From contig JAUZFQ010000139.1 of the NCBI GenBank assembly GCA_030838445.1, forward strand, positions 1 to 49,510: DNA of 49,510 nucleotides, in the 5' to 3' direction. A model generated the notes under the pieces. That model was not told the origin of the DNA and ran no database searches. It was given only the letters and a program-made list of their open reading frames with translations. The translations under genes and the position numbers were made by a program. This document shows positions 1-49,510 of this stretch, piece by piece; position 1 is the first letter of the stretch, and each line of letters starts with the position of its first letter. This DNA is from Pyrinomonadaceae bacterium (lineage in GTDB: Bacteria; Acidobacteriota; Blastocatellia; Pyrinomonadales; Pyrinomonadaceae).

Positions 1-29
1 TCCCAAGACACCCTACATAATGAGAAAGC

Positions 30-115
30 GCATAACGCCCGGCATCACCCGCCCGCCACTGCCGTTGATGTTGGGAAGTGCGCTATTGCGGGTCGGGTGC
101 ATGCCGTTGTTAGGT
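30..115 (-). repeat. integron attC recombination site 1
   Basis: The site ends in GTTAGGT (109-115) and begins near 30 with a degenerate RYYYAAC box. Its two halves fold back on one another: the left half with CCCGGCATCACCCGC pairs with the right half carrying GCGGGT and GGGTGCATGCCG, leaving extrahelical bases. The same core recurs in the sites at 573 and 2019. It lies just downstream of the SUKH gene, as expected for a cassette in minus orientation. Confidence 0.85.
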
Positions 116-565
116 GCGTTCTTTGATTAATGTTTCATACCATTCCTTTTTACCTCTCCACACGTCAACCAACGTTCCTTCGAGCGTTTCGTAGTCGTCC
201 CACTCACCGTCCCATTCAATGATTCTACCCGGAGCGTCGATCAAGATCACCCAGTATGAGCCGACGCCATAGTCGCCGATTGCCACGGCGCGCTGGAGAA
301 AGGTGGGGAAGTAGTCCTCGCTGCGAAGAATCAGCGTGGTTTCGACGAGGGATGTGTTTGAAAACGAAGAGGGCGTAAGCAGGGGGTAAAAGAACGCCGC
401 ATTAGCCGGCCCGGCGAAGCCGTTGAAATTTAGATAAAGCTCCGTCAGCAGCGGCGGTAATGGATGCCCCAACAGTCCCTCCGCTTTCACTATGTCAGAA
501 GGAGTACAAGCGGCTCCAAAGGGGAAGCCTTCAAAGAGTTCCCGGATTTGTTGAGCGATATTCAT
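110..565 (-). CDS. SMI1/KNR4 (SUKH) family protein, integron cassette
   Basis: This 151-aa protein has the N-terminal signature of the SUKH superfamily: a helix with KAEGLLG, then LPPLLTELYLNFNG, followed by a beta-rich region and the IIEWDGEWDDYETLEGT segment. In bacteria SUKH proteins are commonly immunity proteins against polymorphic toxins, although many copies are orphans, as here. No toxin lies next to it. The stop codon TAA is formed by the R'' box of its own attC site, and the ATG lies only 7 bases from the box of the next attC, so the gene fills the cassette exactly. Family assignment is fairly sure; an immunity role is inference. Confidence 0.82.
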   Translation of the reverse strand: MNIAQQIRELFEGFPFGAACTPSDIVKAEGLLGHPLPPLLTELYLNFNGFAGPANAAFFYPLLTPSSFSNTSLVETTLILRSEDYFPTFLQRAVAIGDYGVGSYWVILIDAPGRIIEWDGEWDDYETLEGTLVDVWRGKKEWYETLIKERT

Positions 566-572
566 GGGAGCA

Positions 573-659
573 GCCCAACGCCCGGCATCACCCGCGCGCT
601 GTTGCCATGATTGATAAGAGGCTCGCTAATTGCGCGTCGGGTGCGTGCCGTTGTTAGGC
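573..659 (-). repeat. integron attC recombination site 2
   Basis: Simple-site boxes GCCCAAC (573-579) and GTTAGGC (653-659) flank two arms that share a CGGCATCACCCGCGC-type core with site 1. The right arm contains GCGCGTCGGGTGCGTGCCG, which pairs with the left arm with unpaired bases. Length is 87 bp, typical for attC. Confidence 0.88.
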
Positions 660-680
660 GGAACTGAGTCGGATGCAACT

Positions 681-1322
681 TCAATTTAAAGGAGTATGAC
701 TCTCATAATATTTCATCCACAAATCCTGCATCTCTTTTGCCCCGCCCTTCGTCTTTATGATTTGCTGCAAGAGAGCCTGATGCGTGAAAGGATAACCCGC
801 CTTGTCATAGCGGTCTCTGTAATCTTCTTTTAGTTCATACCAATTGAATTTCAAGATGTGTTGTAAGGCATAGACTGCCGCCTCGCCTCTTGTCGGAGGC
901 TGGAACGGGTCAACATGCAGGTTGGTTTTAGATTTATCAGGAATCTGTTTGATCAGAAACGGCACTGTCTCCTGCTTATTCCGTCCGAAGAAAGCCTGCC
1001 ACCTCTGATTAGTGAATACGCCCGGAGCTTCGGCAGGCACGCTCTTATTGGCGAGAGCCTCAGATTGCGGGTTGTAATATACAGACCCGAACAGACAACC
1101 TCCCGCTTCAAGCAATCCCGCCCATTCATCCTCAACAGATTTCTCTTCGAGGTTGGCATCAGATGAGGCTGTGGGGCTGTTCACCGGTTCGGGGGTGGAC
1201 GAAGGAACAGCAACTGATGCCGGAGCAGATCGCTTACCAGCAAACCAGATTAGATAGACAACACTGACGCCAATGAGGAAAGTGGCTAATGTAATAGCGA
1301 GCCTGATTGCTGTTCGGTTCAT
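681..1322 (-). CDS. membrane-anchored protein of unknown function, integron cassette
   Basis: This 213-aa product starts with one hydrophobic segment (about residues 5-28, basic N-terminus) followed by a Ser/Thr/Pro-rich linker (about 35-60). It is likely a signal-anchor protein with an extracytoplasmic domain. The C-terminal 130 residues are mixed helical, with FTNQRWQAFFGRNKQETVPFL then RGEAAVYALQHIL, somewhat like a helical (HEAT-like) repeat; I do not recognise a family. I use the ATG at 1322 (MNRTAIRL) rather than the upstream GTG because it places the basic residues directly before the membrane segment. It sits alone between two attC sites, so it has no operon partner. Confidence 0.7.
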   Translation of the reverse strand: MNRTAIRLAITLATFLIGVSVVYLIWFAGKRSAPASVAVPSSTPEPVNSPTASSDANLEEKSVEDEWAGLLEAGGCLFGSVYYNPQSEALANKSVPAEAPGVFTNQRWQAFFGRNKQETVPFLIKQIPDKSKTNLHVDPFQPPTRGEAAVYALQHILKFNWYELKEDYRDRYDKAGYPFTHQALLQQIIKTKGGAKEMQDLWMKYYESHTPLN

Positions 1323-1353
1323 AGCTCTATCCCACGTCACTCAAGATTGTTCC

Positions 1354-1456
1354 GCCTAACGCTCGAAGTAACCGGGCGGGAAGAATTGTATCAAGCCTTC
1401 AATCCTCGCGAATGACATGGAAGCTGATTCCGCTCCGGTTGAATGAGTTGTTAGCC
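1354..1456 (-). repeat. integron attC recombination site 3
   Basis: Boxes GCCTAAC (1354-1360) and GTTAGCC (1450-1456) bound a 103-bp site. AACCGGGCGG on the left pairs imperfectly with CGCTCCGGTT on the right. The arms differ from those of sites 1, 2 and 4, so this cassette probably has another origin. Confidence 0.8.
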
Positions 1457-1496
1457 GCCCGTGCCGGATTTTGACCTGGCCTTCCTGTCGAGTCGC

Positions 1497-1982
1497 TTAG
1501 GTTCTCCGACGTGGGTTCACCATCTGGAAATCAGATATAAAACTATCAAGCATGGTCGTTAGTGTTGCATCCAGTGGCTTGCACCGAGCGTCACAAATCA
1601 TTTGCATCCGACGGCTCCACGTCATCGCCTGCTCACTTTTCCCGGTGCGGTTAATCGTCGCTGGTTGCCGGACCTCGAGCGAGAGAAACACTGCATACAC
1701 CTTGAGACGTGCGTCGTACCTTGCATAGATTGAAACCAAAAGAATGGCCGGCCCCTCCGTGTTCAATTTCACCCCACCTTTCTCAAGTCGTGCGCGCACC
1801 GCCATCTCTTCCTTATAGAGGCGGTCAAACTCTCTGGGTACGGAGATAAAGAGCGTTAGCCCGTCCAGGCCGCGCAGCGATTCTCGTTGCTCGCGGTAAT
1901 ACCTCTCGACGTCCTCCTGTTGTGCGAAAGAAGGAACAGAGCCGAGTAGCAGGAGCATGCCCATCAAGATAATCTTTTTCAT
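1497..1982 (-). CDS. exported protein of unknown function, integron cassette
   Basis: The 161-aa protein begins with a clear Sec signal peptide: MKK, a hydrophobic Met/Leu core, and a VPSFAQQ cleavage region near residue 20. The mature part has regular secondary structure; ILLVSIYARYDARLKVYAVFLSLEVRQPA reads as paired beta strands. I do not recognise a family. A purine-rich AGAGAGAGG lies about 8 bases before the ATG on the minus strand, a plausible ribosome binding site. It is the only gene of its cassette, bounded by attC sites on both sides. Confidence 0.72.
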   Translation of the reverse strand: MKKIILMGMLLLLGSVPSFAQQEDVERYYREQRESLRGLDGLTLFISVPREFDRLYKEEMAVRARLEKGGVKLNTEGPAILLVSIYARYDARLKVYAVFLSLEVRQPATINRTGKSEQAMTWSRRMQMICDARCKPLDATLTTMLDSFISDFQMVNPRRRT

Positions 1983-2018
1983 CGGATGTACCTCTCTCTA
2001 CTAGACTGTCGCAAAGGA

Positions 2019-2105
2019 GCCTAACGCCGGGCATCAGCGGCGCGCACATAACCTAAAAGATAAGAGGCATGTTGGGGGCGCGTCCGCTACATGCCGTTGT
2101 TAGGC
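2019..2105 (-). repeat. integron attC recombination site 4
   Basis: GCCTAAC (2019-2025) and GTTAGGC (2099-2105) bound an 87-bp site. The left arm GCCGGGCATCAGCGGCGCG pairs with the right arm GCGCGTCCGCTACATGCCG. The core matches sites 1 and 2. Confidence 0.88.
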
Positions 2106-2486
2106 TTTTAGCAAAGCGAAGCTCCCCTTGATCGAACTCCCGACGCCGTATTCAAAAGTCACAGATAGACCAACGAAGCTGAGCGTCAGAGACAGTTGCG
2201 CCACCTCACTATTGAACTCAATTCTGCCGTCGGGGCCTGATTGAGCAACCCGCTCCAGCCGCCCCGTGAAATGCACGACGTTGGGCAGCCCCCCCAAGGC
2301 GAAACACTCAAGGCCCTCACCGTGCACGCCGACGACTCCGAGGAAGCGGGACTCTCGCGGGCCATGAATCTCCAGAGCGATGCCATACCGGTATGGTCGG
2401 ATGAGGACTTCAACCGACGAGTCGGCGTTGCAGTATCGCCCCGCCTTACTCCGGATAAACTCTAGGGCTGGAACGCGTGTAATCAT
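2100..2486 (-). CDS. hypothetical protein, integron cassette
   Basis: This 128-aa product has no signal peptide or membrane segment. It is rich in predicted beta strands (SVEVLIRPYRYGIALEIHG, VAQLSLTLSFVGLSVTFEYG) and looks like a small cytoplasmic beta protein; no family is recognised. The attC box to its right is only 7 bases from the ATG, so the whole cassette leader is about 14 bases and holds just an AGGA-type ribosome binding site. The stop codon TAA lies inside the downstream attC box. It must depend on an outside promoter or read-through from a neighbouring cassette. Confidence 0.7.
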   Translation of the reverse strand: MITRVPALEFIRSKAGRYCNADSSVEVLIRPYRYGIALEIHGPRESRFLGVVGVHGEGLECFALGGLPNVVHFTGRLERVAQSGPDGRIEFNSEVAQLSLTLSFVGLSVTFEYGVGSSIKGSFALLKA

Positions 2487-2493
2487 GTCCTAT

Positions 2494-2580
2494 GCCTAAC
2501 TCCGGGGATAACCGGCGAGCAGTTAACTTGAGGATGAAAGAGCCGCTATATTGCGAGTCCGGTTCATCCCCTTGTTAGGC
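2494..2580 (-). repeat. integron attC recombination site 5
   Basis: GCCTAAC (2494-2500) and GTTAGGC (2574-2580) bound the 87-bp site. GGGGATAACCGG on the left pairs imperfectly with CCGGTTCATCCCC on the right. Its core differs from sites 1, 2 and 4. Confidence 0.88.
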
Positions 2581-2799
2581 CGTGCGCTCGATAAAGCCTC
2601 TGCCTTCACACCTGGCGCAACCGTCGAGTGCCGCTACGTGAACCCCGCTCACGCTAGACTCATGACACACCGTGCCCCTGCCCTCGCACTCCGGGCAAGT
2701 CGTGAAGTGCTCGGATGACGAGCGGAGCGGGTCGCCCGCCTTAAACTGAGCCGCGAACAACCTCCGCCGGATCTTCTGTTTTAGGTCTTCAGCACCCAT
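2575..2799 (-). CDS. small CxxCxGxG zinc-finger protein, integron cassette
   Basis: The 74-aa protein has two cysteine knuckles of the DnaJ central-domain type: CPECEGRGT near the middle and CARCEGRGF close to the C-terminus, separated by about 22 residues. A single pair like this could bind one zinc ion. The N-terminal third is basic and helical (EDLKQKIRRRLFAAQF). I place the start at the ATG at 2799 because longer versions of the frame would begin inside the next attC site. The stop codon overlaps its own attC box. Function is unknown; a chaperone- or nucleic-acid-related zinc ribbon is possible. Confidence 0.68.
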   Translation of the reverse strand: MGAEDLKQKIRRRLFAAQFKAGDPLRSSSEHFTTCPECEGRGTVCHESSVSGVHVAALDGCARCEGRGFIERTA

Positions 2800-2822
2800 C
2801 GCGTACACCGATAAAGCTAACG

Positions 2823-2938
2823 GCCTAACGCTTGAGATGACGTGGGGCGAAACCGCCACCAAGCCCGCCAAAGTTTAACGGACAACGCGATAACAAAGTC
2901 GCTGCTGTTTCGCCCTCACGTCCATTGAATTGTTCGAC
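2823..2938 (-). repeat. integron attC recombination site 6
   Basis: GCCTAAC (2823-2829) and a variant box GTTCGAC (2932-2938) bound a 116-bp site. GACGTGGGGCGAAAC on the left pairs with GTTTCGCCCTCACGTC on the right. It is the longest well-formed site in this array. Confidence 0.8.
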
Positions 2939-2944
2939 AGCCCG

Positions 2945-3334
2945 TTATTTATCGAGCGTTCGCTGCAAATCTCGAAGCCCGTCTTTCTCTTCGGGCGTTA
3001 GTTCAAAGAGTGTTTTGCCAAACTGTATCTTTACATCTTTAGCTTTTAACATTGCCTCAAAGTCTGCAAACGGAAGCAGAGGCGATATAAGGACTTCGTA
3101 ACATTCCTTTTCTTTCCTCGGATTACAAGATGCCGTTATCAGTTTTGCTTCGCTTTGTGCCGTACCTTTTTTGTCAAGAATGATGACAACCTTGCGATTG
3201 TCTTTGTATTTGAAGCCGTTGTCTGAAAACGATTGATAAAAGAACTGAAAGCCTTTCGGTTTTGCGCCCCCTTGGTCTGACGGAACTTCAAATGTGGCGC
3301 GAATTATTAGCCCGCGCCGAGCGCCAGCGACAAT
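2945..3334 (-). pseudogene. 5'-truncated cassette gene without a start codon
   Basis: A minus-strand frame is open for about 129 codons down to a TAA at 2945-2947. It reads as a sensible soluble protein, including GFQFFYQSFSDNGFKYKD, KVVIILDKKGT, ECYEVLISPLLPF and FELTPEEKDGLRDL. There is no ATG or GTG in frame before a Met about 37 residues from the end, so the N-terminus is missing. At the same point the right-hand attC has lost its R' box. The simplest reading is one deletion that fused the attC stem to the interior of the gene. The family is not recognised. Confidence 0.66.
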
Positions 3335-3399
3335 TTACATCGAAGGAAGCATGATGAAAAGAATGCTGTCGAGGCGTCGGGTTGAATGAGTCGTTAGAT
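3311..3399 (-). repeat. degenerate attC site 7 (one end box lost)
   Basis: The box GTTAGAT (3393-3399) and the inner stem are present: CCCGCGCC at 3311 pairs with GGCGTCGGG at about 3373-3381, with one unpaired base. The expected second end box left of 3311 is replaced by a TTATTAG-like sequence. The damage coincides with the missing start of the adjacent cassette gene. Confidence 0.6.
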
Positions 3400-3412
3400 T
3401 GCGGCGTTATCA

Positions 3413-4273
3413 TTAAGCCTTCTGCCGAAGATTCTTATCTAACCATTTTGTGCGCTCAAGAAGTTGCTTCGAGCTTTCAGTTGTTTCAGAGAATTTAAGG
3501 ACAGCATCTTGATTGTCTAAACGCACTTCTCCAATTGTATCGGCTAATGAGATTACGGCATTAACAACTTCTTCAGCCTTATCTCTCGCTAATACTGCTA
3601 CTCCCGCAGCCGGAGCGCCAACAGTAGCGACAGCCCAAGCCAGTTCATTTATGCAAATTACCTGACCCCGCTCTTGATAGTATCCGCCAAGAGTCGGAAT
3701 CTCAGAAGTGTTGAAAGATTGTGGGGCTGTACTTGGGCTAACGTGAACGCCGATTTCACACAGCAGTCCATATTTTTCGCTATCGGTAGGCACGCCTGTA
3801 CCCAGATCCTCAAGAGTTTCTCTCACTTTAGCTGGTCTAAAATTGCGCCATCTATCCTTTTCATTTGAATCTATCCACTTTCTAATCATCTCTGGTTTCT
3901 CGAAAAACAAATACATGAGATTACCTGTCTCAGCTATATTCCGCGTTAATGATAACGCCTCATCATAGTGACCAAAATGGATTAAGCGAAGGGCAGCAAG
4001 AGCAGAACTAACAGATCGCCCTACGAGCCTTTCGATAATATGTTCGAGGCCATGACACCCCCAATAACAGGAAGCAAGTCTATCAAGAAGCGACAAGGCT
4101 GTCCCAAGTTTTGATAGAGTAACCTGAGCGCCATCTCCAAGTTTGGGTAGGTGCTCAAGCGATTTTTGTTCGCAAACATTTTGATGATTCAATACAGCAC
4201 TCAAAAACTCACGACCGCTTGGAATCGCAGAATTGACTTCAGGATTTGTTTTATTCTCCATAAGTAACTTCAT
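3413..4273 (-). CDS. 286-aa hypothetical protein, AT-rich integron cassette
   Basis: The protein is mostly alpha-helical and soluble. Notable stretches are SVSSALAALRLIHFGHYDEALSL, TRNIAETGNLMYLFFEKPEMIRKWI and KAEEVVNAVISLADTIGE. The pattern of an arginine-containing helix, NIAETGNL and then a hydrophobic segment resembles DUF5677-type proteins, but this is a weak impression. Base composition is visibly AT-richer than the surrounding chromosome, as is common for recently acquired cassettes. The start could be the first Met (4273) or Met5 (4261), since an AGAGG lies next to the first. The stop codon is 14 bases from the attC box. Function unknown. Confidence 0.7.
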   Translation of the reverse strand: MKLLMENKTNPEVNSAIPSGREFLSAVLNHQNVCEQKSLEHLPKLGDGAQVTLSKLGTALSLLDRLASCYWGCHGLEHIIERLVGRSVSSALAALRLIHFGHYDEALSLTRNIAETGNLMYLFFEKPEMIRKWIDSNEKDRWRNFRPAKVRETLEDLGTGVPTDSEKYGLLCEIGVHVSPSTAPQSFNTSEIPTLGGYYQERGQVICINELAWAVATVGAPAAGVAVLARDKAEEVVNAVISLADTIGEVRLDNQDAVLKFSETTESSKQLLERTKWLDKNLRQKA

Positions 4274-4283
4274 CCTCTGAGCA

Positions 4284-4341
4284 ATCTAACGCCTATTCTA
4301 CCGCAGGGTGCGGCAGAATTACGCCGGAGAGCGTGTTATAC
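4284..4341 (-). repeat. short attC-like site 8
   Basis: ATCTAAC (4284-4290) and GTTATAC (4335-4341) could be end boxes of a 58-bp site. The interior contains a strong hairpin (ATTCTACCGCA, loop GGG, TGCGGCAGAAT). It is at the lower size limit for attC and overlaps the 40-bp repeat, so it is less certain than the others. Confidence 0.45.
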
Positions 4342-4420
4342 CGCGGGGTGCGGCAGAACTCCGTAATAGGGCGGCAAATGCCGCACGGTGCGGCCTAACA
4401 CGCCCGAATGTGTGTTTAAT
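4301..4420. repeat. three-unit 40-bp tandem repeat with hairpin heads
   Basis: The motif CCGC(A/G)(G/C)GGTGCGG occurs at 4301, 4341 and 4381, spaced exactly 40 bp. Each copy is a short hairpin (CCGCA / TGCGG, looser in copy 2). The rest of each unit is degenerate. The array lies between attC-like boxes and no gene occupies it. Confidence 0.8.
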
Positions 4421-4466
4421 GCCGCTCACACACCTCATAGCTGAGCAGCATCCTCTTGCGTTAGGC
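4393..4466 (-). repeat. integron attC recombination site 9
   Basis: GCCTAAC (4393-4399) and GTTAGGC (4460-4466) bound a 74-bp site with an inner TGTGTG / CACACA stem. It directly follows the HTH gene, whose stop codon lies in the box. Confidence 0.72.
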
Positions 4467-4745
4467 GCGACCGTGCTTGGGCTTGGCGGGAAGTTTGGCG
4501 GGCAGGTCGAGTTTGTCGTTGGCAAGGATGTCGAGGCAGACGCCAGCGACTTCCGCGTATTTCAGGAGCACCAAGAGAGGCGGCTCGCGCTTGCCTAACT
4601 CGTACTCTGAGATCGTGTTCTGTCCCATCATTTCCTCCGCGCCCATCTGCTTGATCATCCCGTTCTGAGAAAGACCAAACGCCTCTCGAATCTGGCGCAG
4701 CTTGGCGGCTAGATGCTTCGGCTTGTGACGCGCTCTTGCTCCCAT
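4461..4745 (-). CDS. XRE-family HTH transcriptional regulator, first cassette
   Basis: This 94-aa DNA-binding protein has a Cro/CI-type helix-turn-helix over about residues 12-70: LAAKLRQIREAFGLSQNGMI, then MMGQNTISEYELGKREPPLLVLLKYAEVAGV. The C-terminal tail is basic and Lys/Pro-rich. It is the rightmost gene of the cassette array, and its stop codon overlaps the attC at 4393. A perfect 22-bp palindrome lies 45 bases upstream of the ATG, suggesting autoregulation. Such solo regulators in cassettes can be antitoxin-like, but no toxin gene is adjacent. Confidence 0.85.
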   Translation of the reverse strand: MGARARHKPKHLAAKLRQIREAFGLSQNGMIKQMGAEEMMGQNTISEYELGKREPPLLVLLKYAEVAGVCLDILANDKLDLPAKLPAKPKHGRA

Positions 4746-4789
4746 CAGGCGCGGCCTCCTGATCGGGCATAGGGCAGACGCAGCTTGCT

Positions 4790-4811
4790 ATTAACGGCAA
4801 ATGCCGTTAAT
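4790..4811. promoter_or_regulatory. 22-bp perfect palindrome, probable operator
   Basis: ATTAACGGCA and TGCCGTTAAT are perfect inverted arms of 10 bp separated by AA. The position, 45-66 bases upstream of the HTH gene start, fits an operator for that regulator. The rest of the gap to 5052 shows no convincing gene or attI site. Confidence 0.65.
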
Positions 4812-5052
4812 ATGTGATTGCGTAACGTGGTCGCCGTGAGTGTGAACCTCTCAACTCGAACGGCGATGCTCATTCACTCCTTTGAGGTTGAGGTTGAGCT
4901 ACGCATGACCGTCACTAATTTTCAAAGCAGATCGCGCGGCATCATAACAGACCGCCCGCGCGTTCGTCTTGCTCCTGCTTGGCTGGCGTCGCAGTCGGCA
5001 GGGGCGCGCGGGGCTTGTGCCTCAAGGACAGTGCATGCCCCGCGTTAATCCT

Positions 5053-5415
5053 ATGCCTCACCTCCTGCTAGTCGAAGATACAGAGATCGTAGCCGATGCC
5101 GTCAGAGAGATGCTTGAAGCGGAGGGCTGGCACGTCGAGACATGCGCCGATGGCTTTAAGGCTTTGCGCTTGATTGAGAGCGGCGCGCGGTATGATCTGC
5201 TATTGCTGGATAACGAACTGCCGAACATGTGCGGGCTGGAACTGGCACGCAGAGCGCGCGGGCTGGATCATCGTCAGCGGACGCCGATCATTATGATTTC
5301 CGCGAGCGAGTGCGGGCGTGCGGCGCGGCGCGCGGGCGCGGACGCTTTCATCAGGAAGCCGGAGGGCTTCGGGCGTCTGGTCGAGATTATCGCCCGCCTG
5401 CTCGATGCGTCTTGA
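5053..5415 (+). CDS. single-domain response regulator (receiver only)
   Basis: The 120-aa protein is a complete CheY-like receiver domain with no output domain. Visible key residues are the acidic pair E8-D9, phospho-acceptor D53 in LLLLDNELP, S83 in the IIMISAS strand, and K102 in FIRKP. It would receive phosphate from a histidine kinase that is not nearby. I choose the ATG at 5053 (MPHLLLVED) because the domain begins there; the ATG at 5035 is possible. The stop is followed 3 bases later, in the same frame, by the 21-bp repeat tract, so an ancestral longer protein is conceivable. Confidence 0.88.
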   Translation: MPHLLLVEDTEIVADAVREMLEAEGWHVETCADGFKALRLIESGARYDLLLLDNELPNMCGLELARRARGLDHRQRTPIIMISASECGRAARRAGADAFIRKPEGFGRLVEIIARLLDAS

Positions 5416-5418
5416 GCC

Positions 5419-5895
5419 GTGAAAGTCCCGGTTTACAGTGTGAAAGACGCAATTCGCCACGCGAAAGGCTGCGTTTGCACGGCTAAAGTATGGATTTACA
5501 ACGCTTAAGCCTGAATTTGCAGAGTGAAACTATGAATCCGCACCGTGAAAGTATCAATTTGCATGGCAAAAGTTGTGGGCGCGAAAGTTCCGGCCGCGCA
5601 TGTCCGAGACGCGGCTGAGCGCGTAAAAGCTGCCGTTGCACACGTTAGAGGGGCGGATGAGCGCGTCAGAGACGCCGCTGAGCGTGTCAGAGGGGCGGCT
5701 GAGCGTGTCAAACATGCCGCTGAGCAATGCATACATGCCGCTGAGCGTGTTGAAGGTGTCGCTGAGCGGGTAAAACATGTCGCTGAGCACGCCAAACAGG
5801 TGGATGAGCGCGTCGGAGAGGCGAATGAGCGGGCGAGAGGCGCGGGTGGGCGTGTCGGAGGGGCGGTTGAGCGTCTGGTGGGCGCGTGTGTGCGG
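5419..5895 (+). repeat. about 23 degenerate 21-bp tandem repeats (heptad-coding)
   Basis: From 5419 nearly every 21 bases repeats a unit. The first nine or so resemble GTGAAAG...TTTGCA; from about 5602 units resemble GTCAGAG..GCCGCTGAGCG. There is one 6-base deletion (unit at 5566 is 15 bp), which keeps the frame. Read on the plus strand each unit is a heptad of the form V-R/K-x-A-A-E-R, a coiled-coil-like pattern, in frame with the preceding response regulator but interrupted by stops at 5413, 5506, 5512 and 5533. A frame beginning GTG at 5545 stays open to 6042, but so do minus-strand frames because the period is a multiple of three. I therefore do not call a gene here. Confidence 0.85.
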
Positions 5896-5945
5896 GGTTT
5901 TGTGGGGGTGGCGCAAAATTTTCGGCGGGGCGCGCGGGAAATTTG

Positions 5946-6043
5946 TATAATGCCCGCCTTTCAAGGGGTTTCAGTGTCCTCGCAGTCCTTCAACTCACGG
6001 AAGGATGCCTCTCGTCCTTCCCTCACACTATTAAGGAGCTAAA
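5946..6043 (+). promoter_or_regulatory. promoter -10 and structured leader for the 6044 gene
   Basis: TATAAT lies at 5946-5951 with only a poor -35 upstream. The predicted leader of about 85 bases contains a hairpin (GGAAGGA 5999-6005 with TCCTTCC 6015-6021) and then the ribosome binding site AAGGAG (6033-6038), 5 bases before the ATG. Confidence 0.6.
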
Positions 6044-6727
6044 ATGAAAGATTCCGAAAGACGCAGTTTCGAGATGTTGCTCCGCGTGCGCGACTTCGGT
6101 GAGACGCACGTCGCGGCGTTCGCCGAAGGCTCGCGCGGGCGCGAGTTGCTTGCCGTCGTCAAACAGACCGTCGGCGAGTTGGAAAAGCACGGGGCGGTGC
6201 AGTCGTCGAGTCGCAACGAGGGGGCGCAGGGGACGCGCGGGCGTGCGGGCGCGCGTGCTGAACTGCGCGACGACCTCGAAGCCATCAGCCGCACGGCGCG
6301 CGCCATGTCCTTCGAGACGCCCGGCATCGCCGAACGCTTCCGCCTCCCGCGCGGCAACCGCAACGACCAGCAGTTGCTCGACACCGCGCGCGCCTTCGCC
6401 GCAGACGCCGTTGCGCTGCGTGCCGAGTTCGTTCGCCATGAACTGCCCGCAGACTTCCTCACAGACCTCGACGCAGACATCGCCGCTTTCGAGACGGCCA
6501 TCAGCACGCAGAACCGCAGCACGGAGGCGCGCGTCGCCGCCACCGAAGCGATTGACACAGCCATTGAGCGCGGCACGGACGCCGTGCGCCAACTGGACGC
6601 CGTCGTGCGTAACAAGTTTCGTGATGACCCGGCCTCGCTCGCCGCTTGGACGAGCGCGAGCCACGTGGAACGCGCGCCGCGCACGAAGCATGCGACGCCC
6701 CCTCCGGCCACGCAGCCCCGGCCGTAA
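6044..6727 (+). CDS. hypothetical alpha-helical protein
   Basis: The 227-aa product has no signal peptide or membrane segment and is strongly helical and charged. Examples are RSFEMLLRVRDFGETHVAAF, AELRDDLEAISRTARAM and ATEAIDTAIERGTDAVRQLDAVVRNKF; it may form a helical bundle. The C-terminal 25 residues are a disordered Pro/Thr/Arg tail. I do not recognise a family. A TATAAT promoter, a leader hairpin and a strong AAGGAG precede it and a large hairpin follows it, so it is probably a well-expressed single-gene unit. The 21-bp repeat tract ends just before its promoter. Confidence 0.8.
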   Translation: MKDSERRSFEMLLRVRDFGETHVAAFAEGSRGRELLAVVKQTVGELEKHGAVQSSSRNEGAQGTRGRAGARAELRDDLEAISRTARAMSFETPGIAERFRLPRGNRNDQQLLDTARAFAADAVALRAEFVRHELPADFLTDLDADIAAFETAISTQNRSTEARVAATEAIDTAIERGTDAVRQLDAVVRNKFRDDPASLAAWTSASHVERAPRTKHATPPPATQPRP

Positions 6728-6807
6728 GCGTGGGCGCGTGTTAGATCATCGAGCGCCGCGCGCGTAGCGTGTGAAAGTAAAAGCGTGCGCGACAGCGTGG
6801 AGAACAA

Positions 6808-6847
6808 CGCGGGGGCGCGGAGGAAGTCTATCCTCCGCGCCCCCGCG
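6808..6847. terminator. 17-bp perfect hairpin, bidirectional terminator
   Basis: Arms 6808-6824 and 6831-6847 are perfectly complementary with a 6-base loop. It lies between the convergent genes ending at 6727 (+) and 6925 (-). It lacks a U tract, so termination is inferred from position and strength. Confidence 0.7.
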
Positions 6848-6875
6848 CTGTGTGCGTTCTACTTGAGACAAGGCT

Positions 6876-6931
6876 CGGTTTAAACTTAACTGACCCGTTG
6901 AGAGTCAACGAACCCGGTTTAAACTCAACGG
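6876..6931. repeat. duplicated CGGTTTAAAC motif with inverted CCGTTGAG
   Basis: CGGTTTAAAC occurs at 6876-6885 and 6915-6924. CCGTTGAG (6895-6902) is the inverse of CTCAACGG (6924-6931), which contains the stop codon of the minus-strand gene. It looks like a local duplication of that gene's 3' end. Confidence 0.55.
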
Positions 6932-7554
6932 ACGCCGCCGCGCGACTGCAAGCCCATCAGCCGCGCCGGGAAGACGCCGAAGTCCTCGACCTCCCAGGTG
7001 TTGCCGTCTCTCAGCCTGACCTTCGCGGCGGGGATGAAAGTCCCCTCGCTCCCGCCGCGCCGCCGCAGGAAAATCTCCGCGTAGCCGAACCTGTAATCCT
7101 CCGAGCGCGACCCCTGTCGCACCTCGTAGAAGTTGATGTTGCGCTCGTAAAGCACGATGATCTTCGTCCCCATCTCGTGCGGCACGGAGATGATCGCGTT
7201 GGCGTCCACGCCCACGCCGTTCCCGACGATGATCCGCCCCGCCTCCATACGCGAAAGCACGCGCAGCAACTCGCTCTGCCCGCCCGACTGCAAGGCCGCG
7301 TTCAACTGCTGCACCTGGTCGGCCGACGTGTAGTTGTTGATGACGAGCCGGAACGGAGCCGTCCGCCCGCCGAAACGCCCGCCCACGCCCAAGACCGTCC
7401 CCAGTATCTCCTCCGGCGCGCGCGCCCCTTCAACCCGGCCGCCCCTCCGCTGCCCGTAGGCGGTCGTCGCCGCCGTCCCCGCCTGCAACACCGAAAGCGC
7501 CAACGCCGCGCAGCACAACACGCCCAACCATCCCGAAAGTTTTCTGTTCTTCAT
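6925..7554 (-). CDS. exported hypothetical protein
   Basis: The 209-aa protein starts MKNRK followed by a hydrophobic core and an Ala-rich cleavage region near residues 25-35, a Sec signal peptide. The mature part starts with a basic QRRGGR segment, then a beta-rich domain with FRLVINNYTSADQVQQLNAAL, AGRIIVGNGVGVDANAIISV and RIIVLYERN-like strands. I recognise no enzyme motif. The gene stands alone on the minus strand, about 145 bases downstream of the next minus-strand gene's start region, and ends within a local repeat. A periplasmic or outer-surface role is inferred only from the signal. Confidence 0.75.
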   Translation of the reverse strand: MKNRKLSGWLGVLCCAALALSVLQAGTAATTAYGQRRGGRVEGARAPEEILGTVLGVGGRFGGRTAPFRLVINNYTSADQVQQLNAALQSGGQSELLRVLSRMEAGRIIVGNGVGVDANAIISVPHEMGTKIIVLYERNINFYEVRQGSRSEDYRFGYAEIFLRRRGGSEGTFIPAAKVRLRDGNTWEVEDFGVFPARLMGLQSRGGVR

Positions 7555-7699
7555 AGCCCCCCCTGTTCTACTACCTGAGTTTACCCGTCGCCTGCTGATT
7601 GTAAGCCTCAGACGTGTGCAGAGTATTTCGAATTGGTTTACAAGAGTTAACGCGCCGCCAATCTTTGCCGAAGCCGTCGCGCCCCGGCGCGCGCGGCCG

Positions 7700-8449
7700 T
7701 TATTGAATGGCTGGCTCGACCACCGCCCACATCGCCTCAGCCCAGCGTGTGTATCCCAGTTCGGACGGGTGCAATCCGTCCGTGGAAAAGAACTCCGGCC
7801 GCGACCGGAGCGTCTCTCCGTTCAATTTATAGAGATCAACGAGCGGCACTTGATGGCGTGCGGCGATCTCCTCGATGGCCTTGTTGAATTGCCCCAGCCT
7901 TAAACGGAGCGACTCGTCGGCCACGTCCTTCAACGCAGGCGCGGCCGTGACGTCTGGGAGATTCGCCAAGACCAACAGCCTGCCGGGCTGCTTTAACTTT
8001 GCGACCAGCGTCTCGTAATCCGCGGCGAACTCTTTCGCCTCGCGGCCTTGCATGAGGTCGTTGACGCCGATGCAGACGGTGACGAGCGTCGCGCGTGTGC
8101 CGTCGAGTCTGGGGAGTTGCCTGGCAAGCGCGTCGGCCGTCGTAGCTCCCGCCGCGGAGAGGTTGGTCAGGGTGGAGTCCGGGCGCTTCTGCTTGATTCG
8201 CGCGAAGAGGCGTTCGACGTACCCGCCGCCGTCGCGCGCGCCGAGGCCGATCCCGGTCGAGTCTCCGACCACGACGTAGAGGAGCTTAGAGGCGCGATTG
8301 CCCGTCGTGGCGTTCGGGCGCGCGCAGCCCACGCAGAGGAGGGGCGCGAGCAGCAAGCTTAAGAATGCCCTGCGGCCGGACGCTCCGTTGAACTTGCGCG
8401 CCCCCGTCAAACGGGTCTGCACGATCTGAAATGTGCGTTTGAGAATCAC
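7700..8449 (-). CDS. SGNH/GDSL-family hydrolase, exported
   Basis: The 249-aa protein carries the SGNH blocks: VVVGDSTGIG with nucleophile S64, an SAAGATT block with glycine, VCIGVNDL with the block III asparagine, and DGLHPSELGY with D224 and H227. Such enzymes hydrolyse esters (lipids, acetylated sugars). The N-terminus is long and basic, with a hydrophobic segment ending near C42, a lipobox-like LLCVGC, so it is exported and perhaps lipid-anchored. The only usable start is a GTG at 8449 with a close GGAGG; the frame offers no ATG upstream of the signal segment. The substrate is unknown. Confidence 0.85.
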   Translation of the reverse strand: MILKRTFQIVQTRLTGARKFNGASGRRAFLSLLLAPLLCVGCARPNATTGNRASKLLYVVVGDSTGIGLGARDGGGYVERLFARIKQKRPDSTLTNLSAAGATTADALARQLPRLDGTRATLVTVCIGVNDLMQGREAKEFAADYETLVAKLKQPGRLLVLANLPDVTAAPALKDVADESLRLRLGQFNKAIEEIAARHQVPLVDLYKLNGETLRSRPEFFSTDGLHPSELGYTRWAEAMWAVVEPAIQ

Positions 8450-8511
8450 GCCTCCCGCCGAGAAGTTTCCCTCGCCTTCGTGTGAGATGCTATTCGAGTC
8501 GTGTCACCCGC

Positions 8512-8560
8512 CACAAGCGGGAGCGGGCAAGTCTGTGCGACCTGCCCGCTCCCGCTTGTG
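8512..8560. terminator. 18-bp hairpin downstream of the 8653 gene
   Basis: Arms 8512-8529 and 8543-8560 are perfectly complementary around a 13-base loop. It lies downstream of the two-gene unit ending at 8653 on the minus strand. No U tract follows. Confidence 0.68.
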
Positions 8561-8652
8561 AAGCACCTTTGTGATGCTCAGACTGTCACGGATTGCCTGT
8601 CGCAACCCGGACATCGCCGTTGGACTGCCTGACGGGTTGACGCGACCGTCAA

Positions 8653-9375
8653 CTAGTACTCGCAGAACGTAGGCAGTTCGTAAGGAGGGCCATAGCTGCT
8701 GCCGCCGCCACAACTCCCACTACAATCACTGTTGAGGTACGGATCGTCAGGACTGCAATCCTGATCGTCATACCAGCCGTCGCCGTCGCTGTCCTGCCGG
8801 TCTCTTCCCCATGCGGTCATGGTGGCAGTGCCGACGATGTGCGAATAGTAGCCGTTCGAAGTCTTGTTGGTGACCTTGACCTGATACGTGCCCGAGTAGA
8901 CGTAGGACATGTCCGGCACGCTCGTCTGCAAGGACGTTCCGCCACCCGACACGGAAGTCGCGTAAGCCGACCCGACCAGATAGCCGTTGCCGTCGTAGTA
9001 ATCAACGCGCGGCATGCCGTAAGTCGTGTCGAACTGCTGGCCGGTGACAGTCGCCGTCGAGGGAGGAGTCGGCAGGTAGACCGATGACGGGCTGGCCGAG
9101 AGTGCCTGATTGGAGTTGGTCAGGGGGGTGACGAGTAAAGAGGTACAAGGCTGCCCTTCCGACGGAACCGAAACCTCTCCATTCGCGTTCGCGACACGCT
9201 CTCGAAATAGGGGTGGATTGAGGTACTGGTAAATGACCAGATACCTTGCTCCGGGGATGAGTGGTTGGCCGGCACCAGTAACAGCGCGGGTGCATGAGTT
9301 AAGTCCGGCGGCTTTGCAGCCCGACAGGAGCAGCAGGAGAGCGGACACTAAGACTAACAGTAGTAACTTTTTCAT
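8653..9375 (-). CDS. lipoprotein with Asp-rich calcium-binding-like segment
   Basis: The 240-aa product has a lipoprotein signal (MKK, long Leu core, LSGC with C20 as the lipid-modified residue). The body is Ser/Thr-rich and probably beta-stranded. Near the C-terminus, DSDGDGWYDDQDCSPDD followed by a Cys/Gly-rich tail resembles thrombospondin type 3 calcium-binding repeats found in outer-membrane proteins. Its ATG overlaps the stop of the preceding gene (TAATG), so the two are translationally coupled. No enzymatic motif is visible; a surface structural role is inference. Confidence 0.8.
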   Translation of the reverse strand: MKKLLLLVLVSALLLLLSGCKAAGLNSCTRAVTGAGQPLIPGARYLVIYQYLNPPLFRERVANANGEVSVPSEGQPCTSLLVTPLTNSNQALSASPSSVYLPTPPSTATVTGQQFDTTYGMPRVDYYDGNGYLVGSAYATSVSGGGTSLQTSVPDMSYVYSGTYQVKVTNKTSNGYYSHIVGTATMTAWGRDRQDSDGDGWYDDQDCSPDDPYLNSDCSGSCGGGSSYGPPYELPTFCEY

Positions 9376-10301
9376 TATTTTTTACCCCCTTTGCTGCTGC
9401 TGCTTTTCAGGAGCTTCTCGACGCCGGACTTGAAGAAGGTGTGCGCGGCGGACGGGTGTATCAACCCGCGTGCGCCGTAGGGACGGCCGGACACATGCTT
9501 CTGCGCCTGTTTCTGCTCTCTGGTCTGGCGAGACTCCATTCTCTGCTGCACCAACTGCTGCTCGATGTCGCTGCGCGAATCGGTCAGCGGGTCGTCGGCC
9601 GCCACGGAGTAGGCGATGAGGAGCGCCTGCGTCGGGGTGACGCCCCGCGCGCTGATTTCCCCGAACTGTTCGGGCAGGGCTGCGCCGAGTGCCGCCGCGC
9701 GGTCGTGTACTTCTTCTTCAATCATCGGGCGCAACGCAACCGTCAGCCCGGCGTCCCCACGCTGGCTCCACTCGCGACCGGATTTGCCCTGCCGCATTAA
9801 CAGTTGCTTACTCAAGATGCCCCACCTGCCGTCGGCGCGCGGGCGGATTTCACCTTGCTCGTCGGCCGAGGCGTTGGCGGCCAGTTCAATCTCGTCGTCC
9901 GTGAGAGTTGCCAGCCGATCCTCGACCGCCGTGGTGAGGTTGTCGGTCAACTGATCGAGGGTCATGCGTTTACCCTTGCCCCTGAGCGCGCCGCTTTCGG
10001 CATCCACCAGTTGCCGCTTCGTTTCGTCAGACATCTTGAGGCCGGAGCGCCAGTAGATGAACTCGGCCGCAGACTCGACCGATTCGCTGATCTGCTCAGA
10101 CTTCGCGCCCGCGGACGCCAGACGGACTTCGCTGCCGACGCCTTTACGCAGACGCTCCTGCAAGTGCTGTTTATCCTTAGCAGAGGCTTCGGCCGGAAGT
10201 CTGGACGCGTGCCAGAGGGCGACGCCTCCCACCACGACGAAGGCCACCGCCAGCGTGACGGCCATCCATCGCCTTCGTTGTAAACCTTTCATCAAGCTCA
10301 T
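9375..10301 (-). CDS. membrane-anchored hypothetical protein
   Basis: The 308-aa protein has one N-terminal membrane segment (about residues 13-30, VTLAVAFVVVGGVALW) after a basic start, then a long charged helical region. The C-terminal 60 residues are Gln/Arg- and Lys-rich with a Ser/Gly/Lys end. I recognise no family. The start at 10301 (MSLMKG) is chosen over the longer frame because a GGAG lies about 8 bases upstream of it. It is the first gene of a coupled pair with the lipoprotein at 8653, suggesting both act at the envelope. Confidence 0.75.
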   Translation of the reverse strand: MSLMKGLQRRRWMAVTLAVAFVVVGGVALWHASRLPAEASAKDKQHLQERLRKGVGSEVRLASAGAKSEQISESVESAAEFIYWRSGLKMSDETKRQLVDAESGALRGKGKRMTLDQLTDNLTTAVEDRLATLTDDEIELAANASADEQGEIRPRADGRWGILSKQLLMRQGKSGREWSQRGDAGLTVALRPMIEEEVHDRAAALGAALPEQFGEISARGVTPTQALLIAYSVAADDPLTDSRSDIEQQLVQQRMESRQTREQKQAQKHVSGRPYGARGLIHPSAAHTFFKSGVEKLLKSSSSKGGKK

Positions 10302-10343
10302 AAAAAATCTCCTCTCAAACAAGGGTCTAGAGTAGTTGAGCAC

Positions 10344-10620
10344 TCGCGACCAAATGCCGAACTACGAACATGGAACGACCGCACCCGTTCTATCGCCGTT
10401 CCCGAATTGCCGGAGACCGACGTCTCCGGGCTGCTCAAGCGCGACGGCAAGGTCTACACGGAAGATCGTGCCGGACTGCCACCAAGCCGCTCTGCGAGCC
10501 GCTGGAAATCTATGGAGAAAAGGTTGACCCGGCTGCTACCCGTCCGCGAGGCAGGCGACACTCGTGGACACAACTCGCCCGTGCCTTAAAAAGGCAGAGA
10601 GGGCACTCGAACTAGCGCGG
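10344..10620. other. region without a supported gene (possible decayed ORF)
   Basis: Three plus-strand frames are partly open. One reads ELPETDVSGLLKRDGKVYTEDRAGLP before losing sense, and another frame takes up CEPLEIYGEKVDP. This could be a frameshifted small gene remnant, but I cannot show it. No ribosome binding site or promoter is evident. Confidence 0.35.
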
Positions 10621-10649
10621 GTAACTTTGGAAAGTTGATAACAGGAAGG

Positions 10650-10779
10650 CAATGCGCTGAAGTTTGTACCTGCATCCGGCAAAGCCTCCAAAGGTTCTCT
10701 TGATAAACCAATGCCTTTGCGGTAGGATGCAAGCTGTCCAGGCGACGCATCTACTGCATTTGCAGTGGTTGTGTTGTTA
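10650..10779 (+). ncRNA. candidate structured small RNA
   Basis: GCATCC at 10672 can pair with GGATGC at about 10725-10730, enclosing CCGGCAAAGCC opposite GCCTTTGCGG and an inner AAAGG / CCTTT or GGTT / AACC stem. A second GCATTTGCAGT-type element follows, and a strong terminator starts at 10780. No reading frame is convincing here. The class is unknown. Confidence 0.35.
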
Positions 10780-10829
10780 AGAAAGCTCCGACGTCACCTC
10801 CACGTGACGTCGGAGCTTTCCTTTTATTT
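10780..10829 (+). terminator. strong intrinsic terminator
   Basis: Arms 10780-10796 and 10803-10819 are perfectly complementary (17 bp, 6-base loop) and are followed on the plus strand by CCTTTTATTTC. It has no plus-strand gene directly upstream, which argues for a short noncoding transcript. From 10830 to 11140 I see no gene. Confidence 0.8.
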
Positions 10830-11143
10830 CAGGTCATTAAAAACAAATTTCCCCCACCGTCATCCGGCCTCTGCCGTTGAACGCAGTGAACCCTTCCGTC
10901 GCAATGATGTACGTTGGGCGCGAGGGGTTCATTGTTGTAAAGGTTTCCTTCGGGAGCGGTATCGTCTCTTAGGTCTCAGAGCCTAAAAACAATTTAGCGG
11001 TGAGAAAAATTGGTTCGGGATGAGACTAGAGCGACACCGCCATAATACATTTTTTCGTGTGAGTGTCAACCCAATTTCCGAATGGGCGCATAGCGAACGC
11101 ACCTTCGCGCCTTAAATGTTCGCAAGCATGAAGGGTAAACGGT

Positions 11144-11205
11144 GAACGCGGCACGTTGAAGTAAAAGCAGTTTGCTTTACGTTCGTCGTCCCGCGTGCCG
11201 CGTTC
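11144..11205. repeat. long hairpin upstream of the Cys-rich gene
   Basis: GAACGCGGCACG (11144-11155) pairs with CGTGCCGCGTTC (11194-11205), with an inner GTAAA / TTTAC stem. It sits just before the promoter at 11216 and may insulate it. The arm sequence is related to the hairpin at 11618. Confidence 0.6.
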
Positions 11206-11215
11206 ATTATTAGTA

Positions 11216-11244
11216 TTGACAACCCCACGCCCGTTGCATATCTT
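11216..11244 (+). promoter_or_regulatory. sigma-70-type promoter for the 11405 gene
   Basis: TTGACA (11216-11221), a 17-base spacer and TATCTT (11239-11244). The transcript would have a leader of about 155 bases before the ATG at 11405. Confidence 0.65.
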
Positions 11245-11404
11245 CTCGCTGCTCACGAGGCGGGACGAATTCTTCGCGCGTGCCGTCTCATCCCCTACAA
11301 CTCACTCCACACCGGCGCATCTCCGGCGGCCTTTGTCAGTCAGCAACAACTCCCGGCCGCTCGCAGGCGTCAAGGTGCAAACACTCGATAAGGAGACTTC
11401 CGAT

Positions 11405-11599
11405 ATGCCGATCACGGAAACTGAACGACGCGAGACGAAATCTTCCGCCCCCGCCGCGCCGCAGCCGCAAGAGCAACACGCCGTCTGCAACGGGTACGGG
11501 GCGTGCTCGAAATCGGGCTGCAACTGTCAGGGCTTTGAAGGCAGCGGCGGCACCTGCGGCAATCAGGGCTGCGGCCACTCCTATCAGGATCACTGGTAG
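11405..11599 (+). CDS. 64-aa Cys-rich small protein
   Basis: The product has a charged, Ala/Pro/Gln-rich N-terminal 27 residues and a C-terminal domain of about 37 residues with six cysteines: CNGYGACSKSGCNCQGF, then TCGNQGCGHSYQDHW. The spacing and the final CGH..DH suggest metal binding (zinc or iron), but no known family is named. It is cytoplasmic by lack of a signal. Good support for a real gene comes from the promoter at 11216, an AAGGAG about 9 bases before the ATG, and the terminator hairpin right after the stop. Function unknown. Confidence 0.8.
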   Translation: MPITETERRETKSSAPAAPQPQEQHAVCNGYGACSKSGCNCQGFEGSGGTCGNQGCGHSYQDHW

Positions 11600-11617
11600 T
11601 CTGCGGCAGTAATGATG

Positions 11618-11670
11618 AACGCGGAACGCCGGGCGGAAAGCACAGTGCTTTACGCCCGGCGTTCCGCGTT
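11618..11670 (+). terminator. very long hairpin terminator
   Basis: AACGCGGAACGCCGGGCG (11618-11635) pairs perfectly with 11653-11670, and the interior continues as AAAGCAC / GTGCTTT, so the stem is about 25 bp with a minimal loop. It lies 18 bases after the Cys-rich gene and also before the end of the convergent gene at 11690. Confidence 0.75.
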
Positions 11671-11689
11671 TACGTTTAGCGTCCGGACT

Positions 11690-12199
11690 TTAGTTCGCAG
11701 CAGGCGCGGAGGCGGGGCGGACGCCGATGCGGCTGATGCCGTGCGGCTCCTGCGCCTCGACGGTGATCTCGAAGTTGATCCAGCGGCCGTCCTTCTTCGT
11801 CTGCACGAGCACGGAGACCTGCTCCTTGCTCGAACTAATCAGGCTGTGCGGTTTGAGGCCGCCGCTCTGTTCGTAGAAACCCATGTCCTTCTCCGCGTTC
11901 TCCACGTCGCCGCCAGTGCTCTCGTGGAAGGCGCGCATGACCTTGATGTCGCCGCTGTTGAAGGCGGCGAAGAACTTGGCGGCGGTTTTACCGGCGGGCG
12001 TCTTGGACAACTCCTCGTCGAGCGCGGAGGGTTTCTCGGCGGCTTTCTCCTTGTCGGGCGCGGCCGCCTTCTCTGCGGCGACGGGCTGCTGTTTGTTGTC
12101 GGGCGTCGTTGTTGTTTGCGCCCCGCAGACGGAAGCGGCGCACGCGCAGACGGCGCAGGCGAGCAGGAGGCGTGTGATGAGTGCGTTGATCTGTTTCAT
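11690..12199 (-). CDS. exported protein with NTF2-like C-terminal domain
   Basis: This 169-aa protein has a Sec signal peptide (MKQINALITRLLLACAVCACAASVCGAQ), then an Ala/Lys/Pro-rich low-complexity linker (about 30-65). The C-terminal domain of about 100 residues opens with AAKFFAAFNSGDIKVMRAFHE, the typical first helices of SnoaL/NTF2-like (DUF4878- or Cif-like) folds, followed by beta strands (VSVLVQTKKDGRWINFEITVE). Such domains bind small ligands or are structural. It stands alone, downstream of the heptamer inverted repeat at 12330. Confidence 0.78.
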   Translation of the reverse strand: MKQINALITRLLLACAVCACAASVCGAQTTTTPDNKQQPVAAEKAAAPDKEKAAEKPSALDEELSKTPAGKTAAKFFAAFNSGDIKVMRAFHESTGGDVENAEKDMGFYEQSGGLKPHSLISSSKEQVSVLVQTKKDGRWINFEITVEAQEPHGISRIGVRPASAPAAN

Positions 12200-12329
12200 A
12201 GTTCTTCCTTCGGGGCGTTAGACTTTCAAACTCGACGCGAGTATCCACGAAACGCGGCGGCCGGTGGTTAAGACGACGATAAAAGATTGTTAAGGATGTA
12301 AAGAATAGGGATGAAAGGAAGGCTGTCAG

Positions 12330-12416
12330 TTGTCCGTGGTCAGTAGTCAGTTGTTCAAGCCGATCTTTAGCGAATCGGATGATAACCACAGGCAACTGAC
12401 AACTGACCACGGACAA
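12330..12416. repeat. inverted heptamer repeat (TGAC-core), copy 1
   Basis: Arms 12330-12352 and 12394-12416 match in 22 of 23 positions as inverted repeats. Each arm is built from 7-bp units (AACTGAC, AACTGAC, CACGGAC). The loop holds a small CCGAT / ATCGG hairpin. The same arm occurs at 39039-39147. Confidence 0.85.
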
Positions 12417-12431
12417 AGAACTATCCCTTAT

Positions 12432-13139
12432 TCATCCCTCCGCCTCATCCCCTTCTTTTGCCAGCCGCTTCTTCGCCTTGCGCAGACGCTTGCCGGGATC
12501 GTCGTAGGGGCGCGCGGCTTTGACTTGAACGAACTCGCCGGTCTCGATGATGTAGGCCGTGAGTTCGTAGCCGTAGACGCAGCCCGTGTCGAGTCCGAGG
12601 GCGCGCGCGCCGCGCCGCACCAAGGGCGCAGGCCAGTGGCCGAACAAGATCGTCTGCGCGCCGTCGTAAACTTCGTACCACGGCGTTCCCTTCGGACTCG
12701 AACGCTTGCCTTCGAGCGTGCGCAGTTCGGTCAAATCCTTCGCCGACTGATCCGCGAGCGCGACGCCGGGGCGGACGCCCGCGTGGACGACGAGGTGCGC
12801 GCCGAGGTCGAGCGTCAAAGGCAGCGACGAGAGGTAGGCTTCGTAACGCTCGCGCCCGCTTTCGAGTTCGCGGCGACAGTCTTCCTGTTGCTCGCTCAGT
12901 TTCTTCTTCTTGCCGCGCCAGTAGCGCAGGATGGCGCGGTCGTGGTTGCCGAGCACGGAGGCGCACCGCGCGTCCGACATGAAGAAGTCGAGCACCTCTC
13001 GGTTGCGTTCGCCCTTCACGATGAGGTCGCCGACGGCGATGATGCGATCACTTGCGCCCGCCTGAACCTTGTCGAGCAACGCCACGAGTTCGTCGTAGCA
13101 GCCGTGAATGTCGCCGATGACGATGGTGCGTGCGTCCAT
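12432..13139 (-). CDS. metallophosphoesterase (serine/threonine phosphatase / ApaH-like)
   Basis: The 235-aa protein has the phosphoprotein-phosphatase metal motifs in order: GDIHG (D10, H12), GDLIVKG (D38), GNHD (N65, H66, D67), VVHAGVRPG and FGHWP. These bind two metal ions that drive phosphoester or Np4A hydrolysis. Length and motif order fit bacterial PrpE/PrpA- and ApaH-like enzymes; the exact substrate cannot be read. It is cytoplasmic. It stands alone on the minus strand, with the heptamer inverted repeat just after its stop codon. Confidence 0.88.
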   Translation of the reverse strand: MDARTIVIGDIHGCYDELVALLDKVQAGASDRIIAVGDLIVKGERNREVLDFFMSDARCASVLGNHDRAILRYWRGKKKKLSEQQEDCRRELESGRERYEAYLSSLPLTLDLGAHLVVHAGVRPGVALADQSAKDLTELRTLEGKRSSPKGTPWYEVYDGAQTILFGHWPAPLVRRGARALGLDTGCVYGYELTAYIIETGEFVQVKAARPYDDPGKRLRKAKKRLAKEGDEAEG

Positions 13140-13325
13140 GTTCCCTTGCAGCTCTTTTCGTTTTTAATCTGGTGTCAGCCGCGAACAGTTTAACGCAAGC
13201 GGCACGCAGACGCGCAGGGCGCAGCGGATGGAACGGATATGGAACGCTGTGAGACGCGGCACGTTTGGTGCTAAAACTTCGTGACGAAATTTACCCGGCA
13301 CAGTTTGTCGAGTATACGGCCGCTT

Positions 13326-13826
13326 ATGAAAACATTACTTTTGCTCCGCCACGCGCGACCCACTCCGGGTAGTCCCACCGGGCGCGACTTCGACCGTCCG
13401 CTTGCCGACGAAGGCCGCGCCGACGCGCGACTCGTCGGCCAACTCTTACGGCGCAGAGCGCTCGCGCCGGATGTCGTCGTCTGCTCGCCCGCCGCGCGTG
13501 CGCGCGAGACAATCGCCCTCGTCGCAGAGGCCGCGCAACTCTCCGCCCCCACGCGCTTCGACGCGCGCATCTTCGACGCGACGGTCGAACTACTTCTCGA
13601 AGTCATCTCCGAAGCGGAAGACGGCGCGGGCGTGCTGCTCCTCGTCGGCCACAACCCCGGCCTCGCGGAGTTAATCCTGCACCTGACGGGCGAGAGCGCG
13701 TCCGTCAGTCCGGGCACGCTCGCCCGCGTCGAACTCGACATCGCGGAGTGGGGCGACGTGCGCAACGTGGGAGGCGAGGGACAACTCGCCTTTGTCCTCG
13801 CGCTGGGAGCAACACCGGAAGATTAA
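13326..13826 (+). CDS. sixA: SixA-type histidine phosphatase
   Basis: The 166-aa product begins MKTLLLLRHARP, the RHA/RHG catalytic signature of the histidine phosphatase superfamily. It contains DRPLADEGRADARL and the second histidine in LLVGHNPGLAELI. This size and pattern are those of SixA, which removes phosphate from phosphohistidine (in E. coli, from HPt domains or PTSNtr). I use the ATG at 13326 because the domain starts there. It converges with the ybbP gene; only a weak TCCC/GGGA hairpin with a short T run lies between them. Confidence 0.85.
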   Translation: MKTLLLLRHARPTPGSPTGRDFDRPLADEGRADARLVGQLLRRRALAPDVVVCSPAARARETIALVAEAAQLSAPTRFDARIFDATVELLLEVISEAEDGAGVLLLVGHNPGLAELILHLTGESASVSPGTLARVELDIAEWGDVRNVGGEGQLAFVLALGATPED

Positions 13827-13881
13827 AAAACTCTAAGAGGCTATTGTCAGTCATCCCTCACGGGACTTTTTCAAACTGCTT

Positions 13882-16479
13882 CTAGGGCGCGCGCAGCACG
13901 GCGAGCGGCTTGCGCGTGATGGCGTCGAAACTTGAGAGCGCGCCGACCGTCGCGACGAGCAGGACGGTCGCGCCTAAGCCCGCGAGGTAGAGCCACGGCG
14001 TAAAGTTCCACGGGATTTCAAACACGAAACGCGAGAGCGAGTAGGAGAGCGCGACGGCCGCGAGCGTGCCGACCATGCCCGCCACGAGGCCGAGCAGTCC
14101 GTACTCCGCGAGCATGATCGAGAGCAGCACTTTGCGCTTCGCGCCGAGCGTCTTCAACACCGCCGCCTCGTAGACGCGCTGCCACTTCGTCATCGCTATT
14201 GAGCCGACGAGGATGAGCACGCCGCTCAACAGCACGAACCCGCCGATGAACGAGACGGCGAGCGTCACGTTGTTCAAAATCCGCGTCACGGCGCGCATGA
14301 TGTCGGCCACGTCAATCACGGAGATGTTCGGGTACTTGTCGAGCAGCACGCGCTGGAAGCGGCCGCGCTCGGCGTCGGTGGTGGGGCCGTTGATGGGCGC
14401 GATGAGCATCTGCGGCGCGTTCTCCAGCACGCCCGGACGGAAGAGGACGAGGAAGCCCGTGCGCGAGTTGCGCCAGTCAACGCGGCGGATGCTTGTGACG
14501 CGCGCCGTCAAACGACGACCCGTGATGTCGAACGTGATCGTACTGCCGAGGTCGAGTCCCGCTAAGCCCCGCATGCCCTCTTCGACCGATACCTCCGGCT
14601 CGCTCGACGGCGCGGCGTCCCAGAACGTCCCGCCGACGATTGTCTCGTTCGCTTCGAGTTGCGGCCGGTAGGTGACGACGTACTCGCGCCCCAGCATGCC
14701 GCGCTGCGCGCGCCGGTCTTTGTCGTCGAGATCAATGCTCTGCCCGTTGATCGCGGCGATACGCGTGCGCACCGTGGGAACGAGCGTCGCGCGTTCGCCC
14801 GTCGTCCTCCGGATCAACTCCTCGACGCCCTCCTTCTGATCCTTCTGCACGTCAATCAGAAACATGTTCGGCAACTGCGCGCGCGCGGCCGGGTCGAACT
14901 CGCGCACGAGATTCTTTTGCAGCGACTGCGTGGCGATAACGAGGAACGCGCCGAGGCCGACGGCCAGCACCACGACGCGCGTCTGGTTGCCCGGCCGGTA
15001 CATGCTGTTGACGGCGTGCCGCAGCGGGAACGAGCCGACGTGGCGCGCGCGCCTGACGAGGAGAATGACGAGCATCGCCGCCAGTTGCAGCGCGCCCGCC
15101 GTCACGGCCAGCCCCGCCATGAAGAACGCGCCCACGCGCAGCGAACCGGCCTGCCAAGACGCGAGCGCAATGAGTCCGCCCACCACGCCGAGCGCAACGA
15201 GCGCGCGCATCGCGCCGATTCGTCTGAGCGACAACGCGCCGCGCAAGCGTCGCAGCCAGTTCATGCCGGAGGCGTCAGTCGTCGCCGTGTCGCTACCTGC
15301 GCCGCCCGCCGCGTCTTCACGCAGCAGCATGTTCGGCTTGATGTGGCGCACGCGCAGGAGCGGCAGCGCGGAGAACAAGAGCGAGATGAGCAGGCCGAGC
15401 GTCAGCCCTTGCGCGATTGCGCCCGTCGTCAACTCGTAGCTCATGTTGGCGGGAAGCGTCTCCGCGAAACGCCGCGCGACGAACAGCAACGCACCCTTTG
15501 CCAGCACGACGCCGAAGAGACTGCCCGCCAGACCGAGCGCGAGCACCTGCGCCAGATACACGCCCGCGATCATCCGGCTCGACGCGCCCACGCACTTGAG
15601 CACGGCGATGGTGCGCTTCTTCTGTTCGATGAAGACGCGCGTCACGTTCGACACGCCGATGCCGCCGAGCACGAGTATGACCAAGCCCGTCAGCGACAGG
15701 TAATTTTCCGAGCGCGTGTACTGTTCGTTCAAGCCCTCCTGCGAATCCCTGTAAGAGCGCACGCTGACGAGACTGTCTTTCAATCCCGCGCGCAAGTCCG
15801 CGACGAGCGCGTTCAACTCCGTGGGCGACGCTTGCAGCAGCACCTTGTTGCGCGCGCGGCTGCCGAAGCCGGTCAACCCCGTCGCTGCGATAGCACCGCG
15901 CGCGATGAAGACGCGCGGGCCGATGCGGAAGCCGCCCGTCGCGCCCGGCTCCTGCGCCATCACGCCGCGTATCTGAAACGTCGAGTTCCCGATCTTCACC
16001 GCGTCGCCGACTTTCAAACTCAGACGCTCCAACAGCGACGCGGCGACGACCACGCCGTTGTTGTCCAAGAGCGCGTGAGTGAACGTTTCGCCGTTCGCCA
16101 GTTTGAACTCGCCGTAGAGCGGGTAGGGCGCTTCGATGCCCTTCAACTCGACCATCAACGCGCCCTCGCGCGCGTCGTCGGCCGGGCGCAGCATGGTCGA
16201 GGCTTCGATGGTCTGCGTCTGCGCGGGAACGCCGCGCGCCGCGGCGATGCGCTTGATGGTAGCGAGCGTGGCCTCGTTCATCTCGCGCGACGAATCAACC
16301 TGCACGTCGGCGGTCAGGATGTTGCGCGCCTCGGAGACCATCGCCACGTTCACGTTCTGGATGGTCGAGCGCAGCGCGACGATTGCGCCGACGCCGATGC
16401 CGATGCACAGGAAGAAAAAGAGCAGCCGCTTCCACGAAGAACGTATCTCGCGCCGCGCCATTCGCCAGATGAATTTCAT
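13882..16479 (-). CDS. ybbP: ABC transporter permease, YbbP-like (double FtsX)
   Basis: This 865-aa inner-membrane protein opens with a membrane segment (about 17-38), then a large periplasmic MacB-type domain, three membrane segments around residues 260-380 (NVTRVFIEQKKRTIAVLKCVG is the FtsX coupling region), further central segments, a second periplasmic domain, and a final FtsX domain (WQRVYEAAVLKTLGAKRKVLL). The duplicated architecture fits YbbP rather than single-FtsX LolC/MacB. Its ATG overlaps the stop of ybbA by 4 bases, so the two form one transporter. In E. coli YbbAP pairs with TesA and is implicated in extracting hydrophobic molecules from the membrane. Confidence 0.88.
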   Translation of the reverse strand: MKFIWRMARREIRSSWKRLLFFFLCIGIGVGAIVALRSTIQNVNVAMVSEARNILTADVQVDSSREMNEATLATIKRIAAARGVPAQTQTIEASTMLRPADDAREGALMVELKGIEAPYPLYGEFKLANGETFTHALLDNNGVVVAASLLERLSLKVGDAVKIGNSTFQIRGVMAQEPGATGGFRIGPRVFIARGAIAATGLTGFGSRARNKVLLQASPTELNALVADLRAGLKDSLVSVRSYRDSQEGLNEQYTRSENYLSLTGLVILVLGGIGVSNVTRVFIEQKKRTIAVLKCVGASSRMIAGVYLAQVLALGLAGSLFGVVLAKGALLFVARRFAETLPANMSYELTTGAIAQGLTLGLLISLLFSALPLLRVRHIKPNMLLREDAAGGAGSDTATTDASGMNWLRRLRGALSLRRIGAMRALVALGVVGGLIALASWQAGSLRVGAFFMAGLAVTAGALQLAAMLVILLVRRARHVGSFPLRHAVNSMYRPGNQTRVVVLAVGLGAFLVIATQSLQKNLVREFDPAARAQLPNMFLIDVQKDQKEGVEELIRRTTGERATLVPTVRTRIAAINGQSIDLDDKDRRAQRGMLGREYVVTYRPQLEANETIVGGTFWDAAPSSEPEVSVEEGMRGLAGLDLGSTITFDITGRRLTARVTSIRRVDWRNSRTGFLVLFRPGVLENAPQMLIAPINGPTTDAERGRFQRVLLDKYPNISVIDVADIMRAVTRILNNVTLAVSFIGGFVLLSGVLILVGSIAMTKWQRVYEAAVLKTLGAKRKVLLSIMLAEYGLLGLVAGMVGTLAAVALSYSLSRFVFEIPWNFTPWLYLAGLGATVLLVATVGALSSFDAITRKPLAVLRAP

Positions 16480-17270
16480 CGCCGCCCCTGCCGCTCTGCC
16501 GTCGCCGCCGTTGCAGCCTCCAACAACTCGTCGCCCGCCACCCCGCCGTCGTCGTTCGCGTGATCCGTGTCGGGCGTCTCATTCGTCTCGCCTTCGCTAC
16601 TGCTGCTGCTGTCGCCGACGACGCGGCCGTCGCGGAGCGCGATGCGACGGTCGGCGAGCGCGGCGAGTTCGTGATCGTGCGTGATGAGAATGAGCGTCGT
16701 GCCGCGCTGGCGGTTGAGTTTCAGCATGAGGTCGAAGACGTGTCGGCCGTTTTTCGAGTCGAGGTTGCCGGTCGGCTCGTCGGCCAGAAGGATCGAAGGG
16801 TCGTTCGAGAAGGCGCGGGCGATTGAGACGCGCTGTTGTTCGCCGCCCGACAACTGCGAAGGGTAATGGTGCGCGCGCGCCGTCAGGTCAACGTCTTCGA
16901 GCAGACGGCGCGCGCGTTCCGGCGCGTCGCCGAGGCCCGCGATCTCCATCGGCACGAGCACGTTCTCGTAGGCCGTGAGCGAAGAGATGAGGTGGAAGGA
17001 TTGAAAGACGATGCCGATCTTCCGGCCGCGCAAAGCGGCGAGCGAGTCTTCGTCCATCGTCGTGATCGCCTCGCCGTCAATCGTTATCTCGCCCGCGGTC
17101 GGCGCGTCGAGTCCGGCGATGAGTCCGAGCAGAGTTGACTTGCCGCTCCCCGAAGGGCCGACGATGGAGACGAACTGCCCGTCGGGGATCGAGAGATCGA
17201 GCGAGTGCAGGATCGTCAGCGTCTCCGCGCCGGAAGGAACTTCTTTCCTGAGTCTGTATAATTCAATCAT
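16476..17270 (-). CDS. ybbA: ABC transporter ATP-binding protein, YbbA-like
   Basis: The 264-aa ATPase carries Walker A GPSGSGKST (38-46), Q90 in the Q-loop, signature LSGGEQQR (140-147), Walker B LLADEP (161-166) and the switch histidine in LITHDHE. It is of the LolD/MacB/YbbA class. A charged, Ser/Glu/Asp-rich tail of about 50 residues beyond the domain is unusual. Its start codon overlaps that of tesA on the other strand by two bases (CATG at 17268-17271). It drives the YbbP permease encoded immediately downstream. Confidence 0.9.
   Translation of the reverse strand: MIELYRLRKEVPSGAETLTILHSLDLSIPDGQFVSIVGPSGSGKSTLLGLIAGLDAPTAGEITIDGEAITTMDEDSLAALRGRKIGIVFQSFHLISSLTAYENVLVPMEIAGLGDAPERARRLLEDVDLTARAHHYPSQLSGGEQQRVSIARAFSNDPSILLADEPTGNLDSKNGRHVFDLMLKLNRQRGTTLILITHDHELAALADRRIALRDGRVVGDSSSSSEGETNETPDTDHANDDGGVAGDELLEAATAATAERQGRR
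17257..17262 (+). promoter_or_regulatory. -10 element for a possibly leaderless tesA transcript
   Basis: TATAAT lies only 6 bases before the tesA ATG at 17269, so the transcript would begin at or next to the start codon. No good -35 is visible. The element lies inside the ybbA coding region. Confidence 0.5.
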
Positions 17271-17955
17271 GCGTAAATTTATTTCGTTCAGCTTAACACT
17301 ACTCGCCGCCTTTATCCTTTGCGCCTGCGGCGGCGACCAACCCGCCGCGCCCTCCGCGTCGGTCGAGCCGAACCGTGCGACGCCGACCCCGGCGCAAAAC
17401 TTGCCGAAGATCGTCGCCCTCGGCGACAGCCTGACGGCAGGTTACGGCCTCTCTCTTCACGAAAGTTACCCGTCGCTCTTACAAGAACAACTCAAACGTG
17501 ACGGTTTTGATTACGAAGTGGTGAACGCGGGAGTTTCGGGCGATACGACGGCCGGGGGCTTGCGTCGACTCGACTGGACGCTCGAAGGCGACGTGCGTTT
17601 CGTCATCCTCGAACTCGGCGCGAACGACATCCTGCGCGGCCTGCCGCCCGCGGAGATGCGCAAGAACCTCTCGCAGATCATCGAACGCTCACGCGCGCGC
17701 GGCGCGCAGGTGTTGCTCGCAGGGATGCTCGCCCCCACCAACTCCGGCGCGGATTACGGGCGCGCCAGCATGGAAGTCTTCCCCGCGCTCGCCAAGCAAT
17801 ACAATCTCACGCTCATCCCCTTCTTCCTCGACCGCGTGGCCGGGATTGACCAACTCAATCAGGCCGACGGCGTTCACCCCAACCCGGAAGGCACGCGCCT
17901 CGTCGCCGAAACCGTCTATCAACATCTCAAGCCGATGCTGGAAAAGAAGCGTTGA
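17269..17955 (+). CDS. tesA: TesA-like SGNH lysophospholipase/thioesterase, probable lipoprotein
   Basis: The 228-aa enzyme has all four SGNH blocks: ALGDSLTAGYG (S54), NAGVSGDTT, LGANDILRG (N119), DGVHPNPEG (D200, H203). This wording is that of TesA/ApeA arylesterase. The signal peptide ends FILCACGG, a lipobox-like site with C20, followed by a Pro/Ala/Thr linker, so the enzyme is probably lipid-anchored, unlike the soluble periplasmic TesA of E. coli. It is divergent from ybbA-ybbP, the same arrangement as in E. coli, which supports a joint function. Confidence 0.9.
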   Translation: MRKFISFSLTLLAAFILCACGGDQPAAPSASVEPNRATPTPAQNLPKIVALGDSLTAGYGLSLHESYPSLLQEQLKRDGFDYEVVNAGVSGDTTAGGLRRLDWTLEGDVRFVILELGANDILRGLPPAEMRKNLSQIIERSRARGAQVLLAGMLAPTNSGADYGRASMEVFPALAKQYNLTLIPFFLDRVAGIDQLNQADGVHPNPEGTRLVAETVYQHLKPMLEKKR

Positions 17956-18135
17956 ACGCAAAGGGCGAGTTTTTTTGGCGGTGTGAGGAAGCCCGGCAGA
18001 TCGGTTGACTAAAAGGCGTAACGTCTTACGGCTTTGCGGGCGTATAATTTCAATCAGACGCTGCTCTCTGATTTCGTCCCACCCAAGAGGGACGACGAAT
18101 TTAATCCTGACAACTCACCGACAGGAGAACTAACC

Positions 18136-19017
18136 ATGAGCAAGACCAATCAACCCCCGACCGGCCGCAGAGAGTTTCTCAAAAATTGCTCAACTGCCGT
18201 CGCGGCCGGATTCCTCGGCGTCGGCTTTCGCGCCGAAGGCCAAACGCATCACCACAATTTCGTCGCGGATGCGCCTAACGTTCATAACATGCTGATCGTC
18301 GGACAGGAATCCGTTTTCCTGTCACACCTGCCGATGTTCAATGCCCCCGACTTTAAATCTCCTCATCGCTATCAGGTAATTCTGGAAGCGACTTTTACAA
18401 AGGCAGGAGCCGATCCGCAGGCCGTCTATGCCAACGACCGTAAAAAAAATCCCGCGACGAAGATTTACACTTTGAACCCGAACAAATTCGTCCTGCAAAA
18501 CTTGATGCCGTCTGATGCGCAACCGGCCATCAACTCATTCGGCGCGAAAATCTTTCGCGGTCATCTGGAAAAGCCTGTGACCAGAGTTCTCGTCAGCGGG
18601 GTTAATGTCAACGTTAAAAACGTAATTCACTTTCGAGAGTTTGATCCCAAGGCAGCGAGACTTGAGCGACTGGAATACATCCTCTTCGGGAAAGGAAAGG
18701 AACTGTTCCTCGCTCATTTCATTACGAGACCGCCGGACTTCGATCAAGTATTATCCGTGACCGTTGCCGATCATAGTTTCAACGACGAAGAGCTACGCAA
18801 GGGAATGCGCGTCGTCTTCGAAAGGCCGAATTCCATCACTGGCCGGCTGATGGAAAAGCAAGAGGCGGTCGGGGAGGTGCGGGATGCCAACGGCGCAGCC
18901 ACCCCGTTGAAGGCAAGGTTCAAAGCGGGATCGGAATTCTACTTCGAGGAAGGAGAGCTTCGCGTCCCCGCGGTTTTCGGGCAGACCTCGGCAGAAAGGA
19001 AAGTCGGCTTCCCATAA
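18136..19017 (+). CDS. Tat-exported hypothetical protein
   Basis: The 293-aa protein has a twin-arginine signal: GRREFLKNCSTAVAAGFLGVGF near residues 10-32, cleaved close to AEGQ. The mature protein is about 260 residues with beta-rich character and a conserved-looking middle (TRVLVSGVNVNVKNVIHFREF). I do not recognise a family. The start ATG at 18136 follows AGGAG by 8 bases and puts the RR motif at the right distance. TATAAT at 18043-18048 may be the promoter of this four-gene group. Export by Tat suggests folding or cofactor binding before export. Confidence 0.78.
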   Translation: MSKTNQPPTGRREFLKNCSTAVAAGFLGVGFRAEGQTHHHNFVADAPNVHNMLIVGQESVFLSHLPMFNAPDFKSPHRYQVILEATFTKAGADPQAVYANDRKKNPATKIYTLNPNKFVLQNLMPSDAQPAINSFGAKIFRGHLEKPVTRVLVSGVNVNVKNVIHFREFDPKAARLERLEYILFGKGKELFLAHFITRPPDFDQVLSVTVADHSFNDEELRKGMRVVFERPNSITGRLMEKQEAVGEVRDANGAATPLKARFKAGSEFYFEEGELRVPAVFGQTSAERKVGFP

Positions 19018-19029
19018 ACGAAGTTTCTC

Positions 19030-19485
19030 ATGCAGATTAAAATAGATGATCTGAAAGGCTCCGAGATACACGAACTGTTGCGGGAGCATCTTCGGAACAT
19101 GGCGCTGCACTCTCCCCCTGAGAGCATACATGCGCTCGACATCGAGGCGCTGCGTCAACCGGAGATTACGTTTTGGACAATCTGGGAAACCGGCGAGTTA
19201 CTCGGCTGCGGCGCGCTCAAAGAACTCGACTCTCGACATGCCGAGATCAAGTCAATGCGAACGTCTTCGCGACACCTGAGAAAGGGCGTGGCGAAAACTC
19301 TCTTGCAGCACATCCTCGAAGAGTCAAAGCGACGCGGTTACAATCGCTTGAGTTTAGAGACTGGATCGGCGGCAGCTTTCGAGCCTGCCCGCCAACTCTA
19401 CGCTAACTTCGGCTTCACATATTGCGAGCCGTTTGCAGACTATGTTGAAGACCCGTACAGCGTATTTATGACCAGAGAGATTTGA
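19030..19485 (+). CDS. GNAT-family N-acetyltransferase
   Basis: The 151-aa protein is a single GNAT domain. The acetyl-CoA-binding motif A region reads IKSMRTSSRHLRKGVAKTLLQHILEESKRRG, with the R-K-G-V-A pyrophosphate loop, followed by RLSLETGSAAAFEPARQLYANFGF, the usual GNAT C-terminal helix-strand. Such enzymes acetylate small amines or protein N-termini; the substrate is not readable. It lies 12 bases after the Tat gene and 39 before the methyltransferase, so likely in one transcript. Confidence 0.88.
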   Translation: MQIKIDDLKGSEIHELLREHLRNMALHSPPESIHALDIEALRQPEITFWTIWETGELLGCGALKELDSRHAEIKSMRTSSRHLRKGVAKTLLQHILEESKRRGYNRLSLETGSAAAFEPARQLYANFGFTYCEPFADYVEDPYSVFMTREI

Positions 19486-19524
19486 GTTGCGCTTGCCTAA
19501 AAATTAGGTGAAGGAGATGAGGTG

Positions 19525-20343
19525 ATGAGTACAGTTAACCCTGAGATGGAATCTTTGAAGACGCGTCTCAAGGCGATGTGGATGACGGGCGATTTCGGTC
19601 AGGTCGCAAAGCACATCGAGACGGGCGCGGAAGAGTTTATCGCCCGCCTCGCGCTCAAGCCGGGCGTGCGCGTGCTCGACGTGGCTTGCGGCAGCGGCAA
19701 TCTGGCGCTCCCGGCGGCGCGCGCCGGGGCAATCGTCAACGGCGTTGACATCGCCACGAATCTACTCGAACAGGCGCGTGCGCGTGCCGCGTCCGAAGAG
19801 TTGTCGATTCAGTTTGACGAAGGCGACGCGGAGAGCCTGCCCTACGACGACGCGGCCTTCGATGTGATCGTGAGCATGTACGGGGCGATGTTCGCGCCGC
19901 GCCCCGAACTGGTGGCGGCCGAACTGGTGCGCGTCTGCCGACCCGGCGGGCGGATCGCGTTGGCGAACTGGACGCCGGAAGGCTTCATCGGGCAAATGTT
20001 CAAAGTCACGGGCAAGCACGTGCCGCCGCCCGCCGCGATGCCGTCGCCGCTCAAGTGGGGCGACGAGGAGACGGTGCGCGAGCGCATGCGCGACCGCGTC
20101 GCGGATTTACAATTGACGCGCCGGATGTGCCGGTTCAAATACCCGTTCTCGCCCGCCGAGGTGGTCGAATTCTTCCGCATGTATTACGGCCCGACGCAAC
20201 GCGCGTTCGACGCGCTCGACGCAGACGGGCAGGCCGCCCTGCGAAGCGATCTTGAGCGACTCTGGACGGAGCATAATCAAGCGACGGACGACGGGACGCA
20301 CGTTGACGGCGAGTACCTCGAAGTCGTCGCGACGAGAGCCTAG
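19525..20343 (+). CDS. SAM-dependent methyltransferase (UbiE/class I)
   Basis: The 272-aa enzyme has the class I motifs: [16 protein letters not shown] (motif I), [13 protein letters not shown] (motif II acidic loop), [23 protein letters not shown] (motifs post-II/IV) and [14 protein letters not shown]. The C-terminal part has [15 protein letters not shown], as in small-molecule methyltransferases. Substrate unknown. I choose the ATG at 19525; a GTG at 19522 is adjacent, and AAGGAG at 19511 serves either. Confidence 0.88.
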
Positions 20344-20349
20344 ACGTTT

Positions 20350-20793
20350 ATGAAGAAACTCTTCTTGAGCATACTTACGACCTCGCTGGTCATCGGCAGT
20401 CTTGCCGAACTGAAAGTGTCCGCGCAACGACCGGCTGTCATTACCGGCGCGCTGTCTTACCCAACTGATACCGGCCTTCCCAACATGATCGTGTGTGCGG
20501 AAGCCGTTGATTCCAAGAGCCTCCACTGCACGGACAAACGCATCACGAATCGAAGAACGCGCAAGGTGACTTATAAACTCACGGTTCCCGCCGGGAGCTA
20601 TTACGTCTTCGCCATCCTCGTGAACGGTGAAGAGACGGGCGAGGCGTTTGAAGGTTACAAGGCTTACTATTCGGAATTCGTGATCTGCGGCCTCTCGGTC
20701 AATTGCCCGTCTCACGAACCATTCAAAATCACGCTGCGCGCCGGGCAAACTCTAACGGGCATTGATCCCGGCGACTGGTACGTTGACAACTGA
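20350..20793 (+). CDS. exported hypothetical protein, Ig-like/carboxypeptidase-regulatory fold
   Basis: The 147-aa product has a Sec signal (MKKLFLSILTTSLVIGSLAE, cleavage near VSAQ). The mature part is beta-stranded, and the RKVTYKLTVPAGSYYVFAIL stretch resembles the core of carboxypeptidase-regulatory-like or transthyretin-like domains. Four cysteines (VCAEAV, HCTDK, ICGL, NCPS) could form disulfides. It begins 6 bases after the methyltransferase stop, so is co-transcribed, and ends 9 bases from the stop of the convergent NHL gene, leaving no room for a terminator. Confidence 0.78.
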   Translation: MKKLFLSILTTSLVIGSLAELKVSAQRPAVITGALSYPTDTGLPNMIVCAEAVDSKSLHCTDKRITNRRTRKVTYKLTVPAGSYYVFAILVNGEETGEAFEGYKAYYSEFVICGLSVNCPSHEPFKITLRAGQTLTGIDPGDWYVDN

Positions 20794-20801
20794 CGTATTC
20801 G

Positions 20802-22985
20802 TCACTTGCTTTCGATCCTGACGCCTAAGTCGCGCCCTGCGGTCGCCTCGTTGCCTTGGTAGTCGGCGGCGATGATGCGCAGGGTGTAGTCGCCCGCAGG
20901 TAATTGGGACGCGTCCCACGTCGAGCGTGCGGCGCGGCCGTGGCGAACAAAGTTCGTCGCCTCGTAGAGAAAGCGCGTGGACTTGCTGCCGTAGACGGTG
21001 ATGCCGCTCTCGTCGGCGTAGGCCACTTTGACGGCCTCCATGTCGGGCGGCATGCGGTCGAATTCGAGCGTGATGCGCGGCTGCTCGAAGCCGGGCGCGG
21101 GCGAGCCGTCGGCGCGTAACAACTGGTAGCCGAGTTTGTAGAGGCCGAGGCGGCGGCGCGCTTGATTGCCGTCAACTTGATCGTAGGCGTCAACCACGAT
21201 GCGCACCTGCCCGCGGACGAGCAGGCGGCCGTCGCGTTGCTCCGTCAGTCGCTTGCCGTCCGCGGCGGCGTCGAAGAGTTGCACGCCGTCGCGCTCGATG
21301 CGGGGCGCAAACGTGTCTGTGAAGCCGACGAGCGGGAGCGCGAGCGGGTTCTGTTCGGCGTTCGGCGCGCCGAAATTCAGGTGGACGTGATACATGCGAT
21401 TGACCGTGCCGAGCGCGTCGCCCACGCGGAAGCGCGTGCCGCGTTTGAGACGGACGCGCGCGAGTTTTCCGTCAGCACCAAGTGTCGGCATGAAGCGTGT
21501 TTCGTCAATCAACTTGTCGCGCTCGTCGCGCCCGACGCGCAGGTGAATGTAGGTCAACACGCCGACGCGCAAGCCCTCGTTGAGTTCGCCGTGCCCCCAG
21601 TTGGTCAGCGGACTCTCGACCTTTTCGTCGAGGACGGCGCGCACCGTCTGGCCGTACGTGCCGAAGATGTCGATGCCGCTGTGCAGGTGGTGGCGGCTGT
21701 CCGCGGTGTCGTAGCTGCCGCGCACCTCGCCGAGCGTCGCGGCCACTTCGTGCCAACTCCCTTGCGGGTCGAGCGGCCACGGCAGAGACTTGATGCCGAG
21801 CGCGTCGGCCGACAGGCGCGGCAGCACGTCCCGCTCGTCAACTTCGCCCCCGTCAACGTCCGGCGCGGAACTGCTCGCAGAATTATTCGCCGTCGTTAAC
21901 TTACGGACGAGATAGTTCGCGCTGTCGGCGACGTACAACGCGCCGCTTTTATCAACCGCGATGCCCGCCGGTTGGTTGAAGCGCGCGAACTGTTGCCCGT
22001 TGCCGGAAGTTGTGCCCGCGCCCGTCCCGGCGATGAGGTGCGCCGTCGTGCGCCCATCGGGCGCGAGTTGGAGTTGCCAGATGCGGTTGCGCTCGCGCTC
22101 CGCGACGTAGAGAAAATTATCGTGCGTGAGCGCGAGGCCGATTGGCTCGAACGCGCCGTCGAACTGCGAGCCGTCGGCGGGCGTTGGGTTGAGCGTCGAG
22201 ACTTGGCCGTCCTTCGACAGCTTGCGCAGACGATGGTTGCCCGTGTCCGCGATGAACAACTCGCCGTCCGCGTTCGAGACGAGCGCGCAGGGCGTGTCGA
22301 AGAGCGCGCCGCCTGTAGCCGCACCGTCCGCGTAGCCGGGCGCGCTGCCGCCCGCGATGGTCGTCACCTGTGCGTCGGCCGTCGTGATCAGGCGGATGCG
22401 GTCGTTGTAAGTGTCGGCGACATAGACGCGCTCGCCGCGCGCGTCAACGGCGACGCCGACGGGGGCGTTGAACTGCGCCGCGTGTGCTGCACCGTCGCGC
22501 GCGCCCGGTGTGCCGTCGCCCGCCACAGTCGTCACCAAGCCTTCGGGCGTCACTTTGCGGATGCGATGGTTGGACGTGTCGGCGACATAGAGGTTGCCGC
22601 GCGCGTCAATGGCGATGGCGGAGGGCGTGTTGAAAGAGGCCGCGCCGCCCGCGCCGTCTGCGAAGCCTTCCGCGCCGCCCGCGAGTGTGGTGACGCCCGC
22701 GCCGTCGGCGGCGATCTTGCGGATGCGGTTGGCGTCGCCCGCGTCGGCGACGTAGACGTTCCCTTCGCGGTCAACCGCGACGCCGAACGGATTGTGGAAA
22801 CGCGACTGCGCCGGGGCGGCGTCAACCACGCCGGGCACGCCGTCGCCCGCGAGCGTGTAGACGGCGGCACGCCACCCGGCGACGGTCGGCGTCGGGCGTT
22901 CGCGCAGGCGATAAAAGATGAAGAGGGCGACGCTGGCTGAGATGAAGAGGAGCGCGAGTGCGAGCAGGAGTCGGCGTTTGAACAT
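20802..22985 (-). CDS. NHL-repeat propeller fused to a LytM/M23-like domain
   Basis: This 727-aa protein has an N-terminal membrane segment (about 5-26), so it is anchored with the rest outside the cytoplasm. Residues 60-365 are six NHL repeats (for example GNVYVADAGDANRIRK, GNLYVADTSNHRIRK, GALYVADSANYLVRK), a six-bladed propeller. Residues 405-560 resemble an M23/LytM metallopeptidase: H435 and D439 in HLHSGIDIFG and H533-x-H535 in MYHVHLNFG supply the expected zinc and catalytic residues. The C-terminal 160 residues look Ig-like. A role in peptidoglycan or surface peptide binding or cleavage is inferred. The fusion is uncommon. Confidence 0.8.
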   Translation of the reverse strand: MFKRRLLLALALLFISASVALFIFYRLRERPTPTVAGWRAAVYTLAGDGVPGVVDAAPAQSRFHNPFGVAVDREGNVYVADAGDANRIRKIAADGAGVTTLAGGAEGFADGAGGAASFNTPSAIAIDARGNLYVADTSNHRIRKVTPEGLVTTVAGDGTPGARDGAAHAAQFNAPVGVAVDARGERVYVADTYNDRIRLITTADAQVTTIAGGSAPGYADGAATGGALFDTPCALVSNADGELFIADTGNHRLRKLSKDGQVSTLNPTPADGSQFDGAFEPIGLALTHDNFLYVAERERNRIWQLQLAPDGRTTAHLIAGTGAGTTSGNGQQFARFNQPAGIAVDKSGALYVADSANYLVRKLTTANNSASSSAPDVDGGEVDERDVLPRLSADALGIKSLPWPLDPQGSWHEVAATLGEVRGSYDTADSRHHLHSGIDIFGTYGQTVRAVLDEKVESPLTNWGHGELNEGLRVGVLTYIHLRVGRDERDKLIDETRFMPTLGADGKLARVRLKRGTRFRVGDALGTVNRMYHVHLNFGAPNAEQNPLALPLVGFTDTFAPRIERDGVQLFDAAADGKRLTEQRDGRLLVRGQVRIVVDAYDQVDGNQARRRLGLYKLGYQLLRADGSPAPGFEQPRITLEFDRMPPDMEAVKVAYADESGITVYGSKSTRFLYEATNFVRHGRAARSTWDASQLPAGDYTLRIIAADYQGNEATAGRDLGVRIESK

Positions 22986-23019
22986 TCGTCTGGCGGCGCG
23001 GTGGCGGTTCGGCTTTCAG

Positions 23020-23062
23020 GTTAAGACAGCATTCTTATTGCAAGTTAAGACAGGATTCTTAT
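23020..23062. repeat. paired 19-bp direct repeats between divergent genes
   Basis: GTTAAGACAGCATTCTTAT (23020-23038) and GTTAAGACAGGATTCTTAT (23044-23062) differ in one base and are 24 bp apart, just upstream of the NHL gene and 170 bp before the BNR gene. They could be a regulator-binding pair or a promoter duplication. Confidence 0.7.
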
Positions 23063-23229
23063 GTCGCGTTCGCGCGACGGTTGTCAACCGGAGCGGGCGT
23101 CGAAGTTGTGTGCGGGAAACTTTTCGCCGCGCTTTCTCGAATCTAATAATAGACGCGCGAGCGAGAGTTGGTTTATCTTCTCGGTTCCATTCTGTTTTAT
23201 TCAAGTCATGCCGCTGTAGGAGCGAGTTC

Positions 23230-26200
23230 ATGTTGAAATGCCGGTTGCTCCGAGTGTGGGCGATAGCCCTGCTCTTCTTTGTCTGCACAAATCTTCCCCG
23301 ACACGCCGCGGCGCAGCAACAGACGCCGACCCCGACGCCCACGCCGACCGCGACGCCCGAAGAGCGTTTCGACCCGGCGAAGGACGCCGGAACGCCCGCG
23401 AAGAACACGGGCAACGCGGCGGCGAAAGACGAGCGCGACGCGGGCGTGAACGCCAACCCCTTCGAGCGGCTCGAATGGCGCAGCATCGGCCCGGCCAACA
23501 TGGGCGGGCGCACGGCCGACGTGGAAGGCGTCGCGGGCGACCCCGACATCGTTTACGTCGGCACGGCTTCGGGCGGCGTCTGGAAGACCACGAACGGCGG
23601 GCAGACGTGGCGACCCATCTTCGAGCGACAGGGCACGATCTCGGTCGGCGACATCGCGCTCGAACCGAAGAACCCGGACGTGGTGTGGGTGGGGACGGGC
23701 GAGTCGAACGTGCGCAACAGCGTCTCGTTCGGCGACGGCGTATACAAGTCAACCGACGGCGGGAAGACGTGGCGGCACATGGGACTGCGCGACACGCGCC
23801 ACATCTCTCGCATCGTCATCAACCCGCGCAACCCCGACGTGGTTTACGTCGGCGCGCTCGGCCACACCTTCGGCGCGAACGAGGAGCGCGGCGTCTACAT
23901 GACGACCGACGGCGGCAAGACGTGGACGAAGACGCTTTACATTGACGCGGAGCACGGCGTCTCCGATCTCGACATTGATCCGGTCAACCCGAACGTCCTC
24001 TACGCCGCGATGTGGCAGTTTCGCCGCACGCCCTGGACGCACCGGAGCGGCAGCGAAAAGGGCGGCGTCTTCAAGTCGATTGACGGCGGGCGCACGTGGA
24101 ACAAGTTAACCAACGGCTTACCGAAACTCATCGGGCGCATCGGCGTCAAAGTAGCGCCGAGCAGCCCGAACGTCGTCTACGCGATCACGGAGTCGAAGGA
24201 CGGCACGCTCTACCGGTCGGACGACGCGGGCGAAAACTGGCGGCGCGTCTCGAATCAAGCATCAATCGTCTCGCGCGGTTTCTACTACACGGACGTGCGC
24301 GTTGACCCGACGAACGCGGATCGCGTCTACGCCGTCGCTTCGACTTTGTTCGTCTCGATTGACGGTGGGCGCACCTTCCGCTCCATCACCGGGCGCACGC
24401 ACATTGATTATCACACGCTCTGGATCGACCCCGTTGATCCGCGCCGCATGTGGCAGGGGCAGGACGGCGGTGTCGCCGTCTCTTACGACCGCGGCGAGAC
24501 GTGGGAGTACGTCAACAACATGCCGCTCGGCCAGTTCTACCAAATCCACGCCGACAACCGGCAGCCGTTCTATTACGTGATGGGCGGGCTGCAAGATAAC
24601 GGCAGTTGGACGGGGCCGAGCCGCACGCGCGAACCCGCCGGCATCCTTAACGACGACTGGCGCATGATCAGTTTCGGTGACGGCTTCTACACTCTGAACC
24701 ACGCCGACGATCCGGAGCTTTATCTCTCCGAGTCGCAGGGCGGCAACATCGTTCGCACCGACATGCGCAACCGCGAGCAGCAGGCCGTCACGCCCTACGC
24801 AGACGACCTCGGCGGCGCGGCTGCCGGTCACCGGTACCGCTTCAACTGGAACTCGCCCATCGTCCTCTCGCCGCACGACAAGAGCACCGTCTATCTCGGC
24901 GGCAACGTCGTCTTCAAGTCAACCGACTTCGGCAAAAGCTGGACGGCCATCAGCCCCGATCTCACCACGAACGACAAGGCGAAGCAGGGCGACGCGGGCG
25001 GCCCCGTCGCGCTGGAGAACACGGGCGCGGAGTATCACACGACGGTCATCAGCATCGCCGAGTCCCCCTTGCGCGCCGGGCACGTCTGGGCGGGCACGGA
25101 CGACGGCCAACTGCAAGCGACAGTTGACGGCGGCAAGAACTGGACGAACCTGACGAAGAACGTCCCCGGTCTGCCCGCCAACTCGCCCGTCTCGCACGTC
25201 GAGCCTTCGCGCACCGACGTTGACACGGCCTACGTCGCGTTCGACCGGCACATGCTCGACGACCTGCGCCCCTATGTCTACAAGACGACGGACGGCGGTC
25301 GCACCTTCCGGAACGTCACCGGCAACCTGCCTGCGAACGCCTACGTCTGGATCGTGCGCGAAGACCCGAAGAACACGAATTTGATTTACGCCGGGACGGA
25401 ACTCGGTCTCTACGTCTCTTACACGGGCGGCAACACGTGGCAGATTTTGGAACTCAAGAATTTGCCGCACGTCGCCGTCCACGACATCATCGTCCACCCG
25501 CGCGACAACGATCTCATACTCGCCACGCACGGCCGTAGCATCTGGATTTTCGACGACGCCATGCCCATCCAACAGATGAGCGACTCGGTGCGCAACTCAG
25601 ACCTGCACATGTTCGACATCCGCCCGGCCTTGCGCTTCACGACGCGCTTCACGCGCTACGGCATCGGCGACAAACCCTTCACCGGACAGAACCCGCCCTA
25701 CGGCGCACTCATCACTTATCACCTCAAGGCGAAGCCCGACGAGAAGACGAAGGTGCGCGTGGAAATCCGCGACGCCAAAGGCCAACTCGTGCTCGAAGAG
25801 ACGCGCGTGCCGAAAGAGCGCGGGCTGAATCGCTACGCGTGGAATCTGCGCTACGGCGGCGCGCAGGTGCGGCGTCCGCCGACGACCGAAGAGACGCCGT
25901 TCGGCGGCAACGCGCGCGGCCCGCAGGTGTTGCCCGGCACGTACACCGTCAAACTTTTCGTCGGCGACAAGTCGGTCGAGCGGCGCGTCGAAGTCCGGCT
26001 CGACCCGACCGTCAACGTGCCCGCGTCGGACTTGCAGACGACGCACGACATGAGTCTCAAGTTGCGCGACATGCAGTCCACGACGAACACGATGTTGCGC
26101 GCGCTCGACAGCATCAAAGGCCAACTCCAATTCATCGAGCGCACCGTCAAGGAGCGGCTCACCGACCCGCCGAAGGAACTGACGACGGCTATCACCGACA

Positions 26201-26511
26201 ACTTGAAACAGGTGGACAAGGTGCTCGCCACGCTCTCGCGCCCGCAGGAGGAAGGACTCGGCGTCAACCCCGGCCGCGCGCAGTTGATTGACGAAGTGGG
26301 CGGGCTGTTCTTCACCATTGACGCGACGAACGCCGCGCCCACCCCGGCGCAGCGCGACTATTACGGCGCGCTGCAAACGCGCTTCCGCACGACGCTCGCC
26401 GAGGCCAACAAGTTCTTCACGCAGACAGTGCCGAAGTTGAACGAGACGCTGCGCCGCTTCGACGCGCCGACCGTCTTCGTCGGCAAGCCGATTGAACTTC
26501 CCGCGCAGTAA
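23230..26511 (+). CDS. large exported BNR/VPS10-like beta-propeller protein
   Basis: The 1093-aa protein has a Sec signal (MLKCRLLRVWAIALLFFVC, cleavage near AAAQ), a Thr/Pro repeat linker, and then at least ten Asp-box/BNR repeats of the form S/T-x-D-G-G-x-T-W (WKTTNGGQTW, YKSTDGGKTW, FKSIDGGRTW, YRSDDAGENW, YKTTDGGRTF). These make sortilin-like propellers. The last 250 residues are a separate beta domain followed by long helices (LRDMQSTTNTMLRALDSIKGQL). Such proteins are abundant in acidobacteria; the true activity is unknown, and automatic glycosidase labels are unreliable. The M20 peptidase gene follows after 12 bases. Confidence 0.88.
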   Translation: MLKCRLLRVWAIALLFFVCTNLPRHAAAQQQTPTPTPTPTATPEERFDPAKDAGTPAKNTGNAAAKDERDAGVNANPFERLEWRSIGPANMGGRTADVEGVAGDPDIVYVGTASGGVWKTTNGGQTWRPIFERQGTISVGDIALEPKNPDVVWVGTGESNVRNSVSFGDGVYKSTDGGKTWRHMGLRDTRHISRIVINPRNPDVVYVGALGHTFGANEERGVYMTTDGGKTWTKTLYIDAEHGVSDLDIDPVNPNVLYAAMWQFRRTPWTHRSGSEKGGVFKSIDGGRTWNKLTNGLPKLIGRIGVKVAPSSPNVVYAITESKDGTLYRSDDAGENWRRVSNQASIVSRGFYYTDVRVDPTNADRVYAVASTLFVSIDGGRTFRSITGRTHIDYHTLWIDPVDPRRMWQGQDGGVAVSYDRGETWEYVNNMPLGQFYQIHADNRQPFYYVMGGLQDNGSWTGPSRTREPAGILNDDWRMISFGDGFYTLNHADDPELYLSESQGGNIVRTDMRNREQQAVTPYADDLGGAAAGHRYRFNWNSPIVLSPHDKSTVYLGGNVVFKSTDFGKSWTAISPDLTTNDKAKQGDAGGPVALENTGAEYHTTVISIAESPLRAGHVWAGTDDGQLQATVDGGKNWTNLTKNVPGLPANSPVSHVEPSRTDVDTAYVAFDRHMLDDLRPYVYKTTDGGRTFRNVTGNLPANAYVWIVREDPKNTNLIYAGTELGLYVSYTGGNTWQILELKNLPHVAVHDIIVHPRDNDLILATHGRSIWIFDDAMPIQQMSDSVRNSDLHMFDIRPALRFTTRFTRYGIGDKPFTGQNPPYGALITYHLKAKPDEKTKVRVEIRDAKGQLVLEETRVPKERGLNRYAWNLRYGGAQVRRPPTTEETPFGGNARGPQVLPGTYTVKLFVGDKSVERRVEVRLDPTVNVPASDLQTTHDMSLKLRDMQSTTNTMLRALDSIKGQLQFIERTVKERLTDPPKELTTAITDNLKQVDKVLATLSRPQEEGLGVNPGRAQLIDEVGGLFFTIDATNAAPTPAQRDYYGALQTRFRTTLAEANKFFTQTVPKLNETLRRFDAPTVFVGKPIELPAQ

Positions 26512-26523
26512 AGAAAGAGACTC

Positions 26524-28002
26524 ATGCACAAATTCAGACAACGCATCGTCGTCAAGTTGCTCGTCGTCGCTTTGCTGATCGCCGCATCGTTCCCGGCTCA
26601 ACTGTCGGGAGTCGCGCGCGCGCAAAACGGTGCGCTCAACCCGGAGCAGCAACAACTGCGCGAAATCTTTCAGGAGTTGATCGAGATCAACACGGTAGAC
26701 CCGAACGGCGACGTGACGCGGGCGGCCGAGGCCATGCGCGCGCGCCTGCTCGCGGCCGGGTTCGCGGCCGAAGACGTGCGCGTGGTCGTGCCCGCCGGGA
26801 ACGCGAAGAAGGGCAACCTCGTGGCGCGCTTCCGCAGCCCGCAGCCCGCGGCGGGTCAGAAGCCGCTGCTCCTGCTGGCGCACATTGATGTGGTCGAGGC
26901 GCGCAAAGAAGACTGGTCGGACAACCTCGACCCCTTCAAGTTCACCGAACGCGACGGCTACTACTACGGGCGCGGCACGATGGACGACAAGGCGATGGCC
27001 GCGATCTTCATCTCAAACCTGATCCGCTTCAAGCGCGAAAACTTTCAGCCCACGCGCGACATCATCGTCGCCCTCACGACCGACGAAGAGACCGGCGACT
27101 TCAACGGCGTCGAGTTTCTCTTAAAAGAACACCGCGCGCTGGTTGATGCCGAGTTCGGCATCAACGAGGGCGGGCGCGGCTACCTCAAAGCGGGCAAGCC
27201 TCTGCTGAACGCCGTGCAGGCGAGCGAGAAGGTCTACCAGAGTTTCCGGCTCGAAGTGAGGAACAAGGGTGGGCACAGTTCGCTGCCAACTAAAGACAAC
27301 GCCATCTTCCGCCTCGCCGCCGGACTCGCACGCCTCGCCCGTTTCGACTTCCCCGTCAACTTCAACGAGGTGACGCGCTCCTACTTCGAGCGCATGTCGA
27401 AGATCGAGTCGGGGCAGCTCGCGGACGACATGAAGTTGGTCACGAAGGAATCAGGCGCGGGGTCGCAACGCAAACGGCACGACGAGGCCGCCGCCCAACG
27501 CCTGTCCGAGTCGCCTTACTACAACGCGCTCATGCGCACGACCTGCGTCGCCACGCGGCTCGAAGGCGGGCACGCCGACAACGCGCTGCCGCAGATGGCG
27601 CGCGCCACCGTCAACTGCCGCATCCTCCCGCAGGAGACGGCCGCACAGGTGGAGACCCGGCTCAAGATCGTCCTCGACGACGAACAGATCAGCGTCACGC
27701 CCATCGCCGTCTCGAAGCCCAGCCCGCCGTCGCCGCTGCGGCCGGAGATCATGGAGCCTATCGAACGCCTCACGCGCGAGATGTGGCCGAGCGTGCCCGT
27801 CGTGCCGATCATGGGCACGGGCGCGACCGACAGCCTCTTCTTCCGGCAGGTCGGCATCCCCGTCTACGGCGTCTCCGGCATCTTCGACGACATCAACGAC
27901 AACCGCACTCACGGCCGCGACGAACGCATCGCCGTGAAGTCGCTCTACGACGGGCAGGAGTTTCTCTACCGCCTGACCAAAGCCTTCGCGTCCCCCAAGT
28001 AA
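26524..28002 (+). CDS. exported M20-family metallopeptidase
   Basis: The 492-aa protein has a signal peptide (to about VARAQ, residue 34). M20 metal and catalytic residues are visible: H120-x-D122 in LLAHIDVV, D154 in GRGTMDDK, E188-E189 in TTDEETG, and the metal ligand region NEGGRG. A dimerisation-type insertion follows (HSSLPTKDNAIFRLAAGL) and then GATDSLFFR near the end. It hydrolyses peptides or amino-acid conjugates outside the cytoplasm. It is 12 bases downstream of the BNR gene, so probably co-expressed, and converges with the histidine kinase gene. Confidence 0.9.
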   Translation: MHKFRQRIVVKLLVVALLIAASFPAQLSGVARAQNGALNPEQQQLREIFQELIEINTVDPNGDVTRAAEAMRARLLAAGFAAEDVRVVVPAGNAKKGNLVARFRSPQPAAGQKPLLLLAHIDVVEARKEDWSDNLDPFKFTERDGYYYGRGTMDDKAMAAIFISNLIRFKRENFQPTRDIIVALTTDEETGDFNGVEFLLKEHRALVDAEFGINEGGRGYLKAGKPLLNAVQASEKVYQSFRLEVRNKGGHSSLPTKDNAIFRLAAGLARLARFDFPVNFNEVTRSYFERMSKIESGQLADDMKLVTKESGAGSQRKRHDEAAAQRLSESPYYNALMRTTCVATRLEGGHADNALPQMARATVNCRILPQETAAQVETRLKIVLDDEQISVTPIAVSKPSPPSPLRPEIMEPIERLTREMWPSVPVVPIMGTGATDSLFFRQVGIPVYGVSGIFDDINDNRTHGRDERIAVKSLYDGQEFLYRLTKAFASPK

Positions 28003-28040
28003 ATTTATCGTGAGATGTGATTGACCGGGTTAGGTTGTCG

Positions 28041-29258
28041 TCATCCGGCGGCGCGGTCAACGCGCGCCAACTCCGGCTTGTAGTTTTCGACCGCGCCCGC
28101 CTCTTCATCTTCCGACAATTCGGCAACCGCGGCTTCGACCTGAAACGGAATTTCGAGCGTGACGATCATGCCGCGCGGGGTGGCGGGCGCGAGTTCGAGA
28201 CGACCGCTCGCGCCGTAGAGGTGTTCGAGGCGCGCGCGCGTGTTCGCCAGTCCGACGCCGCCCGCGAGCGTGCGCGTCAGCAGTTCACCGGGCGCGGCGG
28301 GCGCGTTCCTGTCGCCGGCGGCGAGCAGGCCGGGGCCGTTGTCTTCGACTTGCAGCCAGAGCCGCCCGCCGCGGCGCGCGGCGCGGATGGCGAGTTGCCC
28401 CGGCGCAGATTGCCGCGAGATGCCGTGGCGGATCGCGTTCTCGACGAGCGGTTGGAGGATGAGGTTCGGGACGAGCGCGCCGAGCGTCTCAGGCTCGACG
28501 TCGGTCTCGATGCTGAGGCGGTCGTGGCGGACGGTCTCGATCTCCAAGTAGCAACGCAGGAAGGCGAGTTCCTGTTCGAGCGTCACCTCCTGATCGCCGG
28601 AGTTCTCCAAAGTCAGGCGGAGGAAATCTCCGAGGCGCGCGACCATCTGGTCGGCGGCTTCGGCGTCGCGGTGCAGGAGCGCGGAGATGGAGTTGAGCGT
28701 GTTGAAAAGGAAGTGCGGGTGGAGTTGCATCTTGAGGGCGCGCAGTTGCGCCTGCGCGAGTTGGGCGCGCAGTTCGGACGCCTTCACCTCGGCGACGCGG
28801 AAGCTGTGGTAGTAGTCGAGCGCGTTGATGGCGATGAGGATGAGCCAGTAGATCGAGACCTTCAAGGGCAAGTTGGCGAAGAGTTGATAGCTGAAGAACG
28901 AGAGGATCGTGGGAAACTCGCGCGTCAGCACACCGCCCGCGAGCCAGTAGAGCGACAGGTACAGGCAGAGGTGGAGCGCGGGAAACAGGAGGCTCGCGGG
29001 GAGGTGGACGAGGAAGAGACTGCGCGGCCAGTGCTGGCGGTCGAGGCGGTGGCGGCGCGCGAGCTGTGCGATGAGCGGCGCGAGCAGCGCCCAGAGGTAG
29101 AAGGCCGTCAAGTTCCAGACGAAGATGCCGACGAGATCGACGCGACGGTAGTCGCTGATGGCGAGCGTGCCGAAGAAGGAGAGGCTGGCAAACGTGAGGC
29201 CGATCAGCGTCCAGACACCGACGAGGATCAAGATGGCGCGAACACGTTTGAACGGCAT
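28041..29258 (-). CDS. LytS-family sensor histidine kinase
   Basis: The 405-aa kinase has four membrane segments in the first 150 residues. The His_kinase domain reads QLHPHFLFNTLNSISALLH, with H182 the likely phosphorylated residue, followed by the N-box (LVENAIRHGIS), DNGPGL and the GVGLANTRARLEHLYG glycine motif. It lacks an extracytoplasmic sensor domain. The LytTR response regulator at 30112 is its likely partner; a Fis-type gene and a terminator separate them. Confidence 0.88.
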   Translation of the reverse strand: MPFKRVRAILILVGVWTLIGLTFASLSFFGTLAISDYRRVDLVGIFVWNLTAFYLWALLAPLIAQLARRHRLDRQHWPRSLFLVHLPASLLFPALHLCLYLSLYWLAGGVLTREFPTILSFFSYQLFANLPLKVSIYWLILIAINALDYYHSFRVAEVKASELRAQLAQAQLRALKMQLHPHFLFNTLNSISALLHRDAEAADQMVARLGDFLRLTLENSGDQEVTLEQELAFLRCYLEIETVRHDRLSIETDVEPETLGALVPNLILQPLVENAIRHGISRQSAPGQLAIRAARRGGRLWLQVEDNGPGLLAAGDRNAPAAPGELLTRTLAGGVGLANTRARLEHLYGASGRLELAPATPRGMIVTLEIPFQVEAAVAELSEDEEAGAVENYKPELARVDRAAG

Positions 29259-29334
29259 GTAAATTATTATCGCACAGGGAACAGCGTGGGAAAGATTCGC
29301 GTCAACGCGATTTTACTTGAACCGGAGGGCGAAC

Positions 29335-29366
29335 AAAATTCGGGCAGAGGAATCGTCCCCTGCCCG
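29335..29366 (-). terminator. intrinsic terminator after the Fis-type gene
   Basis: CGGGCAGaGG (29341-29350) pairs with CCcCTGCCCG (29357-29366); on the minus strand AATTTT follows. It ends the Fis-type transcript before the kinase gene. Confidence 0.68.
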
Positions 29367-29428
29367 GAATAGTTCGTCTTTGAAAGTGGCTTGCGGCGGC
29401 GCGGCGAGAAACGTCGCCAGTCAAGTTG

Positions 29429-29866
29429 TTAGTCAACCGGCTTCGGGAACGGCCCGACCACTTGCGGCTGCTGCTGCGGCTGCGGCGACTGCGTTTGCGG
29501 CGCATCGTGCGGCAGGGGGATGCGGTAGCGTTTCACCTTCGAGTTGAGCGTCGTCACTTTCAGACCGAGGAGGCGCGCGGCGCGCACCTGATGGCCGCTC
29601 GTCAGTTCGAGTGCGCGCACGATCAGTTCGCGCTCGAAGCGTTCCACCTCGTCGTAGAACTTGATGCCGCGCACGATGTCCGCCGCTTCGAGCGTGCTGA
29701 TGGTCTGCACCTCTTTCAACAAAGTGAGGGCGGCCTTTTGCAGCATCTCGATCTGCTCCGGCAGCGCGTTCTCGTTCAGCGTGAGGCGGTGCGCGACTAT
29801 GCCGCGCGAATCGCTCGCGAAGTTGCTCTCTCTGCGATCCTGTAGCAGTGCTCCGGCGTCTTTCAT
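29429..29866 (-). CDS. Fis-type HTH DNA-binding protein
   Basis: The 145-aa protein ends its ordered part with a Fis/NtrC-type helix-turn-helix: FERELIVRALELTSGHQVRAARLLGLKVTTLNSKVKRYRI (about residues 75-115). The tail is Pro/Gln-rich. The N-terminal half is helical and unassigned; no receiver or AAA+ domain is present. The ATG at 29866 is chosen because GAGGG lies 8 bases upstream. It lies between the LytTR regulator and the LytS kinase, suggesting a shared regulatory circuit. Confidence 0.8.
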   Translation of the reverse strand: MKDAGALLQDRRESNFASDSRGIVAHRLTLNENALPEQIEMLQKAALTLLKEVQTISTLEAADIVRGIKFYDEVERFERELIVRALELTSGHQVRAARLLGLKVTTLNSKVKRYRIPLPHDAPQTQSPQPQQQPQVVGPFPKPVD

Positions 29867-30111
29867 CTTTTTTCCCTCAACTGCGTCTGTGAACTTCGGG
29901 TCGGCGCGCTGTCGCGCGCCAGCGTGTTTGCACGTTGCGGAAGTTAGTTTAACCGCGCCGCGCCGGGCGGCAACGGAAATGTGACGAGACGCGTAATCCG
30001 GTGCTGAACGGTTCGTGGCGGGTGACGAAACTTTACGATTTGACGCGAACATTTGAATGCCGGGGAAAGTTTGCCGCCCGCGCGCGAGCAACGCCTCACC
30101 CACCGCGCGCC

Positions 30112-30885
30112 TCAGGAAGAGTTTTCAAACAACTCCAACAGTTTGTCGCGGTAGCTGCGGCTCAGGGTCAACTGTTTGCCGTCGCGCAAGATCACCACGT
30201 AGTCGCCGCTAAAGAGCGGTTGCAGTTCCTTGATGCGTTCGATGTTGACGAGCGTGGAGCGGTGAATGCGCAAGAATTTGTCGGGGTCGAGTTTGGAGGC
30301 GAGCCGGTTCATGGTTTCGCGCAGCAGGTGCGACTCTTTCCCGGCGTGCAGGCGCAGGTAGTTGCCTTCGGCCTCGATCCAGTCGAGTTCGTCGGCGCGC
30401 AGGAAGAAGACGCGGCCGGAAGACTTGATCATCAATCGTTCGAGATGGCGCGTGGGTTCGGTCTTGAAATTTTCGAGGAGCGAGAGCAAGCGTTCGTTGA
30501 GTTCGCCCTTCGCCCCGTTCGAGAGTTGGGCGCGCGCGCGCTCCACGGCCTTGCGAAAGCGTTCGTGGTTGTAAGGCTTGAGCAGATAGTCGAGCGCGTT
30601 CACGTCGAACGCCTGCAAGGCGTAGCGGTCGTAGGCGGTGACGAAGATGACGGCGGGCATCTCCGCGACGCCGACAGCCTTGACGACGCCGAAGCCGTCG
30701 AGTTCGGGAATCTGGATGTCGAGGAAGACGAGGTCGGGACGCAGCGCGTGGATCGCGGCGACGGCCTCGCGCCCCGCGGCGCACTCGCCGACGAGTTCGA
30801 GGTCGCGTTCGCCCGCGAGGAAACGCTTGATGCGTTCGCGCGCCAGCGGTTCGTCGTCAACGATGAGCGTCCTGATGGTGTTCAC
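30112..30885 (-). CDS. LytTR-family response regulator
   Basis: The 257-aa protein has an N-terminal receiver domain (acidic residues D10-D11, phospho-acceptor D56 in VFLDIQIPELDG, T83, K103 in LLKPY) and a C-terminal LytTR DNA-binding domain (about 145-250, with RVFFLRADELDWIEAEGNYLRLHA and FLRIHRSTLVN). It is the usual partner of LytS-type kinases, here the gene at 28041. The gap to 29866 (about 245 bases) shows no gene. Confidence 0.9.
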   Translation of the reverse strand: MNTIRTLIVDDEPLARERIKRFLAGERDLELVGECAAGREAVAAIHALRPDLVFLDIQIPELDGFGVVKAVGVAEMPAVIFVTAYDRYALQAFDVNALDYLLKPYNHERFRKAVERARAQLSNGAKGELNERLLSLLENFKTEPTRHLERLMIKSSGRVFFLRADELDWIEAEGNYLRLHAGKESHLLRETMNRLASKLDPDKFLRIHRSTLVNIERIKELQPLFSGDYVVILRDGKQLTLSRSYRDKLLELFENSS

Positions 30886-30999
30886 CCGTGTTGCCTCCGT
30901 GGGGCTTCCGGCTCGAAAGGAATTGCCGGGCGTAAAACCGTGTGAGAGTCGCGCCCGGCGTGATCTGTTAAACGCCGCCCGTGTGAGTTTGTTTCAGAC

Positions 31000-31038
31000 A
31001 AAAAAAACCGCGCTTGCGGGTTAGACAACCGCGCGCGG
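31000..31038 (-). terminator. intrinsic terminator for the 31246-33567 operon
   Basis: CCGCGC (31008) ... GCGCGG (31033-31038) with an inner GCGGGTT / AACCGC stem; on the minus strand the stem is followed by eight U (A run 31000-31007). It lies between the acidic protein gene and the LytTR gene. Confidence 0.78.
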
Positions 31039-31144
31039 CTTTTGGTTGCTATCTTTCTTCGACGTTTCAGGGGCGCAACGTTCGCGGGCAACGTCTGCTT
31101 TCGTCAAGATCGCTTCGCCGACTTTTGCCGTTGCCGAACGAAAG

Positions 31145-31176
31145 AGGGGCGGGATACTTAAAAATATCCCACCCCT
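31145..31176. terminator. second hairpin downstream of the acidic protein gene
   Basis: AGGGGcGGGATA (31145-31156) pairs with TATCCCaCCCCT (31165-31176) across an A/T-rich loop. It forms a tandem with the terminator at 31000. No gene is seen between 30886 and 31245. Confidence 0.65.
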
Positions 31177-31245
31177 TAGAGTTGTCCTGAATTTGAGTTG
31201 TCGTGAATTTAACGACCGGCGTTGCGGCCGCCTGTTCGATAGCTG

Positions 31246-31584
31246 TTAACCGAACGAAGGCTCGCCGTCGTAGACGACGTTCCAACCGTTGCGTCGGCTG
31301 GTGGCGAGGCTGCGGTTGAACCAGTGTGTGGCGGCCTCCGCGTCTTCGTAGGTTTGCGCCGAGGGCACGCGCTGGCGCGGATCAACGCGCACGATGCGGC
31401 CACCCCCGGCGGAAATTTTCAAACTCAGGAGCGCGAGCAAATCGTTCTTCTGCATGACGGCGGTGCGCACCTCGAAAGGCTCTCCGTCGTCATCTTCGTC
31501 CTCATCGTCATCCGACTCGTCCGTTTCGTCATACGCTTCTTCTTCGCCGATAATCTCATCAAAGAAGTCTTCGGGTTCGTTCAT
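31246..31584 (-). CDS. acidic small protein of unknown function
   Basis: The 112-aa protein has a strongly acidic N-terminal 35 residues (DETDESDDDEDEDDDGEPFE), followed by a compact domain with VMQKNDLLALLSLKISAGGGRIVRV and THWFNRSLATSRRNGWNVV. No family is recognised. The ATG at 31584 is preferred; a longer version would need a TTG that overlaps the stop of the preceding gene. It is the last gene of a three-gene operon ended by two hairpins. Confidence 0.7.
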   Translation of the reverse strand: MNEPEDFFDEIIGEEEAYDETDESDDDEDEDDDGEPFEVRTAVMQKNDLLALLSLKISAGGGRIVRVDPRQRVPSAQTYEDAEAATHWFNRSLATSRRNGWNVVYDGEPSFG

Positions 31585-31625
31585 AATCTCAAAATTCCTA
31601 TTCTCTAAATTAAGTTCCGCTCGTC

Positions 31626-32438
31626 TCAATACGCGAAGGCTTGATAAATCTCCGTCGCGGGCAGGTCGTCGAGCGATTCGACGACGGGGTTAAAGCGCAG
31701 CATGCGACGGGCGCGCTCCGAGAGCGTCTCGTGTACGTGGCGCGGGATGTGGATCGTCACTTCGGGACGCAACAGCCAGCGGCGGCTGTAGCCGATGACG
31801 ACCATCGGGCGCGGCTCTTGTATCAGGTTCGGCGTGCCGCGATGCAGCGCGCGCACGTCGCGCACGATCACATCGCCGAGCCGCATCGTCAACGCCTCCA
31901 ACTTCCGCTCGCCCGTCTCGATTAGATGCAAGGCTTCGTCTCGCGGCAGCATGTGCGTGCCGCGCGCCACCTCGAAGGGGCCGTTCTCGCGCGTCACCTC
32001 GACGAGCGGGAAGTTGACGGCGAGTTGATAGGGCGGCGTCTCGCGCCCGGTTTCGGGGAAGAGCGGCGGCGTGTCGCGATGCACGTCCTGATACGCGGAG
32101 CCGAGGAGCGGCGTGTCGGTCGCGAGCTGCACCATCGTGAAGTCTTCACCGGCGAGGCGTTCGACTAAGGCGAGCACGTCCGGGTCTTCGTAGATCGAGG
32201 GATCTGCGAACGGGGCGTCGAACGGGAGCGTCACGTAGTAGCGCGCCGAGCCGCGGTTCTGCAAGTGGCCTTCGCGCGCGACGTGTGCGGCGAGCAGCGG
32301 GGCGAAGGCCGCCCCCCACGCGCTGAGCGTCTCCGCCGGAAAATGTTCCGGCAGCACGCAGAAGCCGTCCCGCAACACCTCGCCCGCGAACCCGTCAATC
32401 TCAGCCCCGGAGTATCGCCCCGCGCTCGTCTCGCTCAT
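31626..32438 (-). CDS. phytanoyl-CoA dioxygenase (PhyH)-like oxygenase
   Basis: The 270-aa protein fits the PhyH branch of Fe(II)/2-oxoglutarate oxygenases. H120-x-D122 in QDVHRDTPP and H199 in RALHRGTPN supply the iron facial triad, and the arginine shortly after (about R210) may bind 2-oxoglutarate. TMVQLATDTP and GPFEVARGTH match the usual core strands. The substrate is unknown; many such bacterial enzymes hydroxylate secondary metabolites or lipids. It starts 1 base after the stop of the upstream exported-protein gene, so they are co-translated. Confidence 0.82.
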   Translation of the reverse strand: MSETSAGRYSGAEIDGFAGEVLRDGFCVLPEHFPAETLSAWGAAFAPLLAAHVAREGHLQNRGSARYYVTLPFDAPFADPSIYEDPDVLALVERLAGEDFTMVQLATDTPLLGSAYQDVHRDTPPLFPETGRETPPYQLAVNFPLVEVTRENGPFEVARGTHMLPRDEALHLIETGERKLEALTMRLGDVIVRDVRALHRGTPNLIQEPRPMVVIGYSRRWLLRPEVTIHIPRHVHETLSERARRMLRFNPVVESLDDLPATEIYQAFAY

Positions 32439-32439
32439 C

Positions 32440-33567
32440 TTACTTCCTACGCGGGCGCGCCCGTCGGCGTTTCACCGCCGCGCCCTTCTTCGCGCCGGGA
32501 GCGGCGACGGCCGTCTCCTGCTTTTTGGGTTTGGGCGTCATCTGTCGCTTCACGACCTCGGCCAGACTGGCCTGCTGGAAGGTGAGACCGAGTTCGACCT
32601 CGCTGCCGCGTGAGGCGTTGGTGAAAGTCTCCAGCACCCGCAGCAGCGCGGCCTTGTCTTCCCTGTCCGAGACGCTCGACTTCTGCAATTCCTTCGTGAG
32701 TTCGCCTTTGGCAAAGCCGAGACCCATGTTGACCAGACCGCTCAGGGTCATCGCCTTTTCGGAACTGTCCATGCGCATGATGGACTGGAGGCCGAAGGTC
32801 GAGGGCTGCATGGTGACGGCCAACTGCACCTGCCGGAGCGCGTCAACCATGCTCTCCATTTCGGCGTTCGGGGGCGCGCCGAGCGCGCGGATGTGCTTTG
32901 ACATGCCGGGCGGGATGTCGGCCACCAGGCTCACGAGCGTGTTCGCGTCGCGCATAGCGAGGTCAACCAACTCCGGCTTGAGGCGCGGACGCGCGCCGCC
33001 CTCTTCAATCGCGTCACGCAAATAGGCCGGGATGCCGACGGCGATGGTGTTGGCGTCGAGCGCGACGGCCGCGATCTGATCGATGGGAAACTTCCCCTTG
33101 CCGCTGTTGTTGCCGCCGTCGGCGGGCGCGGGCTTGTTGAAGGTGAACACGTTGATGGTCTTCGTGCCGACGGTCTCCTGCGTGTACATCTCCTTCCCCA
33201 TCATCCGCGCGCCGGACAGCAGCGCGTCGGCGCTGAAGTTGCCGCGCACGATCAGCAGAAACTCCGGTATCTCCTTCACCGACATGTCGCCCTTCAGGCG
33301 CGCGCCCGCGATCACGTATTCGAGTCCGTTGAGATCAACGAACTGCTTGGCGTCGGCGAGTGCCTTGTTCAAGACTTCGGGCGGCACGACGGTCGGCGCG
33401 GCCTCGTTGATCAAGCGGCGCGCGTTGATGTACAGGACGGCCTGCGATTCGGGAAAGTTGGCGAGCGCGCTGCGGGCGTCCTGCGCGCGGACGACGGCGG
33501 CAGGCACGGTGAGCAGCACGAACGCGACGAGGGAGAGGAAAAACCGGGCGGGGGTGGTGACTTTCAT
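32440..33567 (-). CDS. exported hypothetical protein with basic tail
   Basis: The 375-aa protein has a Sec signal (to about VVRAQ, residue 28). The body alternates strands and helices (AVLYINARRLINEAAP, EFLLIVRGNFSADALL, AVALDANTIAVGIPAYL), in a pattern reminiscent of DUF3352-like envelope proteins. The final 30 residues are Lys/Arg/Ala-rich (KKGAAVKRRRARPRRK). Function unknown. It is the first gene of the operon with the PhyH oxygenase. The 211-base gap to its right holds no clear gene. Confidence 0.75.
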   Translation of the reverse strand: MKVTTPARFFLSLVAFVLLTVPAAVVRAQDARSALANFPESQAVLYINARRLINEAAPTVVPPEVLNKALADAKQFVDLNGLEYVIAGARLKGDMSVKEIPEFLLIVRGNFSADALLSGARMMGKEMYTQETVGTKTINVFTFNKPAPADGGNNSGKGKFPIDQIAAVALDANTIAVGIPAYLRDAIEEGGARPRLKPELVDLAMRDANTLVSLVADIPPGMSKHIRALGAPPNAEMESMVDALRQVQLAVTMQPSTFGLQSIMRMDSSEKAMTLSGLVNMGLGFAKGELTKELQKSSVSDREDKAALLRVLETFTNASRGSEVELGLTFQQASLAEVVKRQMTPKPKKQETAVAAPGAKKGAAVKRRRARPRRK

Positions 33568-33778
33568 TGTGTCAATTATCCTTTCGACGAAACGGGCAAA
33601 ACCGCTCCGAATTTTAACCGATGCGGTGCGGTAGGCGAAATCCTAATAACGGAATCCATCATTCGGCATACCTGAGTCGGCAAGTAAATTCGTCAACGCT
33701 GCTTCTCACTCATGTACGTCGAAATATGGATTCTGTTTCCTGAAATCTGAATTTTACACCCCGCCCTCCGGCTCGCTT

Positions 33779-34774
33779 TCACTTCCGACGGCTCAGCCGA
33801 TTCTGCACGATGACGACGACCAAGAGGAACAGCCCGCGCAAGACCGCCTGCCACCAGGGGCTGATCCAGCCCTCGAAGTTGAAGACGTTGAAGATGAGTC
33901 CGAGCAGGAGCACGCCGACGAGCGTCGCCAAGACGCTGCCCTGCCCGCCCGTCAAGAGCGTCCCGCCGACGACCACCGCCGCAATCGCGTTCAACTCGTC
34001 GCCCTGCCCCGCTACGGGTCGCCCCGCGCCCAGTCGCGCCGCGTCGAGCACGCCCGCCAGTCCGGCGAGCGCGCCGCTCAACGCGTAGACGCCGATGGTC
34101 ACGCGCGCCGTGTTCAAACCCATCAGCCGCGCCGCCTCGTCGTTGTCGCCGAGCGCGTAGACGTGCCGCCCGAAGCGCGTGTGATTCAGGACGAGCCAGC
34201 CGAGCGCGAACAGGACGACGAGGAAGACTACGGGGACGGGCACGGGGCCGACGAAATCGCGCCCCAAAGACGTTAACGTCTCGGACGACTTGCCGATGCC
34301 GACCGACTTCTCGCCCGTGTAGGCCAGCACCAGCCCGCGCGCCGCGATCATCATCGCCAGCGTCACGATGAACGGCTGGATGCGCGCCTTCGCGATGACC
34401 ACGCCGTTGACGAGGCCGAGCACAGTTGTGATCGCGACCGCCGCGACGACGGCAATCAACGCGCCCTGTCCCGCGAGCGTCGCGGCCGCCACGCCCGCCA
34501 CCGCCATCAGCGACCCGACCGAGAGGTCTATGCCGCCCGTCAGGATCACGAACGTCATCCCCAGCGCGACGAGTCCGAGCATGCTGTTCTGGCGCAGCAC
34601 GTTCACCAGATTCTCTTCCGTCAGGAAACGCTCGTAGCGGATCGCGGCGAACACGCAGACCGCCACCAAAGCGATCAGCGCGCCCTGCCGCTGCGCGAAC
34701 GAGGCGAACCGCGCCCGCATCAAACGCCCGTGCGCCGAACCGCCCTCGTCAATCGTCGTCGCCGCTTGGCTCAT
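33779..34774 (-). CDS. yjfF: sugar ABC transporter permease, YjfF-like
   Basis: The 331-aa inner-membrane protein has about 8-10 membrane segments and the BPD_transp_2 core: GMTFVILTGGIDLSVGSLMA, RFGRHVYALGDNDEAARLMGL, then GGTLLTGGQGSVLATLVGV. The order and the final ISPWWQAVLRG closely resemble YjfF, the second permease of the E. coli galactofuranose transporter YtfQRT-YjfF. It works with the YtfT-like permease at 36393, from which it is separated by an amidohydrolase gene. Confidence 0.86.
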   Translation of the reverse strand: MSQAATTIDEGGSAHGRLMRARFASFAQRQGALIALVAVCVFAAIRYERFLTEENLVNVLRQNSMLGLVALGMTFVILTGGIDLSVGSLMAVAGVAAATLAGQGALIAVVAAVAITTVLGLVNGVVIAKARIQPFIVTLAMMIAARGLVLAYTGEKSVGIGKSSETLTSLGRDFVGPVPVPVVFLVVLFALGWLVLNHTRFGRHVYALGDNDEAARLMGLNTARVTIGVYALSGALAGLAGVLDAARLGAGRPVAGQGDELNAIAAVVVGGTLLTGGQGSVLATLVGVLLLGLIFNVFNFEGWISPWWQAVLRGLFLLVVVIVQNRLSRRK

Positions 34775-34834
34775 AATCTTCTCCGCCTCTTCAAATGATG
34801 TGGCGCGGCGCAGTCTCTTTCAACTCTGCCGCCG

Positions 34835-36382
34835 CTACCTCTTACCGTCTTTCGCCTTCCGCTCCGCGCGCGCCTTCGCGACGATCTCTTTGACCCCGGC
34901 GAACATCGTCGGCGCGTGATACGGGATGCCGTCTTTGATCGTCCACTCGATGCCGCCCGTGCGGACGGCCTTGCCGTCTTGAATCGTCTCGACGCCCGTC
35001 GGGTATAACACTTTCAGATTTTCGAGCGGGTTGCCGTTCACCACCAGCAGGTCTGCCGCGTAGCCCGCGCGCACGCGCCCCAATCGTTCCTCCTGACCGA
35101 GAATCTTCGCGTTGTTGCCCGTCGCGTGCTGGATCACTTTGAGCGCGTGGAAGCCCGCCTCTTGATGCAACTCCAACTCGCGCAGCAGCCCGAAGCCGTA
35201 CATCTGATAGATGAAGCCCGCGTCTTCGCCCGCGCCGACCGTGCCGCCGCGACGCTCGAACTCGCGCAGGGCGGACATCCAGATACGATAGTTCTCTTTC
35301 CAGTAAGCCTCGTCCGCCGAAGTCCAGCCGATGAAGTACGACCCGTGATTCGCCGGGTCTGGGCGGAAGTAGTCTTCGAGCGTCGGGTGCAAATATTCCG
35401 CGAACCACGGCTGCGTCTGCGCGCGTTGCAGATCGCGGCTCGCCTCGTAGATGACGAGCGTCGTGTCCCACGCCACGCGCGCCTCGACCATCGCGTCGAA
35501 CACCTTCATCAACTTGTCCCAGTTCGCCTCGCGCCACAGGCGACCCGCGTAGCGAAAGCGATCCACCTCGTTGTTGTAGTTGTAAGCGGGCGGGAAATTC
35601 TGCACGCCCGCTTCAATCGCCGCGTCGGGGATGCCGTACCAGTGCTCGATTGAAGTTGTGCCGAAGCGAATGTCGTCCCACGCGTTCGTCTCGGCAATGG
35701 CCGCGTGGTGCGCGATGCGCAAGTTCTGTTTGCGCGCCTCGTCCCACGCCGCCGCCATCAGATCGCGATCCATCGCAAACATCTTGAGGCCGTCCACGCC
35801 CTGCGCCTTCAAGTCGCGCACGCGCTGGCGCGCGGCCTCGGCCGTCTTCGGCGCGCCGCCCGCCGCGTAGATCGCGTAGACGAAGAGACGCGGCGCGGCC
35901 ACTTCGCCCGCCGCGCTCGCGCGCTTCAAAGCGAGCGTCTTCTGCGTGTTGCTCCCCACGTCGCGCACCGTCGTGATGCCGCACGCGAGCCACAGCTTCA
36001 ACTCGTAGTCGAGCGGCTGCGCCACGCCCCCGCGCTCCTCCTGCACGTGCCCGTGCGCGTTGATGAGGCCGGGCATCACGTACTTGCCCGTCGCGTCAAT
36101 CTCCACGTCGCCCGCCGGGCGGCGCGCCGTCCCGCTCTTGACCGTCACGGGATCGAGCGCGACCAACTCCGTGATCGTGTCATTCTCGATCACAATATCG
36201 AACGGCCCCGACGCGGGCGTCGCGTTACCGTCAATCACCGTCGCGTTGCGGACGACCAGACGCGGGTAACGCCGCCCGCTCTCGACCCGCTGCTTCGCCG
36301 TCTGCGCGCGACCTGCGGGCGCGACGGGCGCGGCGACGAAGAGGACGAGAGCGACAAGGAATGCACCGAATTGTTTTTTCAT
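34835..36382 (-). CDS. exported amidohydrolase (imidazolonepropionase-like)
   Basis: The 515-aa protein has a Sec signal (to about GRAQ, residue 28) and an amidohydrolase barrel: INAHGHV (metal HxH), GLKMFAMD (possible bridging lysine), AHHAAIAET and SIEHWYG (metal histidines), GAGEDAG (catalytic Asp region). A C-terminal composite-sandwich segment (LGRVRAGYAADLLVVNGNPLENL) completes the fold. Secreted members hydrolyse cyclic amides or Xaa-Pro dipeptides. It starts 10 bases after the YtfT-like permease and ends 60 bases before the YjfF-like permease, an odd insertion in a transporter operon. Confidence 0.87.
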   Translation of the reverse strand: MKKQFGAFLVALVLFVAAPVAPAGRAQTAKQRVESGRRYPRLVVRNATVIDGNATPASGPFDIVIENDTITELVALDPVTVKSGTARRPAGDVEIDATGKYVMPGLINAHGHVQEERGGVAQPLDYELKLWLACGITTVRDVGSNTQKTLALKRASAAGEVAAPRLFVYAIYAAGGAPKTAEAARQRVRDLKAQGVDGLKMFAMDRDLMAAAWDEARKQNLRIAHHAAIAETNAWDDIRFGTTSIEHWYGIPDAAIEAGVQNFPPAYNYNNEVDRFRYAGRLWREANWDKLMKVFDAMVEARVAWDTTLVIYEASRDLQRAQTQPWFAEYLHPTLEDYFRPDPANHGSYFIGWTSADEAYWKENYRIWMSALREFERRGGTVGAGEDAGFIYQMYGFGLLRELELHQEAGFHALKVIQHATGNNAKILGQEERLGRVRAGYAADLLVVNGNPLENLKVLYPTGVETIQDGKAVRTGGIEWTIKDGIPYHAPTMFAGVKEIVAKARAERKAKDGKR

Positions 36383-36392
36383 CGAGAAGAGG

Positions 36393-37400
36393 TCAGGCCA
36401 CTTTGGGGCGTTGGATGTAGACGGCGACGAGGATGATCGCCGCCTTCAAAACGAGCGACCACGCGAAGCCGATGCCGAGCATGTTGAAACTCGTCGTGAT
36501 GACTTGCATGATGAGCGCGCCGATGAGCGTGCCGACGACCGTCACGCGCCCGCCCGTCAAAGGCGTGCCGCCGACGACCACGGCCGCGATGGCGTCGAGT
36601 TCGATGTAGAGGCCGACCTTCGTCGCGTCGCTGGCCTCGGCCTTTGCCGCCTCGATCAGCCCGGCCATCCCCGCGAGCAGCCCGCTCAACGCGTAGACCA
36701 TGATCTTCGTCCGGTGGACTTTGACGCCCGCGAGCCGCGCCGCCGCCTCGTTCCCGCCGACGGCGACGACGTAGCGGCCGAAACTCGTCGCGCGCATCAC
36801 GAAGATCGCGACGGCGACGACCAGAAGCATCACGACGACCGACGTCGGCACAGGCCCGACGAAGCCCTTGCCGAGCGACATGAAATTCTGGTTGTCAATC
36901 AAGATGATCTGCCCGCCGCGGCTGATCACCTGCGCCACGCCGCGCCCGGTGATGAGCAGCGCGAGCGTCACGATGATCGGCTGGATGCGGAAGCCGGAGA
37001 TGAGCGCGCCGTTCAAGATGCCGACGGCGAGCGCGGCGGCGAGTCCTAAAAGCACCGCCGGCAAGAGTCCGCGTTCGAGGTTCGTCGCGGCGAGCGCGGC
37101 GGCAATCGCCATCACCGAACCGACGGAGAGATCAATGCCGCCCGTCGCGATGACGAGCGTCATGCCGACGGCGACCAGCACCGTCGGCGCGACTTGCAAC
37201 AGGATGTTGCGGAAGTTGTTCACGTCGGCGAAGTTCGGCGTGAACACGGCGTTGGCTAAGACGAGCAGGATGAGCGCGGCGAGCGCGCCGTAGGTCGGGC
37301 CGTAGTCGGCGAGGAGCGAACGCGCGCCCGCGCGCCGCGCGCCTTCGCCCGACGCGGTGCTACTGCCGCCGCCGCTGTTGGCCGGTGTGGCGTTCTGCAT
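36393..37400 (-). CDS. ytfT: sugar ABC transporter permease, YtfT-like
   Basis: The 335-aa permease has the BPD_transp_2 core GMTLVIATGGIDLSVGSVMAIA, GRGVAQVISRGGQII, ELDAIAAVVVGGTPLTGGRV. GRGVAQ and the LELDAI stretch are especially like YtfT. It starts 6 bases after the stop of the ATPase gene, so is in the same operon. It is one half of the membrane channel for the furanose-type sugar bound by the lipoprotein at 39154. Confidence 0.86.
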   Translation of the reverse strand: MQNATPANSGGGSSTASGEGARRAGARSLLADYGPTYGALAALILLVLANAVFTPNFADVNNFRNILLQVAPTVLVAVGMTLVIATGGIDLSVGSVMAIAAALAATNLERGLLPAVLLGLAAALAVGILNGALISGFRIQPIIVTLALLITGRGVAQVISRGGQIILIDNQNFMSLGKGFVGPVPTSVVVMLLVVAVAIFVMRATSFGRYVVAVGGNEAAARLAGVKVHRTKIMVYALSGLLAGMAGLIEAAKAEASDATKVGLYIELDAIAAVVVGGTPLTGGRVTVVGTLIGALIMQVITTSFNMLGIGFAWSLVLKAAIILVAVYIQRPKVA

Positions 37401-37406
37401 CTTCTC

Positions 37407-39023
37407 TCAAGCTCCTTTTGCGGGCGGCACAGAGGGCGGCTCGGCGGCGGGCGGCGTGGTGTCCGTGACGTGCGCGGTGGCGGTCGAAGCGGCGGTCGCC
37501 TCGCCCGTCGTACCCTCGGCCATCGCGCGGATGATGTTGGCTTGCGAGATGTCGTCGCCGCGCAGTTCGCCCACGCGCTGCCCGTCGCGCATCACGACGA
37601 CGCGCGAACTCCCTTCAACCAATTCTTCCAACTCCGAAGAGATCATCAGGACGCCGAGGCCGCTCTCCGCCAGTTCGCCCACGAGCGACTGAATCTCGCC
37701 CTTCGCGCCGATGTCTATGCCGCGCGTCGGCTCGTCGAGGATGAGGAACTTCGGGTTCTTGCAGAGCCAGCGCGCGAGCAGAACCTTCTGCTGGTTGCCG
37801 CCCGACAACTCGCGGATTTTCTGATCGGCGTTGGCGGCCTTGATGCCGAGCCGCTTCATGAACTTGTCAACGATCTCCGTCTGGCGCGCGCGCGAGACGA
37901 CGCCGAGCGTCGAGAGCGCGGGCAGCGCGGCGAGCGTCAAATTCTCGCGCACGGAGAGTTCGGGGATGATGCCCTCGGCCTTGCGGTCTTCCGTGAGGAA
38001 CGCGATGCCTGAATCAATCGCCTCGTTCACAGAGCCGCGCTTGATCGTCTTTCCTTCCAGACGCACCTCGCCCGCTTCGACGCTATCCGCACCGAAGATC
38101 GCGCGCGCTGTCTCCGTCCGACCCGAACCGAGCAAGCCCGCCATGCCGACGATCTCGCCGCGCGCCACCTCCACCGTCACGTCGTTGAGTTTGCGCCCGC
38201 GCTTCAAATTCTCGGCACTGAGCAACGGCGTCTCTCCGGCCGCCGCTTCAGTCGCGCCTTTGAAGGCGGTCGTGCCCTGCCGCAGTTCCTCGCGCTGCTT
38301 GCCGAGCATGAGACAGACGAGATCGATCTTCTCCAACCCCGCAAGCGGGCGCGTGGCGACGAAACGACCGTCGCGCAAAATCGTCACGCGGTCGCAGACC
38401 GTGTACAACTCGTCGAACCGATGGCTGATGTAGACGACCGCCGTGCCCTCCGCTTTGAGTCGCCGGATCACGTCGTAGAGAATCTGCACCTCGTGTTCGG
38501 TGAGCGAACTCGTCGGCTCGTCCAAGACGACGACCTTCGCGTCGAACGAGACGCCGCGCGCAATCGCCACCATCTGCCGGAGCGCGATGTTCAGGCTCCC
38601 GAGCGGCGCGCGCGGGTCGATGTCCAGGCCGAGGCGTTTGAGGAGCGCGGCGGCGTCGGCGTTCATCTGCTTCCAATCGATGAGGCCGAAGCGGCGCGGC
38701 TCGCGCCCGAGATAGATGTTCTCTGCGACCGTGCGAAAGGTGAGCAGGTTGACTTCCTGATAGACGGCGACGACGCCCTCGGCTTGCGCGTCCTCCGGCG
38801 TGCGAAAGTCCACGGCGCGGCCTTCCAGAAACATCTGCCCGCCGTCGCGCGTGTACGCGCCCGTCATGATCTTGATCAGCGTGGACTTCCCCGCGCCGTT
38901 CTCGCCCACGAGCGCATGCACCTCGCCGCGCGCGAGCGCGAGATCAACCTGCGACAGCGCCGTCACGCCCGAAAAGATTTTCGTGATGCCCTCCATGCGG
39001 AGGACTGGTTCTGCGTTGCTCAT
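37407..39023 (-). CDS. ytfR: sugar ABC transporter ATPase, YtfR-like (double domain)
   Basis: The 538-aa protein is a fused pair of ABC domains. Domain 1 has GENGAGKSTLIKI, ALRQMVAIARG and VVLDEPTSSL; domain 2 has a degenerate Walker A (GLLGSGRTE), LSGGNQQKVLLARWL and LDEPTRGIDIGAK, as in the RbsA/MglA/YtfR group, where the second site is catalytically weak. A Thr/Ala/Pro-rich tail of about 35 residues is added. It is 6 bases before the YtfT-like permease. The heptamer inverted repeat at 39039 separates it from the binding-protein gene. Confidence 0.9.
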   Translation of the reverse strand: MSNAEPVLRMEGITKIFSGVTALSQVDLALARGEVHALVGENGAGKSTLIKIMTGAYTRDGGQMFLEGRAVDFRTPEDAQAEGVVAVYQEVNLLTFRTVAENIYLGREPRRFGLIDWKQMNADAAALLKRLGLDIDPRAPLGSLNIALRQMVAIARGVSFDAKVVVLDEPTSSLTEHEVQILYDVIRRLKAEGTAVVYISHRFDELYTVCDRVTILRDGRFVATRPLAGLEKIDLVCLMLGKQREELRQGTTAFKGATEAAAGETPLLSAENLKRGRKLNDVTVEVARGEIVGMAGLLGSGRTETARAIFGADSVEAGEVRLEGKTIKRGSVNEAIDSGIAFLTEDRKAEGIIPELSVRENLTLAALPALSTLGVVSRARQTEIVDKFMKRLGIKAANADQKIRELSGGNQQKVLLARWLCKNPKFLILDEPTRGIDIGAKGEIQSLVGELAESGLGVLMISSELEELVEGSSRVVVMRDGQRVGELRGDDISQANIIRAMAEGTTGEATAASTATAHVTDTTPPAAEPPSVPPAKGA

Positions 39024-39038
39024 AAGGAGATGCCCGCG

Positions 39039-39147
39039 GTCAGTTGTCCGTGGTCAGTTGTTTTCGTCTCGCTTAACTTGAGAGCTTGAGCTTTAGCCCG
39101 TCGTTCGTGAACCACAAACAACGGACAACTGACCACGGACAACTGAC
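39039..39147. repeat. inverted heptamer repeat (TGAC-core), copy 2
   Basis: Arms 39039-39061 and 39125-39147 are perfect 23-bp inverted repeats with the same AACTGAC/CACGGAC heptamers as copy 1. It lies between ytfR and ytfQ. Confidence 0.88.
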
Positions 39148-39153
39148 AGTTTT

Positions 39154-40182
39154 TCAATACGCTTCGTTCAAGAACTGCGCCGCGTTAGTCTTGTCGAAGA
39201 GGCGATCTTCGATGCCGACGATGGGCGGGAGTTTTTCGCCCGACCAGAACTTTTCGAGCGTGGCGAAGGCGAGCGGGCCGAAGCGCGGGTTCGACTCGAT
39301 GGTCACGTTCATCTTGCCGTCGAGGATGGCTTGCAGCGCACTCTTCTGCCCGTCCACCGAGATGATCAGCACGTCCGTGCCCGGCTTCATCCCGGCGGCT
39401 TCGAGCGCCTGAATCGCGCCGAGCGCCATCTCGTCGTTGTGCGCGTAGACGGCCGTGATCTCTTTGCCGCGCGCCTGAATGATGTTCTGCATCACGTCGC
39501 GCGCCTTGGCGCGGTTGAAGTCGCCGGTCTGCGTCTGGATGATCTTCATCTCCGGGTGCTTCGCGATCTCGTCGCGGAAGCCCTTGCCGCGATCCGCCGT
39601 GACGGACGCGCCGCTCGTCCCGCTCAGTTCCACGATGTTGGCTTTGCCGTTCGAGGCTGTGGCGAGCCACTCGGCGGCGCGCTGCCCCTGCTTGATGAAG
39701 TCCGACTTGAGCACCGTGACGAAATCATCGCCCGCCGCGCCCGACGCTTCGCGGTCAACGAGGATGACGGGGATGTTCGCGCTCTTGGCCGTCGCCAGTG
39801 CTTGCTCGAAACCGACCGTCTCGCGCGGCGCGAGGAAGATGGCGTCAACGCGCTGCGCCACGAGGTCTTCGACGTTCGCGGCCTGCTTGGCCGTGTCGCC
39901 CTGCGCGACCGTCACGCGCAGATCGTACTTGTCGGGCTTCTTCGCCGCCTCTCCCTTGATGCTCTCGGTCTCGGCGATGCGCCACGGCCCGTCCATCTCC
40001 ATCTGCGAGAAGCCGATCACTTTCTTGCCGCCCGCGTTGTTCCGACCGCCGCCCGCCACGCCGCCGCCACCGCCGCCGCCGCTACTGCTCTCCTTGCGAC
40101 AACCGCCCAGCGCGAGCGCGCACGCGAACAACAACGCCACCAAGACCGCCAACGACTTCCGCCCACCGACTGTTGATTTCAT
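39154..40182 (-). CDS. ytfQ: sugar-binding lipoprotein, YtfQ-like
   Basis: The 342-aa protein has a lipoprotein signal (LGGC, C28) and a Ser/Gly-rich linker with seven consecutive glycines. The Peripla_BP domain reads WRIAETESIKGEA, AQRVDAIFLAPRETVGFEQA, VELSGTSGASVTADRGKGF, IIQTQTGDFNRAKARD and VYAHNDEMALGAIQALEAAG. This order of words is typical of YtfQ, the galactofuranose-binding protein. Ligand could be galactofuranose or arabinofuranose. It is the first gene of the transporter set and follows the GH43 and LacI genes. Confidence 0.88.
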   Translation of the reverse strand: MKSTVGGRKSLAVLVALLFACALALGGCRKESSSGGGGGGGVAGGGRNNAGGKKVIGFSQMEMDGPWRIAETESIKGEAAKKPDKYDLRVTVAQGDTAKQAANVEDLVAQRVDAIFLAPRETVGFEQALATAKSANIPVILVDREASGAAGDDFVTVLKSDFIKQGQRAAEWLATASNGKANIVELSGTSGASVTADRGKGFRDEIAKHPEMKIIQTQTGDFNRAKARDVMQNIIQARGKEITAVYAHNDEMALGAIQALEAAGMKPGTDVLIISVDGQKSALQAILDGKMNVTIESNPRFGPLAFATLEKFWSGEKLPPIVGIEDRLFDKTNAAQFLNEAY

Positions 40183-40301
40183 GTTTCACCTCGGAAAATT
40201 TTGTGAAGGCAACAGACGAGTCCGTCGCCCGTGTCTCTATGTTGAAAGTTGCAGGCACATCAAACTTGCGCGGGCGACGGATGAGTTCGCCGCCCCTTGA
40301 T

Positions 40302-42017
40302 CTATTCGCCGCGCGCCGCACGGCGCGTGCGCGTCGGCGCGATCCTGAACGATTCAAACTTGCCTGCCGCGCCCGCCGCGCCGCCCGACGTGAGCGCGAC
40401 GCGCACGCCCCTGTCCCACGGCGGCAGGTATTCGCCGTCCATCTCGTCGCCCACGTTGCGCCAGCGGTTGCCGTCCTCGCTCACCGCGAAACGATACCGG
40501 CGGCCGTCGTCCGCCGTCATGCGCAGGTACACCAGCGGCGACTTTACGGCGTCCGTCACGGTCGCAACCATCTTCTGTTCATTCTTCTCGCGTCGCCACA
40601 GGATGATGTTGCGCCCGTCAACGACCGCGCCGAGCGCGTTCTCTGCGTCGCCGTAAGCTGACAACCCTGCGAGCGCGCCGCGACGCATCCCGCGCGTGTC
40701 AATCACCGTCGTCGCCTCATAATCGCCCACCGTGGTCAGGCGCGCGACGATAGCCCCGACCGGGTTCGTCGTCTGCTCGACTGCGGGCGAGAGCACGAGA
40801 CGGCCGCCGCGCGCGCTCTCCGTCCGCATGACGGGTTCGTTCGACTGCGGCCACTGCCAGCCGGGTTGCAGCTTGAGCGAGGTGAAGTCGTCGAAGAAAT
40901 AGTGTTCGGCGTTGCGCTCGCCCGTGCCGTGCGGCGCGGCGGCGCGAGCCGAAGGGCCGCGGCCATTGTTGATCGTCGGCCAGCCGTTCGCGCCCCACTC
41001 GATTTGATCGAGCATCGCCTGACGGCCGACGTAGACGAAATCTTTCGCGTCCATCGCGTGATACATCAGGTAGTCGCGCCCGCGCGGGTCGGCGACGATA
41101 GTGCCGTGGCCGGGACACTTGAATTCGTCGTTGCCGCGCATGATCGGGTTCGCAGGGTTCTTCTCCCACGGCCCCAAAAGTTTCCGCGAACGCGCGACGC
41201 CGATCTGGTAGTTGCACTCGCGCGCGCAGCAGAAATTGCCGGAGTAGAACATGTAGAACCACCCGCCGCGCCGGACGACTGCCGCGCCTTCGACCAGATC
41301 GCCGTAGGGCAGCGTGGCGTGTTTCTCCCACGCCTGATCGTTGCGGATCAACTCCTGCTTCTCTCCGACGAGGCGCGTGCCGTCGGGCGAGAGTCGCTGC
41401 GCCCAGATGGGCGTCGGCACGCTCTTGCTGTTGCCGTCCTCTTTCCACAAGAGATAACGCTGCCCGTTTTCGTCGCGAATGGGGAAGCCGTCAATCGAGC
41501 CGACTTCCTGACAGACGAGCGGGCCGTGATCCGTGTACGGCCCCTGCGGGCGGCGCGCCGTGGCGACGGCGACGCAGAGCGGCCCGTCCTTTTTCTTCGC
41601 CGTGTAATAGACGTAGAAGCGGCCGCGGTCTTCGGAAATTTCCGGTGCCCAGTAGTTGCCGATTGACCACGCGGGACGCTTCTGAAAGACCGCCCCGGCG
41701 ACGCGCCAGTTGACGAGATCGCGCGAGTGCAGGATGGGAAACTCCGGTGCCCACTCGGAAGAGGTGGCTGCCGCCCAGTAGTCCTGCCCGACGCGGATGA
41801 CGGACGGGTCTGGATAGTCGCCCGCGAGCGCGGGGTTCGTGTAAGTAGCGCGCGACTGCGCCGCCCCGCTTCCCGCGAACGCGCAGACGAGCGCGACGAA
41901 GCAGGCCGTGCGGCGCACCATGAAAAAGGACGCGCGGCGCACCGCCGACGCTCTCACGACGCGCGCTAGCGACGAAGTTTCGAGTCCTGTTTTTCTCATC
42001 TTTAGCTTGACCCTCAT
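40302..42017 (-). CDS. exported GH43-family glycoside hydrolase
   Basis: The 571-aa enzyme has a signal peptide (FVALVCAFAGSGAAQ) after a long basic N-terminus; the start may be 42017, 41999 or 41921. The GH43 five-bladed propeller residues are D70 (DYPDPSVIR, base), D176 (GSIDGFP, pKa modulator) and E243 (DLVEGAAVV, acid). The C-terminal 190 residues form a lectin-like (XynB-C/DUF1349) domain. GH43 enzymes act on arabinofuranosides, xylosides, galactans and some galactofuranosides. It lies between the LacI gene and the transporter. Confidence 0.88.
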   Translation of the reverse strand: MRVKLKMRKTGLETSSLARVVRASAVRRASFFMVRRTACFVALVCAFAGSGAAQSRATYTNPALAGDYPDPSVIRVGQDYWAAATSSEWAPEFPILHSRDLVNWRVAGAVFQKRPAWSIGNYWAPEISEDRGRFYVYYTAKKKDGPLCVAVATARRPQGPYTDHGPLVCQEVGSIDGFPIRDENGQRYLLWKEDGNSKSVPTPIWAQRLSPDGTRLVGEKQELIRNDQAWEKHATLPYGDLVEGAAVVRRGGWFYMFYSGNFCCARECNYQIGVARSRKLLGPWEKNPANPIMRGNDEFKCPGHGTIVADPRGRDYLMYHAMDAKDFVYVGRQAMLDQIEWGANGWPTINNGRGPSARAAAPHGTGERNAEHYFFDDFTSLKLQPGWQWPQSNEPVMRTESARGGRLVLSPAVEQTTNPVGAIVARLTTVGDYEATTVIDTRGMRRGALAGLSAYGDAENALGAVVDGRNIILWRREKNEQKMVATVTDAVKSPLVYLRMTADDGRRYRFAVSEDGNRWRNVGDEMDGEYLPPWDRGVRVALTSGGAAGAAGKFESFRIAPTRTRRAARGE

Positions 42018-42037
42018 GTCCAGAAATTATGGCGTGC

Positions 42038-43117
42038 TCAAACGACTTTGAGATTCGGCGCGTCGCCGCCACCGCGCGCGTGCGTTCCGACGTTCACGTC
42101 GTCTTCCTCCGCCTCTCTCTCTCGCACGCGCGCGGTCGAAGCGCGCACGACGAGGCGCGTCGCGATGTGGATGTCCGTCCCCTGCTGCTCCGAGTGCTCG
42201 ACGCTGGCGATGAGGGCTTCGACGGCGCGGCGGCCGAGTTCCTCGCGCGGCAAACTCACGGTTGTCAAAGGCGGCGCGGCCAGTTGGGCGAACGCGATGT
42301 CGTCGAAGCCGACGACCGACACGTCGCGCGGCACTTCGACGCCGCACTCGCGAAACTCCTGCATCACCCCCAGAGCCATCATGTCGTTGGCGACGACGAC
42401 GGCCGTCGGCATCTTTTCGCCGCGCTCAATAATGGCTCGTGCCGCGTGTCGCCCGCCGTCGAGTTTGAAGTCGCCGTCGTAAATTTGCGGCGCGGCGGCG
42501 GGCAGGTGGCGCGCGACCGAGGCGCGGAAGGCATCGAGGCGTTTGACGGCCGAGCGCAGGTGGCGCGGCCCGCCGACGAAAGCAAACTCGCGGTGGCCGA
42601 ACGCGACGAGGTGCGCGATGGCCTCTTCGATCCCCGTGTCGTAGTCCACGACGATGTTGTTCATGTACTGCCCCGCGCTCCCCAGATCGAGAAAGACGAC
42701 GCAGACGCGCCGCCGCGCCAGTTCGCCGACGAGCGCGGTGTCGAGTTCCGAAGTCATCAACGCGACGCCAGCCACCTTGCGCTCGATGAGTCGCCGCACG
42801 TAGCGCGACGTGCGCTCGGCCTCGTAGTTCGTGTTCGACAAAATCAGATCGTAGCCGCGCTCGAAGGCCGCCCGCTCGATTGACTTGACGAGTTCGGGGA
42901 AGAACGGGTTCGAGATGTCGGAGATGATCAGGCCGAGCGTATTGCTGCGCCCGGAGGCGAGGCTGCGCGCGTGCGCGTTCGGGTAATAGCCGCACCGCTC
43001 GATAGCGCCGAGCACCCGCTCGCGCGTCGCGTCCGTCACAAACCTCGTCTTGTTGATGACGTGCGAGACGGTCGCCGTCGAAACGCCCGCCTCCCGCGCC
43101 ACGTCTTTAATACGCAT
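42038..43117 (-). CDS. LacI-family transcriptional regulator
   Basis: The 359-aa repressor begins MRIKDVAREAGVSTATVSHVINK, a canonical LacI HTH with hinge (YYPNAHARSLASGRSNTLGLI), and continues as a Peripla_BP-type sensor domain (IISDISNPFFPELVKSIERAA, VGFDDIAFAQLAAPPLTTV). The C-terminus carries an unusual charged tail of about 25 residues. It is 20 bases before the GH43 gene and probably controls this locus; the inducer sugar is not readable. No obvious operator palindrome was found in the adjacent gap, which is filled by heptamer repeats. Confidence 0.9.
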   Translation of the reverse strand: MRIKDVAREAGVSTATVSHVINKTRFVTDATRERVLGAIERCGYYPNAHARSLASGRSNTLGLIISDISNPFFPELVKSIERAAFERGYDLILSNTNYEAERTSRYVRRLIERKVAGVALMTSELDTALVGELARRRVCVVFLDLGSAGQYMNNIVVDYDTGIEEAIAHLVAFGHREFAFVGGPRHLRSAVKRLDAFRASVARHLPAAAPQIYDGDFKLDGGRHAARAIIERGEKMPTAVVVANDMMALGVMQEFRECGVEVPRDVSVVGFDDIAFAQLAAPPLTTVSLPREELGRRAVEALIASVEHSEQQGTDIHIATRLVVRASTARVREREAEEDDVNVGTHARGGGDAPNLKVV

Positions 43118-43125
43118 CTCTTTTT

Positions 43126-43215
43126 AAGTGACAAGTGACGAGTGACAAGTGACAAGTTAAAACTAAAAGCTGGTTATGTTCTTGCTCGTCACTTGTTACT
43201 CGTCACTTGTCACTT
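43126..43215. repeat. inverted heptamer repeat (AGTGACA type), copy 3
   Basis: Arms 43126-43157 and 43184-43215 are near-perfect inverted repeats of tandem 7-bp units (AGTGACA/AGTGACG). The right arm runs into the galK coding end. Confidence 0.85.
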
Positions 43216-44390
43216 CCTTCTGTCACTTCCCCCGCTCCTTCGCCCGCCTCGGACACGTAGATGTTGGGCGTCCGGCCGGTGGCGTCGGTGTATTCGCGCG
43301 TGATAGTGTCGCGAAAAATTTCGAGTTGGTCGCGGCGGACGAGGTTGACGGTGCAGCCGCCGAAGCCGCCGCCCGTCATGCGCGCGCCGAGCGTCGCGCC
43401 CGCGAGCGACGTGGCGATCTCGACCAGCTCGTCGAGTTCGGCGCAACTGACTTCGTAGTCGTCGCGCAGAGACTCATGGCTGGCGTACATCAGCCGCCCC
43501 ATCTCTTCCAATCGCCCGTCCCTGAGCGCGGCCGAGGCGTCGAGCGTTCGCGCGTTCTCCGAGACGACGTGGCGGCAGCGTCGCCCGACCACCTCAGGCA
43601 GCGCGCGGCCGTAACGCTCCAAATCCGCCTCGCTCACATCGCGCAACGCGCGGATGTCCGTTAGCCCCGCGCGCCGCAGCAACTCCACGCCCTGCTCACA
43701 CTCCGCGCGCCGCGTGTTGTACTCCGAAGCCGACAACTCGTGCTTGACGCGCGTGTCGCAAATGGCGACGAGCGTGTCGGTCGTGTCAACGGGGATCGCC
43801 TGCGTCTCCAGCGTGCGGCAGTCAATCAGGAGCGCGTGACCGGCGCAGCCGAGCGCGGCGATGAATTGATCCATGATGCCGACCTTCGCGCCGACGTACG
43901 TGTGCTCCGCCTCCTGCCCCGCGAGCGCGAGTTCGACCGGGTCAACTTCGCGCCCTGAGACGGACGCGAGCGCGAGTCCGGCGGAGACTTCGAGCGCGGC
44001 GGAAGACGACAGCCCCGCGCCGACCGGCACGTCCGAAGAGAGGGCGAGGTCTGCCCCGCCGAGCCGCACGCCGCGCCGTTCCAACGCTTGCGCGACGCCT
44101 TCCACATAGTCGAGCCAGATGCCGCGCTCGCGCTCGCCCGGTTGGTCTAGGTCGAACTCGGCGTGCTCGTTCAAGTTCACCGAGAAGATGCGGACGACGC
44201 GATCCGCGCGCGGTCGCGCGGCGACGCACGTCTCGCGGTCAATCGCCATCGGGAGCACGAAGCCTTCGTTATAGTCGGTGTGCTCGCCGATCAAGTTGAC
44301 GCGGCCGGGCGCGCGAAACAGGCGCGGCGCGCCGTCTTGTGCGCCGTACACGTCACGGAAGGCTTGCCGGAGCGCAGCCGCGTCAATCAC
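43203..44390 (-). CDS. galK: galactokinase
   Basis: The 395-aa GHMP kinase has the galactokinase signature GRVNLIGEHTDYNEGF (29-44), the ATP loop PVGAGLSSSAALE, the catalytic Asp in VGIMDQFI and the third motif GGGFGGCTVNLV. It phosphorylates galactose to Gal-1-P. The start is a GTG (44388-44390) overlapping the end of galT by 8 bases. The last residues (VTEGSDK) are encoded by heptamer-repeat DNA, so the C-terminus has been re-made by repeat insertion. Confidence 0.95.
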   Translation of the reverse strand: MIDAAALRQAFRDVYGAQDGAPRLFRAPGRVNLIGEHTDYNEGFVLPMAIDRETCVAARPRADRVVRIFSVNLNEHAEFDLDQPGERERGIWLDYVEGVAQALERRGVRLGGADLALSSDVPVGAGLSSSAALEVSAGLALASVSGREVDPVELALAGQEAEHTYVGAKVGIMDQFIAALGCAGHALLIDCRTLETQAIPVDTTDTLVAICDTRVKHELSASEYNTRRAECEQGVELLRRAGLTDIRALRDVSEADLERYGRALPEVVGRRCRHVVSENARTLDASAALRDGRLEEMGRLMYASHESLRDDYEVSCAELDELVEIATSLAGATLGARMTGGGFGGCTVNLVRRDQLEIFRDTITREYTDATGRTPNIYVSEAGEGAGEVTEGSDK

Positions 44391-45387
44391 CGCCGCCCTC
44401 CTTTTGCCAGACGACGGGCGCGACGCGCGCGCGCAGTTCGGCGGCCTTCTCTTCGGCCAAAGTGTCGTTGATGAACATGCCTGCGCCCGACTCGCTGCCC
44501 GCCAGATATTTCAACTTCGTCGCCGTGCGCAGCGGCGGGTAGAACTCGATGTGGAAATGATAGTAGTCGTAGTCGCCGCCGTCCGTTGGTCGCTGGTGCA
44601 AGACCATCATGTAGGGGAACGAGAGATCGAACAGTTTGTCGTAGGCGACGAGCACGGTCTTGAGTATCGAGGCGAGGTCGCGTTGCTCTGCGCCCGTCAT
44701 GTCGGTCAGGGTTTGCAGGTGGCGCGCGCTGGCGATGTGGACTTCGTAGGGATAGCGCGCGAAGAACGGGACATAGGCCGCGAACGAATCGTTCGACGCG
44801 ACGATGCGGCGGCCGTCCGTTCGTTCGCCCGCGAGGATGTCGCAGAGCAGGCAGCGTCCGGTCTTGTCACGGTGCGCGCGCGATTGTTCGAGTTCGCGTT
44901 CGACGCGCGGCGGGATGAACGGGTAGGCGTAAATCTGCCCGTGCGGGTGGTGGAGCGTGACGCCGATGGCCTCGCCCTTGTTCTCGAAGATGAAGACGTA
45001 CTCGACGAACTCAAGCGCAGAGAGTTCGCGGAAACGATCTGTCCAGACCTCGACGAGTTGGTGAATCTGTTCGATGGGTTCGGCGGCGAGCGTCGAGTTG
45101 TGGTGCGGCGTGTAGACGAGCACCTCGCAGACGCCGACGCCGGGACGCACCGGGTAGAGTTCCGACGCTTCGACGGCCGGAGCGGGAGGCTCCGGTTGCA
45201 AACTCGGAAAACGGTTCTCGAAAGCGACGATGTCGTAAGTGGGTTCGGGAATTTCCGTGGGGAAGCCGCCGGGCTTCGTGGGGCAGAGCGGGCAGAAGTC
45301 TGCGGGCGGCAGGAAGGTGCGCGTCTGCCGGTGCGTGGCCGTCGCCACCCACTCGCCCATCAAAGGATTCCAGCGAAGTTCAGACAC
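44383..45387 (-). CDS. galT: galactose-1-phosphate uridylyltransferase
   Basis: The 334-aa enzyme has the HIT-type active site HHPHGQ (H149 as nucleophile, Q151) and zinc cysteines C32 and C35 in FCPLC; ELYPVRPGVGVCEV and FENKGEAIGVT are typical. It exchanges UMP between UDP-glucose and Gal-1-P in the Leloir pathway. The start is a GTG at 45387 that overlaps the end of a 56-aa gene; galK follows with an 8-base overlap. galE and galM are not in this window. Confidence 0.95.
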   Translation of the reverse strand: MSELRWNPLMGEWVATATHRQTRTFLPPADFCPLCPTKPGGFPTEIPEPTYDIVAFENRFPSLQPEPPAPAVEASELYPVRPGVGVCEVLVYTPHHNSTLAAEPIEQIHQLVEVWTDRFRELSALEFVEYVFIFENKGEAIGVTLHHPHGQIYAYPFIPPRVERELEQSRAHRDKTGRCLLCDILAGERTDGRRIVASNDSFAAYVPFFARYPYEVHIASARHLQTLTDMTGAEQRDLASILKTVLVAYDKLFDLSFPYMMVLHQRPTDGGDYDYYHFHIEFYPPLRTATKLKYLAGSESGAGMFINDTLAEEKAAELRARVAPVVWQKEGGGD

Positions 45388-45550
45388 GTCGCTCCTCCGT
45401 CGCCTGCGGTTCGGCCATTGGCTCTTCCACGCGCGCCGGAGATTGTTCGTCGCCCGCGCGCTCCGGCGGCGTCTCCGACCTCGCCTCTTCGTCGAAGGTG
45501 TAGAAGATGAGGTAACGCCCGTCTTCGAGAGTGATCTGCCTGCGTTGCAT
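45380..45550 (-). CDS. 56-aa small protein overlapping galT
   Basis: This short frame encodes MQRRQITLEDGRYLIFYTFDEEA followed by a Glu/Pro/Ala-rich tail ending TEERRV. The N-terminal 22 residues read as a beta strand pair and resemble a small domain; the rest is probably disordered. AGGAG lies 5 bases before the ATG, and the stop codon overlaps the GTG of galT in another frame by 8 bases, implying translational coupling. No family known to me. Its position suggests a role linked to Leloir enzymes. Confidence 0.68.
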   Translation of the reverse strand: MQRRQITLEDGRYLIFYTFDEEARSETPPERAGDEQSPARVEEPMAEPQATEERRV

Positions 45551-45664
45551 GCCGCTCCTGATTTCAGCCTGTGGTGTGAAGCACGAATTAAAGCACGGAT
45601 TCCAACCCGCCGCGAACTATTTCAACCTCCGGCGACGACGACCTGCGCGGCCGACTCGGCTACT

Positions 45665-46870
45665 CTAGCGCGCCGACTCCGCGACGGGAGCGACGACGGG
45701 CGCGGGCTTCGCGAGCGTCGAAGGGCTGCCCCATTCCACGCGCGGCCAACCGCGCCGGTAGACGAGCCGATCCATGAGCATGATGCGGCGCACGTCGCGG
45801 TCGCCCGCGATGGCTTCGGTGTTGCGTCTGCCCGCGTCAATCGCGTGATAGACGATCCAGTCGTCGCCCGCTGCGTCGCGGATGACGGAGTTGTGACCGG
45901 GCGCGATGAAGCGCGCGTTGAGTTCGAGTATGACGCTCTGTGGTTCGCCCGTCGCGGCCGCGAGCGTCTCGAAAGGCCCTTCGGCCGCGCGCGAACGCGC
46001 GACCATCACGGCGTAGTGCGCCTTGTCGCCGCAGCAGTTGTCGCCGGAGAAGAAGAGGTAATAGAAGCCGTCGCGCCAAGTCACCCACGCGCCCTCAATG
46101 AGTCGCTGGTAGTTGGCCGGGTCTTCGGTCTTGATCGGAAACACGACTTCGCGCGCCGTGCTGCCGCGTTTGAAACTCACGCGGTCGGCGGCCAATTCCT
46201 GCACGCGCAGCGGCTCGAAGCCCGAACCCCAGTAGAGCAGGCGCTTGCCCGTGCGCGGGTCGTCGTAGGCCATCGGGTCAATGTTGACGAACGACTTGCC
46301 GCACTTCAGAGGTTTGCCGCTATCCGTGAACGGCCCGCGCGCGTTCTTCGCCGTCGCCACGGCGAGGCACAAGCCCGTGAGCGTGTTCGGGTCGGCGGAG
46401 TAGTAGAGATAAAACACGCCGTCGTGTTCGCTGACGTGCGGTGCCCAGAACTTCTGCGTCTGGTTCGCCCAGACGGGCTTGACGGGCAGCGCGTCGCCGA
46501 GCCGTTCCCAGCGCGTGAGGTCGCGCGAGCGTGCGACCTGAATGTTGTGCGTCTGACCCGCGACGATGGCTTGCGTCGCGTAAGCGTAGAAGAAGCCGTC
46601 GGACGCGCGGATGACGGTCGGGTCGGGGAAGTCTTCGTCGAAGACGGGGTTCGTGTAAGTGTTGCCCGCGCGCTTCGTCTCGCCGCGCCTTGTCGCCACG
46701 GCGCGACCCGGATTGTTCCGGCGCGGCTGCGCGACGATGCCCGCCGTCAGGCACGAGATCGAAAAGAGCGCGACGGCACAACAGCAGGGCGCAAGCCGAC
46801 GACGGCGACAGTTGCGGCCGGGCGTCAAAGATCTCTTCGTGATCCGTCCCAAGTTGTTCGGCATCTTCAT
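45665..46870 (-). CDS. exported GH43-family glycoside hydrolase
   Basis: The 401-aa enzyme is a single GH43 propeller behind a basic N-terminus and a Cys-rich hydrophobic signal. Catalytic residues are D83 (EDFPDPTVIR), D198 (NIDPMAYDD) and E259 (LIEGAWV). Like the enzyme at 40302 it has a paired cysteine after a serine-glycine (SGDNCC, compare SGNFCC), indicating a common subfamily. It lacks the C-terminal lectin-like domain. Substrate likely an arabinose- or galactose-containing glycan. It lies upstream of the gal genes. Confidence 0.88.
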   Translation of the reverse strand: MKMPNNLGRITKRSLTPGRNCRRRRLAPCCCAVALFSISCLTAGIVAQPRRNNPGRAVATRRGETKRAGNTYTNPVFDEDFPDPTVIRASDGFFYAYATQAIVAGQTHNIQVARSRDLTRWERLGDALPVKPVWANQTQKFWAPHVSEHDGVFYLYYSADPNTLTGLCLAVATAKNARGPFTDSGKPLKCGKSFVNIDPMAYDDPRTGKRLLYWGSGFEPLRVQELAADRVSFKRGSTAREVVFPIKTEDPANYQRLIEGAWVTWRDGFYYLFFSGDNCCGDKAHYAVMVARSRAAEGPFETLAAATGEPQSVILELNARFIAPGHNSVIRDAAGDDWIVYHAIDAGRRNTEAIAGDRDVRRIMLMDRLVYRRGWPRVEWGSPSTLAKPAPVVAPVAESAR

Positions 46871-46942
46871 CGCGTGCGAACGAATTGAAAGTATTGAAAG
46901 TGCGGCGACTGTGCCGCCACTGAGCGGCGGCTGTGCCGCTTC

Positions 46943-47689
46943 CTATTTGGCTACGACGACGCGCAGCGAGTCCCAGTTGTTCTCGGAACTGCCGAAGCCG
47001 TAGAGCATGACGCGGAAGCTGCGCGGCAGGTTCTTGATGGTCTTCGTCAAACCGATCTGCGCGTCCTGCGGCGGGCTGTCAGGCCCGTTGAGGACGAAGA
47101 GAAACTCGTCGCCGCGCCGGATGACGGCGAGCACGGGGTTCTTCAACTTCGTGCCGAGCTTGCGGTCGTCGAGCCGCTCGCCCTGCCCATCCACGATTGA
47201 CCACGCCTCGAACGTGCCCTCGCTCGTGAGAATCCACTCGATGCGGTTGCGCCCCGCGCCGTCGAAGAGGATCGTGAGACCGGCGAAGCCGAGCGTGGAA
47301 GACTTATCCTCCGGCTTCGGCAGTTGCGCCCCGACTTTGGCGACGCGCGCCTCGACGCTGAAACGGTCGCCCGTAAAACTCTGCCTGCTCCGCACCCCGG
47401 CGCGCGTGCCGTTCATGCTCCGCTGGCGCAGTTGGCCGTCTTTCACTTCGAACTTGCCGCCGCTGCCGCCTTCAAAACTGAAACGCTCCCACTTCGTCTC
47501 GTCCAGCGCGCCGCCGTCAAACTCGTCGCCCCACTGATCGAAAGCCGGTTGCGACTGCTGCGGCTGCGACTGTTGCGGTGCGGCTTGCCCCGATGGAGCA
47601 GCGGGCGACTGTTGCTGCTGTGCGGGCGAGAGTGCGGCGGCCGCACAGGTGACGAGGGCGGCGAGAATTAAACGTGACGTATGCGACAT
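46943..47689 (-). CDS. exported lectin-fold protein (concanavalin-like)
   Basis: The 248-aa protein has a Sec signal (MSHTSRLILAALVTCAAAALSPAQ) and a Gln/Pro/Ser-rich linker. The rest begins with WGDEFDGGALDETKWERFSFEGGSGGKFEVKDGQL, the typical start of jelly-roll LamG/GH16/DUF1349-type domains, but no GH16 catalytic ExDxxE is seen. It is therefore probably a sugar-binding or structural protein. I use the ATG at 47689, with CGGAG about 8 bases before it. It lies between the TPR gene and GH43. Confidence 0.8.
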   Translation of the reverse strand: MSHTSRLILAALVTCAAAALSPAQQQQSPAAPSGQAAPQQSQPQQSQPAFDQWGDEFDGGALDETKWERFSFEGGSGGKFEVKDGQLRQRSMNGTRAGVRSRQSFTGDRFSVEARVAKVGAQLPKPEDKSSTLGFAGLTILFDGAGRNRIEWILTSEGTFEAWSIVDGQGERLDDRKLGTKLKNPVLAVIRRGDEFLFVLNGPDSPPQDAQIGLTKTIKNLPRSFRVMLYGFGSSENNWDSLRVVVAK

Positions 47690-47700
47690 GTGAAAATCTC

Positions 47701-47732
47701 CGTGCTGTCTTCGTGCTGTCTCCGTGCTGTTA
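47701..47732. repeat. three 11-bp tandem repeats
   Basis: CGTGCTGT starts at 47701, 47712 and 47723, an exact 11-bp period, filling the gap between two genes; the last copy runs into the stop codon of the TPR gene. Confidence 0.75.
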
Positions 47733-49427
47733 GAACCTGACGTTCGCCAGTCGGCGCGCGATCTCCTGACGTTCCTTTTGCGCCTGCTCCTTCTGCGCGT
47801 CGTTGAGGCGTTTGAAATTCGCGAGCGCGGCCTGCGCCTCGGCCGTGCGCTTGAGCCGACCGTAGACGCGGCCGAGTTGGTAGTGAGCCTCGGCCAGATT
47901 CGGATCGCGCGCAACGGCTCGTTCGAGTTCGGCCGCCGCCTCCGTCAAACGGTTGTCGCGCAGGTAGACTTTCGCGAGCGCGAGCCGCGCCGGGGCGAAC
48001 GAGTCGTCCGCACGCACGGCGCGCACCAGATGACTCTCGACGCGCGGCATGTCGGCGGAGTTCTGTTTGAGCAGCGCTTCGGCGGCGAGGTAGTTGACGA
48101 CGCCGAGGGTCGGGTCAACGGCGAGCGTCTGTTCGTAGAACTTGACGGCCTCATCGTAACGGCCGAGTTCGACGTAGGTCATGCCGAGGTAGGCGAGCGC
48201 GGGCGCGAACTTCGGGTCGAGCGAGACGACGTGCGACAAGGCCGCGGCCGCCTCGTCGTTCTTGTTCGACTTGAACTGCGCCAGCCCTAACGCGAACCAG
48301 AGGCGCGTCGAGCGGGGAAACTTTTCGAGCGCCTCGCCCAAGCGGATGATGGCGGCGGCGGGTGCGCCCGTCTCCGTCAGCATCATCGCGTAGCGGAAGT
48401 AATATTCTTCCTTCCCGGCGTCGCGCTCGATGGCGAGGCGCATGGCGGGGATGGCGTTCTCGATGTGATTGCTTTTGACGTAGACCTCGGCGAGCGCGGC
48501 GAAGACGGGCGCAGCCTGAATGCCACGCGCCACCGCGCCTTCGAGCGTGCGCCCGGCCGCCGGGATGTCGCCGCGTGCGAGTTGCGCGCGCGCCAGTTGC
48601 AGGATGACATCCGTCTCCGAAGGCGCGAGCGCGTGCGCGGCTTCGAGTTCGGCGACCGCTTCGTCCGAGAGTCCGGCGGCGAGCAAGGCCGCGCCGAGTG
48701 CGGCGTGCCCCGAGGCCGCTTCATTCGCGCCACCCGCATTGCCCGCGTCGGCGGGAGTGTTGAGAGATTTGTAGTCGCGGTAATACTCCTTCGCCGCGGC
48801 CGCGTCGTTCAGGCGCAGCGCGACGACGACGAGCGAGCGTGCGACGGAAGCGTCGGGCGCGATGCGGCGGGCGCGTTCAAAGAGTGTGCGCGCGCGTGCG
48901 AGTTGGTCGGGCGTGCCCGCGGCGAAGAGTATCTGCGCCAGATTGACGAGCGCGCTCGGCTGGTCGGGGGCGAGTTTGAGGGAGATTTCAAACTGCGCGG
49001 CGGCCTGTTGAGTGCGGCCGAGACGGAGCAGGATCGCGCCGTGATTGTTGCGCGCCTGAGCGGACAGCGGGGCGTCGATGGCGGCGGCGGCGAAGTGTTG
49101 CTCGGCTTCCGCGAGTTGACCGGCGCGATCCGCCAGCACGCCGAGATAAGTGTGCGCGGCGACGTTGCGGCGATCCACTTCGAGCGCGCGTTCAAACGAT
49201 GCCTTCGCCGTCGCCGCATCGTCGCGTTCGAGCGCGGCCACGCCCGCGGCGACGAGCGCGTCGGCTCTCTGCCCGGTGGTCGCCGCCTGAACCGCGACGG
49301 ACGCACGCACGTTGTCCGCCGTCGCGCAGACGCCTGCCGCCGACGCGAGGCAGGCGAGCAACGCCGGCGAGAGGCGGCGAAGGAAGCGCTTCGAGCGCAG
49401 CGTGTTGGGGCTGCGTGTTTTCGTCAT
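47730..49427 (-). CDS. exported tetratricopeptide-repeat protein
   Basis: The 565-aa protein has a signal peptide (SPALLACLASAAGVCATA region, residues 20-40) and then consecutive TPR repeats to the C-terminus, for example LGVLADRAGQLAEAEQHFAAAAID, YLGMTYVELGRYDEAVKFYEQTLAVDP and HYQLGRVYGRLKRTAEAQAAL. TPRs make protein-binding solenoids. I choose the ATG at 49427 over an upstream GTG because it gives a normal signal. A partner cannot be named; position suggests an envelope scaffold linked to the sugar-use genes downstream. Confidence 0.86.
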   Translation of the reverse strand: MTKTRSPNTLRSKRFLRRLSPALLACLASAAGVCATADNVRASVAVQAATTGQRADALVAAGVAALERDDAATAKASFERALEVDRRNVAAHTYLGVLADRAGQLAEAEQHFAAAAIDAPLSAQARNNHGAILLRLGRTQQAAAQFEISLKLAPDQPSALVNLAQILFAAGTPDQLARARTLFERARRIAPDASVARSLVVVALRLNDAAAAKEYYRDYKSLNTPADAGNAGGANEAASGHAALGAALLAAGLSDEAVAELEAAHALAPSETDVILQLARAQLARGDIPAAGRTLEGAVARGIQAAPVFAALAEVYVKSNHIENAIPAMRLAIERDAGKEEYYFRYAMMLTETGAPAAAIIRLGEALEKFPRSTRLWFALGLAQFKSNKNDEAAAALSHVVSLDPKFAPALAYLGMTYVELGRYDEAVKFYEQTLAVDPTLGVVNYLAAEALLKQNSADMPRVESHLVRAVRADDSFAPARLALAKVYLRDNRLTEAAAELERAVARDPNLAEAHYQLGRVYGRLKRTAEAQAALANFKRLNDAQKEQAQKERQEIARRLANVRF

Positions 49428-49446
49428 GCGTCTACTGCCGTAAAAA

Positions 49447-49495
49447 CGGGCGGCGCGGGAAGAGTAGTTTGACTCCACCTCTCCCGCGCCGCCCG
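49447..49495. terminator. 14-bp GC-rich hairpin upstream of the TPR gene
   Basis: CGGGCGGCGCGGGA (49447-49460) pairs with TCCCGCGCCGCCCG (49482-49495). It probably ends a transcript arriving from beyond the window and marks the boundary of the sugar locus. Confidence 0.65.
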
Positions 49496-49510
49496 CACGT
49501 CACCACAGCC

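Follow-up and report, generated by a model that had tools for sequence, protein, structure and literature searches.

Clusters of gene cassettes that lack an integrase are usually treated as debris or as off-target insertions, and the locus described here raises the question of whether such a cluster can still be a place where cassettes are exchanged. The window analysed, 49,510 nucleotides, is a whole contig (G000:C84) of a 4.56-Mb MAG that is 84% complete, and the cassette array at its left end is interrupted by the contig edge at position 1. The distal end of the array and its left flank were found on a second contig of the same genome (G000:C106), where the left flank is 95.8% identical to that of a sister genome, and the genes to the right of 4.8 kb in the window are ordinary-looking chromosome. 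The sister carries the orthologous locus on G001:C49 (JAVEDE010000070.1, Pyrinomonadaceae bacterium BP_17), which bears out an earlier suggestion of an acidobacterial host; the host is a soil-type acidobacterium of the family Pyrinomonadaceae. Our reading, to which we give a probability of about three in four, is that the locus represents the body of a chromosomal integron, attI end included, whose integrase gene (intI) is missing, and that it serves as a satellite docking site.

The cassette array

Six good attC sites and one truncated site are interleaved with minus-strand genes between positions 30 and 3401, and at seven of seven the conventional top strand is the minus strand, matching the gene orientation (Table 1). 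Each cassette gene is thus paired with an attC of its own orientation while gene content is unrelated between arrays, and the tandem run of six good sites and one truncated site exceeds the at least two attC that make up a CALIN. With the attC model R2, five sites score 59-93 bits, attC6 reaches 37.7 bits and is normal though long, and loss of the R' box brings attC7 down to 19 bits; nothing comparable was scored outside the array over positions 1-7000. A second model, R1, trained on five of the window sites, gives 56-99 bits on those same sites, a partly circular score, and no more than 17 bits anywhere else in the 49.5 kb, and it recovers attC directly behind intact intI in other genera (e.g. 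G014:C248 and G031:C102). The stem pairs covary, with 164 double-sided changes across 54 distinct sites against 51.6 +/- 5.2 in shuffles. The first-pass annotation, which had described at least seven well-formed attC alternating with minus-strand genes and proposed covariance models as a check, is therefore upheld on the alternation and on the form of six sites, attC7 being the exception.

Table 1. Features of the array and its right flank (window coordinates; bit scores of attC sites from model R2).
Feature	Position	Strand	Evidence and remarks
attC1	30..117	-	85 bits; R'' CCTAAC, R' GTTATGC; most distal in contig
SUKH-1 (SMI1/KNR4) cassette gene, 151 aa	110..565	-	PF09346 36 bits, over cut-off
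attC2	573..661	-	93 bits
Cassette gene, about 213 aa, N-terminal hydrophobic stretch, no family	681..1322	-	
attC3	1354..1458	-	59 bits; sites up to 92% identical elsewhere, e.g. G031:C102
Cassette gene, exported protein, 161 aa, no family	1497..1982	-	
attC4	2019..2107	-	92 bits
Cassette gene, 128 aa, no family	2100..2486	-	
attC5	2494..2582	-	71 bits
Zinc-finger (DnaJ CxxCxGxG-like) cassette gene, 74 aa	2575..2799	-	77% nt homologue in sister array
attC6	2823..2940	-	37.7 bits; R'' GTCGAAC; long; 91% identical sites in G007 and G009
Cassette gene remnant without start codon, 5' end deleted	2948..3307	-	comparison with G017:C60 attC
attC7, truncated, R' box deleted	about 3306..3401	-	19 bits
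DUF5677-like cassette gene, 286 aa, first after attI	3413..4273	-	PF18928 24.9 bits, just under cut-off
attI	4284..4406	-	three tandem inverted repeats; crossover G(4290)|TT(4289-4288)AGAT
XRE-type HTH gene, chromosomal, reads towards attI	4461..4745	-	PF01381; 95.8% in sister
Perfect palindrome TTAACGGCAAATGCCGTTAA, upstream of HTH gene	4791..4810	.	sequence
Response regulator gene, divergent, of HTH-RR module	5035..5415	+	PF00072 73 bits

The damage at attC7 can be read by comparison with its homologue in G017:C60, which retains ...GGGCGTTATGC: where the homologue has GGGTTAATTCGGGCGTTATGC the window has GGGCTAATAATTCGCGCC and runs directly into a start-less frame. The gene previously drawn at 3139-3291 is this frame, truncated by the deletion that took the R' box, and parts of the array are therefore decaying. 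The genome of this homologue (loci L155 and L156), 95% complete, holds 99 attC matches spread over many contigs, and a search of it for intI found none.

When window positions 30-4284 were compared by BLAST with 60 related genomes, matches arose in 29, and among the non-self matches listed all fell on the seven attC intervals (72-92% identity, higher for very short pieces) apart from the zinc-finger cassette in G001. Matches that follow the attC rather than the genes are the signature of gene cassettes. Three of the products belong to no family, and at least one of these is exported; beside them are a SUKH protein, a DnaJ-type zinc finger and a DUF5677-like protein, together a mix typical of environmental cassettes; PADLOC defence and NCBIfam searches of the cassette proteins gave only weak HTH matches.

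An attI site at the head of the array

The hairpin-rich stretch at 4284-4406, between the stop of the HTH gene (4461) and the first cassette, had been taken for an eighth attC, and attI had been supposed to be missing or to lie right of the HTH gene. The stretch is itself the attI, homologous to family attI beside intact intI, and it heads the array as in a complete integron, its repeats ending ...TGCGGTAGAATAGGCG|TTAGAT. Reference attI were the stretches between intI and the first cassette cut from intI-bearing integrons of Pyrinomonadaceae; the window site aligns over its full length with the G009 attI, whose neighbouring intI is intact (z = 10.7), and over part of it with the G003/G063, G110 and G007 types (z 5.8-7.4). 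Its summed alignment score was reached by no other 123-nt tile of the window save for one tie, most likely a tile overlapping attI itself, and its crossover comes first when the 76 GTTRRRY sites of the window are ranked by the hairpin next to them. The attI covariance model R3, which has this site among its seven training sites, scores it at 132 bits. Read as an attC, 4285-4470 earned only 8-12 bits from the attC model. An nhmmer profile of 16 intI-linked attI proved too diverse and returned zero matches, and pairwise alignment with shuffles and the covariance model were used instead. A scan for sigma-70 promoters and terminators at attI found nothing.

The search for the integrase

No intI was found in the window by open reading frames and profile, and the TIGR02249 profile with tblastn found only Xer-like matches in G000, G001 and G002, three congeners that are all incomplete MAGs (84, 89 and 91%); in the family, 44 of 119 genomes have intI at E <= 1e-40. 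The single sister contig that spans the right flank, a split attI, cassettes and the left flank also holds none, so that an intI with patch domain beside attI, as in a complete integron, is absent at this locus. The Xer-like matches in the host genome itself (C184; C112, C98) score far below intI, and that on C184 is a 307-aa recombinase without patch, beside a trmFO-like gene. The annotation of the array as one without adjacent integrase, a CALIN by definition, thus stands, and of its two alternatives, an orphan CALIN or an array separated from its integrase, the second is a better match than a random orphan cluster, given that a true attI heads the array. Elsewhere in the family the G003 intI has a stop codon at residue 21. 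The same stop codon occurs on an apparently identical 21,920-bp contig assigned to two different genera (G003:C299 and G063:C216), probably through binning contamination in one of them.

Cassette changes since the split from the sister genome

Comparison with the sister provides a view of what has happened at the locus over a short evolutionary distance. The flanks are 96-97% identical, and nearly all proximal cassettes differ, a contrast drawn from one species pair. Only two cassettes have counterparts in both genomes: the distal one (94% nt) and the zinc-finger one (77% nt), besides which no cassette gene of the window has a homologue in the array of the sister. The distal region also shows one cassette-sized insertion or deletion. 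Retention of the distal cassette at 94% beside differing proximal ones points to polarity, with insertion at the attI end. The two sequences agree across the HTH gene and the repeats but diverge immediately after G|TTAG, which is the point at which an attI should recombine. In addition, the sister carries an extra attC-bearing cassette within attI, inserted into the second repeat at GAAG|TTCTGCC; the window has no cassette at this point, and neither its attI nor that of other loci is interrupted. The start of this insert shares a 9-bp match with the target, and cassette insertion is preferred over a target-site duplication because cassette starts in the family often read TTATGCCGC or TTAGCCGC, and because a full attC ends the insert. 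A comparison of the kind that the first-pass annotation had called for, here between two genomes, reveals cassette gain or loss at exact G|TT points.

Since the HTH-attI junction without intI is common to both genomes, the cassette changes postdate the departure of intI from the locus. Site-specific cassette exchange therefore went on after the local loss, presumably through an integrase acting in trans. Some of the differences could be losses rather than gains, and precise losses also need an integrase.

The HTH gene and response-regulator module

The HTH gene, previously listed as a cassette together with the SUKH, zinc-finger and exported-protein genes, is the one of that list to be removed. 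It is conserved with its right flank in the sister (95.8% for the HTH gene, 97.1% for the response regulator and 96.9% for the gene at 6044), and the element after it is attI and not an attC of its own. The palindrome and response regulator reported to its right are both present, and the palindrome is a probable operator. The HTH-RR pair is a multi-copy chromosomal module with many further copies in the genus and family. At this locus the HTH gene occupies the place expected for intI and points into the array, and on G002:C11 an attI is immediately preceded by a second, non-orthologous pair (49 and 60% aa identity), so that the HTH-attI arrangement has arisen or been copied more than once.

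Several further features of the flank were recorded. Between the divergently transcribed HTH and RR genes, a non-coding segment some 130 bp long (window 4800-4960; copies L032-L037, L030 and L031) is 82-89% identical between paralogous copies, compared with 66-79% nt for the HTH and most RR genes; it is absent from Rfam and has a predicted consensus fold with little covariation, and several paralogous copies bear a different palindrome near the HTH gene. An Rfam search of the window at gathering threshold gave zero matches. The gene at 6044 is preceded by a repeat of 21-bp period (5572-5895) and followed by a near-perfect inverted repeat (6804-6851, two 21-nt arms, 95%), probably a terminator, and in one gp4 relative, L161, this gene is present alone, without the array and without the HTH gene. 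A paralogue of it, 44% identical, adjoins another intI-less attI in G001:C109, accompanied by a similar repeat (L171, about 4440-4640).

Other attI sites without an integrase

The R3 model, with its seven training sites, was run on 40 genomes, and in the 15 of these from outside Pyrinomonadaceae, some of which have attC, it had no match. Besides the window and G001:C49, three of its training sites lack intI (G002:C1 and G001:C109 twice), and eleven held-out matches have attC in the right orientation 0.3-1.7 kb downstream (G003:C206, C4 and C301; G002:C11 twice and C28; G005:C30; G017:C24; G012:C37; G009:C99; G013:C374), which brings to about 14 the other family loci with intI-less attI and correctly oriented cassettes. 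No intI was found at the held-out loci fetched, a check that covered all but G003:C301 and one G002:C11 site. Matches below about 30 bits are individually weak, the crossover motif is shown by 12 of 18 sites and is imperfect at some, attC lies on the wrong side in two cases (G013:C31 and G035:C7), and several matches have no attC in reach. On G001:C109 (34840-41490; L145 / L171) two facing cassette arrays are each headed by an intI-less attI.

From these loci we draw a broader proposal that is tentative, its chances being slightly short of even: Pyrinomonadaceae genomes may hold several integrase-less attI docking sites, each at the head of a separate array, and a single integrase, or none of the genome's own, would serve them in trans; at two non-orthologous loci attI lies directly behind an XRE-response-regulator module that possibly supplies a regulated cassette promoter.

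Discussion

In the mechanism we favour, an integron integrase would act in trans on this attI, supplied from an unassembled part of the genome, by a visiting element, or by a gene recently lost elsewhere, and would recombine the folded bottom strand of attC, whose fold and covariation are seen here, into attI. The locus would thereby work as a satellite docking site, and the operator-controlled HTH promoter may, more speculatively, transcribe the proximal cassettes.

An integrase that sits beside another attI of the same genome and has escaped assembly, making this an ordinary integron with satellite arrays, has close to an even chance of being correct and overlaps with our preferred reading. 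The genome is 84% complete, and G009 and G031 combine an intact intI elsewhere in the genome with further intI-less attI-like sites; such an integrase is nonetheless missing from all three congeners (incomplete MAGs), none of which yielded a trans-acting candidate, and its discovery would alter the location of the integrase and not the mechanism at the locus. It is improbable that the locus is a fossil in which intI was lost ancestrally, the array has since been static or shrinking, and each genome has retained a different part of what was once a longer array. The truncated attC7, the gene without a start and the failure to find intI in the three MAGs of the genus agree with such a history, but the sister's cassette inside attI at an exact G|TT, with attI intact in the window and elsewhere, must reflect gain or precise excision after the split, and the identity of the zinc-finger cassettes is just 77%, against 96% in the flanks on either side. 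Slightly less probable again is a plain CALIN, formed by off-target insertion at a random chromosomal attG-like G|TT beside what is just a palindromic repeat at 4284-4406: in these genomes attC occur dispersed on many contigs, and off-target insertion has been put forward as an origin of CALINs (PMC8618304), but the repeats match intI-linked family attI end to end, the element also stands, correctly oriented, in front of arrays at several other loci, and it is absent from the 15 other-family genomes tested, including some with attC.

The satellite docking site that we prefer would matter beyond this locus. The clusters here start at a true attI and changed recently, so some of the clusters filed under CALIN may belong to functioning multi-site integrons whose docking sites lie apart, a reading that would alter both the counting of cassette arrays and the places at which one expects cassettes to be captured.

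Integrons and attC of Acidobacteria, CALINs and proposed CALIN origins are already known (PMC8618304, PMC8352920, PMC12444791), and our literature search, which reached few subscription journals, returned no paper on intI-less attI heading several arrays. A CALIN is a cluster of attC sites lacking an integron integrase (PMC8618304, PMC12444791), and the window array resembles one in its attC-bearing cassettes without intI nearby; it differs in starting at a recognisable attI and, together with its close relative, in showing exchange at exact crossover points after local intI loss. Integrons are known in Acidobacteriota (PMC8618304), and attC models for Acidobacteria exist (PMC8352920). The locus shares with the sedentary chromosomal integrons of this phylum its attI and attC type, the window-trained attC model finding intI-adjacent attC in G014, G031 and G003, but has an HTH gene in the place of intI. 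In Xanthomonas, intI has been lost and arrays persist in many strains (PMC12444791), a persistence that our locus shares; in X. citri pv. citri, however, every strain has an identical pair of cassettes in its CALIN, which is interpreted as inactivated (PMC12444791), whereas the cassettes of the window locus changed after intI loss. The truncated-attI cassettes of mobile integrons, in which short attI pieces lie inside class 1 and 2 arrays (PMC12901181), likewise place attI-derived sequence away from intI, whereas here full attI sites head separate chromosomal arrays.
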